From contig JAEUJN010000022.1 in the NCBI GenBank assembly GCA_016794595.1, positions 1-64,000 on the forward strand: 64,000 nt of DNA. Reading direction: 5' to 3'. The position numbers and the translations under genes are program-made. Shown one piece after another: positions 1-64,000 of the stretch (position 1 is the first letter of the stretch; each line of letters starts with the position of its first letter). The notes under the pieces are model-generated. The model was not told where the DNA came from. It made no database searches and was given only the letters and a program-made list of their open reading frames with translations. The DNA is from Kineosporiaceae bacterium. Lineage in GTDB: Bacteria; Actinomycetota; Actinomycetes; Actinomycetales; Kineosporiaceae.

Positions 1-1290
1 GTCCTGCCGCCGAACCACCTGGAGAGCGCGCTGCCCGCGGGAGTCGACCCGCGGGCTCATGCGCGCGCCCTGACCCAGGTGCACGAGGCCACCCTGTCCG
101 GCCGGACGCCGCCACTCGCCCCTCGCTCGGTGATCGCCGAATCGTGGCGCAGGGTTCTGGAGAGTGGGGTGGACCCGGATCTCGGCGGCGAGCGCGCGCC
201 CCTGACCCGCGAGGAGTTGGAGGGCCAGCGCGAGTCCAGCGGGCTCCTGCCCGCCCTGCCCGCCCTGCGCGCCGGCCTGACCTCGATCGCCGACGAGGCC
301 CTGCACATCATGGTCGTGGTCGGCGCCGACGGCCGGGTGTTGTGGCGCGAGGGCAGCAGCGCCGTCCGGCGCCGGGCCGACAGCCTGGGCTTCGTCGAGG
401 GTGCCGCCTGGGACGAGGAGACCGTGGGGACGAACGCGATCGGCACCGCGCTGGTCACGCGCCGTCCGGTGCAGGTCTACTCGGCCGAACACTACGTGCG
501 CACCCACCACGTGTGGACCTGTGCCGCAGCCCCCGTGCACGACCCCAGGTCCGGCAGGTTGCTCGGCGTGGCCGACGTCTCCGGCCCGGCGGCCACCGTG
601 CACGCCAGCACCCTGGCCCTGGTGGACGCCGTGGCGAACCTGGCCCGCGCCCAACTGCGCGCCGACCACCGCCAGGAACTGGAGCGACTGCGCGCGGTGG
701 CCGCGCCGATGCTGGCCCGGATCGGCGGTCGCGCCGTGGTCACCGACCGGCACGGCTGGCTGGTGGCGGCCACCGGCCTGGCCCCGACCGACCGGATCCT
801 GCTGCCCGATCGCCTGGACGCCGAGACCACCTGGCTACCGGCCTACGGACCGTGCGCGGTGGAACCGATCCCCGGCGGCTGGTTGATCCGCACCACCGAG
901 CAGGGGGCGGAGCCGGACGGCACGGCAGCCGAGCCGACCCGCATCGTCCTCGACCTGCGCCAACCGCGGCAGGCGCGGCTGAGCGTGCAGGCGCCGAGCG
1001 GCACCTGGGAGCACACCCTGTCCCCCCGCCACGCCGATCTGCTGCGCGCCCTCGCCGCCCACCCCGCTGGACGCAGCGCCGCCGAGCTGGCCGGTGACCT
1101 GTTCGGTGACGGACGGCGCACGGTGACGGTGCGAGCCGAGATGTCGCGGTTGCGCCGTCATCTCGGCGGAGTACTCGACCACCGTCCGTACCGGTTCGCC
1201 GCCTGGGTCGAGGTGTCGGTGTTGGCGCCTCAGGGATCATCACCGGATGCCCAGGGGGTCGAGCGCAGGGGTTCCCGGTCGCTTCCGTAG
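1..1290 (+). CDS. GAF-domain transcriptional regulator (5' end outside window)
   Basis: The frame is open to the first base and already reads as protein before the first GTG at 79 (residues such as GVDPRAHARAL), so the true start lies upstream. This matches the usual N-terminus of actinobacterial GAF regulators of the AcoR/DhaR type. A GAF domain covers the next roughly 130 residues (signature EETVGTNAIGTAL, then HVWTCAAAPVHDP). The C-terminal 80 residues (SPRHADLLRAL ... VRAEMSRLRRHL) resemble a winged-helix DNA-binding domain rather than the Fis helix of sigma-54 activators, and there is no AAA+ module. Relatives often sit beside alcohol or aldehyde dehydrogenase genes, but no such gene follows here; what lies upstream is unseen. 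Ligand and targets are unknown. Confidence 0.8.
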   Translation, partial: VLPPNHLESALPAGVDPRAHARALTQVHEATLSGRTPPLAPRSVIAESWRRVLESGVDPDLGGERAPLTREELEGQRESSGLLPALPALRAGLTSIADEALHIMVVVGADGRVLWREGSSAVRRRADSLGFVEGAAWDEETVGTNAIGTALVTRRPVQVYSAEHYVRTHHVWTCAAAPVHDPRSGRLLGVADVSGPAATVHASTLALVDAVANLARAQLRADHRQELERLRAVAAPMLARIGGRAVVTDRHGWLVAATGLAPTDRILLPDRLDAETTWLPAYGPCAVEPIPGGWLIRTTEQGAEPDGTAAEPTRIVLDLRQPRQARLSVQAPSGTWEHTLSPRHADLLRALAAHPAGRSAAELAGDLFGDGRRTVTVRAEMSRLRRHLGGVLDHRPYRFAAWVEVSVLAPQGSSPDAQGVERRGSRSLP

Positions 1291-1301
1291 CATCTGCACT
1301 C

Positions 1302-2018
1302 ATGCCCCTGGACGATGTGACCCGCGTGCTCTGCGTGGCCGCCCACCCCGACGACCTCGACTTCGGCGCCTCCGGCACCATCGCCGGATTCGTGGACGCC
1401 GGCCTCGAGGTCACCTACCTGCTGTGCACCCGGGGCGAGCAGGGCGGCTTCGACGACACCCCGCGCGAGGCGATGCCCGCCCTGCGGGAGAAGGAACAGC
1501 GGGACGCCGCAGCCGCGGTCGGCGTGCACGACGTCCGGTTCCTGGAGGGCTACCGCGACGGGTGGCTCGAACCCACCCACGACCTGCAGCGGGACATCGT
1601 GCGCGTGATCCGCCAGGTGCGTCCCGACCGCGTGCTGCTGCCCAGCCCCGAGCGCAACTGGGCCCGGATCGGGGCCAGCCACCCCGACCACCTGGCCGCG
1701 GGCGAGGCGACGATCCGGGCCGTCTACCCGGCCGCCCGCAATCCGTTCGCCTACCCCGAGCTGCTCACCGACGAGGGCCTGGAACCGTGGACGGTCCGCG
1801 AGGCCTGGCTGATGGCCGACCCGGCGCCGGACCACGGCGTCCCGATCGATGCCACCTTCGAGCGCAAGCTGGCCGCGCTGCGCGCGCACGTCAGCCAGAC
1901 CAGCCACATGGACGACCTCGAGGGTCTGCTGCGCGGCTGGGGCGCCCGAATGGCCGCCCTGCTGAACCTGCCCGACGGCACCCTGGCGGAGGCGTTCCGG
2001 GTGGTCGCCACCACCTGA
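1302..2018 (+). CDS. PIG-L/LmbE-family zinc deacetylase
   Basis: The protein of 238 aa has the LmbE hallmark AHPDDLDFG near residue 14, in which His, Asp and Asp bind and activate zinc, and the second metal/active-site segment SHPDHLAAGEA near residue 127. Family members remove N-acetyl groups from sugar conjugates (mycothiol MshB, mycothiol conjugate amidase Mca, GlcNAc-PI). The length is shorter than MshB or Mca (about 290-300 aa), so I assign the family only. Its ATG lies 11 bp after the GAF regulator stop, so the two are probably cotranscribed. A large palindrome follows 20 bp after its stop. Confidence 0.85.
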   Translation: MPLDDVTRVLCVAAHPDDLDFGASGTIAGFVDAGLEVTYLLCTRGEQGGFDDTPREAMPALREKEQRDAAAAVGVHDVRFLEGYRDGWLEPTHDLQRDIVRVIRQVRPDRVLLPSPERNWARIGASHPDHLAAGEATIRAVYPAARNPFAYPELLTDEGLEPWTVREAWLMADPAPDHGVPIDATFERKLAALRAHVSQTSHMDDLEGLLRGWGARMAALLNLPDGTLAEAFRVVATT

Positions 2019-2038
2019 CGCACCTCCCACCTGACGCA

Positions 2039-2088
2039 CCCCCCGTGATCATGCACTTTCGACGTCGAAAGTGCATGATCACGGGGGG
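2039..2088. terminator. 50-bp perfect palindrome, probable terminator or repetitive element
   Basis: A perfect inverted repeat is centred between 2063 and 2064, with arms of 25 bp: six C, then GTGATCATGCACTTTCGAC, mirrored on the other side. It lies between two genes on the same strand, just after the deacetylase stop. RNA from either strand would fold into one long hairpin with a minimal loop and no U-tract, as is common for actinobacterial terminators. The AT-rich core is unlike its GC-rich surroundings, which would also fit a dispersed genomic repeat. Confidence 0.75.
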
Positions 2089-2138
2089 GTGGGGGTGAGC
2101 CCCTGGACGCCGGCACCCGGCCTGATCACACTTCCCGC

Positions 2139-3041
2139 ATGGTGATCGACACGCCCGGCGGCGGCGTCCGCTTCTGGCAGACGCCCGAGCGCCGCGCCGG
2201 CTGGCAGTACCCGCTCGGGGTCATCCTGTTCCTCGCGGCCCAGGCGCTGGGCGTGGCGGCCACCCTCGCCCTGCGCGGCACGGGGTCCGCAGGCTGGCTG
2301 GCCACAGCGACCGGGCTCGGCGTGCAGGCCCTGGTGGCCGTGGCGCTCTACCGGCTGCTGATCCACCGGCTGGCAGGCAGGGGCGTGCACGAGCTCGGCC
2401 AGGGCGGCGCCGCCGGGGAGTTCGGTCTCGGTCTGGCCATCGGGACGGCGCTGATGGCGGTGGTCGCGGGCACCCTGGCGGCTCTCGGCGTGCTGCGGGT
2501 CGAGGGCAGCTCGTCCTCCGGCGGCATCCTGGTCGGGCTGATGATCGGGGTCGGGGCGGCGTTCGCCGAGGAGATCTTCTTCCGGGGGATCCTGCTGCGC
2601 CTGCTCGACCGGCACTTCGGCACCTGGCCCGCGCTGGCCTACACCGCCGTGGTGTTCGGCGCCGTCCACCTGGTCAATCCCGAGGCCACGGCCTGGGGTG
2701 CGGTGGCGATCACCATCGAGGCCGGACTGCTGCTCGGGGCGGCCTACCTGTACACCCGGCGGTTGTGGCTGCCGATCGGCATCCACCTGGCATGGAACGC
2801 GATGCTGGGTGGGGTGATCGGCTCGGACGTCTCCGGCGCGGGCCTCGATTCGGGCGGGCTGCTGACCACCACGATCGAGGGACCCGACTGGCTGGACGGC
2901 GGCTCGATGGGGCTCGAGGGTTCGGTGGTCACCGTGGTGGCCGGCCTGGCGCTGGGGATCTGGTTGCTGCGCGGCGCCGCCCGGCGAGGGCACCTGACCC
3001 CGGCGCACCTGCCCTGGCGGACGCCGTCCCCCTGGGCCTGA
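2139..3041 (+). CDS. CPBP-family intramembrane metalloprotease
   Basis: This 300-aa polytopic membrane protein has about six to seven hydrophobic segments. It carries the three CPBP (Abi/CAAX protease) motifs: EEIFFRG with Glu144, Glu145 and Arg149; FGAVH with Phe173 and His177; and HLAWN with His216 and Asn220. The Glu and His residues form the membrane-embedded active site in characterised relatives. Substrates of bacterial CPBP proteins are mostly unknown; some act in bacteriocin immunity or protein maturation. It is preceded by the 2039-2088 palindrome, so it probably has its own promoter. The ATG at 2139 is chosen because the residues after it start a short cytosolic segment; no strong ribosome binding site is visible. 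Confidence 0.88.
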   Translation: MVIDTPGGGVRFWQTPERRAGWQYPLGVILFLAAQALGVAATLALRGTGSAGWLATATGLGVQALVAVALYRLLIHRLAGRGVHELGQGGAAGEFGLGLAIGTALMAVVAGTLAALGVLRVEGSSSSGGILVGLMIGVGAAFAEEIFFRGILLRLLDRHFGTWPALAYTAVVFGAVHLVNPEATAWGAVAITIEAGLLLGAAYLYTRRLWLPIGIHLAWNAMLGGVIGSDVSGAGLDSGGLLTTTIEGPDWLDGGSMGLEGSVVTVVAGLALGIWLLRGAARRGHLTPAHLPWRTPSPWA

Positions 3042-3052
3042 CGGTCCGGCGC

Positions 3053-3080
3053 CTGACGCCTCGGGCGCCTGAGGCGTCAG
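3053..3080. terminator. Bidirectional terminator hairpin
   Basis: A 10-bp perfect stem (CTGACGCCTC paired with GAGGCGTCAG) has an 8-nt loop. It lies in the 65-bp gap between two convergent genes, so it can end transcripts from both sides. Confidence 0.75.
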
Positions 3081-3106
3081 AGGCGCCCGGCGCCCCGGGG
3101 ACCGTC

Positions 3107-4825
3107 TCAGGCCGAGGTGCGTTCCGCCGCGTCGGAGGCGGCGTCGGCCGCCGCCTCGGCCGGCCAGTCGCTGGTCGGCACGGCCGAGCGGGCCACTCGC
3201 TTGCTGAAGTAGTAGATCCGCTTGAGGTTGCCGATCAGGTCCATCTCGAGCTTGTAGGCCTCGATCCGGTTCGGCTCGTCGGCCACCAGCCGTTCCACCT
3301 GGTGGGCAGCGGCCGAGCGCTCCAGGCTGTTGATCTCACGCTTCATGCCCGAGACCCGCCGGGCGGCGTCCCGATTGCGCTGCGTGGCAGCGATCATCGC
3401 GCCGTCGTAGGCCCGCCGGACCGCCTCGTGCAGCTCGGCGATCACCGCCCGGGTGGCCGGTGAGACGGTGACCGCCGACTCGATCCGGCCGTACCCCAGG
3501 GAGACCAGGTTGGTCTCGATGATGTCGCCGATCGCCTCCAGGTCGTTGACCACCTCCATCAGCCCGACCAGCTCACTCGAGGCGTCGTCGGTCAGCGGCT
3601 GCCGGCTGATCAGGCCGAGGTACTCCACGATGTGGCCGTGCAGGGCGTCGACCTCGTCGTCGCGAGCCTCCAGCGCGGACAGCTCGGCCCGGGTGCCGTC
3701 CAGCACCGCCGGCAGGGCGTCGGCCAGCATGCCGCGCACCCGGTCGGCGAGCCGGGACAGTTCCAACCGGGCCCGGTCCAGGGCCAGCGGCGGGGTGCGC
3801 AGCAGTTCGCGGTCGAGGTACTTGGCCTTGATCAGCGCCTCCTCGATCGGGGGCCGGTCGGGCACCACCCGCTCGACCAGACGCACGTAGAAGGGCAGGA
3901 CGGCCAGGAAGATCCCGGTCACGGTGACGTTGAAGACCGTGTGCGCGTTGGCGATCTCCCGGGTGGTCCCGCCGCCGATCGAGCGCACCACGTCGGCCAG
4001 CGCCCCGACGAACGGGAAGAAGATCACGACGCCGGTCACGTTGAACCCGGTGTGGATCACGGCGGCCCGCAGGGCATCGCGCGGCTTGCCCAGGGTGGCC
4101 AGCAGCGCGGTGACGCAGGTGCCGATGTTGGACCCCAGGATCAGGGCGATCCCCGCCTCCAGCGAGAGCAGCCCCTGCGAGGCCAGCACGATCACCAGCG
4201 CGGTGGTCGCCGAGGAGGACTGGACCACCGCGGTGAACGCGAGGCCCACCAGGATCCCCACCAACGGCGAGTCGAGCGAGATCATCGCCTCGGTGAACGC
4301 CGGCACCTCGCGCAGCGGAGCCGTTGCCTCGCCCATCACCTCCATGCCGAAGAAGATCAGGCCCAGCCCCATGATCATCGAACCGCGAGCCTTGACGATC
4401 TCCGCCTTGCCCACGAACGCGACCAGGAAGCCGGCCGTGACCAGTCCGAGCGCGTACTTGGTGACGTCCAGGGCGATGATCTGAGCGGTCATCGTGGTGC
4501 CGATGTTGGCTCCCATGATCACCCCGGCGGCCTGGGTCAGGGTCATCAGGCCGGAGGTCACGAAGCCGACCACCAGCACGGTGGTCACCGACGAGGACTG
4601 GATGATCGCGGTCACCGCGGCCCCGGTGCCGACCGCGGCGAACCGGTTGGTGGTCAACGCCGCCAGGATCTTGCGCATCCGGTCACCGGCGACCGTCTTC
4701 AGCGCCTCGGTCATCTGGTCCATGCCGTGCAGGAAGAGTGCCAGCCCCCCGAAGAGGGTCATCACGATCACGAGGACGTCGAGCGACTCGTCGGCAGCCA
4801 GGGCGGCGAGGGATCCGGAGGGCAT
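3107..4825 (-). CDS. Na/Pi cotransporter family protein with C-terminal PhoU-like domain
   Basis: The 572-aa protein has two inverted transport repeats, each with the family QSSS signature (IIQSSSVTT near residue 76 and VVQSSSATT near 203) followed by a GANIGTT or GSNIGTC loop. This is the NptA/YjbB (PF02690) fold for sodium-coupled phosphate transport. Residues from about 345 onward are hydrophilic and helical with PhoU-like heptads. Similar fused proteins in bacteria act in phosphate uptake or export; direction cannot be told from sequence. With the PiT-DUF47 pair at 18.5 kb, the window encodes two unrelated phosphate carriers. The ATG at 4825 places a short loop before the first helix. Confidence 0.9.
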   Translation of the reverse strand: MPSGSLAALAADESLDVLVIVMTLFGGLALFLHGMDQMTEALKTVAGDRMRKILAALTTNRFAAVGTGAAVTAIIQSSSVTTVLVVGFVTSGLMTLTQAAGVIMGANIGTTMTAQIIALDVTKYALGLVTAGFLVAFVGKAEIVKARGSMIMGLGLIFFGMEVMGEATAPLREVPAFTEAMISLDSPLVGILVGLAFTAVVQSSSATTALVIVLASQGLLSLEAGIALILGSNIGTCVTALLATLGKPRDALRAAVIHTGFNVTGVVIFFPFVGALADVVRSIGGGTTREIANAHTVFNVTVTGIFLAVLPFYVRLVERVVPDRPPIEEALIKAKYLDRELLRTPPLALDRARLELSRLADRVRGMLADALPAVLDGTRAELSALEARDDEVDALHGHIVEYLGLISRQPLTDDASSELVGLMEVVNDLEAIGDIIETNLVSLGYGRIESAVTVSPATRAVIAELHEAVRRAYDGAMIAATQRNRDAARRVSGMKREINSLERSAAAHQVERLVADEPNRIEAYKLEMDLIGNLKRIYYFSKRVARSAVPTSDWPAEAAADAASDAAERTSA

Positions 4826-4846
4826 CCCGGAATGGTAAGGACGCTG

Positions 4847-4874
4847 GCCAGGCCCCCGTCCGGGGCCTTGGCCG
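4847..4874 (-). terminator. Hairpin terminator behind the small membrane protein gene
   Basis: GGCCAGGCCCC pairs with GGGGCCTTGGCC around a 5-nt loop with one bulged base. It lies between the stop of the upstream minus-strand gene (4883) and the start of the Na/Pi transporter gene, and may separate the two transcripts. Confidence 0.6.
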
Positions 4875-4882
4875 CTCTCAGG

Positions 4883-5227
4883 TCACCAGAGCGCGGCGAT
4901 CAGCACGTTGACGATCGCCAGCCCGCCGATGGCGTGCACCACCCCGGACGGCGCGTCGTCCCGCTTCCGGTTCATCCAGGCCAGGACCGCAACGATCAGG
5001 GCGATCGCCAACTTGACCGTGATCTTGACCCGGTCGATCTCCTCGTCCTCGACCACCTTCGACTCGATCAGTCCCACCATCACGATGCCGGTGACCACCT
5101 GAGTCAGGGCGCCGTGCAGCATGGCCGGCACGAATCGGGGTTGGCGCAGCACGGTCAGGTAGGACCCCACGATGGCGGCCATCCCCAGCAGGTGCACCAC
5201 GACGACGAGCTCGAAGAGGAAGGACAT
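4883..5227 (-). CDS. Small integral membrane protein, unknown function
   Basis: A 114-aa protein with about four hydrophobic segments (residues 2-22, 35-50, 69-82, 97-114). It has a charged loop VVEDEEIDRVK and a short cytoplasmic RKRDD patch. I chose the ATG at 5227 because the longer frame runs across the divergent gene starting at 5296 and adds a non-hydrophobic, Arg-rich leader; the ATG at 5236 is the alternative. No characterised family is recognised. The gene lies divergently from the teichoic acid gene pair and just upstream of the Na/Pi transporter on the same strand. Confidence 0.7.
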   Translation of the reverse strand: MSFLFELVVVVHLLGMAAIVGSYLTVLRQPRFVPAMLHGALTQVVTGIVMVGLIESKVVEDEEIDRVKITVKLAIALIVAVLAWMNRKRDDAPSGVVHAIGGLAIVNVLIAALW

Positions 5228-5295
5228 GCGGCGCATCGTACGTCCGGCTCGGCGCGGATGCTCAAGCCGCCCCACGATGCCCCCGACAAACGGGT

Positions 5296-7200
5296 ATGAC
5301 CCTCTCCGCGGAGGACTGTGCCCCACCGGCCTCACGCCGGCGGATCTCGGTGCTGCTCGAACTCGATCAGCAGGTTCCCGCCCAGGGCGACCTGGTCCTC
5401 GCCGCCGCCATGCAACTGTTCACCGCGGCGGACGCGGTGGACCTGGCCATCCGGCTGCGCGGGGTGCCGGCCCCGGCCGAGTCGGACGCCGAGCGGCTGG
5501 CCGCGCGCTGCGCCACCGTGTGCCCGCACCCCGAGGCCCTGCCCGAGATCGTCCTGCTCGCCGAGCAGGAGGAGCCCGACCACCCGGTGGTGCTCACCGT
5601 CGAGCAGACCGCGGACGTCGCGAGCACCGCACGGTCGATGATCCTGCTGACCGCCGTTGCCCAGGAGCTGTGGGCCGGGGCATCGACCCCGCCCTCGCCG
5701 ACGCGAACGGCAGCGCCCGCGAGCCCTCCGGCCACTGCCCAGCAGGCACCCCGGCCCGGACTGGTGTTGCGCGACCCCGCACTCGGCGGAACCGGAACCG
5801 GCGGAGCCGACAGCCTGGCCGACCGGCTGGAACGGCTCACCAGCACCGCCCGGCGGCAGGCGACCCAGGATTCGGCGCACTCCGACGAGCAGCGCGATAC
5901 CGATCCGGATCCCTCTGCCGGACCACGGGTCCCGGCACCCAGGCCAGGGCAGGAACCCCACGCCACGGCTCGGCCGCTGATCACGCTGCGCGAGGCCGCA
6001 CTGACCCGGCTGGCGGCGGTCGACAGGTCGCGCCGCACCCGCCTCGGCACCGGTGCGCCGGTGCGCGCCGCCGTCCTGGTGCAGCACCTGGACAGCTGGG
6101 GTGCGCTGGAGACCATCGCCCGCGCCCTCGCCGCGCACCCACGCGTCGAGGCCGACGTGGTCGCCCTGGACAGCGCGCTCAGCCGCCACCCGGGCGAGAC
6201 CGCCGACGTGCTGGCCGCGGCCGGTTGGACCACCCGGGACGGCGCGTGGCTGCGGGCGGCGCTGCCCGACCTCGGCGTCGTGGTGCTGTGCGACGGCTAC
6301 GACGAGTTCCGCCCGGAGGGGCTGCGGGTACCGGACTTCGCCGCGGCCGGCGTCCGCCTGGTCTACTCGCCCTACGGCACCAACATCGGTGGTGAGCAGT
6401 CGCAGGAGGAGCGGCAGTACAACGGCCTGCTGCACAACCTCGCCTGGCGGGTGTTCGCCCCGACCACGGGTCAGAAGGACCTGTTCGCCCAGCGCTGCGC
6501 CGCCGGCGACGGACATGTCCGCGCGGTCGGTTCGGTCAAGCGGGAGCGGGTGCTCGACCTGCTCACCGATCCGTCCCCGGGGGCTGCCCTGCGGGCGGCC
6601 ACCGGCGCCCCGCGCACGGTGTTGTGGAACCCGCACTTCACGATCGGTGAGGACGGCTGGTCGACCTTCCTGACCCTGCTGAACCCGCTGCTGTCCTACG
6701 CCGCCAGCCACCGCGACCTCGGGCTGATCGTGCGGCCGCACTTCCGGCTGCTGGTCGACCTGCCGCGCATCCCGGCCCTGGCCCAGGTCCACCGCCGCTT
6801 CCGGCAGGCCTGCGAGACCCGGCGCACCATCGTGCTGGACGACTCGAGGGACTACCTGGCGGCCTTCGCCGCCTCGGATGCCATGATCAGCGACCAGAGC
6901 TCACTGATCCCGGAGTACCTGCCCCTGCGCCGCCCGGTGCTCTACCTGCACCGACCCGAGGGGGCGCCGCTGAACACCGACGCCACGTTCATGGCCGCCC
7001 TGCCCGCGGCCGGGACCTGGCCCCAGGTCGAGGCGTTCCTGGACCAGGTCCGCACCGGGAACGCCCCAGTGCCGGACGCCGAGGCCGTGGGCGCCGAGCA
7101 CCTGGGCCGCGGCGATACCGGAGCCGGCGAGCGGGCGGTCGAGGCCATCGTCACCGACCTGTTCGCCGAACTCGGCCTGCCGGAGGAGCAGGGGCAGTGA
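5296..7200 (+). CDS. CDP-glycerol glycerophosphotransferase-like (TagB/TagF) protein
   Basis: The C-terminal half of this 634-aa protein has the TagB/TagF GT-B fold signature: YSPYGTN near residue 355, LWNPHFTI near 440, VRPHF near 475, and SDQSSLIPEYLPLRRPVLYL ending near 552. These residues bind CDP-glycerol and the acceptor phosphate in TagF. Such enzymes add glycerol-phosphate units to teichoic acids at the inner membrane face. The first roughly 235 residues do not resemble TagF and end in a Pro/Ala-rich stretch, so the acceptor-specific half is unusual. The stop overlaps the start of the TagD gene by 4 bp, which supports CDP-glycerol as the donor. No membrane anchor is obvious. Confidence 0.8.
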   Translation: MTLSAEDCAPPASRRRISVLLELDQQVPAQGDLVLAAAMQLFTAADAVDLAIRLRGVPAPAESDAERLAARCATVCPHPEALPEIVLLAEQEEPDHPVVLTVEQTADVASTARSMILLTAVAQELWAGASTPPSPTRTAAPASPPATAQQAPRPGLVLRDPALGGTGTGGADSLADRLERLTSTARRQATQDSAHSDEQRDTDPDPSAGPRVPAPRPGQEPHATARPLITLREAALTRLAAVDRSRRTRLGTGAPVRAAVLVQHLDSWGALETIARALAAHPRVEADVVALDSALSRHPGETADVLAAAGWTTRDGAWLRAALPDLGVVVLCDGYDEFRPEGLRVPDFAAAGVRLVYSPYGTNIGGEQSQEERQYNGLLHNLAWRVFAPTTGQKDLFAQRCAAGDGHVRAVGSVKRERVLDLLTDPSPGAALRAATGAPRTVLWNPHFTIGEDGWSTFLTLLNPLLSYAASHRDLGLIVRPHFRLLVDLPRIPALAQVHRRFRQACETRRTIVLDDSRDYLAAFAASDAMISDQSSLIPEYLPLRRPVLYLHRPEGAPLNTDATFMAALPAAGTWPQVEAFLDQVRTGNAPVPDAEAVGAEHLGRGDTGAGERAVEAIVTDLFAELGLPEEQGQ

Positions 7201-7640
7201 CCGGGCCAGGGAGCAGACTCCAGCCGCGCGTGGTGATCACCTACGGCACGTTCGACCTGCTGCACGTGGGCCACGTCCACATGCTGCGCCGGTTGCGCGA
7301 CCTGGGCACCCGGCTGGTGGTGGGCATCTCCACCGACGAGTTCAACGCGACCAAGGGCAAGACCAGCCTGGTCCCCTACGCCGACCGGGCGATCATCGTC
7401 GGCGCCCTGGGCGCCGTGGACGAGGTGTTCCCCGAGACCTGCTGGGAACAGAAGCGCTACGACGTGATCCGTTACGGCGCAGCGGTGTTCGGCATCGGCG
7501 ATGACTGGGCCGGGCACTTCGACCATCTGTCGGACCTGTGCCGGGTGGTCTACCTGCCACGCACCCCGGACATCTCCAGCACGATGATCCGCGGGAGTAT
7601 CGATCCGGCAGACCTGCTCCCCCGCCCCCGGGTTCCGTAG
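7197..7640 (+). CDS. tagD: Glycerol-3-phosphate cytidylyltransferase (TagD-like)
   Basis: The protein of 147 aa has the nucleotidyltransferase motif TYGTFDLLHVGHVHMLRR (HxGH site for CTP) near residue 15 and the second signature RTPDISST near residue 121, close to the canonical RTxGISTT of TagD. It makes CDP-glycerol from CTP and sn-glycerol 3-phosphate. The GTG start lies inside the stop region of the preceding TagB/F-like gene (GTGA overlap), so the two are translationally coupled. Glycerol 3-phosphate is also the substrate of GlpD encoded at 27.3 kb. The gene ends 8 bp from a convergent response regulator gene. Confidence 0.9.
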   Translation: MTGPGSRLQPRVVITYGTFDLLHVGHVHMLRRLRDLGTRLVVGISTDEFNATKGKTSLVPYADRAIIVGALGAVDEVFPETCWEQKRYDVIRYGAAVFGIGDDWAGHFDHLSDLCRVVYLPRTPDISSTMIRGSIDPADLLPRPRVP

Positions 7641-7647
7641 GGCCGGA

Positions 7648-8325
7648 TCACAGCAGCCGGCGGTCGGCCGCCCAGCGGGTGAGCTCGTTGCGGTTGGACA
7701 GCTGCAGCTTGCGCAGCACCGCCGAGACATGGGTCTCCACGGTCTTGATCGAGATGAACAGCTCCCGGGCGACCTCCTTGTAGGCGTAGCCGCGGGCGAT
7801 CAGCCGCATCACCTCCCGCTCGCGGGCGGAGAGCCGGTCGAGCTCGTCGTCCACCGAGGCGACCTCGCCCGCCCCGCTGCCGAAGGCGTCCAGCACGAAC
7901 CCGGCCAGCCGCGGCGAGAACACCGCGTCCCCCTCGGCCACCCGGCGGACGGCCGCCGCCAGGTCGGGCCCACTGATCGTCTTGGTGACGTATCCCCTTG
8001 CGCCCGAACGGATCACGGCGATGACGTCCTCGGCCGCGTCCGAGACCGACAGGGCCAGGAATCGCACCGGGGACTGCTCGGGGTCCGCCGAGATCAGCTC
8101 GGCGCACCGCTGCAGCACCTCCTTGCCGCCCGGCCGCACGGTTCCCCCGGGCAGGTGGACATCCAGCAGGACGACGTCCGGGCGCAGCGCGTGCACCCGC
8201 TCGATCGCCGAGGGCACGTCCGCTGCCTCACCGACCACCTCGATGTCGGCCGCCGCGCCCAGCTCCGTACGCACCCCGCTGCGCACCATGGCGTGATCGT
8301 CGACCAGCACCAGCCGGATGCTCAC
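7648..8325 (-). CDS. NarL/LuxR-family response regulator (LiaR-like)
   Basis: The 225-aa protein has a receiver domain (VDDHAMVRSG with acidic pocket near residues 9-10, phospho-acceptor Asp in VVLLDVHLPGG near 54, YVTKT Lys near 115) and a C-terminal LuxR helix-turn-helix (LSAREREVMRLIARGYAYKEVARELFISIKTVETHV, split by function into scaffold and recognition helix). The ATG overlaps the stop of the histidine kinase gene by 4 bp, so they form a coupled two-component pair. By analogy with LiaSR it should activate envelope-stress genes when phosphorylated; the divergent PspC gene at 9998 is a likely target. Confidence 0.9.
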   Translation of the reverse strand: MSIRLVLVDDHAMVRSGVRTELGAAADIEVVGEAADVPSAIERVHALRPDVVLLDVHLPGGTVRPGGKEVLQRCAELISADPEQSPVRFLALSVSDAAEDVIAVIRSGARGYVTKTISGPDLAAAVRRVAEGDAVFSPRLAGFVLDAFGSGAGEVASVDDELDRLSAREREVMRLIARGYAYKEVARELFISIKTVETHVSAVLRKLQLSNRNELTRWAADRRLL

Positions 8326-9875
8326 CGGACCACCTCCCGTTCCTGCGTCCCGTCCTGCCGTCCGTCGCCCCGTCCGTCGCCGCGATCCTCGCGCGACTCA
8401 CCCGTGGCGTCCGGCATCGACAGGCGCACCTCGGTGCCCTCCCCCCGGACACTACGCACCGCGGCCGTCCCCCCGTACCGTCTCATCCGGCCGATGATCG
8501 ATTCCCGGACGCCGTGCCGGTCGGCCGGCACCTCCCCCACCTCGAACCCCGGGCCACGGTCGCGCACGAACGCCTCGACGGCGTCCGGGAGGGCCTCGAC
8601 GTAAACCATCACCGGGGCGCCGGCGTGCCGGACGGCGTTCACCATCGCCTCGCGCAGGGCGGCGATCAGGGCCTCGCCTCGCTCGTCCAGGTCTCGGTCG
8701 CCGACCACGACCACGTCGATCGCCACCCCGTGCAGGTCCTCGACGTCCTCGGCCACCTCGTCCACCCGTTCGTGCAGGCGGGAGGCCTTGCGGTCGGCGC
8801 CGTCCGCGGTCCTGGTGCGCCCGCCGTACAGCCAGCTGCGCAGCTCGCGCTCCTGGGTGCGGGCCAGCCGGGTCACCATGGCGGGATCGTCGCTGCTGCG
8901 CTGGATCAGCGCCAGGGTCTGCAGCACCGAGTCGTGCAGGTGGGCGGCGATGTCGGCCCGTTCGGACTCCCGGGCCCGGGCGTCGCGCTCGAGCCCGAGA
9001 TCGCGCCAGAACCGGATGCCCCAGGGCGCCAGCACGAGCAGCACCCCGCCGAGCATCGCGGCCACCGCGGCCAGCACCCGCCCGGCGTACGCCACGTCGG
9101 TGCTGCCGATCACGGCCAGCAGCACCCCCCCGAGCACCAGCAGCAGGCCGAGCCCGACCCGCAACGCCGCCCCCCGGCCGCTCGGCCCGGACAGGGCCCA
9201 CCGGGTGCCCTGCACCTCGTCCAGCTGGGTGTAGACGAGTGCGGCACCGCCCAGGACGACGAACAGCGGCAGGGTCGCCCCGAGCGAGACCTGCCAGCCG
9301 ATCTGGCTGCCCAGCACGGTGAGGCCCCCCGCGAGCAGCATGCCGCCGACCACCAGGTCCCCGATCCGGGTGGACGAGCGCCGCCCGGGGGCCGGCACCG
9401 GGACCGGGTGCGCGGTCGACACCGGCGCGGGCGGCACCCGGCCGGGGACGCCGGCCGGGGACGCGACGCCGTGGGGCCCGGGGAGCGTGCCGGCCGAGCC
9501 ACCGGCCGCGATCGAGGAGGCGACGCCGGTGGCCGCCGGCGTCGGCGGCGGCTGCTCCCAACTGGGCACCAGGGCCCACAGCCAGATGTAGAGCACCAGC
9601 CCGGCCCCTCCCCCCAGGGCGGCCACCACGAAGGCGATCCGGACGGCGCCCACCGGCAGGGACAGGTGCCGGGCGACCCCGGCAGCAACCCCGGCGACCA
9701 CGCGGCCCTCGGCGAGGCGCACAAGCGGCGGACGGATCACCGTCGGCAGACCCGCCGGCAGACCTGGCTGCAGACCCGGCGACAGGACGGGCTGCAGGCC
9801 TGGCGACAGGACGGGCTGCAGGCCTGCCGCGCCGATCGGCGGGACGGGTGGTGGGGTGGACAGGGGCTGGCTCAC
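8322..9875 (-). CDS. Sensor histidine kinase with N-terminal PspC domain (LiaS-like)
   Basis: From the GTG at 9875 the protein is 517 aa: a Pro-rich leader with a tandem LQPVLSPG repeat, a PspC domain (VVAGVAAGVARHLSLPVGAVRIAF, then a hydrophobic helix), four further transmembrane segments, a HisKA_3 dimerisation domain with phospho-accepting His in AAHLHDSVLQ, and a HATPase domain (NAVRHAG, RDRGPGF). Longer upstream frames cross into the divergent gene and are non-protein-like. The kinase pairs with the response regulator at 7648. Placing PspC on the kinase, with a second PspC protein encoded divergently, suggests membrane-damage sensing by PspC-PspC contact; that is inference. Confidence 0.88.
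   Translation of the reverse strand: MSQPLSTPPPVPPIGAAGLQPVLSPGLQPVLSPGLQPGLPAGLPTVIRPPLVRLAEGRVVAGVAAGVARHLSLPVGAVRIAFVVAALGGGAGLVLYIWLWALVPSWEQPPPTPAATGVASSIAAGGSAGTLPGPHGVASPAGVPGRVPPAPVSTAHPVPVPAPGRRSSTRIGDLVVGGMLLAGGLTVLGSQIGWQVSLGATLPLFVVLGGAALVYTQLDEVQGTRWALSGPSGRGAALRVGLGLLLVLGGVLLAVIGSTDVAYAGRVLAAVAAMLGGVLLVLAPWGIRFWRDLGLERDARARESERADIAAHLHDSVLQTLALIQRSSDDPAMVTRLARTQERELRSWLYGGRTRTADGADRKASRLHERVDEVAEDVEDLHGVAIDVVVVGDRDLDERGEALIAALREAMVNAVRHAGAPVMVYVEALPDAVEAFVRDRGPGFEVGEVPADRHGVRESIIGRMRRYGGTAAVRSVRGEGTEVRLSMPDATGESREDRGDGRGDGRQDGTQEREVVR
9774..9821. repeat. Two 24-bp direct repeats in the kinase leader
   Basis: Units at 9774-9797 and 9798-9821 match at 22 of 24 bases, with a partial unit before them. 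They encode a repeated LQPVLSPG-type octapeptide in the cytoplasmic N-terminal tail of the PspC kinase. The unit is a multiple of three, so copy-number change would lengthen the tail without a frameshift. Confidence 0.8.
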
Positions 9876-9997
9876 CCCACCATCTTGACCTCGACCGCCC
9901 CCGGGGCGCCTCAGGGCCGGGCCCGGACGGCACAACCAGGGTCGGATCAGGGTCGATCCCGATACCGCCGCGGAGCACGGAGGACGAGAGTCGAGAC

Positions 9998-11545
9998 ATG
10001 ACCAGCCAGCCGTCCGAGAACCCCACGGGCACGGCGTCCGTGCCCCCGCTGTCATCACCCGCCGGCACTCAGCCCGGCCCTCGGTTCGACCCTCGGTCGG
10101 GCGCTCCGTTCGGCTCCGGCCCCACCGGTCCGACCCCGCCGCCGTCCGACCCCTTCGACAAGATCCGCGCCCTGGGCATCGTGCGCCCCGACGAGGGCCG
10201 CTGGTTCGCCGGCGTGGCCGCGGGCCTGGCCCGCCGCTGGGGCGTCGACCCGATCCTGGTCCGCGGCGGCTTCGTCGCCCTCAGCCTGCTGTTCGGCGCC
10301 GGCGTCTTCGTCTACGGCATCGCCTGGCTGCTGCTGCCGCACCCGGACGGGCGCATCCACGCCCAGGAGGTCACCCGCGGTCAGGTCACCGCCGGCTTCA
10401 TCGGTTCGGTGATCACCATCCTCGCCGGCATGCCGGCCGGCAACGCCTGGTCGCGCGGATCCGGGTGGACCGAGGGCTCCGGCCTGATCGCCCTGGTGAT
10501 CGTCGGCGGACTGATCTGGTGGTTCACCCGGCGCCACCGCCAGGTGCCCGGCCGCGGCGGTCCGGTACCGCCGACGGCTCCCCCCGCATCCCCCGGTACC
10601 TTCCCCGGTGCGGCCCCCGGCGCGGCTCCCGGTTCCTTCCCCGGTGCCTTCCCCGGTACCGCCTCCCAGGGGCCGACGTCCGCCTACGAACCCGGTGTCG
10701 GCGGTGGCTTCGGGACCCCGGAGGCGGGCATGACCGGTGGCCCGGCGCCGGCCTCGGGCCCCTCGGCGGCCGCCACGACCTTCACCTCGAGCGCCACCGC
10801 AGCCGCCACCTCGACCGGGGCGCCGCCCCCGCCGCACCCCGCGGTCGCCCTCCGCCGGGCCACCCGTCCCCTGCGGGCGCTCACCCTGGCCACCCTCGGT
10901 ACTGCCCTGCTGACCGGCGTCCTGGTCGCTCAGTTCAGCGACAACGGAGCCGTGGTCACCGCCTCGGCCCTCGGCGTGATCGGCCTCGGCCTGGTGATCG
11001 CCGGGCTGGCCGGACGCCGCGGCGGCTTCCTCGGCCCGGTGGGCGTCGTGCTTGCCCTGGTCACCCTGGCCGGCCTGAGCTCGCCCGACTACTCCAGCAC
11101 CCCCGATCAGCGCTGGACGCCGACCACCGCCAGCGCGGCCACCGACGGGTTCCGCACCGGTGCCGCCTCGAGCGAGATCGACCTGACCTCCCCCGCCCTG
11201 ATCGCCGCGGCCCGCGCCGGCGCGCTGGACATCCCGATCGACCAGGGGGCCGGTGAGCTCCGCCTGCTGGTCCCGGCCGGCGTGCCGGTCGAGGTCGACG
11301 TCTCGGTCGGTGCCGGCGAGATCCAGGACGACGTCACCAACCGCACGGAGCAGGGCCTCGGCAACCGGCTGACCGTGCGCTCCGGCGAGGGTACCCCGGT
11401 GATGACCGTGGACCTCAGCCTGGGCGCCGGGCGCGTGGTCGTCGAGCAGCGGGCCGTCTCTGCGGCGATCCCGTCCCCGTCAGTTCCGAGTCCGATCCCG
11501 AGTTCGGTCCCGAGTTCGGCTCCGAGTCCGGTTCCGAGCAGGTGA
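9998..11545 (+). CDS. PspC-domain membrane protein with LiaF-like C-terminal domain
   Basis: The ATG at 9998 (GGAGG about 14 bp upstream) gives 515 aa. An N-terminal Pro-rich tail precedes a PspC domain (RPDEGRWFAGVAAGLARRWG ending near residue 70, then a membrane helix). A second helix, a Pro/Gly/Ala-rich linker and two or three more helices follow. The last 130 residues contain beta repeats ELRLLVPAGVPVEVDVSVGAG and DLSLGAGRVVVEQ, as in the LiaF/YvqF C-terminal domain, and end in a Ser/Pro repeat tail. LiaF proteins hold the LiaS kinase inactive until cell-wall stress. The gene is divergent from the PspC kinase, completing a LiaF-S-R-like set. Confidence 0.82.
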   Translation: MTSQPSENPTGTASVPPLSSPAGTQPGPRFDPRSGAPFGSGPTGPTPPPSDPFDKIRALGIVRPDEGRWFAGVAAGLARRWGVDPILVRGGFVALSLLFGAGVFVYGIAWLLLPHPDGRIHAQEVTRGQVTAGFIGSVITILAGMPAGNAWSRGSGWTEGSGLIALVIVGGLIWWFTRRHRQVPGRGGPVPPTAPPASPGTFPGAAPGAAPGSFPGAFPGTASQGPTSAYEPGVGGGFGTPEAGMTGGPAPASGPSAAATTFTSSATAAATSTGAPPPPHPAVALRRATRPLRALTLATLGTALLTGVLVAQFSDNGAVVTASALGVIGLGLVIAGLAGRRGGFLGPVGVVLALVTLAGLSSPDYSSTPDQRWTPTTASAATDGFRTGAASSEIDLTSPALIAAARAGALDIPIDQGAGELRLLVPAGVPVEVDVSVGAGEIQDDVTNRTEQGLGNRLTVRSGEGTPVMTVDLSLGAGRVVVEQRAVSAAIPSPSVPSPIPSSVPSSAPSPVPSR

Positions 11546-11556
11546 GGAGCACTCCG

Positions 11557-11943
11557 ATGAGCACCCCCACGACCACCCCGTACCCCCTGTCCCCCACCGG
11601 CACCCTGTCGCGCCCCGGCGTCCGGATGCGCACCGTGGTGACCGGGCTGGTCGCCCTGGCGATCAGCACCGCCACGCTGCTGAACCAGCTGACCGAGATC
11701 GACATCCCGGCGCAGGCCGTGACCCTGACCATCCTGATCGGGGCCGGCGTGCTGCTGCTGGGCAGCGGCGTCCTGGCCGCGGTCCGCGAGCAGCGCCAGC
11801 AGCACGAGCAGGCAGACCCCTACGGCGCCCGGTACGTCCCCGCCGGGAGCCCGGGTGCGCCGGCACCGACCCCGGGGCCGGCCCCCACCGGCCAGGCCGG
11901 GACGGCGACCGAGCGGCCCGGGGAGCGCCCGTTCAGTTCGTGA
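11557..11943 (+). CDS. Small two-helix membrane protein, unknown function
   Basis: A 128-aa protein with two hydrophobic helices (about residues 26-43 and 57-78) and a Pro/Gly-rich C-terminal tail. The ATG at 11557 is preceded by GAGGAG at a good distance; the GTG at 11542 would overlap the previous stop by 4 bp and is an alternative. Coupling to the LiaF-like gene suggests a role in the same envelope-stress set, but no family is recognised. Its 3' end overlaps the convergent DNA methylase gene by 11 bp. Confidence 0.7.
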   Translation: MSTPTTTPYPLSPTGTLSRPGVRMRTVVTGLVALAISTATLLNQLTEIDIPAQAVTLTILIGAGVLLLGSGVLAAVREQRQQHEQADPYGARYVPAGSPGAPAPTPGPAPTGQAGTATERPGERPFSS

Positions 11944-14251
11944 GCCGGTCGTAGGCCTCCAGGACGCGGACCCCGGTCAGGAACCGACCGTGGGTCCGCG
12001 TCTCGCGCGTGCGCAGGGCACCGAAGGTGCCGAGCACCTGCTCCAGGTCGGCCCGCCGCCAGCTCAGCATCAGGGCGTGGGCGGCGTCCAGCTCGGCCAG
12101 GGCCTGCTCGCGGGGGCAGCGCTCGATCGCGGCCGGGACGTCGACCCCGAGTGCGGCCAGCTCGCGGGCCAGCGGGGCGAGCGAGGAGTCCCAGCGCAGC
12201 GCCGCCGCGAACCGGTCGAGCACCCAGGACGCCAGCGGGCGACCCCGAGTCCAGGGAGCCGGCTGGTCGTAGCTCTCGGGCGGGGGGACCGCCGCCTGCT
12301 CGAGCTTGAAGAAGTTGAGGTTCGCCCCGGCGTGCTTCTGACGCACCAGGTAGTCGATCGGCAGGGCTGCCAGCGCGGACAGCAGCAACGGCAACCGAGG
12401 GGCATCGATCAGTGGGAGCGAGTTGCCCACCCCGGCCACCGGCAGCACGCACGGCAGCAGGGTGCGCGGGGAGTCGGTGGTCGTGACGTTGCGATAGGCG
12501 CCCAGCCAGCCGCGTGCCACCAGGGCCGGGAACCGTTGAGCCACCAGGGATTCCGGCACCCAGTACCGATGCTCGGACCGGGCGCCGCCGTGGTGGTCCA
12601 GCAGCCCCGCGTGCTTGGCCTCCCACAGGGGCAGCAGGCCCGGCCCTGGCGCCGGACGGAAGTGCACGGCGTCCCGGGTCATGTGCAGCGGGGTCACCAG
12701 CCGCACCCGCCAGGGGTTGCCCTCGCCCACCTCGCCCACCTCGCCCACCTCGCCCACCTCGCCGGTCTCGCCGGCCTCGCCCACCGAGCCGTGGCGAACC
12801 AGCACCGGCCAGCGCCGGTGGGCGCGAACCAGCAGGTCGGCGTCCCGGGCGGACCCACACAGCGGCAGCGTGCGCGTGTTCGGGTTGACCAGGGCGGGCA
12901 TCGCGGCGTCCAGCGACCAGACCCGCTCCGGCGGGACGGCGCCGGGGTTGCCGACGTCCACGGCGACCTGCGCCGCGGGGGCGTCCGCCCGCCGACCGGG
13001 CGACGAGTGGGCGCCGTGGCGCAGGTCGAGCACCGCCACCCCGACCCGGGCCGAGACCCCGGCGAACACGGCGCGATCGGTGCTCAGCAGGTGCAGTGAA
13101 CCCAACGAGCCCGAGGCCAGCAGGGCCTGCATCAGCTCGGCGGCCGAGCGATCCGCCCCGATGCCGGCCGGGACCAGGACGGCGGCCCGGCCGTCCGGGG
13201 CGAGCAGCCGCCAGCAGGTCTCGACGAAGGGCAGATAGGCGTTCACCTCCCCCCGCCCGGTCAGCGGGTGCCGTCCCCCGGTGCGGACCGCCCGGGACTG
13301 GGCCGCCCGCAGTCGCCGCAACTCGCCCGAGGGAGCCGGGGCGAGTGCCTCCCGGCGAAAGACCTTGAGCCGCTCCCATGGCGGGTTGGCCAGCACGGCC
13401 TCGAACCCACCTCGCCAGCCGGTCACCGGTTCGACCGGCGCCCCGGCCCGATCGAGGACGTCCGGGAACCGGCGGTGCCAGCTCACGGCCGAGCCGGAAT
13501 CAGGCTCATGGTCTGTGCTCACCCCGTCGATGCCCACCCCGTCGACCGACCCGAGAGCCGACGGCGTCGGGCCGAGCAGGGCATCACCGCAGACGATCCG
13601 CGGACCGTCCCCGGGACCGGCACCGGGATCGGCACCGGAAGCAGCACCGGCACCGGCACCGGGGCCGGCAGCGAGCTGCCGGGCTCGTGCCGACAGCGCC
13701 GCCCGGCACAGGGCCACCGCCACCGGGTCGGCGTCCACCCCGCACAGCCGGCTCACCGCCTCGCCGGCCGGGACGCCGAGCCCCACCAGCCGGTCCAGGG
13801 CGGCCAGCAGCAGGGCGCCGGCACCGCAGGCCGGATCCACGATCGTGGCCGCCGGGGTGGGCAGGGCACGCCGGGCCAGTTCGGCGGCCAGCAGCGGCGG
13901 CGTGGCGAACGATCCCCGCCGGCGGCGTTCGGCGATCCCGGCGTCGACCAGCACCACTGACCCGGCCCGCACCTGCGGCGCCACCCCCAGCAGCCGGTCG
14001 TAGGAGCCGGCGAGGGCGAGCACCGCGGCGTCGTCCGCGACCTGCTGTGCGGCGGCCAGGGCGCAGAGCACCGCCTCGGCGCGCCAGGGCGAGGGATCGC
14101 CCTGGCCCAGCCCGGGCCGGACGGCGAGCGCCGCGGCGGCGCCGTCGGTGAGCGCCGCCACCACCGTGCTGGACAGACCGCCGGACAGGCCGCCGGACAG
14201 GACACCCGGCGGCACGGCTCCGGTTCCGGCCGCGGTGCCGGTCACGGGCAT
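11933..14251 (-). CDS. Orphan Eco57I/TaqI-like N6-adenine DNA methyltransferase
   Basis: This 772-aa protein has the gamma-class N6-methyltransferase order: the entry motif RRRGSFATPPLLA near residue 111, SAM-binding motif I DPACGAG at 139-145, an acidic VDAD near 172, and catalytic motif IV NPPWE at 289-293. The C-terminal half (QKHAGANLNFFKLEQAAVPPP) resembles TaqI/Eco57I target-recognition domains. I see no PD-(D/E)XK nuclease motif before the methylase, and no partner restriction, specificity or BREX gene is adjacent, so it may be a solitary methylase. Insertions near 196-280 and a VGE-repeat segment (12722-12784) are unusual. The neighbours do not suggest a defence island. Confidence 0.78.
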   Translation of the reverse strand: MPVTGTAAGTGAVPPGVLSGGLSGGLSSTVVAALTDGAAAALAVRPGLGQGDPSPWRAEAVLCALAAAQQVADDAAVLALAGSYDRLLGVAPQVRAGSVVLVDAGIAERRRRGSFATPPLLAAELARRALPTPAATIVDPACGAGALLLAALDRLVGLGVPAGEAVSRLCGVDADPVAVALCRAALSARARQLAAGPGAGAGAASGADPGAGPGDGPRIVCGDALLGPTPSALGSVDGVGIDGVSTDHEPDSGSAVSWHRRFPDVLDRAGAPVEPVTGWRGGFEAVLANPPWERLKVFRREALAPAPSGELRRLRAAQSRAVRTGGRHPLTGRGEVNAYLPFVETCWRLLAPDGRAAVLVPAGIGADRSAAELMQALLASGSLGSLHLLSTDRAVFAGVSARVGVAVLDLRHGAHSSPGRRADAPAAQVAVDVGNPGAVPPERVWSLDAAMPALVNPNTRTLPLCGSARDADLLVRAHRRWPVLVRHGSVGEAGETGEVGEVGEVGEVGEGNPWRVRLVTPLHMTRDAVHFRPAPGPGLLPLWEAKHAGLLDHHGGARSEHRYWVPESLVAQRFPALVARGWLGAYRNVTTTDSPRTLLPCVLPVAGVGNSLPLIDAPRLPLLLSALAALPIDYLVRQKHAGANLNFFKLEQAAVPPPESYDQPAPWTRGRPLASWVLDRFAAALRWDSSLAPLARELAALGVDVPAAIERCPREQALAELDAAHALMLSWRRADLEQVLGTFGALRTRETRTHGRFLTGVRVLEAYDRLTN
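12722..12784. repeat. 9-bp tandem repeat (7 units) inside the methylase gene
   Basis: Seven consecutive units of CTCGCCCAC follow each other; units 1-4 and 7 are identical, and units 5 and 6 differ in their last bases. On the minus strand each unit encodes Val/Ala/Thr-Gly-Glu. The period is a multiple of three, so gain or loss of units keeps the reading frame and changes an acidic linker between the catalytic and target-recognition halves. Confidence 0.9.
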
Positions 14252-14276
14252 CGTCCGGTGCGAGTCACGGGGATCG

Positions 14277-15137
14277 TCACGGCAGTGGGGGCAGGCCGGC
14301 CACCTGCACGCCCGAGCGCGCCACGTAGGTCAGCGGCAATCCGGCGAGGTCGCCCACCCGCACCCAGGCCGCCTCGCTGGTGGAGCCGTCCCGCTCGACC
14401 ACCCGGGGGTCGAGCCCGGCCGGGGCGGTGCCGGTGTAGAGCAGTTGCACGGCCTGGAAGTCCTCCACCACCCCGTCCGGCGCCCGGCCGGTCCATCCGG
14501 CCGTGCTGATCGCGGTCAGGCGCACGTCGCCCAGCCGGAACCCGGTCTCCTCGAACACCTCCCGGATCAGGGCGTCGGCCGGCTGCTCACCGGGGTCGAT
14601 ACCCCCACCGGGCAGGGTCCAGCGCCCGGTCCGGGCCAGGCGGGTCAGCAGCAGCCCCCTCTCGCCCCGGACGACCGCGTACGCCCCGGCGCGCTGCACC
14701 TTCATCACCGCGAGTCCGGCCTGGGCACCCCACGGGTCCAGCCGGCCGCCGTCCGCCCACGACCTGAGCACCTGCTCCACTTGCGCGGCGTCCCGGGTCT
14801 CGTCGATCCCCGGTCCCAGCACGGCTCCCGGCGGCGCGGCATGGTCCAGCGACAGTACGTGCAGCCGGATCGCCGGCCCGGGCAGTTCGTGCGGCATCGA
14901 GCCCGCCGCCCGCAGATCCAGGGACGCCGCGAGGTCGCGCACCGGATCGGAACCCGGTTCGGGGAGCCCCAGAGTGCGCACCACCCGGGCCAGGGTCTCG
15001 ACCACGCTGTCCCCGTGACGCAGCCAGCCGGCGGCCAGGACCAGGCCGTCGTCGTCCACGATGCGCACGGCCACGCGCTGCACCTCGACCGTCTCGGGCA
15101 CGGCCGGCTCGGCGGCGTCGAAAGGCCCGTCGGACAC
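14277..15137 (-). CDS. Nudix hydrolase with extra N-terminal domain
   Basis: The 286-aa protein has a full Nudix box, GGGIDPGEQPADALIREV followed by FEETGF, in its C-terminal half (from about residue 170), giving the Mg-binding RE..EE Glu residues. About 130 residues precede the Nudix fold (VQRVAVRIVDDDGLVLAAG ... RLHVLSLDH) and look like a divergent, box-less Nudix-type half, so the protein may be a tandem duplication with one catalytic copy. The substrate is not predictable. The gene starts 25 bp upstream of the methylase gene on the same strand and may be cotranscribed with it. Confidence 0.82.
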   Translation of the reverse strand: MSDGPFDAAEPAVPETVEVQRVAVRIVDDDGLVLAAGWLRHGDSVVETLARVVRTLGLPEPGSDPVRDLAASLDLRAAGSMPHELPGPAIRLHVLSLDHAAPPGAVLGPGIDETRDAAQVEQVLRSWADGGRLDPWGAQAGLAVMKVQRAGAYAVVRGERGLLLTRLARTGRWTLPGGGIDPGEQPADALIREVFEETGFRLGDVRLTAISTAGWTGRAPDGVVEDFQAVQLLYTGTAPAGLDPRVVERDGSTSEAAWVRVGDLAGLPLTYVARSGVQVAGLPPLP

Positions 15138-15236
15138 CCCGGGAGGGTACTACCGCGGCGGGTCAACCGGCGGGGGCACGCCCGGTCACGGCGATCATGG
15201 TCGAAGGGGACGTCGCGGGGAACGCGGACACGTGTC

Positions 15237-15266
15237 GAGGGCGGGAAGGATGACCTTCCCGCCCTC
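15237..15266. other. Strong 13-bp hairpin in a divergent intergenic region
   Basis: GAGGGCGGGAAGG and its perfect complement flank the 4-nt loop ATGA. It lies in the 280-bp gap between divergent Nudix genes, so it follows neither gene's stop. It could end an unannotated small RNA, act as an attenuator in a long leader (152 bp before the plus gene, 100 bp before the minus gene), or be a DNA-level operator. I see no convincing open frame in the gap. Confidence 0.6.
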
Positions 15267-15417
15267 TCCGACCCGGTCCACCACGGGCCGATCATCGCTC
15301 CGGTCGGGGTGCCGGCCTCGGCGTCGATCTCACGCTAGGGCCCGGTGGACGAGGCACACCCGGGACGTTTCTCCCCGGCCCTCGGTGCGCCACACCACAC
15401 GGGTTACGGTTTCGTCC

Positions 15418-15942
15418 ATGCGGGGGAACGGCACGGACACCGGTCGACCGGGGGTGGTCCACCGGACGGCACTGCGCGCCTACGCCGTCCTGCCCCGACG
15501 CCTGCGGCTGGCGGTGGTGCACGCGGCCACGCCGAGCTACACCCTCGGGGCACTGTGCGCGATCGAGAACGAGGGCCACACCCTGGTCCTGCGCCAGCAC
15601 CACCGCCACGGCTGGACCCTGCCCGGAGGGCTGCTCGACCGGCACGAGACCCCGGACGCCGCCGCGCGCCGCGAGGTACTGGAGGAGACCGGTCTGCAGA
15701 TCGACCCCGGCGACCCGGTGACGGTGGTGGTCGACCCGGTGGAGCGCCGGGTCGACGTCCTGTTCGTGATCGTCGCCGACCACCGGCCACAGGCCACCCC
15801 GCGCAGCGAGGCCGTGGCTGCCCGCTGGTTGCTCCCGACCGAGCTGGGCACCCTCGACGAGTCGACCAGCCAGGCCTTCGCGGCCTTGCACCGGGCCCGA
15901 TCGGGGCCCGCGCGGCCCGGTCGCCTGCTCGGGGACTGCTGA
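15418..15942 (+). CDS. Nudix hydrolase (small, single domain)
   Basis: From the ATG at 15418 the protein is 174 aa. The Nudix box GGLLDRHETPDAAARREV plus LEETGL lies near residues 66-88 and has all catalytic Glu residues. The N-terminal 45 residues (VLPRRLRLAVVHAATPSYTLGA) are amphipathic and might contact membrane or a partner. The longer upstream frame is rejected because it crosses the hairpin and lacks protein-like composition. The gene lies 23 bp upstream of the PP2C phosphatase gene on the same strand, so the two are probably cotranscribed. Confidence 0.85.
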   Translation: MRGNGTDTGRPGVVHRTALRAYAVLPRRLRLAVVHAATPSYTLGALCAIENEGHTLVLRQHHRHGWTLPGGLLDRHETPDAAARREVLEETGLQIDPGDPVTVVVDPVERRVDVLFVIVADHRPQATPRSEAVAARWLLPTELGTLDESTSQAFAALHRARSGPARPGRLLGDC

Positions 15943-15965
15943 CAGGGACCGCGGGACGAGGGACG

Positions 15966-17642
15966 ATGAACGAGATGGCCCCCACCGAGCACGCGGAGCT
16001 GGTCGGCCGCCTCGAGCGCGCGCTGGATCGTGGCAGCCGACTGCTGGCCATCACACACGGCCTGCAGGCGGCCCTGCGGCCGGCGGACGTCGCGGACGTG
16101 ATCACCCATCACGCCCGGGCGGCCCTGGGCACCTATTTCGCCGGGATCGCCCTGGTGGATCCCGACCGCCGCACGATGGCGTACCTGAGCATGAGCCCCC
16201 TGCCCGACCAGACGGCACGGGCCTGGCAGGTCATCCCGCTGAGCACCCCGGCCCCGGTGACCGCCGCAGTCCGCACCGGGCGCTCGTTCTTCCTCGAGTC
16301 CATCGCCGAGGCCGAGGCGGCCTTCCCCGGGATCGCCGCACACATGCGCACCGCGGGCACCGGGGCGATGGCGCACCTGCCGCTGATCTCCGGCAGTGGT
16401 GAGCGCCTGGGCACCCTGGCCCTGAGCTTCGCCACGTCGCGCCGGATGAGTGCCAGTGAACGCGAGTTCATGACGACGCTGGCCGGCTACACGTCGCAGG
16501 CCATCGAGCGAGCCCTGCTGTTCGAGCAGAAGCTCACCGTGGCCGAGGCCCTCCAGGGCTCGGTGCTGCCCACCCGGATGCCGCGGCTGGAGCACTGGGA
16601 GGTCCTCGGCCGGTTCGAGCCCGGCGCGGTGGGCATGGAGGTCGGCGGCGACTGGTTCGACGCCTTCACCCTGCCGGACGGCCGTCTCGCCTGCGCCGTG
16701 GGCGACGCCACCGGGCACGGCCTGCGAGCGGCGCGGGTGATGTCCGCCGTCCGCAATGCCCTGCGGGCCTATGCCGTGCTCGGCGGCGGCCCGGCCACGG
16801 TGCTCACCCGGCTGGACGACATGCTGTTCGCCCTCCAGCCGGAGTCGATGGCCACCGTGCTCTACCTCGAACTCGACCCGAGCAGCGGCGAGGGGCTGGT
16901 CAGCCTGGCCGGGCACCCCCCGCCGCTGCTCTGGAGTCCCGAGGGCGCGACCCAGGTCCTGGACCTCGATCCGGACCCTCCCCTGGGATGCGTCCACGAC
17001 GACGCTCGCCGAGACCATCCGGTCCGTGTGGGAGCTGACGAACTGCTGCTGCTCTTCACCGACGGTCTGGTGGAGCGGCGGGACGAGGACATCTTCCTCG
17101 GGCTGGCGCGACTGGCCTCCACGCTGACCGACATCGTGACGCCCGCCGTGACCACGGAGCAGGTGCTCGAGCAGGTGCTGGGCAAGATGATCGACGCCTC
17201 GTCCACCGGGGACGACGTGTGCGCGCTGGTGGTCCGGCACACCCGGGACGCCCCGGCGCCCGCCGCCCGCCGGACCCACCTGCCCCCACGGGCCCACTCC
17301 GTGGGCGAGGCCCGGCGCCTGGCCCGCGAGGCGCTCACCGAGTGGGGCGTCGCCAGGCGGCGGGACGAGATCGTGCTGGCGGTCAGCGAACTGGTGACCA
17401 ACGCGGTGACCCACGCCGAGACGTCCCTGACCCTGCAGCTGGAGGTGCTCGAGCGAGCCGTGCGGGTGACGGTCGTCGACCAGAGCCCGGCTCTGCCGGA
17501 ACACCAGCTGGCCGAGCCGGCCGAGGAGCACGGACGGGGGGTGCACCTCGTCGAGCTGGTCTCCGACCGCTGGGGCGCCACGATCACCCCGGACGGCAAG
17601 TGTGTCTGGGCCGAGTTCGACCTCGGGGACGGCGCCTCCTGA
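15966..17642 (+). CDS. GAF-PP2C (SpoIIE/RsbU)-HATPase three-domain regulator
   Basis: The 558-aa protein starts at the ATG at 15966 after a purine-rich stretch. Domains: GAF (about 30-170), PP2C/SpoIIE phosphatase (about 185-415; metal-binding GGDWFDAF and GDATGHG, then GDDVCALVV), and an RsbW-like HATPase (about 430-555; N-box ELVTNAVTHA, G-box GRGVHLVELV). Fusing an anti-sigma-factor-type kinase to a phosphatase is common in actinobacteria. Such proteins usually control an anti-sigma antagonist through phosphorylation and dephosphorylation, with GAF as the input. No sigma factor or STAS antagonist gene is adjacent, so partners are encoded elsewhere. Confidence 0.9.
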   Translation: MNEMAPTEHAELVGRLERALDRGSRLLAITHGLQAALRPADVADVITHHARAALGTYFAGIALVDPDRRTMAYLSMSPLPDQTARAWQVIPLSTPAPVTAAVRTGRSFFLESIAEAEAAFPGIAAHMRTAGTGAMAHLPLISGSGERLGTLALSFATSRRMSASEREFMTTLAGYTSQAIERALLFEQKLTVAEALQGSVLPTRMPRLEHWEVLGRFEPGAVGMEVGGDWFDAFTLPDGRLACAVGDATGHGLRAARVMSAVRNALRAYAVLGGGPATVLTRLDDMLFALQPESMATVLYLELDPSSGEGLVSLAGHPPPLLWSPEGATQVLDLDPDPPLGCVHDDARRDHPVRVGADELLLLFTDGLVERRDEDIFLGLARLASTLTDIVTPAVTTEQVLEQVLGKMIDASSTGDDVCALVVRHTRDAPAPAARRTHLPPRAHSVGEARRLAREALTEWGVARRRDEIVLAVSELVTNAVTHAETSLTLQLEVLERAVRVTVVDQSPALPEHQLAEPAEEHGRGVHLVELVSDRWGATITPDGKCVWAEFDLGDGAS

Positions 17643-17651
17643 GGGTGCGGT

Positions 17652-17677
17652 CCGCGCGAGTCGTGCCCCTCGCGCGG
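17652..17677. terminator. Bidirectional terminator hairpin
   Basis: CCGCGCGAG and CTCGCGCGG form a perfect 9-bp stem with an 8-nt loop in the 39-bp gap between convergent genes. Confidence 0.7.
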
Positions 17678-17681
17678 GTGA

Positions 17682-18224
17682 TCAGCCGACGGAGACCAGG
17701 CGCCACCCGCGGGTCCGGCCGACCGGGTCGATCCGGGCCAGCTCCACCCGCCAGGTGCGGTCCGCGTCGTCGCGGCGGACGCCGTCCCGCCAGCGGCTGT
17801 GATGACCGACCACCACTGCCTGGGCCCGGCGCGCCCGGGCACTCACGTCGTCCCAGCGGGTGACCACGAAGTAGACCGGCGTTCCGGGATCAACGGGCGG
17901 CCCAGTCGGCTCGGTCCGCCCCGATGGTTCTGCCGAGGCGGCGTCCTGCTGTTCGGCGGCTGCCAGCCGCGCGGCCTGGGACTGGTCGTCCCAGGTCGAC
18001 CTGACCAGGGCCGCCCGTTGCGCGCGCTGCCCGGCGTCGGCCGAGGCGGGCAGTGCGGCGATCCGGGCGTCGGCCTCGAGCAGCAGGACGGCGGCAATCC
18101 GCACCCCGTCCTCGGCCGCGGGGTCGGGGCGGTGGCGCAGCCACTGCGGGAGGCCGATCGCCAGCAGCAGCGCCGCCCCGATCGCGGCGAGGCGCGCCAG
18201 CCGACCCAGGCCTTGCTGTGCCAC
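17682..18224 (-). CDS. Membrane-anchored hypothetical protein
   Basis: A 180-aa protein with one N-terminal hydrophobic segment (AAIGAALLLAIGL, about residues 14-27), followed by an Ala-rich helical stretch and a C-terminal part rich in beta (PVYFVVTRWDDV ... TWRVELARIDPVG). Topology suggests a single-pass protein with an extracytoplasmic domain or an uncleaved signal. No family is recognised. It is transcribed away from the phosphate transporter genes and shares their 308-bp upstream region. Confidence 0.65.
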   Translation of the reverse strand: MAQQGLGRLARLAAIGAALLLAIGLPQWLRHRPDPAAEDGVRIAAVLLLEADARIAALPASADAGQRAQRAALVRSTWDDQSQAARLAAAEQQDAASAEPSGRTEPTGPPVDPGTPVYFVVTRWDDVSARARRAQAVVVGHHSRWRDGVRRDDADRTWRVELARIDPVGRTRGWRLVSVG

Positions 18225-18396
18225 GCCGGCTCCGTCCTCAGGGGCGTCTCAGGTGTTGCCCCGATGCTCGCACGAGTCGCTCGGTCGCGTTCGGCTCGCG
18301 CCCGGGCCCGTTCGGCGCAGTTGTCACCCAGCCCGAGGCATGAGCTTGACCTCACGTGTGGCCTTCGACACGGTTGGGACCAGTAGATGACGAGTC

Positions 18397-18414
18397 GGTG
18401 AGAACCGGCTGAAC
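18397..18414 (-). promoter_or_regulatory. Candidate PhoP (Pho-box-like) direct repeat
   Basis: On the minus strand GTTCAGC, four bases, then TCTCACC match the 11-nt-period direct repeat GTTCACC of actinobacterial Pho boxes at 6/7 and 5/7. It lies about 120 bp upstream of the phosphate transporter start. The match is imperfect, and low-affinity PiT systems are not always PhoP targets, so this is only a candidate. Confidence 0.35.
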
Positions 18415-18474
18415 AAATGGCAGCGACCCGCCGTCCACCCGGGTCGATCGAGCCAATGCAGTTGACCTGCGCTT

Positions 18475-18500
18475 TTGGCTTCTCCCGTTGGCTTCTCCCG
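18475..18500. repeat. Perfect tandem 13-bp duplication
   Basis: TTGGCTTCTCCCG occurs twice back to back, ending 32 bp before the transporter ATG, probably inside the leader. It looks like a slippage duplication and could also act as a paired binding site. Confidence 0.85.
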
Positions 18501-18532
18501 TGTCATGCGGGCGCGAACAGAAGGACGGCGCC

Positions 18533-19567
18533 ATGACGACTTTGGCGGTGCTCACGGTCATTGCCGTGATGGTTGTGGTGCTCTTCGACTACACCAACGG
18601 TTTCCACGACGCCTCGAACATCATCGCCACGGTCATCGCCTCGCGGGCGATGACCCCGATCCAGGCCGTGGTGATCGTGGCCACGTTCGAGTTCCTCGGC
18701 CCGATCCTGGGCGGAACCGCCGTGGCCAACACCATCGGCAAGTTCGTCAAGGTCGACGACCTCGATCCCACCAAGGCCATGGTGGTGATCTTCTGCGGGA
18801 TCATCGGGGCCATCACCTGGAACCTCGGCACCTGGTGGTTCGGGATCCCGTCGTCGTCCTCGCACGCCCTGGTCGGGGGTTTGATCGGTGCGGTCATCCT
18901 GGCCGCCGGCCCGGACAACGTGGTGTGGGGCTTCGGCGAGCTGGTCAACCACGGCCACATCACCGGCGTGACGAAGGTGCTGATCGGCCTGGTCGCCTCA
19001 CCGATCATCGGCTTCTGGGTCGGCTTCACCATCCACCGGATCATGGGTGGGTTGCTCCAGGGAGCGCGACCCGGCGTCAACAAGGGCCTGCGCCGCGCAC
19101 AGTGGCTGACCTCGGCCGGCCTGGCCTTCTCCCACGGCGCCAACGACGCCCAGAAGAGCATGGGCATCATCACCCTGGTGCTGGTGCTCGGCGGTCACCT
19201 GACCGAGTTCACCGTGCCGTTCTGGGTGATCATCACCTGCGCCGGCGCGATCACCCTGGGCATCCTGTCCGGCGGGTGGCGGATCGTGCGCACGGTCGGC
19301 TTCGGGATCTACAAGGTGCGCCCGCTGCACGCCCTGGACGCCCAGCTGACCTCGGCCACGGTCATCCTGTCGGCCTCCTACCTCGGTGCCCCGGTCTCGA
19401 CCACCCACGTGGTCAGCTCCTCGATCATGGGCATCGGCTCCTCCGAGCGGCCCAAGGCCGTGCGCTGGGCCAAGGCGTTCGAGATCGTGAGCACCTGGCT
19501 GATCACGATCCCCGGATCGGCCACCGTGGCGATCATCGCCTACCTGATCAGCACCATCTTCATCTGA
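18533..19567 (+). CDS. Inorganic phosphate transporter, PiT family
   Basis: A 344-aa protein of about ten transmembrane helices with both PiT signatures: DYTNGFHDASN near residue 19 and FSHGANDAQKSMGI near residue 203, which form the two inverted phosphate sites. It imports metal-phosphate complexes with protons or sodium. The ATG at 18533 follows GAAGGACGG; the longer frames at 18475 and 18488 arise only from the tandem 13-mer. The DUF47 gene follows 44 bp downstream, the usual PiT partner. Confidence 0.95.
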   Translation: MTTLAVLTVIAVMVVVLFDYTNGFHDASNIIATVIASRAMTPIQAVVIVATFEFLGPILGGTAVANTIGKFVKVDDLDPTKAMVVIFCGIIGAITWNLGTWWFGIPSSSSHALVGGLIGAVILAAGPDNVVWGFGELVNHGHITGVTKVLIGLVASPIIGFWVGFTIHRIMGGLLQGARPGVNKGLRRAQWLTSAGLAFSHGANDAQKSMGIITLVLVLGGHLTEFTVPFWVIITCAGAITLGILSGGWRIVRTVGFGIYKVRPLHALDAQLTSATVILSASYLGAPVSTTHVVSSSIMGIGSSERPKAVRWAKAFEIVSTWLITIPGSATVAIIAYLISTIFI

Positions 19568-19611
19568 GCGTCTCGCAGTCCGGCTGAGCCGAACCAATCC
19601 AGGAGGTCGTC

Positions 19612-20304
19612 ATGTCCGAAGGCAATGCACTCGGGAAGGTCATCAGCCGCGTCTTCCCCCGTATGCCCAACTTCTTCCAGCTGCTGAACGACCAGTGCGA
19701 TCTGGCGGTCAAGTCCGGTGAGGCCCTGGTGCAGTTCATGACCACCGGTGCCGAGGCCGACGCCCTGCGGGTCCGCGAGATCGAGCACGAGGCGGACACC
19801 ATCAAGGACCGCAACATGGACGTGCTGAACAAGGCGTTCTCCACGCCGATGGACCGCGAGGAGCTCTACCGCGCGATCAGCAGCATCGACCACGTGATCA
19901 ACTACGCCAAGACCACGGTGCGCGAGATGGAGGTGCTCGGGGTCGCCCCCGACTCCTACACGCTGGAGTTCGCCGAGCGGCTGCTCGACGGCAACCTGGC
20001 GCTGCAGCAGGGCTACCGGCTGCTGGAGACCGACCCCGGCGCCGCCGAGGCCAGTGCCGCCGCGGCCCGCAAGGCCGAGCGCAACTGCGAGAAGGCCTAC
20101 CGGCGGGCGCTGGCCGAGCTGTTCGACGTCGAGGCGGACGTCGCCCGGCTCGAGGCCTCGGGTGGCCCCACCGGTGGCAAGGCCCTCGCCCAGGTCATGG
20201 ACGTGATGAAGAAGCGCGAGGTCTACCGCCACCTGTCCAACGCGGCCGACCGCACCGCTCGCGCCGGCGACGTCCTGCACGACATCGTCGTGAAGATGGT
20301 CTGA
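19612..20304 (+). CDS. DUF47/PhoU-like PiT accessory protein
   Basis: A 230-aa all-helical protein of the DUF47 (PF01865) family, PhoU-related. It has acidic metal-binding heptads such as REIEHEADTIKDRNMD near residue 50 and RKAERNCEKAYRRAL near residue 155. The start is firm: AGGAGG lies 8 bp before the ATG. DUF47 proteins are regulators or partners of the PiT transporter encoded just before; they probably inhibit or couple transport to phosphate status at the membrane. Confidence 0.92.
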   Translation: MSEGNALGKVISRVFPRMPNFFQLLNDQCDLAVKSGEALVQFMTTGAEADALRVREIEHEADTIKDRNMDVLNKAFSTPMDREELYRAISSIDHVINYAKTTVREMEVLGVAPDSYTLEFAERLLDGNLALQQGYRLLETDPGAAEASAAAARKAERNCEKAYRRALAELFDVEADVARLEASGGPTGGKALAQVMDVMKKREVYRHLSNAADRTARAGDVLHDIVVKMV

Positions 20305-20585
20305 CCCCGCCCCACCGCCCCACCCGCCCCACCAGCTCCCCCAACCTGCTCATGTTCCGCAGGTGACCGCTCATACTCCGCCAATGACGTCGAATCGCCC
20401 GATTCGTCCGATCAGGAGGGTCACCGGCGGAGCATGAGCGCGTTGGGGCCTGGCGTCGGTCGCTTCGCGACACCCCCGTGCTCGCGCTCCTCAGCGCTCG
20501 TATCTCGCTCGATCGTCGCGCTCGAGCTCATTCCCACTCGATCCTCACCCGAGCGGGCCTGGCGTCGGTCGCTTCGCGACCTCGC
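20305..20585. other. 281-bp convergent intergenic region with repeats
   Basis: No gene is supported. GCTCATACTCCGCC at 20369-20382 is inverted (13/14) at 20426-20439, giving a long-loop hairpin. A 26-bp direct repeat lies at 20446-20471 and 20555-20580. An 18-bp copy of the guaA 3' end lies at 20526-20543. The segment probably provides termination for both convergent operons. Confidence 0.6.
20446..20580. repeat. 26-bp direct repeat pair beside guaA
   Basis: GGGCCTGGCGTCGGTCGCTT plus CGCGAC occurs at 20446-20471 and 20555-20580 without mismatch. The second copy ends 5 bp before the guaA stop codon region. It may be a local duplication or a dispersed repeat of this genome. Confidence 0.8.
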
Positions 20586-20601
20586 TCATTCCCACTCGAT
20601 C
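20526..20601. repeat. 18-bp duplication of the guaA 3' end
   Basis: GCTCATTCCCACTCGATC occurs at 20584-20601, where it spans the last codons and stop of guaA, and again at 20526-20543, 58 bp downstream in the guaA direction. With the adjacent 26-bp repeat this suggests repeated slippage or REP-like insertion at the gene end. Confidence 0.8.
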
Positions 20602-22202
20602 GTGCCGGGGGGCTTGCTGGTGATGTCCAGCACCACCCGGTTGACCTCGTCCACCTCGTTGGTGATCCGGGTCGAGATCCGGGCCAGCAGGTCGTGCGGC
20701 AGCTTCGACCAGTCCGCGGTCATGGCGTCCTCACTGGACACCGGACGCAGCACCACGGGCGGGCCGTAGGTGCGCCCGTCACCCTGGACGCCGACCGAGC
20801 GCACGTCGGCGAGCAGCACCACCGGGCACTGCCAGATGTCGCGATCCAGGCCGGCCGCGGTCAGCTCCTCGCGCACGATCGCATCCGCGTGACGCAGGGT
20901 CGTCAGCCGGTCCTCGGTCACCTCACCGATGATCCGGATCCCCAGCCCCGGCCCCGGGAACGGCTGGCGGTGCACGATCTCGTCCGGCAGTCCGAGCTGC
21001 TCCCCGACCGCGCGCACCTCGTCCTTGAACAGGGTGCGCAGCGGCTCGACCAGGTCGAAGTCGAGGTCCTCCGGCAGCCCGCCCACGTTGTGGTGGCTCT
21101 TGATGTTGGCTGCGCCCTCGCCGCCGCCGGACTCCACGACGTCCGGGTAGAGCGTTCCCTGCACCAGGTACCGCACCTGTTCGCCGTGCGCCCCGGCCTC
21201 GGCGACCACCTCCCGGGCGGCCTGCTCGAACACCCGGATGAACTCCCGGCCGATGATCTTGCGCTTGGTCTCCGGATCGGTGACCCCGGCCAGCGCCTCG
21301 AGGAAGCGCTTCTGCGCGTCGACCACCTTCAGTCGGACGCCGGTGGCCGCGACGAAGTCCCGCTCCACCTGATCGGCCTCACCGGCCCGCAAGAGACCGT
21401 GGTCGACGAACACGCAGGTCAGTCGCTCGCCGATGGCGCGCTGCACGAGGGCGGCCGCCACCGCCGAGTCCACCCCGCCGCTCAGGCCGCAGATCGCGCG
21501 GCCGCCACCCACCTGGGCCGCCACCCGCGTCACCTGCTCGGTGATCACGCTGCCGGTGGTCCAGTCGGGGGTGATCCCCGCTCCCCGGGTCAGGAAGTTC
21601 ACCAGCTGGTCCTGGCCGAACTGCGAGTGCCTGACCTCGGGGTGCCACTGGACGCCGTAGAGCCGGCGCTCGCGGTCCTCGAAGGCCGCCACCGGCACCA
21701 CATCGGTGCCCGCCACGACGGCGAACCCCTCGGGGGCGCGCACCACGCTGTCCCCGTGGCTCATCCAGACCGACTGCCGCGGCGGCTGGCCAGCCAGCAG
21801 CACGGACGGCGCCGGGCCGGCGTGCAGGACGGTCCCGCCGTACTCCCGGGTGCCGTTGCGCGCCACCTCGCCCCCCAGCGCGCGGGCCATCGCCTGGAAG
21901 CCGTAACACAGCCCCAGCACCGGCACCCCCGCCCCGAACAGCGCCGGGTCGAGCTGGGGTGCGCCCTCGGCGTACACGCTGGCCGGCCCACCGGACAGGA
22001 TGATCGCGGCCGGGCCCTTGGCGAGCATCGCCGACAGCGGCATCGTGTGGGGGACGATCTCGGAGTACACGTGCGCCTCGCGCACCCGGCGGGCGATCAG
22101 CTGGGCGTACTGGGCCCCGAGGTCGACCACCAAGACCGGCGCGTGCCGTGGGACCGGCTGACGCGCAGGCTGCGGCGCAGATTCCGAGGCGTCGACGGTC
22201 AC
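20586..22202 (-). CDS. guaA: GMP synthase (glutamine-hydrolysing)
   Basis: A 538-aa two-domain enzyme that converts XMP to GMP with ATP and glutamine. The N-terminal class I amidotransferase has nucleophile Cys99 in LGLCYG and the His-Glu pair in WHPEV. The ATP-pyrophosphatase domain has the P-loop [11 protein letters not shown]. The C-terminal dimerisation domain ends in the typical PPGTIEWE. I chose the GTG at 22202, which overlaps the stop of the DUF3817 gene (GTGA); the longer frame lies inside that gene. The order SURF1-DUF3817-guaA with 4-bp overlaps indicates one operon. XMP comes from GuaB encoded at 32.9 kb. Confidence 0.97.
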
Positions 22203-22534
22203 CGGGGGGCGCCGATCACGGACTCGGCCTCGATCATCGGACCCACCTGCGAGCGCACCCACCGCTCGGCGACGAAGGACATCAGCGGCACGGTCCCGGC
22301 CAGCACGACCAGCACCGTGCGCCCCACGGCCAGCCGCTTGCCGGTGCGGAACCACAGGTCGACGGCGGTCAGCACATAGGCCAGGTACAACCACCCGTGC
22401 ACCATCGCCAGCCAGTCACCCAGGTGGTGTTCGGTCCTCACCAGGTACTTCAGGACGATGTTGATCGTCAGCAGGATCAGGAACACGCCAGTGGCCCAGG
22501 CCAGGACGCGATAGCGGGTCAGCGCGGCACTCAT
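22199..22534 (-). CDS. DUF3817 membrane protein
   Basis: A 111-aa protein with three transmembrane helices (about 10-30, 40-60, 70-92) and the DUF3817 landmarks VLKYLV, a short HHLGDW loop, and HGWLYLAYV. The family is typical of actinobacteria and regularly lies next to guaA; its biochemical role is unknown. Stop and start overlap the genes on both sides by 4 bp. Confidence 0.88.
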
Positions 22535-23328
22535 GACCCCAATCCTGCCCCCTGCGAGGGCTCCGGCGTGCGCGGGTCCCCTCCGGCTGCCCGCGCGAGC
22601 CGCCCGAGGTGATCGTCACGCACCAGCCGGTACCAGAGGAACAGGCCGAACGCGGCGAAGATCCACCACTGCAGGGCGTAGGAGAGGTTCTGCAGGGCGA
22701 ACCTGCCGTCCCCGGTGGCCGGCGGGATCGCCGTCAACCCGGACGGCGCCGGCTCGGTGAGCACCACGTAGCCGGTGTACAGCGGGGCCGGCCAGCGCTC
22801 GAGCAGCGCGACCGGGTCGATCCGCTCCAGCTGATCGCCCGGCAGCCCGCTGGTCGTGCCCGGGTCGCGCGCGACGGCCTCCTCCCCCGGGCGCAGCACG
22901 CCGCGCACCCCGACCGGCCCGGCGGGCAGCGCCGCGGCGCTGGACGTCGCGGCGCCGGCGGAGGAGGTCCAGCCGCGGACCACCCCCAGCGTGGCGCCCT
23001 CCACCTGCATCGGGGTGAGCACCCAGTACCCCTCGCTGCCGTGCAGCCACCGCCCGGGCAGCAGCACCTGCCGCGCGGCGTCCCAGGTGCCGGTGAACGA
23101 GACCGGCTGGTCCACCCCGGACTCGGGGAAGGCAGTGCGCGGGGGCAACACCTGCTCGAGCGGCACCGGTGGCGCGCTCACCCGCGCCTGCCGGGCATCG
23201 CTGCCCTGCTCGCGGGCCCGGCTCAGCTGCCAGTTGCCCAGCCAGGCCATCCCCGAGCACACCGCCAGGACCACGACGAGCAGCACGAGCCAGCGGGGTC
23301 TCACGGCGGTTCGCCACACGCCGTCCAC
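22531..23328 (-). CDS. SURF1-family cytochrome oxidase biogenesis protein
   Basis: A 265-aa protein with two transmembrane helices at the ends (about residues 12-31 and 222-240) and a large extracytoplasmic loop, the SURF1 layout. Conserved pieces include GNWQLSRA after the first helix, TGTWD, and [10 protein letters not shown] before the second. SURF1/Shy1 helps heme insertion into cytochrome c oxidase subunit I. The start is GTG at 23328. It is the first gene of the SURF1-DUF3817-guaA operon and is divergent from the chemoreceptor gene. Confidence 0.92.
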
Positions 23329-23422
23329 CGTAACCTCAGCCCGGGTCGTCCCGGGCGCTCAGGTCCGGCCGGAGCAGTACCGACATACCCAGGGTGACGG
23401 ACCGCCCTTCGGGAGGTACTCG

Positions 23423-25225
23423 GTGTTGACTCGTTTCCCCGTGACCGTGCGGCTGTGGGCGCTGGTCGGGGTGGCCATGCTCGGGATGCTGGCCACGGCG
23501 ACCATGGGCGTGCTGCAGATCCGCGCCGGCATCGAGGACGACCACCGCCAGATGGTGCGCAGCGCGGTGCAGCAGGCGATGAGCGTGGTGACGACACTGC
23601 ACGAGCGCGAGCAGGCAGGCACCCTCACCCGCGAGCAGGCCCAGACCGAGGCCAAGGACCTGCTGCGCACCATGCGGTTCCACGAGAACGACTATGTGTG
23701 GATCAACGACATGAACCACGTCATGATCATGCACCCGACCAAGCCGGCGCTGGACACCACCTCGGTCAAGGACATGAAGGACCCGAACGGGGTTCCGCTG
23801 TTCCAGGTCATGGTCGACCTGGTGAAGGCGGACGGCGAGGGCTTCGTCGCCTACGAGTGGCCCAAGCCCAACGCCGCCGAACCCCAGCCCAAGATCTCCT
23901 ACGTCGCAGGCTTCGCCCCCTGGGGCTGGGTCGTGGGGTCGGGGGTCTACGTGGACGACATCGACACCACCGTCGAGGGCCTCACCATCCGGCTGGGCGC
24001 CATCCTGCTCACCTGCCTGATCCTGCTGATCATCCCCTCGATCCTGATCACCAGGGTCACCCGGCGCGATGTCCGCCTGCTGATCGCCGGCGTCTCGGCC
24101 CTGGCCGAGCACGACCTGGCCGACCACCCGCTGCCCACCGGTCAGGACGAGCTGGCCGAGATCGGCCAGGCCGTGGCCCTGGCCCGCAGCCGGATGGCCG
24201 ACCAGGACGTCGAACTCGAGCTGGCCTCCCAGGACCGCGACCAGCAGATCCGGGACAACTTCCGCGAGCAGCGCGAGGCGGTGGACCAGGCCCGGGCCAA
24301 GGCCCGCAGGGTGGTCGACACCACGGTCGAGACCGTCGGTGACCAGCTCCGCGACCTGGTCCGGCACGTGGCATCGGTCGGCGAGGCCGCCGGCACGATC
24401 GACGAGAAGGCTGCCACCGCCGAGACGGTCACCCGCGAGGTCACCGCCGAGGCCGCCGAGGCAGACCGGGTCGCCACCGCGCTCGGGCAGAGCCTGCGCA
24501 CCGTGGCCGGCATGGCCGAACTGATCGCCGGGGTCGCCGACCAGACCAAGATGCTCGCCCTGAACGCGACCATCGAGGCCGCCCGGGCCGGCGAGGCCGG
24601 ACGGGGCTTCAGCGTGGTCGCCGGCGAGGTCGGCGAGCTCGCCCTGACCACCGCCAAGTCCACCGAGGAGATCGCCGCCACCCTGTCGACCCTGCAGCAC
24701 GACGCCGCCGCCGTCGGCGCGGCCGTGAGCAGGATGGGGCAGCGGATGAGCGGGCTCGGTGAGGCCACCGAGGCCCTGAACGGCGTCGCGGTGCACCAGC
24801 GCGAGCTGGTCCAGAGCCTGAGCACCACGGTGAACGCCGCCCTGGAGCGGATGGCCTCGATCACGATCGGCGGCGATGAGGACGAGCGCCGAAAGTACGA
24901 GCGGATCCCGGTGCACGAGAAGGCCGAGATGAAGCTGGCCAACACCTTGCCCGAGCTGGTCCAACTCGAGGACGTCGGCGAGGGTGGGCTGCGGTGCGTG
25001 ATCGCGGACGACCTGATGCTGGCCCGTATGCAACCGGGTGACGTGGTCATGATCAAGCTGGGCAGCGAGGCGGGCGCCCTGGAGCTGGTCGGACTGGTCA
25101 AGCACCGCATGCCGCGCCGGAAGAAGATCGCCTTCGGGATCGAGTTCGACCCCCTCCCCGCCGGGGAACTGGCCGAGGACCTGCGCCGCTACATCTCGCG
25201 CTTCGCCATCACGGCCGGCGACTGA
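23423..25225 (+). CDS. Methyl-accepting chemotaxis protein with single-Cache sensor and C-terminal PilZ domain
   Basis: The GTG at 23423 is fixed by GGGAGGT 5 bp upstream and gives 600 aa. Order: transmembrane helix (12-32); periplasmic-type sCache (about 35-188; [36 protein letters not shown]); second helix (190-210); HAMP; signalling domain with the hairpin tip near 365-405 ([20 protein letters not shown], then GRGF); and PilZ (about 488-590). The PilZ part has the c-di-GMP RxxxR motif Arg490-Arg494 and DVGEGG at 517-522. The receptor should signal to CheA, and cyclic-di-GMP may tune it. No che genes are nearby. Relatives of the Cache domain bind small organic acids; the ligand here is unknown. 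Confidence 0.92.
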
Positions 25226-26764
25226 TCAGGGCCAGGGCAGGCGCGCCGCCCGAGCCACCTGCAGCGCTCGGGTGAACACAGCGGCCAAGTTCTCCCCACC
25301 CCGGCCGTAGAGCGGGCCCATCCCGACCAGGCGCTGGGCGACGACCGACTGCGGCTCGGTGAACCGCAGCACCCCTGCCGCGCCGTGCCGCCGTCCCAGC
25401 CCCGAGGCCCGGCGACCCCCCATCGTCGTGGCGGGCGAGCCGAAGACCACCGAGTAGGTCTCGTTCACCGCCACTGTGCCGGTGGCGATCCGGCGCGCCA
25501 GCCGGGCTCCCCGCGCCGCCTCTCCGGTCCAGATCGAGGCGGTCAGGCCGTAGTCACCCGAGTTCATCACCGCCACCGCGGCCTCGTCGTCCGGCACCAC
25601 CTGCACCGAGATCACCGGACCGAAGGTCTCCTGGGCGGCACACAACGCTCCCGGCGGGACGTCGGCGAGCACCGTGGGCTCGTAGAACGTCGGGCCCAGG
25701 TCGGGGCGCGCGCGGCCACCGGCCAGCACCCGGGCACCGCGCTCCACCGCGTCGTCCACGTGGCGGGCAACCCGGGCCAGGTGTTCGGTGCTGATCAGGC
25801 AGCCGAGATCGGCGGAGTGGTCCAGCGCCGCCCCCAGCCGCAGCCGGCGCACCCGGCCGAGGAACCGATCGAGGAACGCCTCGGCGATGTCCGCGTGCAG
25901 CACCAGCCGCTCGGTCGAGACGCACAGCTGACCGGCGTTGGCGAAGCTGTCCCGGACGGCGGCCTCGGCCGCGCGGTCCAGAGGGGCGTCGGCGGAGACA
26001 TAGAGGGCGTTCTTGCCCCCCAGCTCGAGCGAGCACCCGATCAGGCGCCCTCCGGCGCGCTGGGCGACCTGGCGGCCGACCGCCGTGGAGCCGGTGAAGC
26101 AGACGTAGTCCACCGCGTCGACCAGGGCACCGCCGATGCCCGGGCCGTCCCCGGCCACCACCTGCAGCGCGCCGTCCGGCAGGCCGGCCTCGCGCAGCAG
26201 CTGCGCGGCCCACAGCGCGGTGAGGGTGGTCTTCTGGTCCGGCTTGACGATCACGGCGTTGCCGGCCAGCAGTGCCGGCAACACGTCGCCGATGCCCAGG
26301 CTGAGCGGGTAGTTCCACGGGGCGATCACGCCCACCACGCCGCGCGGGTGGTGGACCTCGCGCACCTGGGTCAGCCCCGGCACCAGTCCGGCGTGCCTGC
26401 CCTCGGCCAGCACACCCGGCCCCCGGCGGGCATACCAGCGGGCCACCAGGGCGACGTGCGCCACCTCGTCGAAGGCGTGCGTGCGGGCCTTGCCGGTCTC
26501 GAGCTGGATCAGGTCGAGCACCTCGCCCTGGCGGCGCAGCAGCAGATCGTGCAACCGCAGCAGGACGCCGGCCCGTTCGCGGACCGGGCGGGCCGCCCAG
26601 TCCCGCTGGGCCCCCTGGGCTCGGTCCACCGCCTGGACGACGTCCTGCGGGCTGCTGAGCGCGAGCTCGGCCAGCACCTGGCCGGTCCACGGCGCGTGGA
26701 TGACGACAGTGCCCGCGGCGCCCGAGGACGCCACGCCGCCGGCCAGCTCACGCCATCGCTGCAT
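25226..26764 (-). CDS. gabD2: Succinate-semialdehyde dehydrogenase (NAD(P)+), GabD2-like aldehyde dehydrogenase
   Basis: The 512-aa protein is a complete aldehyde dehydrogenase. It has Asn151 (PWNYP), cofactor Lys174 (VIVKPDQ), FTGSTAVG, general base Glu247 in LELGG and catalytic Cys281 in NAGQLCVSTER. The subgroup features (PWTGQVLAELALSS start, HHPRGVVGVIAPWNYP) are those of mycobacterial GabD2, which oxidises succinic semialdehyde to succinate in the GABA or 2-oxoglutarate bypass; substrate specificity is inferred. It is convergent with the chemoreceptor gene with no gap. Confidence 0.88.
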   Translation of the reverse strand: MQRWRELAGGVASSGAAGTVVIHAPWTGQVLAELALSSPQDVVQAVDRAQGAQRDWAARPVRERAGVLLRLHDLLLRRQGEVLDLIQLETGKARTHAFDEVAHVALVARWYARRGPGVLAEGRHAGLVPGLTQVREVHHPRGVVGVIAPWNYPLSLGIGDVLPALLAGNAVIVKPDQKTTLTALWAAQLLREAGLPDGALQVVAGDGPGIGGALVDAVDYVCFTGSTAVGRQVAQRAGGRLIGCSLELGGKNALYVSADAPLDRAAEAAVRDSFANAGQLCVSTERLVLHADIAEAFLDRFLGRVRRLRLGAALDHSADLGCLISTEHLARVARHVDDAVERGARVLAGGRARPDLGPTFYEPTVLADVPPGALCAAQETFGPVISVQVVPDDEAAVAVMNSGDYGLTASIWTGEAARGARLARRIATGTVAVNETYSVVFGSPATTMGGRRASGLGRRHGAAGVLRFTEPQSVVAQRLVGMGPLYGRGGENLAAVFTRALQVARAARLPWP

Positions 26765-26852
26765 CAGCGCAGGCTACGCCCGCGGAGCCGCTCACGGGCC
26801 TCAGGGATCAGTTCGGGACAGGCTCTGTTCGGGCCGGGCCAGTCCAGACCGG

Positions 26853-26884
26853 AGGATCAGTCCAGGTGGCAGGATCAGTCCAGG
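26853..26884. repeat. 14-bp direct repeat at a gene 3' end
   Basis: AGGATCAGTCCAGG occurs at 26853-26866 and 26871-26884, an 18-bp period. The second copy spans the stop region of the zinc-ribbon gene, so the last codons are duplicated downstream, as at guaA. Confidence 0.75.
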
Positions 26885-27228
26885 CCGGCGTCCAGCCGGT
26901 GGTGCAGGCCCACCGCCGCGGCCGCCGCGACGGCGGTCGCCGAGGTCAGCCAGTTGGCGAAGTCCAGGCACTCGTCCTCGGTCAGCTGCGGTCCGTGGTG
27001 CTGCTCGGCCGCCTCGGCCGGCATGTCCACCGGCACCGGGGTCACCCCACCCATCTTCAGCAACCGGATCACCTCGGCGCCGGCCGGCTTGCGCACCTCG
27101 TCGCCGCACTGCGGGCAGGTGAACGCGTACGACGACCGCTCCTTGACCGGGTGCACCGTCAGGCTCACCTGGTCTCGGGTCAGTTCGACGTCACCGCAGC
27201 ACGGACACGTCGCCTTGATGATCGTCAC
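26875..27228 (-). CDS. Zinc-ribbon protein, unknown function
   Basis: A 117-aa protein starting at GTG 27228 after GGGAGCTC. It has a four-Cys zinc ribbon (CPCC near residue 8 and CPQC near 37), a small alpha/beta part and an Ala-rich C-terminal helix. The longer upstream frame is a Gly/Pro-rich extension without homologous look. No family assignment is possible from sequence; the ribbon could bind nucleic acid or a partner protein. The gene stands between gabD2 and glpD on the same strand. Confidence 0.7.
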   Translation of the reverse strand: MTIIKATCPCCGDVELTRDQVSLTVHPVKERSSYAFTCPQCGDEVRKPAGAEVIRLLKMGGVTPVPVDMPAEAAEQHHGPQLTEDECLDFANWLTSATAVAAAAAVGLHHRLDAGLD

Positions 27229-27348
27229 GAGAGCTCCCAGGGGCCGGGTACCTGATCCGATTCCCCCTTCGGCAGGCCCCGCCGTGCCCTTGAGCAGCCC
27301 TCGGGGCAGCCCCCCCGACCGGCCCTGGACGGTCAACCGATCGGGCGA

Positions 27349-29082
27349 TCAGCCGACCGGGGCGATCTCCGGTGCACCCATCCGGACGGCGTCCGCCGTC
27401 TCGTCGTCGAGTTGGGCCTGGGAGGCGCGTTCGGCCTCCACCCGGGCGAGGTAGTGCCTGATCTCGCGGTCGGTCTGGTCCGTGCTCCACCCCAGGACGC
27501 CGGCCATCAGCCGGGCCGCGTGCGGCGCCGTGGACACCCCGCGGTCCCAGGTCTCGATCGAGATCCGGGTGCGCCGCGCCAGCACGTCGTCCAGGTGCCG
27601 CGCCCCCTCGTGTGAGGCGGCGTACACCACCTCGGCGGCCAGGTAGTCGTCGGCCCCGGGCAGCGGCTCGGCCAGCGCCGGATCGGCGGCGCAGATCGCC
27701 AGCACCTGGTCGACCATCGAGCCGTACCGCTGCAGCAGGTGCTCGATCCGGGCCACGTGCAGCCCGGTCCGGGCCGCGGTGCGGGCGCGGGCGTTCCAGG
27801 CGGCCCGGTAGCCCTCGGCGCCGAGCAGCGGCACCTCGTCGGTACAGCTGGCGGCCACCCGGAAGTCCAGGGCCCGGGCCACCTCGTCGACCGCGTCCTT
27901 GGCCATCACCCGGTAGGTGGTGTACTTGCCCCCGGCCACCACCACCAGGCCCGGGGTCGGGTGCGCCACGACGTGCTCGCGGGACAGCTTCGAGGTCTCG
28001 TCGCTCTCACCGCGCAGCAGCGGCCGCAGCCCGGCGTAGACCCCCTCGACGTCCTCGCGGGTCAGCGGGGTCGACAGCACGCTGTTGACGGTGGTGAGCA
28101 GGTAGTCGATGTCGCGCTTGGACGCCGCGGGGTGGGCCTTGTCCAGGTCCCAGTCGGTGTCGGTGGTGCCGACGATCCAGTGCCGCCCCCACGGGATGAC
28201 GAACAACACCGAGGTCTCGGTGCGCAGGATGATGCCGGTCGAGGAGAGGATCCGGTCGCGCGGCACCACCAGGTGGATCCCCTTGGAGGCCCGTACCTTG
28301 AACTGGCCCCGCTCGCCGACCATGGCCTGGGTCTCATCCGTCCACACCCCGGTTGCGTTGATCACCTGCTGGGCGTGCACCTCGAACTCGACGCCCCGCT
28401 CCAGGTCGCGCACCCGGGCACCGACGACGCGCTCCCCCTCGCGCAGGAAGCCCACCACCCGGGCCCGGTTGGCCACCTGCGCGCCGTAGGCGGCCGCCGT
28501 CCGGACGATGTTCATGGTGTGCCGGGCGTCGTCCAGTTGGGCGTCGTAGTACTGCACGGCGCCGACCAGGGCGTCCTTGCGCAGGCTCGGCGCCAGCCGC
28601 AGCGCCTGTGTGCGGGTGAGGTGCTTGTGCATCGGCAACCCGGCGGAGGCGTCCCCGGTGCGGGCCATGGCGTCGTACAGGGTCAGGCCGGCGGTGACGT
28701 AGGGCCGCTCCCAGCCGCGGTGCTTGAGCGGGTAGAGGAAGGGCACCGGCCGGGTCAGGTGCGGGGCCAGCCGGGTCAGGATCAGGCCGCGTTCCCGCAG
28801 TGCCTCGAGCACCAGGGCGAAGTCGAGCATCTCCAGGTAACGCAACCCGCCGTGGATCAGCTTGCTGGACCGGGACGACGTCCCGCTGGCCCAGTCGCGG
28901 GCCTCGACCAGGGCCACGCTCAGGCCGCGCGTCGTGGCGTCCAGGGCACACCCGGCCCCGACCACCCCGCCGCCGACCACGAGCACGTCGACGGTGCCGC
29001 GCTGCATGGCCGCCAGTGCCTCCGTGCGCTGGTCAGGTCCCAGGCGGCCGACCCCGGCCGGGTGGACGGCGGCGCTCATCAC
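27349..29082 (-). CDS. glpD: Glycerol-3-phosphate dehydrogenase, FAD-dependent, aerobic type
   Basis: A 577-aa flavoprotein with the N-terminal FAD-binding VLVVGGGVVGAG near residue 35, GTSSRSSKLIHGGLRYLE near 68, and GGKYTTYRVMA near 355, all GlpD signatures. A C-terminal helical cap domain follows. It oxidises glycerol 3-phosphate to dihydroxyacetone phosphate and passes electrons to quinone at the membrane. The ATG overlaps the guaB3 stop by 4 bp, an unexpected coupling of glycerol catabolism to purine metabolism. Confidence 0.96.
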   Translation of the reverse strand: MMSAAVHPAGVGRLGPDQRTEALAAMQRGTVDVLVVGGGVVGAGCALDATTRGLSVALVEARDWASGTSSRSSKLIHGGLRYLEMLDFALVLEALRERGLILTRLAPHLTRPVPFLYPLKHRGWERPYVTAGLTLYDAMARTGDASAGLPMHKHLTRTQALRLAPSLRKDALVGAVQYYDAQLDDARHTMNIVRTAAAYGAQVANRARVVGFLREGERVVGARVRDLERGVEFEVHAQQVINATGVWTDETQAMVGERGQFKVRASKGIHLVVPRDRILSSTGIILRTETSVLFVIPWGRHWIVGTTDTDWDLDKAHPAASKRDIDYLLTTVNSVLSTPLTREDVEGVYAGLRPLLRGESDETSKLSREHVVAHPTPGLVVVAGGKYTTYRVMAKDAVDEVARALDFRVAASCTDEVPLLGAEGYRAAWNARARTAARTGLHVARIEHLLQRYGSMVDQVLAICAADPALAEPLPGADDYLAAEVVYAASHEGARHLDDVLARRTRISIETWDRGVSTAPHAARLMAGVLGWSTDQTDREIRHYLARVEAERASQAQLDDETADAVRMGAPEIAPVG

Positions 29083-30209
29083 TCGCTCCCGCTCGGACGG
29101 TGATGGGACACGACGACCTCGACGCGCTGGAACTCCTTCAGATCGGAGTATCCCGTGGTGGCCATGGCCCGGCGCAGGGCCCCGACCAGGTTGGTGGTCC
29201 CGTCGGCCTGTTGCCCCGGGCCGAGCAGGATCTCGGCCAGCGACCCGACCGGCCGCACGGGCATCCGCTCCCCGCGGGGCACCTGGGCGTGATAGGCCTC
29301 CGGGCCCCAGTGGACGCCACGGCCCGGGGCATCGGTCGCCCGGGCGAGCGCCGTCCCCAGCATGACGGCGTCCGCCCCGCAGGCGACTGCCTTGACCATG
29401 TCACCGGAGCGGGCCATGCCGCCGTCGGCGATCACGTGCACGTAGCGCCCGCCGGACTCGTCCATGTAGTCGCGCCGGGCGGCGGCGACGTCGGCGATGG
29501 CGGTGGCCATCGGCGCGTGGATGCCCAGCGTGGTCCGGGTGGTGTGGGTGGCCCCTCCCCCGAACCCGACCAGGACGCCGGCCGCGCCGGTGCGCATCAG
29601 GTGCAGGGCCGCGGTGTACGTGGCGCAGCCGCCGACGATCACCGGGACGTCGAGTTCGTAGATGAACCGCTTGAGGTTCAGCGGTTCGGCGCGGCCGGAG
29701 ACGTGCTCGGCGCTCACGGTGGTGCCGCGGATCACGAACAGGTCGACCCCGGCGTCCACGACGTGCTTCCAGAACTGCTGGGTGCGCTGGGGGCTGAGCG
29801 CCCCGGCGACGGTGACCCCGGCCCGGCGGATCTCGGCCACCCGGGTAGTGATCAACTCAGGCTTGATCTCCTCGGTGTAGATCTCCTGCAGCCGCCGGGT
29901 GCTGCGCTCGGCGTCCAGGCCGGCGATCTCGGCCAGCAGGGGCTCCGGGTCCTCGTACCGGGTCCACAGCCCCTCGAGGTCGAGCACGCCCAGCCCACCG
30001 AGCTCCCCCAGGGCCACCGCCTGGGCGGGCGACATCACCGAGTCCATCGGGGCCGCCACCACCGGCAGCTCGAATCGGTAGGCGTCGATCTGCCAGGCGA
30101 CGCTGACCTCCTCGGGGTCGCGCGTGCGCCGGCTGGGCACGATGGCGACGTCGTCGAAGGTGTAGGCCCGCCGGCCACGCTTGCCGCGCCCGATCTCGAT
30201 TTCGTTCAC
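29079..30209 (-). CDS. guaB3: GuaB3-family IMP dehydrogenase-related protein (probable GMP reductase)
   Basis: The 376-aa (beta/alpha)8 protein opens with the GuaB3 signature IGRGKRGRRAYTFDDVAIVPSRRT broken here only by convention, and keeps APMDSVMSP and VIVGGCATY. It lacks CBS domains and the GSICTTR catalytic loop of GuaB, having RGTTVSAEH and GGGATHTTRTTLG instead. GuaB3 was long annotated as a second IMP dehydrogenase; work on cyanobacterial GuaB3 supports GMP reductase activity. In that role it would return GMP to IMP, opposite to GuaB and GuaA in this window. It is first in an operon with glpD and divergent from the PBP gene. Confidence 0.9.
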   Translation of the reverse strand: MNEIEIGRGKRGRRAYTFDDVAIVPSRRTRDPEEVSVAWQIDAYRFELPVVAAPMDSVMSPAQAVALGELGGLGVLDLEGLWTRYEDPEPLLAEIAGLDAERSTRRLQEIYTEEIKPELITTRVAEIRRAGVTVAGALSPQRTQQFWKHVVDAGVDLFVIRGTTVSAEHVSGRAEPLNLKRFIYELDVPVIVGGCATYTAALHLMRTGAAGVLVGFGGGATHTTRTTLGIHAPMATAIADVAAARRDYMDESGGRYVHVIADGGMARSGDMVKAVACGADAVMLGTALARATDAPGRGVHWGPEAYHAQVPRGERMPVRPVGSLAEILLGPGQQADGTTNLVGALRRAMATTGYSDLKEFQRVEVVVSHHRPSGSE

Positions 30210-30255
30210 CGCGTCAGGCTATCGGTGTGGCCGCGATCGGCGGTTGGATGAGGCG

Positions 30256-32271
30256 ATGCGTACTCCCGTGGTGATCGCCTCCGCCCTGGCCGTGCTGGTC
30301 GCCGGCGGCGCCGGCGCCGCCGTGGTGATCCACCTGCGCGAGGAGGCCGAGCAGGACCGCCGGGCGCGGGCGGCGATCACTGCCCTGGCCGACGGGTGGT
30401 CCCGCCGCGACCTGACCGGGGTCCCGTTCGCCGACCCGGACGCCGCGGCGTCCCTGGCACCGGCCACGACCGGGCTGCAGGCGAGCGCGGTCGAGGTCCG
30501 CCCCGGCAAGGTCACCCGGGACGGCGAGCTGGCGCGGGCCGACGTGGAGGTCTCCTGGACGCTGCCCGGCGGCCTCCGGTGGACCTACCCGGTGCCGGTC
30601 ACGGCCCGGCGCGCCGGCCAGGCATGGCTGCTCCAACCGCCCGAGCAGGGCAGCTACTGGCACCCCCAGCTGCCGGTCGGGGCGGCGATGTCGCTCACCC
30701 GCACCCCGGCCGAGCGCGGCGACCTGCTCGACCGCGCCGGCGAGGCGCTGATGCCGCAGGGCCGGGTGTACCCGGTGCAGCTCGACCCGGGGCGGGCCAC
30801 CGCGGACGTCGCCACCCGCCTGGAGCGGCTGGTCGGTGAGAAGGCCGGGGTGCTCGCCGGCAGGCTCGCCGCGGCGAAGCGGTCCGGCTCGAAGGCCCCC
30901 ATCGCCGTGATCACGTACCGCGAGCGCGACTTCCAGCGGTTGCGGGCCGACCTGGACGCGCTGCCCGGGGTGATCTACCCGGCGACCACCCAGCCCCTGG
31001 GGCCCACCCGGGAGTTCGGCCAGCCACTGCTCGGGTCCTTCGGGGAGGTCACGGCCGAGGTCGTGCAGTCCAGCGGCGGGCGGTACCAGGCCGGGGATCG
31101 CGCCGGGCTGAGCGGGCTGCAGGGCAGGTACGACGCCACTCTGGCCGGCACCCCGACCGTGCGCGTGGTGATCACCGGTGACCAGGCCTCCGCCCCCCTG
31201 TTCGAGCGCCCGGGGACGCCGGGCACGGACGTCGCCCTCACCCTGGACCCGCGGGTGCAGGCGGCGGCCGAGAAGGCGCTGGTGGGCACCGGGGAGGTTC
31301 CCTCGGCCCTGGTCGCCGTGGACGTGGCCACCGGTGAGGTGCTGGCCTCGGCGAACCGGCCGGCGTTCGGCTTCGACCGCGCGCTCACCGGTCGCTTCCC
31401 CCCGGGCTCCGCCTTCAAGATCGCCTCCACGTACGCCCTGCTGTCCACCGGACGGGTGGCGTTGACCACTCCGGTGAGCTGCCCGGCCCGCTTCGTCGTC
31501 GACGGGCGGGCGTTCCGCAACTTCGAGGGTGAGTCGCTGGGCTCGCCCACCTTCCGTCAGGACGTCCAGCACTCGTGCAACACCGCGTTCGTGCAGCTGG
31601 CCGCCCGGCTGGAGCCCGACGACCTCCAGCGGGCCGCGGCCGCACTCGGTGTCGGGGCCGGGTGGGGCCGCGAGCTCGGCGTCCCGAACGCGGTCGACGG
31701 ATCGGTGCCGGTGACCACCGGGGCCACCGACCAGGCCGCCGCCACCATCGGGCAGGGCCGGGTACTGGTGTCCCCGCTGGCGCTGGCGGTGATGTCCGGC
31801 TCGGTCGCCCGCGGCAGTTACGTTCCGCCGCGACTGCTCCGGACTGCGACGGCCGCGCCCGACTCGCCGGCCCCCTCCGATTCCCCCGCCGTGTCCGACG
31901 AAACCGCCGCGTCGTCAGCCGCGCCCTCGGCAGCACCCTCGTCAACGCCCTCGTCTGCACCCTCGGCTGCACCCACGGCACAGCCCGAACCGACACCCCT
32001 GGACGCGGACGCTGTGGCTGCCCTGCGCACCGTGCTGCGCGACGTGGTCACCGGCGGCACGGCGACGGTACTGGCGGACACCCCGGGAGGTCCGGTGTCG
32101 GGCAAGACCGGTACGGCGGAGTTCGGCAGCGCCACCCCACCCCGGACCCACGCCTGGTTCACCGGCTACCAGGGCAGCATCGCCTTTGCCGTGGTGGTCG
32201 AGGAGGGTCGCAGCGGCGGCTCGGTGGCCGCCCCGATCGCGAAGGCGTTCCTGACCGAGCTCGCCCGCTGA
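30256..32271 (+). CDS. Class B penicillin-binding protein, MecA-N type transpeptidase
   Basis: From the ATG at 30256 the protein is 671 aa. A signal anchor (residues 5-26) is followed by an NTF2-like MecA_N domain (about 30-145), a dimerisation region, and the transpeptidase domain with SxxK at Ser385-Lys388 (GSAFK), SxN at 440-442 (SCN) and KTG at 617-619. It cross-links peptidoglycan outside the membrane. It resembles the mycobacterial lipoprotein-type PBP Rv2864c in architecture, but I see no lipobox Cys. Residues 532-581 are a Pro/Ser/Ala stretch inserted in the catalytic domain between SxN and KTG, which is unusual. Confidence 0.92.
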   Translation: MRTPVVIASALAVLVAGGAGAAVVIHLREEAEQDRRARAAITALADGWSRRDLTGVPFADPDAAASLAPATTGLQASAVEVRPGKVTRDGELARADVEVSWTLPGGLRWTYPVPVTARRAGQAWLLQPPEQGSYWHPQLPVGAAMSLTRTPAERGDLLDRAGEALMPQGRVYPVQLDPGRATADVATRLERLVGEKAGVLAGRLAAAKRSGSKAPIAVITYRERDFQRLRADLDALPGVIYPATTQPLGPTREFGQPLLGSFGEVTAEVVQSSGGRYQAGDRAGLSGLQGRYDATLAGTPTVRVVITGDQASAPLFERPGTPGTDVALTLDPRVQAAAEKALVGTGEVPSALVAVDVATGEVLASANRPAFGFDRALTGRFPPGSAFKIASTYALLSTGRVALTTPVSCPARFVVDGRAFRNFEGESLGSPTFRQDVQHSCNTAFVQLAARLEPDDLQRAAAALGVGAGWGRELGVPNAVDGSVPVTTGATDQAAATIGQGRVLVSPLALAVMSGSVARGSYVPPRLLRTATAAPDSPAPSDSPAVSDETAASSAAPSAAPSSTPSSAPSAAPTAQPEPTPLDADAVAALRTVLRDVVTGGTATVLADTPGGPVSGKTGTAEFGSATPPRTHAWFTGYQGSIAFAVVVEEGRSGGSVAAPIAKAFLTELAR

Positions 32272-32283
32272 ACGCGACCGGGG

Positions 32284-32823
32284 TCAGCGCACCAGGTCGG
32301 GTGCCAGCACCACCGCGGTGAACCGCAGGAAGCGGCCGATCAGGCAGACGCCGGCGAACTCGACCAGGCTGATCCGGGTGGCGGCGGCCAGCACGCTGGT
32401 GGCCAGCAGCGGCGGGATGCCGGCCACCGCCGAGGCCGCCAACACCCCGAGGGCGCTGATCCGGCTGCGCCGCAACCCGTCCCACATCCGCCGGCTGAGC
32501 GCCGTCAGGGGGTTCGACCGGTGGACGATCGGGCCGTCACCGACCACCTCGCGCTGCGCTGCGGCCCGCCGCCGCGCCGTCCAGCGCTGCCAGCGACCCG
32601 CCACCGCCGGGGAACTCCCGGCGCGCCGGGAGGCGGTGAAGATCAGGCACTTGCCGGCCGCCTGCCCGAGCGCTGCTGCGCCCGCGATCACCGCCCACGG
32701 CCCGGTGGTGGTCGCCGCCACGCCCAGCACGTAGACCTCGATCGGCACCAGCGGCAGCAGGGCACTGACCACGCCCACCCCCAGCGTGCCACCGACCAGC
32801 AGCGCCAACTCGGTGATGCTCAC
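32284..32823 (-). CDS. VTT/DedA-like membrane protein
   Basis: A 179-aa protein with four to five hydrophobic segments and DedA/VTT-like features: GAAALGQAAGKCLIF near residue 48 and the re-entrant GIPPLLATSVLAAATRIS, then LVEFAGVCLIGRFLRF, near 135-170. DedA/VTT proteins move or flip lipids such as undecaprenyl phosphate or act in envelope homeostasis. This one is shorter than classical DedA (about 200-220 aa), so the name is tentative. It is convergent with the PBP gene and downstream of guaB on the same strand. Confidence 0.72.
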   Translation of the reverse strand: MSITELALLVGGTLGVGVVSALLPLVPIEVYVLGVAATTTGPWAVIAGAAALGQAAGKCLIFTASRRAGSSPAVAGRWQRWTARRRAAAQREVVGDGPIVHRSNPLTALSRRMWDGLRRSRISALGVLAASAVAGIPPLLATSVLAAATRISLVEFAGVCLIGRFLRFTAVVLAPDLVR

Positions 32824-32853
32824 GCGCCCCCGCTCTCAGCCCCCGCCACCGCC

Positions 32854-35674
<2,821 letters not shown>

Positions 35675-35678
<4 letters not shown>

Positions 35679-36262
35679 ATCGGGTGCCGATCCGCCTGCA
35701 GGGCGACCAGCGAACGCAGCTTGGCCAGCGCCCGGTGCTGAGCCACCCGGACCGCCCCCGGACTCATGTCCAGTGCACGGCCGGTGGCCTCGGCGGACAA
35801 TCCGACACCGACCCGGAGCACGAGCAGTTCACGCAGGGTCTCGGGGAGAGTCTCCAGCAGGTCACGGACCTGCTGGGCGTCGGCGTCCCGCAGCACCAAC
35901 TGCTCGGGGCCGTCGGTGAGGTCGATCACGTCCGGGATGTCCGCCTGGGCGAGGGCGTGCCGGTAGCTGAGCCGCTGGGCGTCGGCAACCTTGTTCGCCG
36001 CGATCCGGTAGACATAGGCCTCGAAGGGCTTGCCTTCGTCCACGTAGCGCGACAGAGCGGACAGCACGGCGATGCACACCTCCTGAGCCACATCGTCCGC
36101 CGTGACCCCGGCCGCCGGGTAGCGGGCCAGCCGGACACGGCAGTACCGGTGAACCATCGTGTGGACGGCGGCCAGGAGTGCCTCGGTGGCGCGGGGCTCG
36201 CGGGCGAGGGCGCCGGACAACATGGCCTGCAGGCCGTCCGTACCGCCATCCGCCCATGTCAT
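35675..36262 (-). CDS. sigD: RNA polymerase sigma factor SigD (ECF-type)
   Basis: From the ATG at 36262 the protein is 195 aa. Region 2 ([35 protein letters not shown]) and region 4 ([41 protein letters not shown]) are clear. The GTG at 36295 is an alternative start adding 11 residues; neither has a strong ribosome binding site. Place and sequence match SigD of mycobacteria and the SigD-like gene beside bldM in Streptomyces. It is coupled to rsdA and follows bldM by about 70 bp. Confidence 0.9.
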
Positions 36263-36332
36263 CGTATGACCGGGCAACGTCGTTACGTCGCTCACCTGCT
36301 GCCGCGTGGTCCTGCTCCCCGAGGTCACCCGA

Positions 36333-36947
36333 TCAGCGCACCAATCCCCACCTGAACCCGACGGCAACCGCCTGGGCGCGGTCGGCGGCGTCCAGCTTGC
36401 GGAACAGCCGGCGGGCATGGGTCTTGACCGTGTCCTCGGACAGGAACAGCTCCTTGCCGATCTCGGCATTGCTGCGGCCGCGGCTCATGCCGGTGAGGAC
36501 CTGCATCTCCCGCTCGGTCAGGGCCGGGGCGGCGGCAGAGGACTCCACCGAGCGCGGTGCCGGGATGGGACGGCGCCACACGGCATCGGACAATGCGTGC
36601 ACCACGGCAGCCGCCATCTCCTCCCTTGTTGCGTCCTTCACAACATACCCCCGAGCACCACTGGAGACGGCGCGCGCGACTCCCTCGGCATCTTCGGCCA
36701 CCGTCACCATCAGCACAAGAGCCTCGGGATGACGCGCGAGCAGGCGACGAGTGGCCTCCACCCCGCCGATACCGGGCATCCGGACGTCCATCAGGACCAG
36801 CGAGGGCCGTTCGACCGGCCAGCGGGTCAGAGCCTCCTCCCCGGACGAGGCGTCGACCACCCTCGTGATGCCCGGCACGCTCGCCAGCGTCCGGTGCAGG
36901 GTCTCGCGGACCAGCGCGGAATCGTCGCAGACCAGCACCGTTGCCAC
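36333..36947 (-). CDS. bldM: BldM-family orphan response regulator
   Basis: A 204-aa receiver plus LuxR-HTH protein. It has acidic pocket Asp8-Asp9, phosphorylatable Asp54 (LMDVRMPG), Thr82 and Lys104. The C-terminal half ([20 protein letters not shown], ending [11 protein letters not shown]) is nearly that of Streptomyces BldM, as I recall it, and the locus whiB-bldM-sigD-guaB is the same. No kinase gene is adjacent. BldM works as a homodimer and as a heterodimer with WhiI in Streptomyces development. The start is GTG at 36947. Whether this organism sporulates cannot be told from the window. Confidence 0.9.
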
Positions 36948-37000
36948 TGGTTCCCACCCTTTCCTCCCCGCTCGGCCGGGTGCCGAGGCGACCTGAGGGT

Positions 37001-37025
37001 GTTGTCGTCATCTCCGGGCGACAAC
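37001..37025. promoter_or_regulatory. Candidate operator dyad in the bldM-whiB3 divergent region
   Basis: GTTGTCG and CGACAAC form a perfect 7-bp inverted repeat with an 11-bp spacer. A direct repeat ACCTGAGG flanks it at 36991-36998 and 37024-37031. The dyad lies 54-78 bp before the bldM start, in the range of a promoter operator. Confidence 0.5.
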
Positions 37026-37068
37026 CTGAGGAAGCAGGCCCTGCCCGGAATCACTCCTCCGGTCGGCA

Positions 37069-37140
37069 CGTTTCATCCCGTGTCGAATGTGGGCACTGTG
37101 CGGGTGCTCCGTTCGTTCGACAGCCCGCCGGGGTGAAACG
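37069..37140. promoter_or_regulatory. Nested inverted repeats upstream of whiB3
   Basis: CGTTTCATCCCG (37069-37080) pairs with CGGGGTGAAACG (37129-37140) at 11 of 12, and TGTCGAA (37081-37087) pairs with TTCGACA (37116-37122) inside it. The structure ends 40 bp before the whiB3 start. It could be a folded mRNA leader or two nested operators. Confidence 0.5.
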
Positions 37141-37180
37141 GCGTGCAGGACCAGGACCGCGACGTGTGAGGGTGGACCCG

Positions 37181-37483
37181 ATGGCAGAGATCTCCCGACT
37201 TCCCGGGCCGGTGGCCGATCTGTGGGAGTGGCAACTGGACGGCGCTTGCCGGGACGCCGACCCGACCCTGTTCTTCCATCCCGAGGGCGAACGTGGCCCC
37301 GCCCGGCGCAAGCGTGATGCGGCCGCCAAGGCCGTCTGCGAGTCGTGCCCGGTGATGGACCTGTGCCGGGAGCACGCTCTGGCCGTCCGTGAGCCCTACG
37401 GCGTGTGGGGCGGGATGAGCGAGGACGATCGCGAGGAGATCTACAGCACCGGACGGCGCCGCCGGGTGCCTGCCGCCAGCTGA
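37181..37483 (+). CDS. whiB3: WhiB3-like iron-sulfur regulator
   Basis: A 100-aa WhiB protein. Cys23, Cys53, Cys56 and Cys62 (C-x29-C-x2-C-x5-C) ligate a [4Fe-4S] cluster, and the G-V-W-G-G turn lies at 74-78 before the basic tail GRRRR that contacts DNA. The ATG at 37181 gives the conserved start MAEISRLPGPVADLWEWQL typical of the WhiB3 group. Gene position beside groEL and divergent from bldM-sigD matches Rv3416 of mycobacteria. WhiB3 proteins sense redox/NO and bind the primary sigma factor to control lipid and thiol metabolism. Confidence 0.94.
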   Translation: MAEISRLPGPVADLWEWQLDGACRDADPTLFFHPEGERGPARRKRDAAAKAVCESCPVMDLCREHALAVREPYGVWGGMSEDDREEIYSTGRRRRVPAAS

Positions 37484-37521
37484 GCGAGCCTCTCACCGGC
37501 CGATCTGGCCACCACTCACCG

Positions 37522-37569
37522 GACAGCACAGCGGGCCCGGTCCATCTGGACCGGGCCCGCTGTGCTGTC
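37522..37569. terminator. Bidirectional terminator between whiB3 and groEL
   Basis: A 23-bp perfect stem (37522-37544 with 37547-37569) surrounds a 2-nt centre. It lies in the 118-bp gap between convergent genes and is the strongest terminator-like hairpin in this part of the window. Confidence 0.85.
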
Positions 37570-37601
37570 TGTCGACGGAAGGGTTGCCTCCGGGGCGATG
37601 G

Positions 37602-39221
<1,620 letters not shown>

Positions 39222-39246
39222 TGAGTTCGTTGTGTCCTCTCACGAC

Positions 39247-39291
39247 GACCGCCCCGGCCGATCGGCGGGTAGCCGGCCGGTCGGGGCGGTC
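39247..39291 (-). promoter_or_regulatory. Hairpin in the groES-groEL spacer
   Basis: GACCGCCCCG (39247-39256) pairs perfectly with CGGGGCGGTC (39282-39291), with extra internal GCCG/CGGC pairing. It lies 46 bp after the groES stop and 26 bp before the groEL start, so it could attenuate or process the bicistronic mRNA. Confidence 0.55.
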
Positions 39292-39336
39292 ACTGGTGGA
39301 ACGGGTTCAGCAGTACTCAGTAATGCGCAGCGATCG

Positions 39337-39636
39337 TCACTTCTCGATGATCGCGAGCACGTCACGGGCCGACAGGATCAGGTATTCCTGACCGCTGTAC
39401 TTGACCTCGGTGCCCCCGTACTTGCTGTAGAGCACGGTGTCGCCGACCTTCACGTCGAGCGGGATGCGCTTCTCACCCTCGTCGTCGAACCGGCCCGGAC
39501 CCACAGCGAGGACCTCGCCCTCCTGGGGCTTCTCCTTCGCGGTGTCCGGGATGACCAGTCCGGACGCGGTGGTCTGCTCGGCCTCGAGAGGCTTCACGAC
39601 GATGCGGTCCTCGAGAGGCTTGATGGAGACCGACAC
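39337..39636 (-). CDS. groES: Co-chaperonin GroES
   Basis: A 99-aa protein starting at GTG 39636 behind GGGGAGGT. It contains the start [20 protein letters not shown], the mobile loop [10 protein letters not shown] that contacts GroEL, and [11 protein letters not shown] before the C-terminus. It caps GroEL during folding. Two CIRCE operators and a sigma-A-type promoter lie upstream. Confidence 0.97.
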
Positions 39637-39729
39637 TTGCGGACCTCCCCTTCGGGAATGTCGATGGGCGGGCGGACTGCGGGTGGGCACCGAACCGTCG
39701 TCGCGGGTGCCGGACGGACCCTCCCTGCA

Positions 39730-39756
39730 TTGGCACACTCACACCGAGAGTGCCAA
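39730..39756. promoter_or_regulatory. CIRCE operator 1 (HrcA binding site)
   Basis: TTGGCACAC-N9-GAGTGCCAA matches the CIRCE consensus TTAGCACTC-N9-GAGTGCTAA with three changes. It covers the predicted transcription start of groESL. HrcA binding here represses groESL; heat releases it. Confidence 0.85.
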
Positions 39757-39761
39757 TCCAG

Positions 39762-39791
39762 AATCTAGGACGTGGATTAGCACTCGGTCAA
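39762..39791 (-). promoter_or_regulatory. Predicted groESL promoter
   Basis: On the minus strand TTGACC (39791-39786), an 18-bp spacer and TAGATT (39767-39762) form a good primary-sigma promoter. The -35 lies in the spacer of CIRCE 2, and the start site falls in CIRCE 1, so HrcA at either site would block RNA polymerase. Confidence 0.7.
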
Positions 39792-39803
39792 ACCGAGTGC
39801 CAG
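39777..39803. promoter_or_regulatory. CIRCE operator 2 (HrcA binding site)
   Basis: TTAGCACTC-N9-GAGTGCCAG has a perfect left half and a right half with two changes. Its centre lies 47 bp from CIRCE 1. It also lies 100 bp upstream of the divergent polysaccharide deacetylase gene. Confidence 0.9.
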
Positions 39804-39902
39804 AACCGGCCCCCGAGCCGCTGCAACCTCGGCCGGGAGCGCCGCGTCCGGACGGGTGAGACAGCGCCGTTCGCGGCGCCTCGGCGCGATCCGGGAGGGG
39901 TC

Positions 39903-41099
39903 ATGGGTGGTCCCCTGAGCGGCACCGACCACCTGCGGCCGGGAGCGGTCCTGGCCGTCCTGATCTGCGCAGCAGTGCTCGGCGTCCCGGCGGGGGTGGC
40001 CATGGCGCACCCCCCGCAGGCCCTGGCCCACCGCGGCGGCGCCCCGGCCCCTTCTGGTTCCGCCCCGGCCCCGAACCGTTCCGCCGGGCTGATCGTTCCC
40101 GACAGCAGCGTGCCGTCAGCGGCCTCCCCGACTCCCACCGCGGACCGGGCCGCCGACCGGGCCGCCGACCGGGCCGCCACCCCCGGCCCTCCCCCCACTC
40201 CCACCCCCGCTGCCACTGCCCACCCCGTGCTCCGCGCCGCCCCCGATGAGCGCTGCCCGCGGGCGGCGTCCGCACCGATGATCACGGCGCCCCTGGTGGG
40301 ACGCACCGCAACCGAACGCACGGCGACCCCCACTGTCGCCCTGACGTTCGACGACGGGCCGGATGAGGCCACCGCCGCCATCCTGGACACCCTCGCGGCG
40401 CAGGGCGTGGCAGCGACCTTCTTCGTGGTCGGACGCAGCGCCGCGGCCCGACCCGATCTGCTGCGGCGCGCTGCGGCCGAGGGACACCTGATCGGCAACC
40501 ACACCTGGAGCCACACCTACCCGACCCAGGTGCGCGGCGGCTGGACGGCGGCCCACCTCGATCGCGAGCTCGGCCGCACCGCGCGGCTGATCAGCGAACA
40601 GACGGGGCACCCGGTGTGCTGGCTGCGCCCGCCCGGCGGCTTCACCCCACCCAGCCTGGCACCGGCCGGGCGGCGGTGGCGGATGACCACCGCGCTCTGG
40701 TCGATCGACACGCGGGACTGGCAGGTGCAGTCGGCCTCGGTCACCGGCCAGTCGGCCTGGGTGCCGCCGCTCGAGGGGATCGGCGCGGTCACGCCGGTCA
40801 CGCCACCCGCGCCGCCCCAGGGCTCGGGCGATGACCTCGGGGACGGCCGTCTCGGGGACGGCCCGCACGCGGCGTCCGGCCAGGCTCACCCGGGTCGGGC
40901 ACCGCTGAGCCACGCCGAGCAGGTCGACCTGATCGTGGCCCGGGCGACCACTCTCGGGGGCCAGCGCCACCCGATCGTGCTGTTCCACGACGGCGGCGGG
41001 GACCGCAGCGCCACCCGCGACGCCCTGCCGGAGGTGATCGCCTGGTACCGGGCGCACGGGTTCACGTTCGTGCGGCTGGACGGCGCCGTCCACCGGTGA
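39903..41099 (+). CDS. Secreted polysaccharide deacetylase (NodB domain)
   Basis: From the ATG at 39903 (GGGAGGGG upstream) the protein is 398 aa. A signal peptide (hydrophobic 15-34) precedes a Pro/Ala-rich linker with a tandem DRAA repeat (residues 81-92). The NodB domain has catalytic Asp150 and metal Asp151 (TFDDGPD), His200 and His204 (HTWSH), Arg242 in RPPGG, WSIDTRDW, and FHDGGG near the end. An acidic Gly/Pro insertion lies between the WSIDTRDW and FHD motifs. It should remove N- or O-acetyl groups from peptidoglycan or another wall polysaccharide. Confidence 0.9.
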   Translation: MGGPLSGTDHLRPGAVLAVLICAAVLGVPAGVAMAHPPQALAHRGGAPAPSGSAPAPNRSAGLIVPDSSVPSAASPTPTADRAADRAADRAATPGPPPTPTPAATAHPVLRAAPDERCPRAASAPMITAPLVGRTATERTATPTVALTFDDGPDEATAAILDTLAAQGVAATFFVVGRSAAARPDLLRRAAAEGHLIGNHTWSHTYPTQVRGGWTAAHLDRELGRTARLISEQTGHPVCWLRPPGGFTPPSLAPAGRRWRMTTALWSIDTRDWQVQSASVTGQSAWVPPLEGIGAVTPVTPPAPPQGSGDDLGDGRLGDGPHAASGQAHPGRAPLSHAEQVDLIVARATTLGGQRHPIVLFHDGGGDRSATRDALPEVIAWYRAHGFTFVRLDGAVHR

Positions 41100-41147
41100 G
41101 CGCCCGGGTGAGACCGGCCGAACCCGGGCAGGTGGCAGGATCGAGGC

Positions 41148-42350
41148 ATGGACCTGGCGGGAATCTCCGGATTGCTCACCGAGATCGGGTGGGCGCTGCT
41201 GGAGTCCCTGCCCCCCTATCGCGAGGACGAGGCGCTGGCTCTCGGTGAGCAGCTGCGCCAGGCCGGTCACGACCCGGCACTGGTGGCCGCCGCCCTGACC
41301 CAGTCCCGGTTGCGGGGCGCCGCCCGGGGCAAGTTCGGCCCGTTCGCGGACGGCATGCTGTTCACCGCCACCGGCCTCGAGCAGGCCACCCGGCTGTCCG
41401 TGGCCGCCCGCCACGCCCAGCGCTTCGTCTCGGCCGGGATCGACCGCGTCGCCGACCTCGGCTGCGGCATCGGGGCGGACTCGATGGCGCTGGCGACCTT
41501 CGACCGCGAGGTGCTCGCGGTCGAGCGGGACGAGGTGACCGCCGCCGTGGCCACGATGAACCTGCGGCACTGGCCCGAGGCGACGGTGCGCTGTGCCGAC
41601 GCGACCACCACCGACCTGACCGGCTTCGGCGGCGCCTTCGTCGACCCGGCCCGGCGCGGGGAGACCGGCAAGCGGCTGCTCGACCCCCGCCTCGGCTCGC
41701 CCCCGCTGTCCTTCGTGCTCGACCTGGCCGCGAGGCTGCCGGCGGTCGGGGTGAAGACCGCCCCGGGCATCCCCCACCACCTGGTCCCCGAGGGGGCCGA
41801 GGCGCAATGGATCTCGGTCGCGGGTGAGGTGGTCGAGGCCGGGCTGTGGTTCGGCCTGCTCGCTCGGGACGGCGTCCGGCGCTCGGCGCTGGTGGTCCCC
41901 GGGGACGGTGAGGAGGCCTCGCCGGTGGAGCTCAGCGACACCGACCTGCCGACGGTCGGTGCCGGCCCGGTGGCCGACTACCTGTACGAGCCGGACGGCG
42001 CAGTGATCCGGGCCGGGTTGGTGGCCCAGGTGGCTGCGATGGTCGGCGGGCACCTGGTGGATCCCACGATCGCCTACGTCACCTCTCCCACCCTGGTGCG
42101 ATCCCCGCTCGCCCGGGCCTACACGGTCGAGGACGTCTTCGCCTTCCAGCTCAAGACCCTGCGCAGCTGGCTGCGCGACCGGGGCATCGGGCGGCTGACC
42201 ATCAAGAAGCGTGGCACGGCGGTGCAGCCGGAGCAGTTGCGCCGCCAGCTGAAGGTGTCCGCTGCCTGGGGCGACGCCGAGGCGACCATCGTGCTGACGC
42301 GGGTCAGCGGGCGGCAGAGCGTGATCGCCGTCCGCCCGATCACCGGGTGA
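41148..42350 (+). CDS. Class I SAM-dependent methyltransferase with THUMP-like domain
   Basis: A 400-aa protein with a SAM-binding Rossmann domain (VADLGCGIGADSMALA near residue 105, VLAVERDEVTAAVA near 125, FVDPARRGETGKR near 165). The C-terminal THUMP-like region (QLKTLRSWLRDRGIGRLTIKKRG) is typical of a family widespread in actinobacteria. RNA is the probable substrate because THUMP modules bind tRNA or rRNA; the methylated base is unknown. It follows the deacetylase gene by 48 bp. Confidence 0.82.
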   Translation: MDLAGISGLLTEIGWALLESLPPYREDEALALGEQLRQAGHDPALVAAALTQSRLRGAARGKFGPFADGMLFTATGLEQATRLSVAARHAQRFVSAGIDRVADLGCGIGADSMALATFDREVLAVERDEVTAAVATMNLRHWPEATVRCADATTTDLTGFGGAFVDPARRGETGKRLLDPRLGSPPLSFVLDLAARLPAVGVKTAPGIPHHLVPEGAEAQWISVAGEVVEAGLWFGLLARDGVRRSALVVPGDGEEASPVELSDTDLPTVGAGPVADYLYEPDGAVIRAGLVAQVAAMVGGHLVDPTIAYVTSPTLVRSPLARAYTVEDVFAFQLKTLRSWLRDRGIGRLTIKKRGTAVQPEQLRRQLKVSAAWGDAEATIVLTRVSGRQSVIAVRPITG

Positions 42351-42378
42351 GCGCGCGCGCCCACCCGCCTCTATCACT

Positions 42379-42424
42379 CTGGGTCCTATAACGTCACTTC
42401 GAGTAGTGATCACGCAGGACCCAG
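42379..42424. promoter_or_regulatory. Promoter-overlapping inverted repeats upstream of the CAP-domain gene
   Basis: CTGGGTCCT (42379-42387) and AGGACCCAG (42416-42424) are a perfect 9-bp inverted repeat. Nested inside is TCACT-N6-AGTGA (42394-42409). A good -10 hexamer TATAAC lies at 42387-42392. The arms thus flank the likely transcription start, so an operator is more likely than a pure RNA fold. The GTG start follows at 42434. Confidence 0.5.
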
Positions 42425-42433
42425 GGGGAGCAC

Positions 42434-44296
42434 GTGCCACACACCCGTCCTCGGGCAGCGCTGGTGCCCCTGACCATCGCCCTGCTCGCGGCCCAGGCAC
42501 CCACCGGAACCGCTCAGGCCGCCTTCGGCCCGGGCCACGCCACCGTCCGGACCGCGACCACGTCACCTGGGCGCGTCCGGTTGGCCCCGCCGCCCCAGGT
42601 CACCTCGCCCCGCCCCGCCCCGGCCGTCGGTTCCCCTGCGCCCGGGTCGGCGGCCGTCAGGGCGCAGGCCGCCGAGACCGGCGTCGACACCTTCAGCCGC
42701 TCGGCGGTGACCACCGCCTACAGAGGGGTGTACCTGCCGGCCCTCGACGTCCCGATCGGCTGGACGGGATCGGTCAGCGGGTGTGCGGCCGGCACTCATG
42801 CAACCCCGGCCAGGACTGCGACCCTCACGGCGATCAACTACTTCCGGTCGATGGGCGGCCTGACGCCGGCGAGCCTGGACGCCGCAAGGCTGACCACCCA
42901 GCAGGCCACCGCCCTGGTGATGAGCGCCAACCACCAGTTGTCGCACTCCATCGACGCCTCCTGGCGGTGCTACACCTCGGCCGCGGCGACCGGCGTGTCC
43001 ACCTCGAACCTCGCCCTCGGAGCCGCCGGAGCGCAGGCGATCGGCCTCTACATGAACGATGCCGGGATCGCTTCCGTCGGCCACCGACGGTGGGTGATGT
43101 CACCCGCGACCACGGTGATGGCCTCGGGCTCGACCAGTGACGCCAACGCGCTGTTCGTCACCGGGCCGCGGGCCAGCACCTTCGCCAACCCCACCTGGGT
43201 GCCCTGGCCGACACCGGGGTACTTCCCCGCCGCCCTCGAACCCGGCGGCTACTGGTCACTGACAGCCGACGACCGGTTCCGGTACACCTTCGCCGGGGCT
43301 CGGGTGAGCGTGACCGACCCGCTCGGCCGGCGGGTACCGGTCAATGTCCTGCCCGCCCAGCAGGGGTTCGGTAACGACACCCTGGTGTGGACGGTGAGTG
43401 AGGTTCCCGCCCCGACCGGTGGCCGGGTGGACACCTACACGGTCGCGGTCACCGGCATCACCGACACCCTCCACGCGACCACGGTCTCCACCAGCTACAC
43501 CGTCGGGCTCTACGATCCGGCGGCCGCGGTGCCGCGCTGGCCGGGCGACACCACCGGCGACGCGGTCGCCGACGTGTGGACCGTCGACGCCGGCGGCACC
43601 ATCGCCTTCCGGGAGGGGTCGGTCTTCCGGCCGCTCACCGCTCGCGGCACGGTGGCCACCGGCCGAACCGACATCACCTGGCTCACCCCCGGGCCGGACC
43701 TGACCGCGGACGGGCGCCCTGACCTAATCCTCCGGCGCACCGACGGCAGCCTGTGGGCCCAGCCCACCAGCACCAGCGGAGTCCCGGGCACCCCGAGCCG
43801 GATCGGCAGCGGGTGGAACGGCATGGACGCCCTGGTCCCGGTGGGCGCGATCGCCGGCGGCGCCACGCAGTACCTGCTGGCTCGGGGGGCCGCTGATGGA
43901 ACCCTGTGGCGGTATCGGCTGTCCGCCACCGGGATCAGCGGCAGCCCGGTGCGGATCGGCACCGGGTGGCGGGGATTCCGGATCCTCACGGCACCGGGCG
44001 ATGTCACCGGGGACGGGCGCGCGGACCTGGTGGGCATCCGGTCCGACGGCACTCTGTGGGTCTACCCCGGGACCCCGGCCGGGACCCTGGGCGCGGGGGT
44101 CAGGCGCGGCCAGGGGTGGTCGGGCATCACCACCGCCGTGGTCGCCGGTGACCTGTCCGGCGACGGCCGCGGTGACCTGCTCGCCCGGCGCGCGGACGGC
44201 AATCTGTACACCTACCCGCAGCGGCCCGGGTCCGGCGGCTCCTGGGGGCCGGCCCGCCTGGTGGCCACCGGGGTGTCCGCAGTCCACCTGGCCTGA
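42434..44296 (+). CDS. Secreted CAP-domain protein with FG-GAP/VCBS-like repeats
   Basis: A 620-aa protein starting at GTG 42434 after GGGGGAG. A signal peptide (residues 8-29) and Pro-rich linker precede a CAP/SCP domain (about 90-290; INYFRSMGGL, NHQLSHSIDASW, NLALG, AGIASVGHRRWVM). From about 365 there is a beta-propeller of FG-GAP/VCBS-like repeats (GDTTGDAVADVWTV, DLTADGRPDLILRR, DVTGDGRADLVGIR, DLSGDGRGDLLARR), whose Asp-rich loops bind calcium. Bacterial CAP proteins bind lipids or carbohydrates or act in competition; the role here is unknown. Confidence 0.85.
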   Translation: MPHTRPRAALVPLTIALLAAQAPTGTAQAAFGPGHATVRTATTSPGRVRLAPPPQVTSPRPAPAVGSPAPGSAAVRAQAAETGVDTFSRSAVTTAYRGVYLPALDVPIGWTGSVSGCAAGTHATPARTATLTAINYFRSMGGLTPASLDAARLTTQQATALVMSANHQLSHSIDASWRCYTSAAATGVSTSNLALGAAGAQAIGLYMNDAGIASVGHRRWVMSPATTVMASGSTSDANALFVTGPRASTFANPTWVPWPTPGYFPAALEPGGYWSLTADDRFRYTFAGARVSVTDPLGRRVPVNVLPAQQGFGNDTLVWTVSEVPAPTGGRVDTYTVAVTGITDTLHATTVSTSYTVGLYDPAAAVPRWPGDTTGDAVADVWTVDAGGTIAFREGSVFRPLTARGTVATGRTDITWLTPGPDLTADGRPDLILRRTDGSLWAQPTSTSGVPGTPSRIGSGWNGMDALVPVGAIAGGATQYLLARGAADGTLWRYRLSATGISGSPVRIGTGWRGFRILTAPGDVTGDGRADLVGIRSDGTLWVYPGTPAGTLGAGVRRGQGWSGITTAVVAGDLSGDGRGDLLARRADGNLYTYPQRPGSGGSWGPARLVATGVSAVHLA

Positions 44297-44313
44297 GCCG
44301 GGGACACCTTCAC

Positions 44314-44339
44314 GGGTCACGCCGGGGGCAGCGTGACCC
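44314..44339. terminator. Terminator hairpin overlapping a gene end
   Basis: GGGTCACGC and GCGTGACCC form a perfect 9-bp stem with an 8-nt loop between convergent genes. It overlaps the last codons of the DUF5995 gene. Confidence 0.65.
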
Positions 44340-45057
44340 CGAACCCGTTCAGCCCCAGGCGGATCAGCACCAGCCCCGGCCGGGTGAGCTCGGCGACCCG
44401 GGCCGAGGCCAGGGCATCCAGGTCGTGCACCCGTGACCGGTAGGCGGCCTCCCCCTCGACTCTGGCCTGCGACAGACACCGCGCGTTGTGCCACACCTTG
44501 CGACGCGACTCCCGCAGGAACCGGGCCGTCATGGCGAGGTTGACCGGGCGCAGCACCCGGTCCCGCAGACTGGCCGGTCCGCTCACCACGGCCAGTTCGC
44601 CGTCCTCGGCGCCCACCCGCGAGGCCAGCACGGCATCGATCCGCTCGTGATCGCGCCGGCGCCGGGCGATCAGCGCCGGATCGGCGAACTCGACGGGCGA
44701 GATCACCTCGACCAGCGCCTGCGGCAGGTCGTAGTTGATGTGGGCATTCACGCCGAGCAGCAGGTGAACCACCGGGCGCACCGTGCGCGGCTGGCCGAAG
44801 GCGATCCGCCAGGGGCGGGGAGCGGTGGCCGGGTCGGCCCGATGGGCGTCCACGGCGTCCAGGTAGAACCCGGCGAAGGTCACGTCGTACCGCTCGATCC
44901 ACTCCGGGTCCTCGAAGGTGCCGGCCGCGAGCTCGGCCGCCACCGCCTGCGTGGTCCGCAGGTAGGTCGCCAGGAAGTACCGGCCCGGATCGTCCGACCT
45001 CATCGGCGCCAGGCGGTCCCGCATCCGGTCCAGGACACCGTCCATCGTCTCGCCCAT
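44317..45057 (-). CDS. DUF5995-family protein
   Basis: A 246-aa helical protein with the family landmark LLLGVNAHINYDLPQAL near residue 105 and RYDVTFAGFYLDAVDAH near 58. The ATG at 45057 has a good GGGAGGT upstream and yields the conserved start MDGVLDRMRDRL, at the cost of a 58-bp overlap with the MFS gene. The ATG at 45003 overlaps the MFS stop in an ATGA and is the alternative. The fold suggests a soluble helical bundle; no activity is known for the family. Confidence 0.8.
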   Translation of the reverse strand: MGETMDGVLDRMRDRLAPMRSDDPGRYFLATYLRTTQAVAAELAAGTFEDPEWIERYDVTFAGFYLDAVDAHRADPATAPRPWRIAFGQPRTVRPVVHLLLGVNAHINYDLPQALVEVISPVEFADPALIARRRRDHERIDAVLASRVGAEDGELAVVSGPASLRDRVLRPVNLAMTARFLRESRRKVWHNARCLSQARVEGEAAYRSRVHDLDALASARVAELTRPGLVLIRLGLNGFGVTLPPA

Positions 45058-46322
45058 GGCCACCTCCCGACTCCCAGGATCGGGGTCATCGCGCAGGACG
45101 CAGGTGCAGACGGCCTGGCAGCCGCACCGAGGACGGCCAGGCCCGCGCCCGCGGCGAGCACCGCCGACAGGGCGAGCGCCGGACGCAGCGTGACCAGTTC
45201 GTGCAGCCACGCTCCCGCCGCGCTGCCGGCGATCCCGGCCGCCAGGCCCAGCCCGGCGAGCAGGCCGTCGATCCGGGCCAGGTGGCCTCGGGGAGCGTGC
45301 TGCTGCAGCACCGTCACGCTCACCACCAGGAGCGCCACGGTGGCCATCCCCTGGGCGAACAGCAGGGGGTAGGTCGCTGCCGGGCCGCCGACCGTCGACT
45401 GGCCCGCCATGGCGAGGGCACCGAGCACGGCCGCGGCACCGGCCAGGCTCACCGGCCGGCCAGGGCAGGCACGGACCAGCCGGACGGCGAGGACGGCGCC
45501 GAGCGCGCCGCCGACACCCAGGCAGGCCTCGAGCAGCCCCAACCCGGCCTCTCCGGTGCCGGCCAGGTCGCGACTGACCAGCGGCAGCAGCACCGCCTGC
45601 ACCCCGACGCTGAACGCCATCGCCCAGCGGAGCAGGGCGACGCGACGCAGCACCCGGTGGCTCAACACGACCGTCACGCCGGCGGCGGCTCCGCGCAGCA
45701 CCGAGCCCTCATCCGCAGGCTCCGGGCGCTGCGGGCCCGGCACCCGGGCAGGAGCATCGGGTGTCGGGCGAGCCACCCGTACCCTCGCCAGGACCGCAGC
45801 CGAGACCACGAACGTCACCGAGTTGATCGCGAAGCAGAGGCCGTCGTGACCTGCGGCGAGCAGCCCGGCGGCCGTCACCGGACCGGCCACCCCGGCCAGC
45901 TGCTCCACGCTGGACAGCGCCGCGTTTGCCTTCGAGAGCCGTTCGGGCGCAACGAGATCCGGAACGGTGGCGGTCAGGGCGGCGAAGAACGGGGTCCCGA
46001 GCAGGCTGGCCACCGTCGCCACCACCAGCAGCACCCAGACCGGGGCGCGAGTCCCGACCGCGATCGCCGCGGCCAGCATGGCGAGCGAGCGACCGGCGTC
46101 CGAGGCCATCATCAGCCGGCGGCGATCCACCCGGTCGGCGACCACGGCGGCGAAGGGTGTGATCAGCACGAACGGCAGGATCCGGGCGGCGATCGCCAGC
46201 GCCACCCAGCGGGGCGATCCCGTTCGCTGCAGGACGACGACCACCAGGGCGGTGTTGTAGAGGAAGTCCCCGAACCGCGAGATCGCGAACGAGGCGCACA
46301 GGCGCGCGAACATGCCACTCAT
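45000..46322 (-). CDS. MFS transporter (DHA3/enterobactin-exporter-like)
   Basis: A 440-aa protein with twelve predicted helices. It has the MFS motif ADRVDRRRLMMASDAGRS in the loop between helices 2 and 3, and the DHA3-like passages GTPFFAALTATVPDLV and LSKANAALSSVEQLAG. It is probably a drug or metabolite exporter. The last roughly 19 residues after the final helix are read in a second frame through the DUF5995 gene start and are Trp/Arg-rich, so the natural C-terminus may be poorly constrained. It is divergent from another MFS gene at 46496. Confidence 0.85.
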   Translation of the reverse strand: MSGMFARLCASFAISRFGDFLYNTALVVVVLQRTGSPRWVALAIAARILPFVLITPFAAVVADRVDRRRLMMASDAGRSLAMLAAAIAVGTRAPVWVLLVVATVASLLGTPFFAALTATVPDLVAPERLSKANAALSSVEQLAGVAGPVTAAGLLAAGHDGLCFAINSVTFVVSAAVLARVRVARPTPDAPARVPGPQRPEPADEGSVLRGAAAGVTVVLSHRVLRRVALLRWAMAFSVGVQAVLLPLVSRDLAGTGEAGLGLLEACLGVGGALGAVLAVRLVRACPGRPVSLAGAAAVLGALAMAGQSTVGGPAATYPLLFAQGMATVALLVVSVTVLQQHAPRGHLARIDGLLAGLGLAAGIAGSAAGAWLHELVTLRPALALSAVLAAGAGLAVLGAAARPSAPASCAMTPILGVGRWPWARRWTVSWTGCGTAWRR

Positions 46323-46386
46323 CCAGCGCCCCCTCGCTCCTGATCGGTGGGTGGGATCTCAGGGTGCCCACGGCCTCACCGCAGGA

Positions 46387-46404
46387 CTGTCAGCCAGCTG
46401 ACAG
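46387..46404. promoter_or_regulatory. Candidate operator between divergent MFS genes
   Basis: CTGTCAGC and GCTGACAG form an 8-bp inverted repeat with a 2-bp centre, in the 173-bp divergent region. Size and symmetry fit a dimeric repressor such as TetR or MarR. No regulator gene is adjacent. Confidence 0.45.
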
Positions 46405-46495
46405 ACGCCCGGTGCCGGCTCGGCCAGTCTCGACCGAGGCCTCCCGCGAGGGGACCGGCGATGACGCGCGAGCAGGGAGGGGGGCCGAGTCCGAG

Positions 46496-48184
46496 GTGAC
46501 GACCCATCTGTCCGCGACCTTCCGGGCACTGGCCGCAGCCGGCGGCCTGCGCCGGGTGATCCTCGCCTACGCCTTGTACACCCTGGTGGAGATGGCCGTC
46601 TGGCTGGCCGTGGTGCTGTTCGCCTACGACGCCGGGGGCGCCTCCCTCGCCGCCGCCGTGGCCGTCGTCCAGCTGATCCCGGCGGCGGTACTGTCCACTC
46701 CCCTCGCCGGGCTGGCCGACCATGCCTCCCGCGGCCGGGCGCTGGCCGCGGCGCACGGCGCGGTCATGCTCAGCGTGCTCGTCACCGGGCTGGCGATGCT
46801 GGTCCGGGCACCGACCTGGCTGGTGGTGGGAGCCTCCGCCGCCGCGACGGCAGCGATCGCCGTCGTCCGCCCGGTGCACTTCGCGGCCCTGCCGCACCTG
46901 GCGAGCACGCCGGACGACCTGGTCTCGGCCAATGCCCTCTCGTCGGTCGCCGATGGCGTGGCCTGCTTCGCCGGCCCGGCCCTCGCGGGTTTCGCCACGG
47001 CCTGGGTCGGGCCGTGGAGCGTGTTCGCCGGGTCGGCGCTCGCTGGAGTGGCCGCCACCTCGGCCTGCCTGGGCCTGGGCCTGGCGGCGCCTCCCGCTGC
47101 CGAGCAGGACCGGGACGGCGGCTGGCGGGGCGCCGTCCGCGGGCTGACGACGCTCGGCCGGGACGGCGCCACGCTCGCCCTGCTCGGCCTGCTGACCACG
47201 GACTTCATCGTCGCCGGCGCACTGGACGTGCTCGGCATCTCGTACTCGCAAACCGTTCTGGGGCAAGGAGAGTCGGGGGCCGGGCTGCTGATCGGGGCGG
47301 TCGGGATCGGCGGCTTGGCCGGGGCGTTGATCGGCGGTTCGCTCTCGCGCCGCCGCTCGCTCGCCCCGGTGGTGCTCGCGGGCGCCATCACCCAGGGCTG
47401 CGCGATCGCGGCCCTCGCCCTGCTCGGATCCCTGCTGCCGGCGGTCGCCGTGCTCTCCGCGGCCGGGCTGGGCGGGGCCCTGCTGACCGTGGCCGGGCGC
47501 ACCCTGCTGCAACGCGCCACCGACGATCGGGTACTCGCGCGCGTGTTCGCCGTCCAGGAGGGTGCCTCGCTGATCGGGCTGGCCGGCGGTGCGGCGGTGG
47601 CGCCCGCCCTGATCCAATGGCTCTCTCCGGCAGGGGCTTTCGTGCCGCTCGGGCTGGGGACCGCTGGGCTGTGCCTGCTGGCCGTGGTGCTGGTGCGCCG
47701 GCTCGACCGGCGGTCCCTGTTCCTGCCCGTCGAGCTGGGACTGCTCCGCGGCGTGCCGTTCCTGGCGGTGCTGGCGCCCCCCGAACTGGAACGGCTGGCG
47801 CACAGCGCCCGCTGGCTGCATGCCGATCGGGGGGCGGTCGTCGTCCGGCAGGGCGAGCCCGGCGAGCTGTTCCACATCGTGGCCGAGGGCCTGCTCGAGG
47901 TGGACGTGGACGGCGTCCGCCGACCCGACCCGCTCGCCGCCGGGGACGGGTTCGGCGAGATCGCCCTGGTGCACGCCGTGCCCCGCACGGCCACGGTCAC
48001 GGCCTCGACACCCGCCCGCCTGCTCACCCTGCGCGCCGAGGACTTCCTGGCCGCGGTCACCGGCAGCGTGGACGGGCACCGGCTCGCCCATGAGGTGAGC
48101 GCGGACCATCTGAGCCGCGATGGCGACACCAGCCCGTCACCTGCGATCACCCCGTCACCCCCGATCACCAGGAGGAGCACATGA
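46496..48184 (+). CDS. MFS transporter fused to a C-terminal cyclic-nucleotide-binding domain
   Basis: From the GTG at 46496 (GGGAGG upstream) the protein is 562 aa. About twelve helices (residues 15-410) precede a cNMP-binding domain at about 440-530: ADRGAVVVRQGEPGELFHIV, then GDGFGEIALVHAVPRTATV with the phosphate-binding cassette. The cassette has GEIAL and PRTATV, close to the FGE(I/L)AL...RxAT of true cAMP binders. Transport could thus be gated by cAMP or a related nucleotide. A longer frame from 46364 is possible. The 3' end has a repeat of GATCACC/CCGTCACC and overlaps the next start by 4 bp. Confidence 0.87.
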   Translation: MTTHLSATFRALAAAGGLRRVILAYALYTLVEMAVWLAVVLFAYDAGGASLAAAVAVVQLIPAAVLSTPLAGLADHASRGRALAAAHGAVMLSVLVTGLAMLVRAPTWLVVGASAAATAAIAVVRPVHFAALPHLASTPDDLVSANALSSVADGVACFAGPALAGFATAWVGPWSVFAGSALAGVAATSACLGLGLAAPPAAEQDRDGGWRGAVRGLTTLGRDGATLALLGLLTTDFIVAGALDVLGISYSQTVLGQGESGAGLLIGAVGIGGLAGALIGGSLSRRRSLAPVVLAGAITQGCAIAALALLGSLLPAVAVLSAAGLGGALLTVAGRTLLQRATDDRVLARVFAVQEGASLIGLAGGAAVAPALIQWLSPAGAFVPLGLGTAGLCLLAVVLVRRLDRRSLFLPVELGLLRGVPFLAVLAPPELERLAHSARWLHADRGAVVVRQGEPGELFHIVAEGLLEVDVDGVRRPDPLAAGDGFGEIALVHAVPRTATVTASTPARLLTLRAEDFLAAVTGSVDGHRLAHEVSADHLSRDGDTSPSPAITPSPPITRRST

Positions 48185-48876
48185 CAGCCGTGGGAATCAC
48201 CGACCCCCAACCCCCGACCGCCAGCGACGCACGGGTCCGGCGCGCAGCCTCGACGGCTCTGGCGGTGATCGTTGTCCTGGCACCGTTGAGCCAGGTCGCC
48301 GCCGTGCTCGCCTCGTGGGGGCCGTGGGACGACCCGGACCCGGTGGCCTCCGTCTACGCCCACCAGCAGGCGTACGTGACCCGGGCCTGGTTCGGCCAGG
48401 TCGGCGCCCTGACCCTGGCGCCGGCCACCATCGCGATCGGCCTGCTGGCCAAGCGCGGTTCGTCGGTGCTCGCCCTGGTGGGCCTGGTGCTCACCGTGCC
48501 CGGGCTGCTCAACACCGACGGCAATCCCGAGGATCTGCTCTACGGTGCCGCGCGGGCCGGCATCCCGATGGAGTCGGCCCGGGCGGCGTACGAACACCTG
48601 AGCGAGCTGCCGGCCCTCGGGCCGTTCGGCTACTACGCCTACTCGCTGGGCTTCGTCGTCGGAGGGGTGATCCTGGGCGTCGCCCTGTTCCGTGGCCGGA
48701 TCGTGCCGTGGTGGGCCGGCGCGTGCCTGGCGGCGTCCGGCGTGATCGGCCTGCTCGGTCTCCTCACGCCGCTGGGCACGGTGGCCTCGACGCCGGTCGC
48801 GCTGATCGCCTGGGTGCTGGTGACCGTCGCGTTCACCGCCTGCCTCCCGCACCTCGTCCGACCCGAGCGGGCCTGA
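48181..48876 (+). CDS. Integral membrane protein, unknown function
   Basis: A 231-aa protein with six hydrophobic segments. The ATG overlaps the stop of the MFS-cNMP gene (ATGA) and has AGGAGG just upstream, so the pair is cotranscribed and probably linked in function. The central loop LLNTDGNPEDLLYGAARAG and the last helices (WWAGACLAASGVIGLLGLL) resemble DUF4386-like proteins only loosely. Role unknown. Confidence 0.72.
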   Translation: MTAVGITDPQPPTASDARVRRAASTALAVIVVLAPLSQVAAVLASWGPWDDPDPVASVYAHQQAYVTRAWFGQVGALTLAPATIAIGLLAKRGSSVLALVGLVLTVPGLLNTDGNPEDLLYGAARAGIPMESARAAYEHLSELPALGPFGYYAYSLGFVVGGVILGVALFRGRIVPWWAGACLAASGVIGLLGLLTPLGTVASTPVALIAWVLVTVAFTACLPHLVRPERA

Positions 48877-48982
48877 CGCGCGAACAACGGTCCGGTCCTC
48901 GGACATCCGGCAGTGCGGTCGGCGCCGGAGGATGGATGGATGCCCCGAGCAGGATGTGCACGGAACGTCGGGAGGCAGGGCG

Positions 48983-49618
48983 ATGGGAAGCGCAGCGATC
49001 ACGCAGTTCGATCCGGTGGCCCTGGGCCGGCACGAGAATGCGGCCTGGGTGGGGTACTACCGGCGCCAGTGGCGGCTGGTGCTGGGCTCGGCGTGGGGCC
49101 TGGTGCGCAACGGGTTCGGGCTGAACCGGCTACAGAGCGTGCGCGGCGCCTGGTACGTGCTCCGGGCCAACCAGGCCTGGGCCCCCTACCCGGACAACGA
49201 CCCCGAGCGGGCCCGGGAGCTGATGCGCCGCTTCTACGCCCTCGCGGCGCGGGTGCACGGTCTGCCGTTCGATCCCGGGCGGGCCGCCGAGCTGGAGGTC
49301 GACTGGTGGCGGGCACACCGGGTGCTGCAGCACGAACCCAGCCCGTCGAGACGGCACTCCGGGCATGCCGGGCATTCCGATGACGTCGAGGACGCCGAGC
49401 TGGTGGCCTCGCTGACCGCGCTGTACGCCTACGTCTACGACGCCGCGCCGGCGGCGGTCCGTCCCGCGGCGCAACTGCGCTCGCGCGCCATGCAGCTCAG
49501 CGACGCGTGGGTCGCCCGGGGCTGCGATCCGCTGGATCCCGCACTGCGGGAACAGCAGAACACTCTGGTCGCCTCCTACCGCTCACTGCGCCGAGCCGTC
49601 GAACCCTCGTCCGGTTGA
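48983..49618 (+). CDS. Hypothetical cytosolic protein
   Basis: A 211-aa soluble protein starting at the ATG at 48983 with GGAGG upstream. It is rich in Trp/Tyr/Arg near the N-terminus (GYYRRQWRLVLGSAWGLVRNG), and the rest is helical with a His-rich spot (RRHSGHAGHSDD) near residue 133. No domain is recognised. Its 3' end overlaps the convergent nucleoside hydrolase gene by 43 bp. Confidence 0.68.
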   Translation: MGSAAITQFDPVALGRHENAAWVGYYRRQWRLVLGSAWGLVRNGFGLNRLQSVRGAWYVLRANQAWAPYPDNDPERARELMRRFYALAARVHGLPFDPGRAAELEVDWWRAHRVLQHEPSPSRRHSGHAGHSDDVEDAELVASLTALYAYVYDAAPAAVRPAAQLRSRAMQLSDAWVARGCDPLDPALREQQNTLVASYRSLRRAVEPSSG

Positions 49619-50640
49619 GCGTCCGGCGTCGCACCCACGGTGGCGAGCCAGGTGCGCGCGTACCGGTCGCCGTCCACGGCCAGGGCGACGTCGATCACGG
49701 CCGGGGCCAGTCCGTGCGGGTCGTGGGCGTGGTCGAGGCCCGTCTCGCGCTGGTCGACCACGGTCTGGCCGCGGGTCCAGGTTCCGGCCAGTTCGATCCG
49801 CACCGGGAGCCGCCGCGTGGTCAGGCCACCCGGGTCGAGGACGGCGCAGACCGCTCCGGCGTCCCCGATCGTCGCGTCGTCCTCGGCGAACCGGCGGCAC
49901 TGGAAGTCGATCAGCGCGCCCGCCAGGCGCGCCACCGCGGACGGCGCGGCCATGAGATCGGCTGCCCGAGAACGGCTCACACGTGGCGCGTAGAAGACGT
50001 CCAGGCCGTACATGGTGACCGGGACGCCCAGGCCCGCCGCGGCGTCCAGCACGATCGCGGCCGACTCGGGATCGTGCCAGACGTTGAACTCGGCGGCTGC
50101 GGTGGCGTTGCCGACCAGCGCCGCACCGCCCATGAAGACGATCCGCTCCAGACCGCGGGCCACCTGGGGGTGGGTGCGCAGCAAGAGAGCGATGTTCGTC
50201 ATGGGGGCCAGGGGCACCAGCGTCACCCGCTCCCCCGCCTCGGCGGCCGCCAGCAGCACGTCCCGCAGCAGGTCGACCGCGTGCCGCGGATCCGCAGACC
50301 GGGTCGACGTCACCCAGCCCGCCGGCTCGAGATCACCCATGCCGTCCTCGCCGTGCACGTGGCGGGCGGGTCGGGCCGGCTCCAGCAGCGGCCGGTCGAC
50401 CCCACGGGCTACCGGGACGTCGCCACGCCCGGCGACGTCGAGCACGGTCAGGGTGTTGGTGACCACCTGATCGACTGCGGCGTTGCCCGCCACACAGGTC
50501 ACCGCGCGCAGGTCCAGGCCGGGGTGACGTGCGGCGAGCAGGACGGCGCAGGCGTCGTCCACGCCGGTGTCGACGTCCAGCACGATCGGGATGGGTCCCG
50601 CCGGCGAACCGGCGCCGCCGAAGGCCGCTTCCGCTGTCAT
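49576..50640 (-). CDS. Inosine-uridine-type nucleoside hydrolase
   Basis: From the ATG at 50640 the protein is 354 aa. The calcium site DVDTGVDDA has Asp22, Asp24, Asp28 and Asp29, close to the canonical DTDPGxDDA. The other signatures are VTLVPLAPMTNIALLL, FMGG and AEFNVWHDPESAAIVL, and DAGAVCAVLDP near the end supplies the late metal Asp. It hydrolyses ribonucleosides to base and ribose for salvage. Pro to Thr at position 25 of the first motif is unusual. It is divergent from the thioredoxin gene. Confidence 0.92.
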   Translation of the reverse strand: MTAEAAFGGAGSPAGPIPIVLDVDTGVDDACAVLLAARHPGLDLRAVTCVAGNAAVDQVVTNTLTVLDVAGRGDVPVARGVDRPLLEPARPARHVHGEDGMGDLEPAGWVTSTRSADPRHAVDLLRDVLLAAAEAGERVTLVPLAPMTNIALLLRTHPQVARGLERIVFMGGAALVGNATAAAEFNVWHDPESAAIVLDAAAGLGVPVTMYGLDVFYAPRVSRSRAADLMAAPSAVARLAGALIDFQCRRFAEDDATIGDAGAVCAVLDPGGLTTRRLPVRIELAGTWTRGQTVVDQRETGLDHAHDPHGLAPAVIDVALAVDGDRYARTWLATVGATPDAQPDEGSTARRSER

Positions 50641-50664
50641 GACCGGCGAGTCTAGGTTTCGGGC

Positions 50665-51090
50665 ATGGCCTCTCGCGTCACCCCGTGCCCGGACTGTGGC
50701 ACCAAGAACCGGGTCCCGGTCGGCTCGGCCGGTCGCCCGCGCTGCGCCTCCTGTCACGCCGATCTGCCCTGGCTGGTCGATGCCACGGACGCCGAGCTGG
50801 CCTCGGCCCTGTCCACCTCGCAGTTGGTGCTGGTCGATCTGTGGGCGCCCTGGTGCGGACCGTGCCGGATGGTCGCCCCGGTACTCGAGCGGCTCGCCGT
50901 CCGCTACGCCGGCCAGGTCAAGGTGGTCAAGGTCAACGTGGACGACAACCCGCTGGCGGCCCGGCGGTTCGGGGCCAGCAGCATCCCCACCCTGGCCTTC
51001 GTGCGCGACGACGAGACCGTGGGGCGGATCGTCGGCGCCCAGCCGGAACCCGTTCTCGTGCAGCGGATCAACGCGCTGCTGGCAGGCTGA
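50665..51090 (+). CDS. Thioredoxin with N-terminal zinc ribbon (TrxC/Trx2 type)
   Basis: A 141-aa protein. An N-terminal zinc ribbon (Cys8, Cys11, Cys27, Cys30) is followed by a thioredoxin fold with redox-active Cys64-Gly-Pro-Cys67 in APWCGPC and cis-Pro in SSIPTLAFV. The ribbon-plus-Trx layout is that of E. coli Trx2, which is oxidative-stress-linked. The stop codon abuts the convergent aminotransferase stop with no gap. Confidence 0.94.
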   Translation: MASRVTPCPDCGTKNRVPVGSAGRPRCASCHADLPWLVDATDAELASALSTSQLVLVDLWAPWCGPCRMVAPVLERLAVRYAGQVKVVKVNVDDNPLAARRFGASSIPTLAFVRDDETVGRIVGAQPEPVLVQRINALLAG

Positions 51091-52398
51091 TCAGGCAGCT
51101 GCCAGGCAGGCGGTGATCGCCTCGTCGATGATGCTCACGGCGAGGTCGATCTCCTCGTGGGTGACGGTGAGCGGCGGCGCCATCCGGAAGCAGTTGGTCT
51201 GCGACCCGTCGCCCTTGACGATGTTCATCGACAACCCGCGCCGCAGGCACTCCTCGGTCACCGCCGCCCCGAGCGCGTTGGCCGGGGCCTTGGAGTCGGC
51301 GTCGGTGATCAGCTCGAGGCCCACCAGGAGTCCGCGACCGCGGACGTCGCCGATCTGCTCGTGCCGCCTCGCCAGCTCCCACAACGCGTCCGTCAGGTAG
51401 ACCCCCATGACCTGTGCCCGGGCCGCGAGATCGTCCTGTTCGAGGGCGTCGAGTACGGCCAGTCCGACCGTGGCCAGCATCGGGTCGTTGACGTGAGTGG
51501 TGATGTGCAGCATGCCTGCGTCCACACACGCCTGCTCGATCGCGGCCGAGGTGACGGTGGCGCCCACGGGAACACCCCCGCCCAGGGTCTTGGACATGGT
51601 CAGGAAGTCCGGCACCACGCCCTCGGCGATCGAGGCGAACAGGGCACCGGTGCGGCCCAGACCGGTCTGGGCCTCGTCGACGATCAGTGCCATGCCGCGC
51701 CGCTCGCACTGCTGTTTCGCCTGTGCCAGGTATCCCTCCGGCAACGGGATCACCCCACCGGTGGACAGCACGGGTTCGACGATCATGGCCGCCGGTGAGC
51801 CGACGGTCTGGGCATCGACCATCTCGAAACCCAGTCGCAGACAGGCCAGTTCACAGGTGTCGCGCCGCATCGCCAGCGGACAGCGGTAGCAGTACGGCGC
51901 CGGGACGGCATACGAGCCGGGCATCAGCGGGCCGTTCCCCTTGTGGCCCATGGAGAACGTGACCGAGTTGGTGCCCGCGAGCAACCCGTGGAAGCTGCGG
52001 GTCAGGCCGACGACCTCGAAGCCGCCGGTGAACACCTTGGCCATCCGCAGCGCGAACTCGTTGGTCTCCGAACCGGTGCTGAGCACGATGGTGCGATCGA
52101 GCGGGTCGGGCAGCAGCTCGGCCAGGCGGCGCGCCAGCTCGAGCACGTCCTCGTGCAGCATCCAGGAGTTCAGGTGGACGGCGGTGCGCATCGAGCGCTC
52201 GATCGCCTCCAGCACCCGCGGGTGGTTGTGCCCGAGCGTGGAACTGATCTGCCCCGAGGTGAAGTCGAGCACCCGGCGTCCGTCGGTGGTGAACACCCAC
52301 GACCCCTCGGCCCGCTCGACCACGAACGGGGCGAAGGAGCCGGCGTACCGGATCAGGTACTGCTCTCGCGGGTCGCCCGAACTCGTTGCCACACCCAT
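51091..52398 (-). CDS. Class III PLP-dependent aminotransferase
   Basis: A 435-aa fold-type I enzyme. It has STGSETNEFALRMAK near residue 107 binding the PLP phosphate, IVDEAQTGLGRTG near 237 holding the pyridine-binding Asp, and the Schiff-base Lys in LTMSKTLGGGVPVGA near 268. The mid-loop PYCYRCPLAMRRDTCELACL is rich in Cys. Class III covers omega-amino acid, acetylornithine and dialkylglycine enzymes; GABA transamination would fit GabD2 encoded at 25 kb, but the genes are not linked. Substrate uncertain. Confidence 0.85.
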   Translation of the reverse strand: MGVATSSGDPREQYLIRYAGSFAPFVVERAEGSWVFTTDGRRVLDFTSGQISSTLGHNHPRVLEAIERSMRTAVHLNSWMLHEDVLELARRLAELLPDPLDRTIVLSTGSETNEFALRMAKVFTGGFEVVGLTRSFHGLLAGTNSVTFSMGHKGNGPLMPGSYAVPAPYCYRCPLAMRRDTCELACLRLGFEMVDAQTVGSPAAMIVEPVLSTGGVIPLPEGYLAQAKQQCERRGMALIVDEAQTGLGRTGALFASIAEGVVPDFLTMSKTLGGGVPVGATVTSAAIEQACVDAGMLHITTHVNDPMLATVGLAVLDALEQDDLAARAQVMGVYLTDALWELARRHEQIGDVRGRGLLVGLELITDADSKAPANALGAAVTEECLRRGLSMNIVKGDGSQTNCFRMAPPLTVTHEEIDLAVSIIDEAITACLAAA

Positions 52399-52449
52399 GA
52401 TCTTCTCCTCGACGACCGCCCGGACCCCGCCGCGCTAGCCTGGCACGCC

Positions 52450-52986
52450 ATGGCAACCCAACGCATCGACACCCCGCCGACCGGGGACGAGATCACGCTG
52501 CTGCGCAGTTTCCTGAACTACTACCGCGCGACGGTGCGGATGAAGGCCGAGGGCCTGGACGCCGCCCAACTGGCCACCCGGCTCGGGCCGTCCGATCTCA
52601 CCCTCGGGGGCCTGCTGAAACACCTCGCCCTGGTCGAGCACAGCTGGTTCCGGTATCGGGTGATCGGCGGGGAGTACGCCGCCCCGTGGAGCCAGGCCGA
52701 CTGGGAGGCCGACCACGACTGGGAACTGCACTCGGCGGCGCAGGACTCGCCGGAGGAGCTGTTCGCCCTGTTCGACGCGGCGATCGCCGACAGTGAGGCG
52801 ATCCTGGACGACGTGCTGGCCTCGGCGGACGGCCCGGCCCTGGACCGGCTCATCCAGCGCGACAGCTACCGCGGGGACCGGCCGAGCCTGCGCTGGGTCC
52901 TGATCCACCTGATCGAGGAGTACGCCCGGCACGCCGGCCACGCCGACCTGATCCGCGAGTCGATCGACGGCGCGACCGGCGACTGA
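52450..52986 (+). CDS. DinB/DUF664 family protein
   Basis: A 178-aa four-helix-bundle protein of the mini-DinB (DUF664) group. The metal-binding His residues lie in LLKHLALVEHSWF (near residue 60) and EEYARHAGHADLIRE near 160. Actinobacterial members are thiol-dependent S-transferase-like enzymes that use mycothiol for detoxification or ring isomerisation. The ATG at 52450 is chosen over the long upstream frame, which runs antisense through the aminotransferase gene. Confidence 0.88.
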   Translation: MATQRIDTPPTGDEITLLRSFLNYYRATVRMKAEGLDAAQLATRLGPSDLTLGGLLKHLALVEHSWFRYRVIGGEYAAPWSQADWEADHDWELHSAAQDSPEELFALFDAAIADSEAILDDVLASADGPALDRLIQRDSYRGDRPSLRWVLIHLIEEYARHAGHADLIRESIDGATGD

Positions 52987-52992
52987 CCCGAG

Positions 52993-53907
52993 CTACTCGG
53001 GCACCTGTACCCCCGACGGCCCACTCGACGTCCCGTTCCGGGCCTCGCGGGGGGCGCCGACCCGGTCCCAGATCCGTGACCGCTCGGCCACCGTCCAGGA
53101 CTCGGTGGTCAGGCCGAACTCGTCGGCGAGGATGGCGAACCACTCCGACGGCGAGGCCACGGACCGCTCGTGGCGCCCCGCGGAGTCGACGGTGTAGCGA
53201 ACCCGCCCGAGCAGTCCCTCGACCCGGTCGGCCTCGCGCCGCATGACGTGCAGGGTCCGGGTGAACCCCGAGGTGGGCGACGTGGACAGCTCCACGTGCC
53301 GGGGGACGAAGGCGCTCATCGACGCCGGGGTGAGCTCGAAGGTCATGTCGCAGAACGACCTCTGGGCCGGATCGTGCACCAGGCGCCACCGCCCGCCGCC
53401 CAGGTCGATCAGCTCGTAGGTGAACGGCCCCTGGCCGAACCTCCCGGGGCGCAGCGGGACCGGTGCGTGCAGCAGGTCACCGAGCCCGCAGTCCGCCAGC
53501 CAGGTCAGCCCCTCCAGGCTCACCGTGAGCACGAGGTGGTTGCCGAGCGCGGCCTCGACGTCCTGCTCCGGGGTGCCCCGAACCCCTCCGCGATGCCGGC
53601 GGACGTCGAAGCCGAGCGCCGCGAGCAGCGCCGCCAGGGCTCCGTTGTGGTGATAGCAGTAGCCGCCGCCCCCGGTCACGAACCTCCTCGCCGCCTGGAC
53701 CGGGTCGATCCCCGGGGGTCGCCCGGCGTAGGTGTCCAGGTACTCGTAGGCGATCCGCTCGACCTGGGCAGTGTGGACGGCGCGCAGCAGCTGGGCCGTG
53801 GGCGGGCCCGGTGGAACCCCCAGCCTGGCGAGGTAGGCAGTGACCAGGTCCGCAGGCAGCGGCACCACCTGCGCGCCGTCCGGGTCGATTCGAGGGGGCC
53901 CTTCCAC
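52993..53907 (-). CDS. Arylamine N-acetyltransferase
   Basis: A 304-aa NAT with the Cys-His-Asp triad: Cys84 in GGYCYHHN, His124 in GNHLVL and Asp139 in LADCGLGD. It transfers acetyl or propionyl groups from CoA to arylamines and hydrazines. Two positions differ from the usual RGGYCFEHN (Arg to Gly, Glu to His), so substrate preference may differ. It is convergent with the DinB gene. In mycobacteria nat lies with cholesterol-catabolism genes; none are seen here. Confidence 0.9.
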   Translation of the reverse strand: MEGPPRIDPDGAQVVPLPADLVTAYLARLGVPPGPPTAQLLRAVHTAQVERIAYEYLDTYAGRPPGIDPVQAARRFVTGGGGYCYHHNGALAALLAALGFDVRRHRGGVRGTPEQDVEAALGNHLVLTVSLEGLTWLADCGLGDLLHAPVPLRPGRFGQGPFTYELIDLGGGRWRLVHDPAQRSFCDMTFELTPASMSAFVPRHVELSTSPTSGFTRTLHVMRREADRVEGLLGRVRYTVDSAGRHERSVASPSEWFAILADEFGLTTESWTVAERSRIWDRVGAPREARNGTSSGPSGVQVPE

Positions 53908-54024
53908 CCGAGCGACCCTGCCACACCCAGCCGACCCCGATCCCCCTCGCAGAACCCCGTCGTCTCACATGCCGAGAGCCCTCGATCGGGCTATGGACGC
54001 ACCCCGGGAACGCTGCGTACCCTT

Positions 54025-54150
54025 GTGGTCACGGTCAAGAGCGCCAGCGACAAGCCCCGGCTCGCTGGCCGGCAACCCTCCTCCGCGGTGGGGTGCTCCG
54101 GGTGACGACCAGGTCCGCATCATGACCGGTGCGGGCAAGCGCGGACCCGC
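54025..54150 (+). ncRNA. SAM-IV riboswitch
   Basis: The aptamer core is easy to follow: P1 from GGTC (54027-54030) and GACC (54107-54110); P2 from CCAGCG (54044-54049) and CGCTGG (54063-54068), followed by the conserved CCGGCAACCCTCC; P3 from CCCTCC with GGTGGGG (54087-54093); and GCCCCGG (54054-54060) with CCGGG (54098-54102) for the pseudoknot. SAM-IV is an actinobacterial relative of SAM-I. Downstream stems GGTCCGC/GCGGACC (54112-54118, 54141-54147) and CCCGCT-GCG-AGCGGG end near the ribosome binding site, suggesting translational control. Confidence 0.88.
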
Positions 54151-54185
54151 TGCGAGCGGGCCCCTGGCTCCTCGGGAGTGCTCCG

Positions 54186-55532
54186 ATGTCCGTCACCACC
54201 CTCCCCTCGTCTGCCACGCTGTCCCCCACGTCCTCCCCGGTGGCCACGGTCTGCGACGACCTGCTCGTGCCCACCCTCAACGGGCCGGTCGACTTCGCCA
54301 ACCTGGACCACGCGGCGTCCACCCCCGCCCTGGCCGCCGTCAAGGATGCGGTGGACCGCACCCTGCGCACCTACTCCTCGGTGCACCGCGGCAACGGCTA
54401 CGCCAGCAGGGTGACCAGCCGGTGGTACGAGCTCGCCCGAGCCGAGATCGCCGCCTTCGTCGGTGCCCGCCGGGACGACAGCGTGATCTTCACCCGCACC
54501 ACCACCGACTCCTGGGCCCTGCTCGCCCACGCCCTGCCCGCCCACACCGCGGTGTTCGTCTTCGCCACCGAGCACCACTCGACCCTGCTGCCCTGGGGCG
54601 AGCACCGCACCGTCACCCTGCCCATCCCGGGATGCGTCCCCGAGGCCCTGGGCACGCTGGAGGCCGCCCTGGCCGCCGACGCCGCAACGTCCGGCTCGCA
54701 GCACCGGCTGGTCGTCCTGTGCGGCGCCTCGAACGTCACCGGCGAGATCTGGCCGATCGAGCGCTTCGTCCGGGTGGCCCGCCGGTACGGCGCCCGGGTG
54801 GCCGTGGACGCCGCCCAGCTCGCCCCGCACCGCCGGATCGACCTGGCCGAGGCGGACGTCGACTACGTCGCGTTCTCCGGCCACAAGCTGTACGCCCCCT
54901 TCGGCACCGGCGTGCTCGCCGGGCGGGCCGACTGGCTGGACGCCGCAGCCCCCTACCTGGTCGGCGGCGGCGCGACCTCGCAGGTCCGGCCGGGCGCTGG
55001 AGCGCCCCGCGCGACCTGGGCGGCCGGCGCCGCCCGGCACGAGGGCGGCAGCCCGAACGTGATCGGCGCCGTGGCTCTGGCCGCCGCCTGTTCCACGCTG
55101 CGCCGTCACTGGTCGGCCGTCGAACGGTACGAGGCCACCCTGACCGCCAGGCTCCGTGAGGGACTGGAGGCGATCCCCGGAGTGCGCACGTGGTCGATCT
55201 TCGACCGGGACAGCGTCGACCGGGTGGGAGTGGTGGCCTTCACGGTGGCCGGCCTGGACTCCGGTGACGTCTCGGCGACCTTGTCCTTCGAGCACGGGAT
55301 CGGGGTGCGGGACGGCAAGTTCTGTGCCCACCTGCTCACCGACCACCTGCTCGCCGCCGTCCCGCAGGGCACCGCCGTGCGCGCGAGCGTCGGCCTCGCC
55401 ACCACGACCGAGCATGTCGAGCGACTGATCGCGGCCGTGGCGGAGCTGGCGGAGCGCGTGCGACGCGACCCCGCCGGCTGGGTCCCGCCGGCCGACCCCG
55501 GCGCCGAGCTGGAGGCTCCCCGGCCCTGGTGA
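54186..55532 (+). CDS. Class V aminotransferase (cysteine desulfurase-like), SAM-IV-controlled
   Basis: A 448-aa fold-type I PLP enzyme. PLP-stacking His131 lies in EHHSTLLPW, Asp208 in VAVDAAQLAP, and Schiff-base Lys234 in SGHKLYAPFG. The overall pattern (NLDHAASTPAL start, RTTTDSWALLAHAL) is near SufS/Csd-type desulfurases, but no obvious catalytic Cys loop is seen near the expected position. The ATG at 54186 has GGGAG upstream, which lies in the riboswitch expression platform. Control by S-adenosylmethionine suggests a role in sulfur amino acid supply or recycling. No Suf or Isc gene is nearby. Confidence 0.87.
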   Translation: MSVTTLPSSATLSPTSSPVATVCDDLLVPTLNGPVDFANLDHAASTPALAAVKDAVDRTLRTYSSVHRGNGYASRVTSRWYELARAEIAAFVGARRDDSVIFTRTTTDSWALLAHALPAHTAVFVFATEHHSTLLPWGEHRTVTLPIPGCVPEALGTLEAALAADAATSGSQHRLVVLCGASNVTGEIWPIERFVRVARRYGARVAVDAAQLAPHRRIDLAEADVDYVAFSGHKLYAPFGTGVLAGRADWLDAAAPYLVGGGATSQVRPGAGAPRATWAAGAARHEGGSPNVIGAVALAAACSTLRRHWSAVERYEATLTARLREGLEAIPGVRTWSIFDRDSVDRVGVVAFTVAGLDSGDVSATLSFEHGIGVRDGKFCAHLLTDHLLAAVPQGTAVRASVGLATTTEHVERLIAAVAELAERVRRDPAGWVPPADPGAELEAPRPW

Positions 55533-55633
55533 TCCGTCTGCTGGCGTAGGTCTCGATCATCACAGGCTCAAATCTGGGCTGACGCCGCACCCGGGCTCCC
55601 GTCGGACGCCATCGATTCGCTAGGTTCGCGATC

Positions 55634-57037
55634 ATGATTCGTGGTCGGGGGATCGGAATCGCTGTCGCCGTGGTGTCGGTTCTGGCCGTCGGGTTGGTCC
55701 CGGCGGTGATCGGCGCCGGCCGGTCATCGTCGCCGACGGTCACCGTCTCCCTGGAGGACGACGCCGCGGCGGTGCAGGTGCGGGCGGACCGCGTGCGCGG
55801 CGATCACCGCGGGACCGCTCGGGAGAAGGCCACGAACACCAGGCGAACCACCAGGCGCGAGGCCGGTCCGGCAGCTTCACCCACCCGTACACCCACCACC
55901 TCGGCTGGCACGACACCCGCCGTGGCCGCCACCGCACCCGCCGCAGTGGCTGCCACCACAGCCGCCGCACCCACCTCCGAGGCCAGAACCACGGCCACGA
56001 TGCTCACGCCGTCCTCGATCCCGGCGCGGACCACGCCCCCTCCTCCACCACCCGCAGTGCCGCCCGCCGCACCACCCGCCGCCGCGCCGGCCCCGAACAT
56101 CCCGGTGGGCGTCCTGCCGCCGGCCGGCGGGCTGACCGGGCTGAGCGCCTCCGGCCCGATCACGGCCACCACCGGGCAGACGATCCGGGGCCGGCGGATC
56201 AGCAATCCGTCGGGCACGTGCATCGTCGTCCCGATCGGTGTCACCGATGTCACCATCGAGGGCAATGACATCGGACCCTGCGGCACGACGGTGGAGCACC
56301 TCGGCGTCCGGGTGATGTCGGGCGCCACCCGGGTCACCGTGCGGGGCAACGTGATTCACGGGGTCGCCAGTGGCGTGCAGGTCTGGGCGGCGAGGAACCC
56401 GATCGTGATCGAGTTCAACCGGATCGTCGACGTCCGGGGCCCGATGCCGCGCGGCCAGGCGATCCAGTTCGACCAGGTGACCGGGCCGGGAGCCACCCGG
56501 ATCGTCGGCAACGTCAGCGACGCCCAGGCCGCCACCGGTCCGGTCCGTTACGAGGACCACATCAGCATGTACAAGACCTCGGGGACGGCGCAGACCCCGA
56601 TCCTGATCGCCTGCAACAAGCTGCGCGGCGGGTCCTCGAAGTCCGGCTCGGCGATCATGGTGGGCGACAACGGCGGCGGCTACTTCGACATCCGCGGCAA
56701 CATCGCGGTGCTCACCCCGAACACCGGAATCGGCGTCGCCGGCGGTCACGACGTCACGGTGCGCGACAACCTGATCTGGAACCGCGGTGCCGGCGCCGCC
56801 TCGTTGACCAGTCTGGCCGGGTCGATGTTCACCTACGCCGGCAACGTGCCCAGCACCGTCTCCTGGACCGGCAACCGGGGGGTGGCCAACGCCTGGCAGT
56901 ACGGCGGCCGGGGCGAGCTGAGCGGCGGGTTCTGGACCGACGGGAGCGGGTCGCACATCACCCAGAGCGGCAACGACTGGCAGGACACCTCGCTCACCGC
57001 GGCCATCTGGGACACCACGCCCAGCGGCTGCCGGTAG
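55634..57037 (+). CDS. Secreted right-handed beta-helix protein
   Basis: A 467-aa protein. An N-terminal hydrophobic segment (residues 8-28) acts as signal or anchor. A 100-residue Thr/Ala/Pro linker follows. From about 170 a parallel beta-helix runs in short rungs: VTDVTIEGNDIG, ATRVTVRGNVIHGV, NPIVIEFNRIVDV, ATRIVGNVSDA, GHDVTVRDNLIWN. Such folds are typical of polysaccharide lyases and adhesins, but no catalytic set is evident. The linker suggests display through the cell wall. Confidence 0.82.
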   Translation: MIRGRGIGIAVAVVSVLAVGLVPAVIGAGRSSSPTVTVSLEDDAAAVQVRADRVRGDHRGTAREKATNTRRTTRREAGPAASPTRTPTTSAGTTPAVAATAPAAVAATTAAAPTSEARTTATMLTPSSIPARTTPPPPPPAVPPAAPPAAAPAPNIPVGVLPPAGGLTGLSASGPITATTGQTIRGRRISNPSGTCIVVPIGVTDVTIEGNDIGPCGTTVEHLGVRVMSGATRVTVRGNVIHGVASGVQVWAARNPIVIEFNRIVDVRGPMPRGQAIQFDQVTGPGATRIVGNVSDAQAATGPVRYEDHISMYKTSGTAQTPILIACNKLRGGSSKSGSAIMVGDNGGGYFDIRGNIAVLTPNTGIGVAGGHDVTVRDNLIWNRGAGAASLTSLAGSMFTYAGNVPSTVSWTGNRGVANAWQYGGRGELSGGFWTDGSGSHITQSGNDWQDTSLTAAIWDTTPSGCR

Positions 57038-57057
57038 GGCCCGCCCGGGCGCACCGG

Positions 57058-58677
57058 TCAGTCGACCAGGAACCCGTCCCGGACGCATTCCCGCACGGTG
57101 GCGGCGAGCGAGGCCCGCACCGTGTCCACGGGAGCACCCATCACCGCGGCGATGGCCGTGGCCGCCTGCTCGGCGCTCAACTCCCCGCCCGCCACCCCGG
57201 CGTAGGCGGCGTCCACCGTGTCCAGGCGCCGGGTCAGGCCCAGCCCGCCGCCCTGGCGCAGCTGGATCACCGCCGGGTCGTCCTCGCCGGGGCGATAGTG
57301 CCGCTCCTGGGTGACATCCCCGGCCAGGCGCCAGTGGCGCGCGAGCAGCTCGCGCTCGTCGTGTTCGGCCAGCCAGGTCCGGGCGGCGAGCCCGGCGTCC
57401 ACGGCCGGACCCATCACCGGCGCCACCGGGCCCGACGCCTCGATCAGGTCCACGAACGGCGCCCGCGGGGTGGCCGGACGCTGCAGCGTGATCACGCCGA
57501 ACCCGACCCCGGCGACCCCCCGGGCCTCGAAGTCGTCCAGCCAGGCGGCGTACATGGTCTCGTACATCCCGGCGGACGCCGCACTGTCACCTCGATGCCC
57601 GCCGTCACGGGCCCACAGCTCGGCGTACTGGGCGCCGTCCTGGACATCGCGCTGCACCACCCAGGCGTCCAGTCCCGAGGCTCGAACCCAGGACCCCACC
57701 CGCTCCCGCCAGTCCCGACCCTGACCCACCTCCCAGTTGGCCAGGAACTGCGCCACCCCACCGGGTTCCAGCACCTCGCCCATCCCGGTGACCAGCTCGG
57801 CCACGACGGCATCGCCCACCCGGCCACCGTCCCGGTAGGTGAAGGTGGGCACCTGCGAGATCCGCGGGGTGATCACGAACGGCGGGTTGCTCACCACCAG
57901 CTCGAACCGCTGCCCGGCAACGGGTTTCAGGAGCGAACCGGCGAGCAGGCGCCAGCTCTGACCGCTGAGGGCCGCGGTGAACGACGCGAAACCCAGTGCC
58001 CGCGAGCTGATGTCGGTGGCAGTCACCTCCCGGGCATGGGTGGCCAGGTGCAGTGACTGGACGCCACACCCGGTGCCCAGATCGAGCGCCGAGGCCACCG
58101 GCCGGCGGGGAGTCCAGGCGGCCAGGGTGGCCGAGGCCCCGCCGAGCCCCAGCACGTGGTCGGGGGCGACCGGGTGCCCGGTGGCCAGTTCGGACCGGTC
58201 AGAGACCACCCACCAGGTGTGCCGGCCGTCCCCGTACGGGCGCAGGTCCACGGTCGCGACCAGCCCGTCCCGGTCACCCGTCGCTGCCGGGCCCGGTTGG
58301 GCGGCAGCGCCGTCGGCTCGCGCCACCAGGCCCAACCGGGCGGCCCCGGCGGCAGTCAGCCGGGGCAGAGCGGCATCCAGCTCCGCCGGATCGACCACGC
58401 CACCGAGGGTGAACAGCCGGATCAGCGTCGCCCGGGCTGCCCGCGAGCCCCCCGCGCCCTCGCGCAGCACCGCGGCGCAGGCCCTTCGCGCGGGCAGCGG
58501 TTGCTCACGGGCCAGAGCCGAGGCGGCCAACGGCCCGAGCAACTCCACCGCGCCGTCCACCGTGTACCCGGCGGAATCGAGGTCGGCGCGCAGCGCCGCC
58601 ACGCCCGCGGGCTCCACCCGGGGCACGCCTCCGGCCGCCCCCGGGTCAGGGTGCACGCCGGGTCCCGGGGCGCTCAT
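57058..58677 (-). CDS. Class I SAM-dependent methyltransferase (NPPF type)
   Basis: A 539-aa protein with an all-helical N-terminal domain (about 1-130), a Rossmann SAM domain with ALDLGTGCGVQSLHLA near 192 and catalytic SNPPFVITPR near 260, and a C-terminal alpha-helical domain of about 200 residues. NPPF motifs methylate exocyclic amino groups of nucleic acid bases or Gln in release factors. The size and the gene position after tsaD recur in actinobacteria, so the substrate may be RNA. Start at the ATG 58677, 13 bp after the tsaD stop. Confidence 0.82.
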   Translation of the reverse strand: MSAPGPGVHPDPGAAGGVPRVEPAGVAALRADLDSAGYTVDGAVELLGPLAASALAREQPLPARRACAAVLREGAGGSRAARATLIRLFTLGGVVDPAELDAALPRLTAAGAARLGLVARADGAAAQPGPAATGDRDGLVATVDLRPYGDGRHTWWVVSDRSELATGHPVAPDHVLGLGGASATLAAWTPRRPVASALDLGTGCGVQSLHLATHAREVTATDISSRALGFASFTAALSGQSWRLLAGSLLKPVAGQRFELVVSNPPFVITPRISQVPTFTYRDGGRVGDAVVAELVTGMGEVLEPGGVAQFLANWEVGQGRDWRERVGSWVRASGLDAWVVQRDVQDGAQYAELWARDGGHRGDSAASAGMYETMYAAWLDDFEARGVAGVGFGVITLQRPATPRAPFVDLIEASGPVAPVMGPAVDAGLAARTWLAEHDERELLARHWRLAGDVTQERHYRPGEDDPAVIQLRQGGGLGLTRRLDTVDAAYAGVAGGELSAEQAATAIAAVMGAPVDTVRASLAATVRECVRDGFLVD

Positions 58678-58690
58678 GGCCCGCTCACGC

Positions 58691-59749
58691 TCACGAGCGC
58701 ACGGCGGTCACCGGCATGGCCGAGTCCACCCCCAGGCCGAGCTCGGACGGCGCCCGCCCGGCGGCCACCAGCAGCGAACCCAGCGCGGCCACCATGGCCC
58801 CGTTGTCGGTGCACAGGGCCGGCCGGGGCACGCGCAGCCGGATCCCGGAGTCGGCGCACCGCTCGAGCGCCAGGGCCCGCAGGCGAGAGTTGGCGGCCAC
58901 GCCGCCCCCGATCAGCAGGGTGTCGACACCCTGCTCGCGGCAGGCGAGCACCGCCTTGCGGGTCAGGACGTCGACCACCGCCTCCTGGAACGAGGCGGCC
59001 ACCGCCGGCACGTCGACCCGCTCACCGGCGTCCTCGCGTCGCTCCACCCAGCGAGCCACCGACGTCTTGAGCCCCGAGAACGACACGTCGTAGCGGTGAC
59101 GCTCGAGGTCGCGACCGGAGGTGAGCCCGCGCGGGAACGCGATCGCCGAGCGCACCCCCTCGCCGCGCTCGGCGACGGCCTCGGCCGCCGCCCGGTCGAT
59201 GTGCGGCCCTCCGGGGAAGGGCAGGCCGAGCAGCCGGGCGATCTTGTCGAACGCCTCGCCGGCCGCGTCGTCGATGGTGCGCCCGAGCGGGGTCACCGTG
59301 GAGGTGACGTCCTCGACCAGCAGCAGGGACGAGTGCCCGCCCGAGACCAGCAACGCCATGGTCGGCTCGGGCAGCGGCCCGTGGTCGAGGGTGTCCACCG
59401 CGACGTGCGCCGCGAGGTGGTTCACCCCGAACAGCGGCACGCCCAGCCCCAGCGCGAGCGCCTTGGCCGCGGCCACACCGACGGTGAGGGCGCCCACCAG
59501 ACCCGGTCCCGAGGTGACCGCGATCGCATCCAGGTCGGCCAGGCGCACCCCGGCACCGGCGCAGGCCCGTTCGATCGTCGGCACCATCGCCTCCAGGTGG
59601 GCGCGGCTGGCCACTTCGGGCACCACGCCCCCGAAGCGGGCGTGTTCGTCCACCGAGCTGGCCACGGCGTCGATCAGCAACCTGCCGTCACGGACCAGTG
59701 CGACCCCGGTCTCGTCGCACGAGGTCTCGATCCCCAGCACCAGGCTCAT
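58691..59749 (-). CDS. tsaD: tRNA N6-adenosine threonylcarbamoyltransferase TsaD
   Basis: A 352-aa enzyme with the ASKHA fold. It has the start [19 protein letters not shown], metal-binding His111 and His115 (HLAAH), SGGHSSLLL near residue 145 and [11 protein letters not shown] near 268. It transfers the threonylcarbamoyl group to A37 of ANN-decoding tRNAs. The ATG follows GGAGG and overlaps the rimI stop (ATGA), whereas the longer frame lies inside rimI. Confidence 0.98.
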
Positions 59750-60261
59750 GCCGATCCTCCCGACGTGCTCGGCACCGGGCGCCGCATCACCCAGGCATCG
59801 CCCCCGTGCGGGGCGTAGTAGCCGCGGCGCACCGAGATCCGCTCGAAGCCGAACCGGCGGTACAGGGCGATTGCCGGCTCGTTGGCCGAGTCCACCTCGA
59901 GCAGCACCGATCGCGCCCGGCGGCGGGCCGCCTCGCCGAGCAGGTCGCCCAGCAGCCTGGCCCCCAGCCCACGACCCCGAGCGGACGGCGCCACCGCCAC
60001 CGTCTGCACATCCCCCTGGCGGTCGTTGACCATCAGTCCGGCATAGCCGAGCAGCCGCTGGCCGCCGATGCCCTGATCTTCGGTTGCGCTGACGTACCAC
60101 CGGGTCTCGGGCCGGGCGAGCTCGGACCAGAAGGTCTCCGCGCTCCAGGCCGTGCCCCCGAACAGGTCCCGCTCCAGCTGGGCCGCCGCGTCGATCTGCC
60201 ACCAGCGCATCCTGCCGATGACGACGCCGCCGGTGTCCTCCGCGGCCCCCAGGGCCTCCAT
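59746..60261 (-). CDS. rimI: Ribosomal-protein-alanine N-acetyltransferase-like RimI
   Basis: A 171-aa GNAT with acetyl-CoA loop [15 protein letters not shown] near residue 75 and the end motif [24 protein letters not shown]. RimI acetylates the N-terminal Ala of ribosomal protein S18, and related proteins modify others. The ATG at 60261 shares one base with the tsaB stop (TGATG); the longer frame runs within tsaB. Confidence 0.93.
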
Positions 60262-61016
60262 CACGACACTCGCTTGCGGGCCCCGGGCGCCACGGCATCC
60301 GGACGACGCAGGTACAGCGGCACGGGTTCCTGGCCCCGAGCGCGCTCGCTGCCTCCGACCCGGGCCACCCGCCGGCCGGCCAGCCGGGCCACCGCACCGG
60401 CCCGGACGTCGAGCGGCGCCCCCTCCGGGGGTGCGGTCAGCACCTCCGGGTAGAGCGCGGCACCGCGCCCGAAGAACGGCCCGAACCCCTTCTGCCCCAA
60501 GCCGTCCCGCGCTGCCGCCGAGGCCAGGTCGGCCGGACGGTCCACCCCCGGGCCGCGCACCGGCTCCGGCTCGCCGTCCCCCGTGCGGTAGGCAGCCCAG
60601 TACACCTCGCGCCGCCGGGCATCCGAGGTGACCACGAACTCCCTCCCCGCAGCGAGATCCCCCGCACCAGCCGCGGACCCGGCGCTCCCCTCGCCCCACT
60701 CGGCCACCTGCAGGGCCAGGGCATCCAGCGAACACACCCCGATCACCGGCACGCCCAGCACCAGGCCGAGCACCCGGGCGGTGACCACCCCGACCCGCAG
60801 CCCGGTGAACGGGCCGGGCCCCACCCCGACCGCCACCGCGGACACCTCGTCGATCGCACGGCCTGCCTCGACCAGCACGGCGGCGATCATCGGCGCGAGA
60901 TGCTCGGCATGACGAGCGGCCAGCTCCACCGCCTGCTCGGCCAGCAACGAGTCACCGTCCGCCGCCGCCACCGTGACCAGGGCCCCGGAGGTGTCCACGG
61001 CCAGGAGCAGGCTCAC
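60261..61016 (-). CDS. tsaB: tRNA threonylcarbamoyladenosine biosynthesis protein TsaB
   Basis: A 251-aa TsaD paralogue without metal-binding His residues. It has LLLAVDTSG at the start, HAEHLAPMI near residue 35 and [18 protein letters not shown] near 63. It scaffolds the TsaB-TsaD-TsaE complex. Start GTG 61016 overlaps the tsaE stop by 4 bp. A Gly/Ala insertion ([11 protein letters not shown] near 115) is longer than usual. Confidence 0.96.
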
Positions 61017-61573
61017 CCGACCGAGGTGGGGAAGCTGACGCCGTCCCACCGGGCGCCGTAACCGGAGATGGTCACGTACCGGTTCTCGTCGCCGTCCGTG
61101 GGCGCCTCGTCGGCGCCGCCGTCGGCGTCCCCGCGGGGACGGCGGATCAGCACCTCCAGCCGGTCGGGGGCCAGGTCCTCGACCAGCCCCTCACCCCACT
61201 CGACCACGGTCACCGACCGGTCCAGCGAGGCGTCCAGGTCCAGGTCGTCCACCTCGGCCAGAGAGGTCAGCCGGTAGGCATCGACGTGGACCAGATCGGG
61301 TCCCTCGCCCAGCGAGGGGTGCACCCTGGCGATCACGAAGGTGGGGCTGCTGATCAGCTCGCGCACCCCGAGTCCGGTGCCGATGCCCTGGGTGAGCGTG
61401 GTCTTGCCCGCCCCCAGGTCACCGGTCAGCACCGCCAGGTCGCCGGACCGCAGCAGCAGCGCCAGCCGCGCGCCCAGGATGCGCATGGCCTCCGCTGTCG
61501 GCACCACCAGATTGGCTCGTGCGGTGGGCGCGGCCTTCTCCTCGGCCTGCTTCGCACGATGCGCTCCGGACAC
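61013..61573 (-). CDS. tsaE: tRNA threonylcarbamoyladenosine biosynthesis ATPase TsaE
   Basis: A 186-aa P-loop ATPase with Walker A GDLGAGKTTL at 51-60, SSPTFVI near 74 and HVDAYRL near 95. It drives turnover of the TsaBD complex. The GTG at 61573 sits behind an excellent AGGAGG; the ATG at 61633 is rejected for weak context. An acidic Asp/Gly-rich loop (RGDADGGADEAPTDGDE near 150-166) is a lineage-specific insertion. Confidence 0.96.
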   Translation of the reverse strand: MSGAHRAKQAEEKAAPTARANLVVPTAEAMRILGARLALLLRSGDLAVLTGDLGAGKTTLTQGIGTGLGVRELISSPTFVIARVHPSLGEGPDLVHVDAYRLTSLAEVDDLDLDASLDRSVTVVEWGEGLVEDLAPDRLEVLIRRPRGDADGGADEAPTDGDENRYVTISGYGARWDGVSFPTSVG

Positions 61574-61634
61574 GCCACCTCCTGGGGGAACCCCGCACAC
61601 GGCTCTCGCCTCACACCTCTGCTCGTGCCGCATC

Positions 61635-62837
61635 TCACGCCGTCAGCCCGCGACCCCGGCGCCGACGACCACGCAGCGAGGCCACCGTACGCCGAACCGC
61701 CGACGGCGGACGAACCCGGCGCGCGCCCTCGCGGCCGGCATCCGGGTGCGTGGCCCGTCCGATCAGGTCGAGCAGGTAGCTGTTGACCACCTCGGGGTGT
61801 TCGAGCATCAACAGGTGGCCCGCGTCCTGGACCACGACGTGCTCGGCGGCGGGCAGCAGGCGGGCGATCTCGAGACTGTGGTCGGCCGGGGTGAGCAGGT
61901 CGCAGTCCCCGACGATGACCAGCGTCTGCACGTGGCTGAGTGCCGCCAACGCCTCCCGCTTGTCGTGCCCGGACAGGGCCGGCATGAAGTCGGCGACCAC
62001 CTCCAACCGGGTCGAGGTGATCATCTCGGCGGTGAACCGGACCAGGGCGTGCGAGACCGGTGACGCGTAGGAGTACCGGCGGATCATGACGGCCTCGAGG
62101 TCGCTGACGATCCGCCGCCCGCGTTCGACCAGCCTCGGTGTCCGGCTGAGCGCCCGGACCGTCGTCGCGCCCAACCGCGGGATCAGCCGGCCCAGCCCCG
62201 TGATCCCGAAGTCGACGTCGTCCATCCCGCCCGAACTGGTCGAGATCAGGGCCACCGCGCGCACCCGTTCGACGAACAGCTCCGGACGCCGGTGGGCCAG
62301 CGACATCACCGTCATGCCGCCCATCGAGTGCCCGATCAGGATCAGCGGCCCGGACGGCGCCACCGCGTCGATCACCTCGGAGAGGTCCGAGCCGATCTGC
62401 TCGATGGTGGCCGACTCGGCGGGGCCGGTCGCCGAGCGGCCGTGGCCGCGCTGGTCCCAGAACACCATCCGGAAGTCACGGCCCGTCTGCTCACGCAGGC
62501 GTTTTCGCTGGAAGTGCCAGGAGTCCATGGTCAGCGTGTACCCGTGGCTGAACACGATGGTCGGGTCGTCCGGGCCGGGGTCGCCGATCGCCTCGACCTC
62601 GACGTGCAACCGGACCGCGTCGTCGGCGAGCACGACCTGGCCGAGGGTGTGCAGCTCGCCGTAGTCCTCGCCGTCCCCCTGCGGCGGGCCGAAGGGGGGT
62701 AACAGCGGGCGGCCCACCGCCACCCGCTCGGCGGCCACGCCGAGCGCGGCGCCGACCCCGGCCGCGGCCAGGCCGACCCCCAGCGACACCAGGCCGACCT
62801 TGGCCCTCGCCGGGGCTGCGTCGGCTCGTTCGGTCAC
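61635..62837 (-). CDS. Alpha/beta hydrolase, membrane-anchored
   Basis: From GTG 62837 the protein is 400 aa. An N-terminal hydrophobic stretch (residues 14-40) may anchor it. The hydrolase core has the oxyanion motif FSHGYTLTMDSW, nucleophile Ser171 in IGHSMGG, Asp in VGDCDLLTPAD and His in DAGHLLMLEHP. The C-terminus is a basic RRTVASLRGRRRRGRG tail. Its GTG overlaps the nnr stop by 4 bp. An actinobacterial hydrolase often lies between alr and tsaE; here it directly follows nnr. Substrate unknown. Confidence 0.9.
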   Translation of the reverse strand: MTERADAAPARAKVGLVSLGVGLAAAGVGAALGVAAERVAVGRPLLPPFGPPQGDGEDYGELHTLGQVVLADDAVRLHVEVEAIGDPGPDDPTIVFSHGYTLTMDSWHFQRKRLREQTGRDFRMVFWDQRGHGRSATGPAESATIEQIGSDLSEVIDAVAPSGPLILIGHSMGGMTVMSLAHRRPELFVERVRAVALISTSSGGMDDVDFGITGLGRLIPRLGATTVRALSRTPRLVERGRRIVSDLEAVMIRRYSYASPVSHALVRFTAEMITSTRLEVVADFMPALSGHDKREALAALSHVQTLVIVGDCDLLTPADHSLEIARLLPAAEHVVVQDAGHLLMLEHPEVVNSYLLDLIGRATHPDAGREGARRVRPPSAVRRTVASLRGRRRRGRGLTA

Positions 62838-64000
62838 CTGATGATTCTGGCAGGTGAGGCTTCGGCGCGTCCGGCGAGGTCGAGCAGACCCCGGACGGCG
62901 CGCGGCAGGGCGGCCGCGACGTCCCCGGCCGTGATCGGCCCCCCGCCCGAACCGTCCGGATGGCAACCGGCGGCCAGCCGGGCGGCCCGGCCGTGCACCA
63001 GGACGGCGGTGCACGCGGCCTCGAACGGATCCCGGCCGGAGGCCAGCAGGGCTCCGATCACCCCGGCCAGCACGTCCCCGGCGCCCGCGGTGGCCAGCCA
63101 GGGGGTGGCATCGGCCTGGGCCGCCAGGCGCTCGGCCCGCTCGCTCGCACCGTCGGCGGACTGCACGATCAGGGTGGTCGCCCCCTTGAGCACCACGACC
63201 GCCCCGGTCAGCTCGGCCACCCGGCGGGCGTGGTGCACCGGAGCCGCCTCGACCGCCTCCCGGGACGCCGGTTCGCCGAGCCGGGCGAGCAGCCGGGCGG
63301 CCTCCCCCGCGTGCGGGGTGAGGACAGCCCGGCGAGGCAGCAGGGGGCGTTCCGCCAGGACGAGCCCGCCGGCGTCCAGGACAGCGGGGACGCCGTGCAA
63401 CTCGTCCCGGGCGGCGAACTCCTCCAGCACCATCGCCGGCGCCAGGCCGCTGCCGATCACCCACGCATCGACCCGATCACCGGCCCCCACCCCGATCACC
63501 GTCTCGGGGTGGGCGGCCAGCACCCCGTCGGCGACCTCGCGCGACCCGAGGTAACGCACCAGCCCCGCACCGGCACGCTGGGCCCCGGCGACCCCGAGGA
63601 CGGCGGCCCCCGGGTAGTGGGGGGAGCCGATCATCATGCCGAGCACGCCCCGGGTGAACTTGTGGTCTGCCGTGCCCGGCACCGGCCAGCAGCGCGCCGC
63701 GTCCGGCGACTCGAAGCGCTGCACGGCCGGCGCGAGCGGGAGCAGCGGGCCGAGGCCGATGTCGACCAGCTCCACCCGGCCGCACACCGAGGCCGCCGGG
63801 GGCAGCAGCAGGCAGGGCTTGTGGGCGCCGAAGGTCACCGTGACCTCGGCGGTGACGTGTCGCGAACGGCCCTGCTCGTCCGGTGGCGGTAGCTCTCCGG
63901 TGTCGGGGTCCACGCCACTGGGCAGATCGACGGCGACCACCACCGCGCAGGGCCCGATCGCGGACACCGCGCGCGTGGCGTCCTCCCGCAGGCCCGGGCT
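62834..64000 (-). CDS. nnr: Bifunctional NAD(P)H-hydrate epimerase/dehydratase (5' end outside window)
   Basis: The frame is open to the right edge, and the codons beyond the first internal GTG still read as protein (REDATRAVSAIG), so the start lies outside. The visible part begins with the end of the NnrE epimerase domain (VVVAVDLPSGVDPDTGE). The NnrD ADP/ATP-dependent dehydratase follows: GMMIGSPHYPGAAVLG, LTPHAGEAARLL, VVLKGATTLI and the catalytic TAGAGDVLAGVIGA. It repairs hydrated NAD(P)H. It heads the visible operon nnr-hydrolase-tsaE-tsaB-rimI-tsaD. Confidence 0.95.
   Translation of the reverse strand, partial: SPGLREDATRAVSAIGPCAVVVAVDLPSGVDPDTGELPPPDEQGRSRHVTAEVTVTFGAHKPCLLLPPAASVCGRVELVDIGLGPLLPLAPAVQRFESPDAARCWPVPGTADHKFTRGVLGMMIGSPHYPGAAVLGVAGAQRAGAGLVRYLGSREVADGVLAAHPETVIGVGAGDRVDAWVIGSGLAPAMVLEEFAARDELHGVPAVLDAGGLVLAERPLLPRRAVLTPHAGEAARLLARLGEPASREAVEAAPVHHARRVAELTGAVVVLKGATTLIVQSADGASERAERLAAQADATPWLATAGAGDVLAGVIGALLASGRDPFEAACTAVLVHGRAARLAAGCHPDGSGGGPITAGDVAAALPRAVRGLLDLAGRAEASPARIIR

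What the first reader, a model, noticed from the sequence alone, without database searches (positions are those of the whole stretch)
54025..55532. Isolated class V aminotransferase under a SAM-IV riboswitch
SAM-IV normally controls methionine or SAM synthesis and sulfur-amino-acid genes. Here it precedes a single class V enzyme with Schiff-base Lys234 but no evident desulfurase Cys loop, and no other sulfur gene nearby. The enzyme may thus be an unrecognised step of methionine or sulfur recycling.
Basis: partly seen in the sequence, partly recalled or inferred. Interest (0 to 1): 0.65.

Follow-up and report, generated by a model that had tools for sequence, protein, structure and literature searches.

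The report
SAM-IV riboswitch controlling a desulfurase-like enzyme
A SAM-sensing RNA switch precedes an enzyme that looks like a cysteine desulfurase (it takes sulfur off cysteine); the pairing is widespread in actinobacteria and already reported in Streptomyces, but what the enzyme does for methionine synthesis has, as far as I found, not been tested.

Summary
The SAM-IV riboswitch is real (54033-54147, 113.6 bits) and precedes a class V PLP enzyme (ATG 54186, stop 55532). The AlphaFold model is closest to SufS (Z about 44). The enzyme forms a clade apart from the genome's own SufS, so it is most likely a dedicated SufS-like cysteine desulfurase, not a new enzyme class. The riboswitch link is not accidental: SAM-IV lies directly upstream in 78 of 78 testable relatives and in 17 of 17 sampled genomes that hold both. 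The genome's only other SAM-IV precedes metY. Best reading: SAM-repressed mobilisation of cysteine sulfur for homocysteine and methionine. The pairing is published for S. lividans and S. clavuligerus. One point stays open: in one large-genome genus (probably Streptomyces) the enzyme is near-universal (118/121) while canonical MetY is not (32/121), and S. coelicolor is reported to lack metA and metXY. The enzyme is a testable candidate for a missing homocysteine step there.

The parts
54033..54147 (+). SAM-IV riboswitch aptamer (RF00634)
   Evidence: cmscan 113.6 bits, E 3.2e-20, model 1-116 of 116; session model R1 120.7 bits
54148..54185 (+). 38-nt leader between aptamer and start codon; candidate expression platform with GGGAG Shine-Dalgarno-like sequence; mechanism not resolved
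   Evidence: sequence; folding and complementarity tests inconclusive
54186..55532 (+). SufS-like class V PLP enzyme, 448 aa, probable group II cysteine desulfurase (Lys234, Cys380, His130, Arg399)
   Evidence: Pfam Aminotran_5 245 bits; SufS alignment; invariant residues; AlphaFold model and PDB fold match
55323..55325 (+). codon of Cys380, aligned with the SufS persulfide-forming cysteine

Best explanation
A SAM-responsive SAM-IV riboswitch turns down a dedicated SufS-like (group II) cysteine desulfurase when SAM is plentiful. When SAM is low, the enzyme forms a PLP aldimine with L-cysteine, takes the sulfur onto Cys380 as a persulfide and releases alanine. The sulfur (persulfide, or sulfide after reduction) then feeds homocysteine formation, through MetY where MetY exists, and so methionine and SAM. 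Shown: the aptamer, the conserved gene coupling, the catalytic residues, the SufS fold (predicted model), and the shared SAM-IV control with metY. Inferred: SAM binding, off-switch polarity, desulfurase activity, and the acceptor.
For: Aptamer at 113.6 bits. Cys380, Lys234, His130, His233, Asp208, Gln211, Arg375 and Arg399 invariant in 102/102 sequences. Alignment of Cys380 with the SufS catalytic Cys. AlphaFold model pLDDT 90, best solved matches SufS/CsdB, Z about 44, rmsd 2.0 over 383 residues. SAM-IV directly upstream in 78/78 loci with enough upstream sequence, in 17/17 sampled genomes that have both, and in 10 of 12 further loci. SAM-IV elsewhere precedes MetY (the window's genome and others) and a MetX-like gene. 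SAM-IV/metY and SAM-IV/class V sit 1.8 kb apart in L053. The genome has its own SufS and two IscS-like paralogs, and the family is a separate clade at 100/98 support, so Fe-S supply is presumably covered by others. Published leaders: S. lividans SAM-IV before a 'cysteine desulfurase' (PMC8079986); S. clavuligerus with premature transcripts at the SAM-IV leader (PMC8269248).
Against: The protein scores well below the SufS model's cut-off (244 against 475 bits), and the residues before the Cys are KF, not HH, so substrate or product may differ. In 5 of 8 sampled genomes of the genus of G023 the enzyme and SAM-IV occur without canonical MetY, MetX or MetA, so MetY cannot be the general acceptor. 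No SufE/SufU-like partner gene was identified nearby. Four homologs carry no SAM-IV.
Confidence: 0.68

Rival explanations
1. The enzyme is the sulfur-transfer component of a MetX/MetY-independent homocysteine route: its Cys380 persulfide is passed, directly or through a partner, to a homoserine-derived or aspartate-semialdehyde-derived acceptor. It would be the main route in genomes without metA/metX/metY and a parallel route elsewhere.
For: In the genus of G023 the enzyme is in 118/121 genomes and canonical MetY in 32/121. MetX occurs only where MetY does in the eight sampled genomes of that genus, and MetA in none of them. A review states that S. [quoted passage not shown]
Against: MetB/CGL-type enzymes are present in those genomes, so transsulfuration with an undetected homoserine-activating enzyme is possible. 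No dedicated acceptor enzyme was found. The known aspartate-semialdehyde route protein (HcyBio, PF01837) is absent in 20/20 genomes.
Confidence: 0.18
2. The enzyme is a cysteine or cystine C-S lyase, selenocysteine lyase or other class V PLP enzyme that degrades or recycles a sulfur amino acid, with Cys380 not forming a persulfide.
For: It fails the SufS NCBIfam cut-off and the loop differs from SufS; class V enzymes are functionally diverse.
Against: Cys380 is invariant, and the set of SufS catalytic residues is kept. SAM repression fits a biosynthetic role better than a degradative one.
Confidence: 0.1
3. The gene is an ordinary Fe-S cluster SufS paralog placed under SAM control because radical-SAM or Fe-S enzymes use SAM; the link to methionine is indirect.
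For: SufS fold and residues.
Against: The genome already has a canonical SufS with GHHCAQP (L134). The tree separates the two. SAM-IV neighbours are methionine-synthesis genes.
Confidence: 0.04

Closest known systems
SAM-IV riboswitch upstream of SLIV_26975, annotated cysteine desulfurase (S. lividans, PMC8079986)
   Same: Same riboswitch class, same kind of gene, direct upstream position.
   Different: Only annotated there; I did not hold that sequence and did not align it. The longer aptamer-to-gene distance in large-genome relatives contrasts with 38 nt here.
SAM-IV leader of CRV15_21540, class V PLP enzyme (S. clavuligerus, PMC8269248)
   Same: SAM-IV before a class V-fold PLP enzyme.
   Different: RNA-seq there shows premature transcripts at the leader; here no expression data, and the short leader leaves the mechanism open.
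SufS/CsdA group II cysteine desulfurases (for example B. subtilis, E. coli and M. tuberculosis SufS)
   Same: Fold (Z about 44), PLP Lys, persulfide Cys, active-site His and Arg positions.
   Different: About 25-32% identity, RDGKFCAH in place of the RxGHHCAQP-type loop, scores half of the SufS family cut-off, SAM-IV control, no SUF operon context.
O-acetylhomoserine sulfhydrylase MetY under SAM-IV
   Same: Same regulatory RNA in the same genome; would be the natural user of the released sulfur.
   Different: Different enzyme; absent from many genomes that keep the class V enzyme.

Membership tests
SAM-IV riboswitch (RF00634) | Match above the curated score over the whole model | tested here: met
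   113.6 bits against 38, model 1-116 of 116
SAM-IV riboswitch (RF00634) | Binds SAM | not testable with these tools
   needs in-line probing or ITC
SAM-IV riboswitch (RF00634) | Lies in the 5' leader of a sulfur or methionine gene and controls it | tested here: inconclusive
   Position met; control not measured; structure of the expression platform unresolved
Group II cysteine desulfurase (SufS/CsdA-like) | Class V PLP fold with Schiff-base lysine | tested here: met
   Aminotran_5 245 bits; Lys234 invariant 102/102; SufS fold of the predicted model
Group II cysteine desulfurase (SufS/CsdA-like) | Persulfide cysteine in the RxGxxC loop, with active-site His and substrate Arg | tested here: met
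   Cys380, His130, Arg375, Arg399 invariant 102/102; aligned with the SufS loop
Group II cysteine desulfurase (SufS/CsdA-like) | L-cysteine to L-alanine plus sulfur activity | not testable with these tools
   needs enzyme assay
SufS family proper (NCBIfam TIGR01979) | Score above curated cut-off | tested here: not met
   243.9 bits against 475.1
SufS family proper (NCBIfam TIGR01979) | Clusters with the genome's canonical SufS | tested here: not met
   Separate clade, 100/98 support
Ergothioneine EgtE lyase (TIGR04343) | Score above curated cut-off | tested here: not met
   46.7 bits against 400

The most novel reading that the evidence does not exclude
In actinobacteria that lack metA, metX and metY, this SAM-IV-controlled desulfurase is the committed sulfur-transfer enzyme of an undescribed homocysteine pathway, which would answer how strains such as S. 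coelicolor make methionine.
Probability: 0.17. Interest if true: 0.8.

Novelty: new member of a known kind. Interest (0 to 1): 0.42.

Why it matters
The SAM-IV/desulfurase pairing is on record, in what I could read, only as gene annotation and RNA-seq; I found no functional study of the enzyme in the open papers searched. The comparison here shows that the coupling is near-perfect across several actinobacterial families and that the enzyme is core in a genus where the textbook homocysteine enzymes are mostly missing. That makes the poorly explained methionine pathway of such organisms testable with one deletion.

Tried and rejected
A shared operon partner: ORFs near 19 relatives and the window gave no family attached to the enzyme across genera beyond regional synteny; many of the apparent hits were shadow ORFs overlapping the enzyme. 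Expression platform: minimum-energy folds and complementarity counts gave at most a weak excess of anti-P1 pairing (mean helix 5.0 against 4.0 in shuffles) and no excess of Shine-Dalgarno sequestration (4.1 against 4.2), so I do not claim a translational switch. Rv3778c of M. tuberculosis: a review calls it non-catalytic because it lacks the PLP lysine (PMC12910592), so it is not a working equivalent; I did not test whether it is a decayed member. Aspartate-semialdehyde route HcyBio: absent. EgtE: rejected on score. First aptamer alignment A1 mixed strands and was discarded for A2. A Pfam check of other SAM-IV-linked genes failed on coordinates and was not repeated, so the MetX-like label of L130 rests on a MetX model hit at the same place in that genome.

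Full report
Observation. Rfam finds one riboswitch in the window, SAM-IV at 54033-54147 on the plus strand, 113.6 bits against a cut-off of 38. The next gene starts at ATG 54186, behind a GGGAG Shine-Dalgarno-like sequence, and ends at 55532. It is a class V PLP enzyme, Aminotran_5 at 245 bits, with Lys234 as the Schiff-base lysine. The gene upstream (52993-53907) runs the other way and is an N-acetyltransferase; the next downstream ORF on the same strand starts 101 bases after the stop, so co-transcription is not excluded.

The missing cysteine is not missing. phmmer against solved structures ranks SufS-type desulfurases first and aligns VRDGKFCAHLL with VRSGHHCAQPL, the loop of the catalytic cysteine (Nfs2 C384S, SufS C361A and C364A are among the solved mutants listed). 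In 102 aligned sequences, the window and 101 homologs from two searches, Cys380, Lys234, His130, His233, Asp208, Gln211, Arg375 and Arg399 are invariant. One of the six search patterns contained the motif, so that set is not blind to it; but the 21 other-genome hits came from a whole-protein search and all keep the cysteine too. The AlphaFold model (pLDDT 90) matches SufS structures best: Z 44.2, rmsd 2.0 over 383 residues, 25% identity.

It is not the genome's SufS. NCBIfam SufS scores 244 bits against a cut-off of 475. The genome holds a canonical SufS (VRVGHHCAQPV, L134), two IscS-like proteins and other class V members on other contigs. In a tree, 25 sequences form a clade with 100/98 support apart from SufS; one weaker hit, L104 (GHHCAMP), falls with SufS and should not be counted as a family member.

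The riboswitch coupling. With a covariance model built from 29 aptamers, SAM-IV was found directly upstream in 78 of the 80 named homolog loci; the two without (L033, L065) hold only about 75 bases upstream of the match. In a 296-genome sample of the phylum, 22 genomes have a protein match and 26 have SAM-IV; all 17 that have both have them adjacent. In the other five no SAM-IV was found anywhere in the genome, and no Rfam family was found near their genes. Ten of 12 further loci in the genus of G023 also carry it.

What else SAM-IV controls. The only other SAM-IV of this genome, at G000:C42, lies before metY (TIGR01326 at 674.8 bits). In the sampled loci the downstream genes are mostly class V and MetY, with a few MetY-like relatives and one that coincides with a MetX hit; a handful were not identified. 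In L053, SAM-IV/metY and SAM-IV/class V lie about 1.8 kb apart on one strand. The genome also has MetA. This supports a common purpose: sulfur for homocysteine.

How it probably works. Low SAM relieves the riboswitch; the desulfurase takes sulfur from cysteine onto Cys380; the sulfur is used for homocysteine. The first half is inferred from the riboswitch class, the second from residues, fold and regulon. Whether control here is by transcription or translation is open: published S. clavuligerus RNA-seq shows premature transcripts at the SAM-IV leader of such a gene (PMC8269248), while the 38-nt leader here leaves little room for a terminator, and my folding tests did not show Shine-Dalgarno sequestration above chance.

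The loose end. MetY is not a constant companion. Of eight members in the phylum sample, five lack MetX, MetY and MetA. A review says that S. [quoted passage not shown] MetB/CGL-like enzymes are present, so conventional transsulfuration with an unknown activating enzyme remains possible. HcyBio is absent.

Known or new. The SAM-IV/cysteine desulfurase pairing is in print for S. lividans (PMC8079986) and S. clavuligerus. Nine literature searches found no functional study, but most subscription papers, Weinberg 2008 among them, are not held. I therefore file it as a new member of a known kind with an unresolved pathway role.

Noticed in passing
G284:C4:54011-58314 (also G284:C1, C2): Five weaker SAM-IV matches (45-60 bits) in one genome, three of them within 4.3 kb on one strand of one contig.
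   Followed up: no
genus of G023, genomes G366 and G377: Two and three copies of the class V enzyme in one genome; in G366 the better-scoring copy (L158) has no SAM-IV within the 1.5 kb held.
   Followed up: partly
G225, G268 (L103, L098): Homologs with the invariant Cys in genomes of the same order in which no SAM-IV was found; how they are regulated is unknown.
   Followed up: partly
window 58691-61633: A minus-strand cluster whose ORFs read as tsaD, rimI, tsaB and tsaE (t6A tRNA modification), judged by sequence only.
   Followed up: no
window 50665-51090: Small thioredoxin-like ORF with a CPDC...CASC metal-binding-like N-terminus and a WCGPC motif, 3 kb upstream; judged by sequence only.
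   Followed up: no
window 51091-52398: Class III aminotransferase (283 bits) on the minus strand; matches many subfamilies but none at its cut-off among those shown.
   Followed up: no
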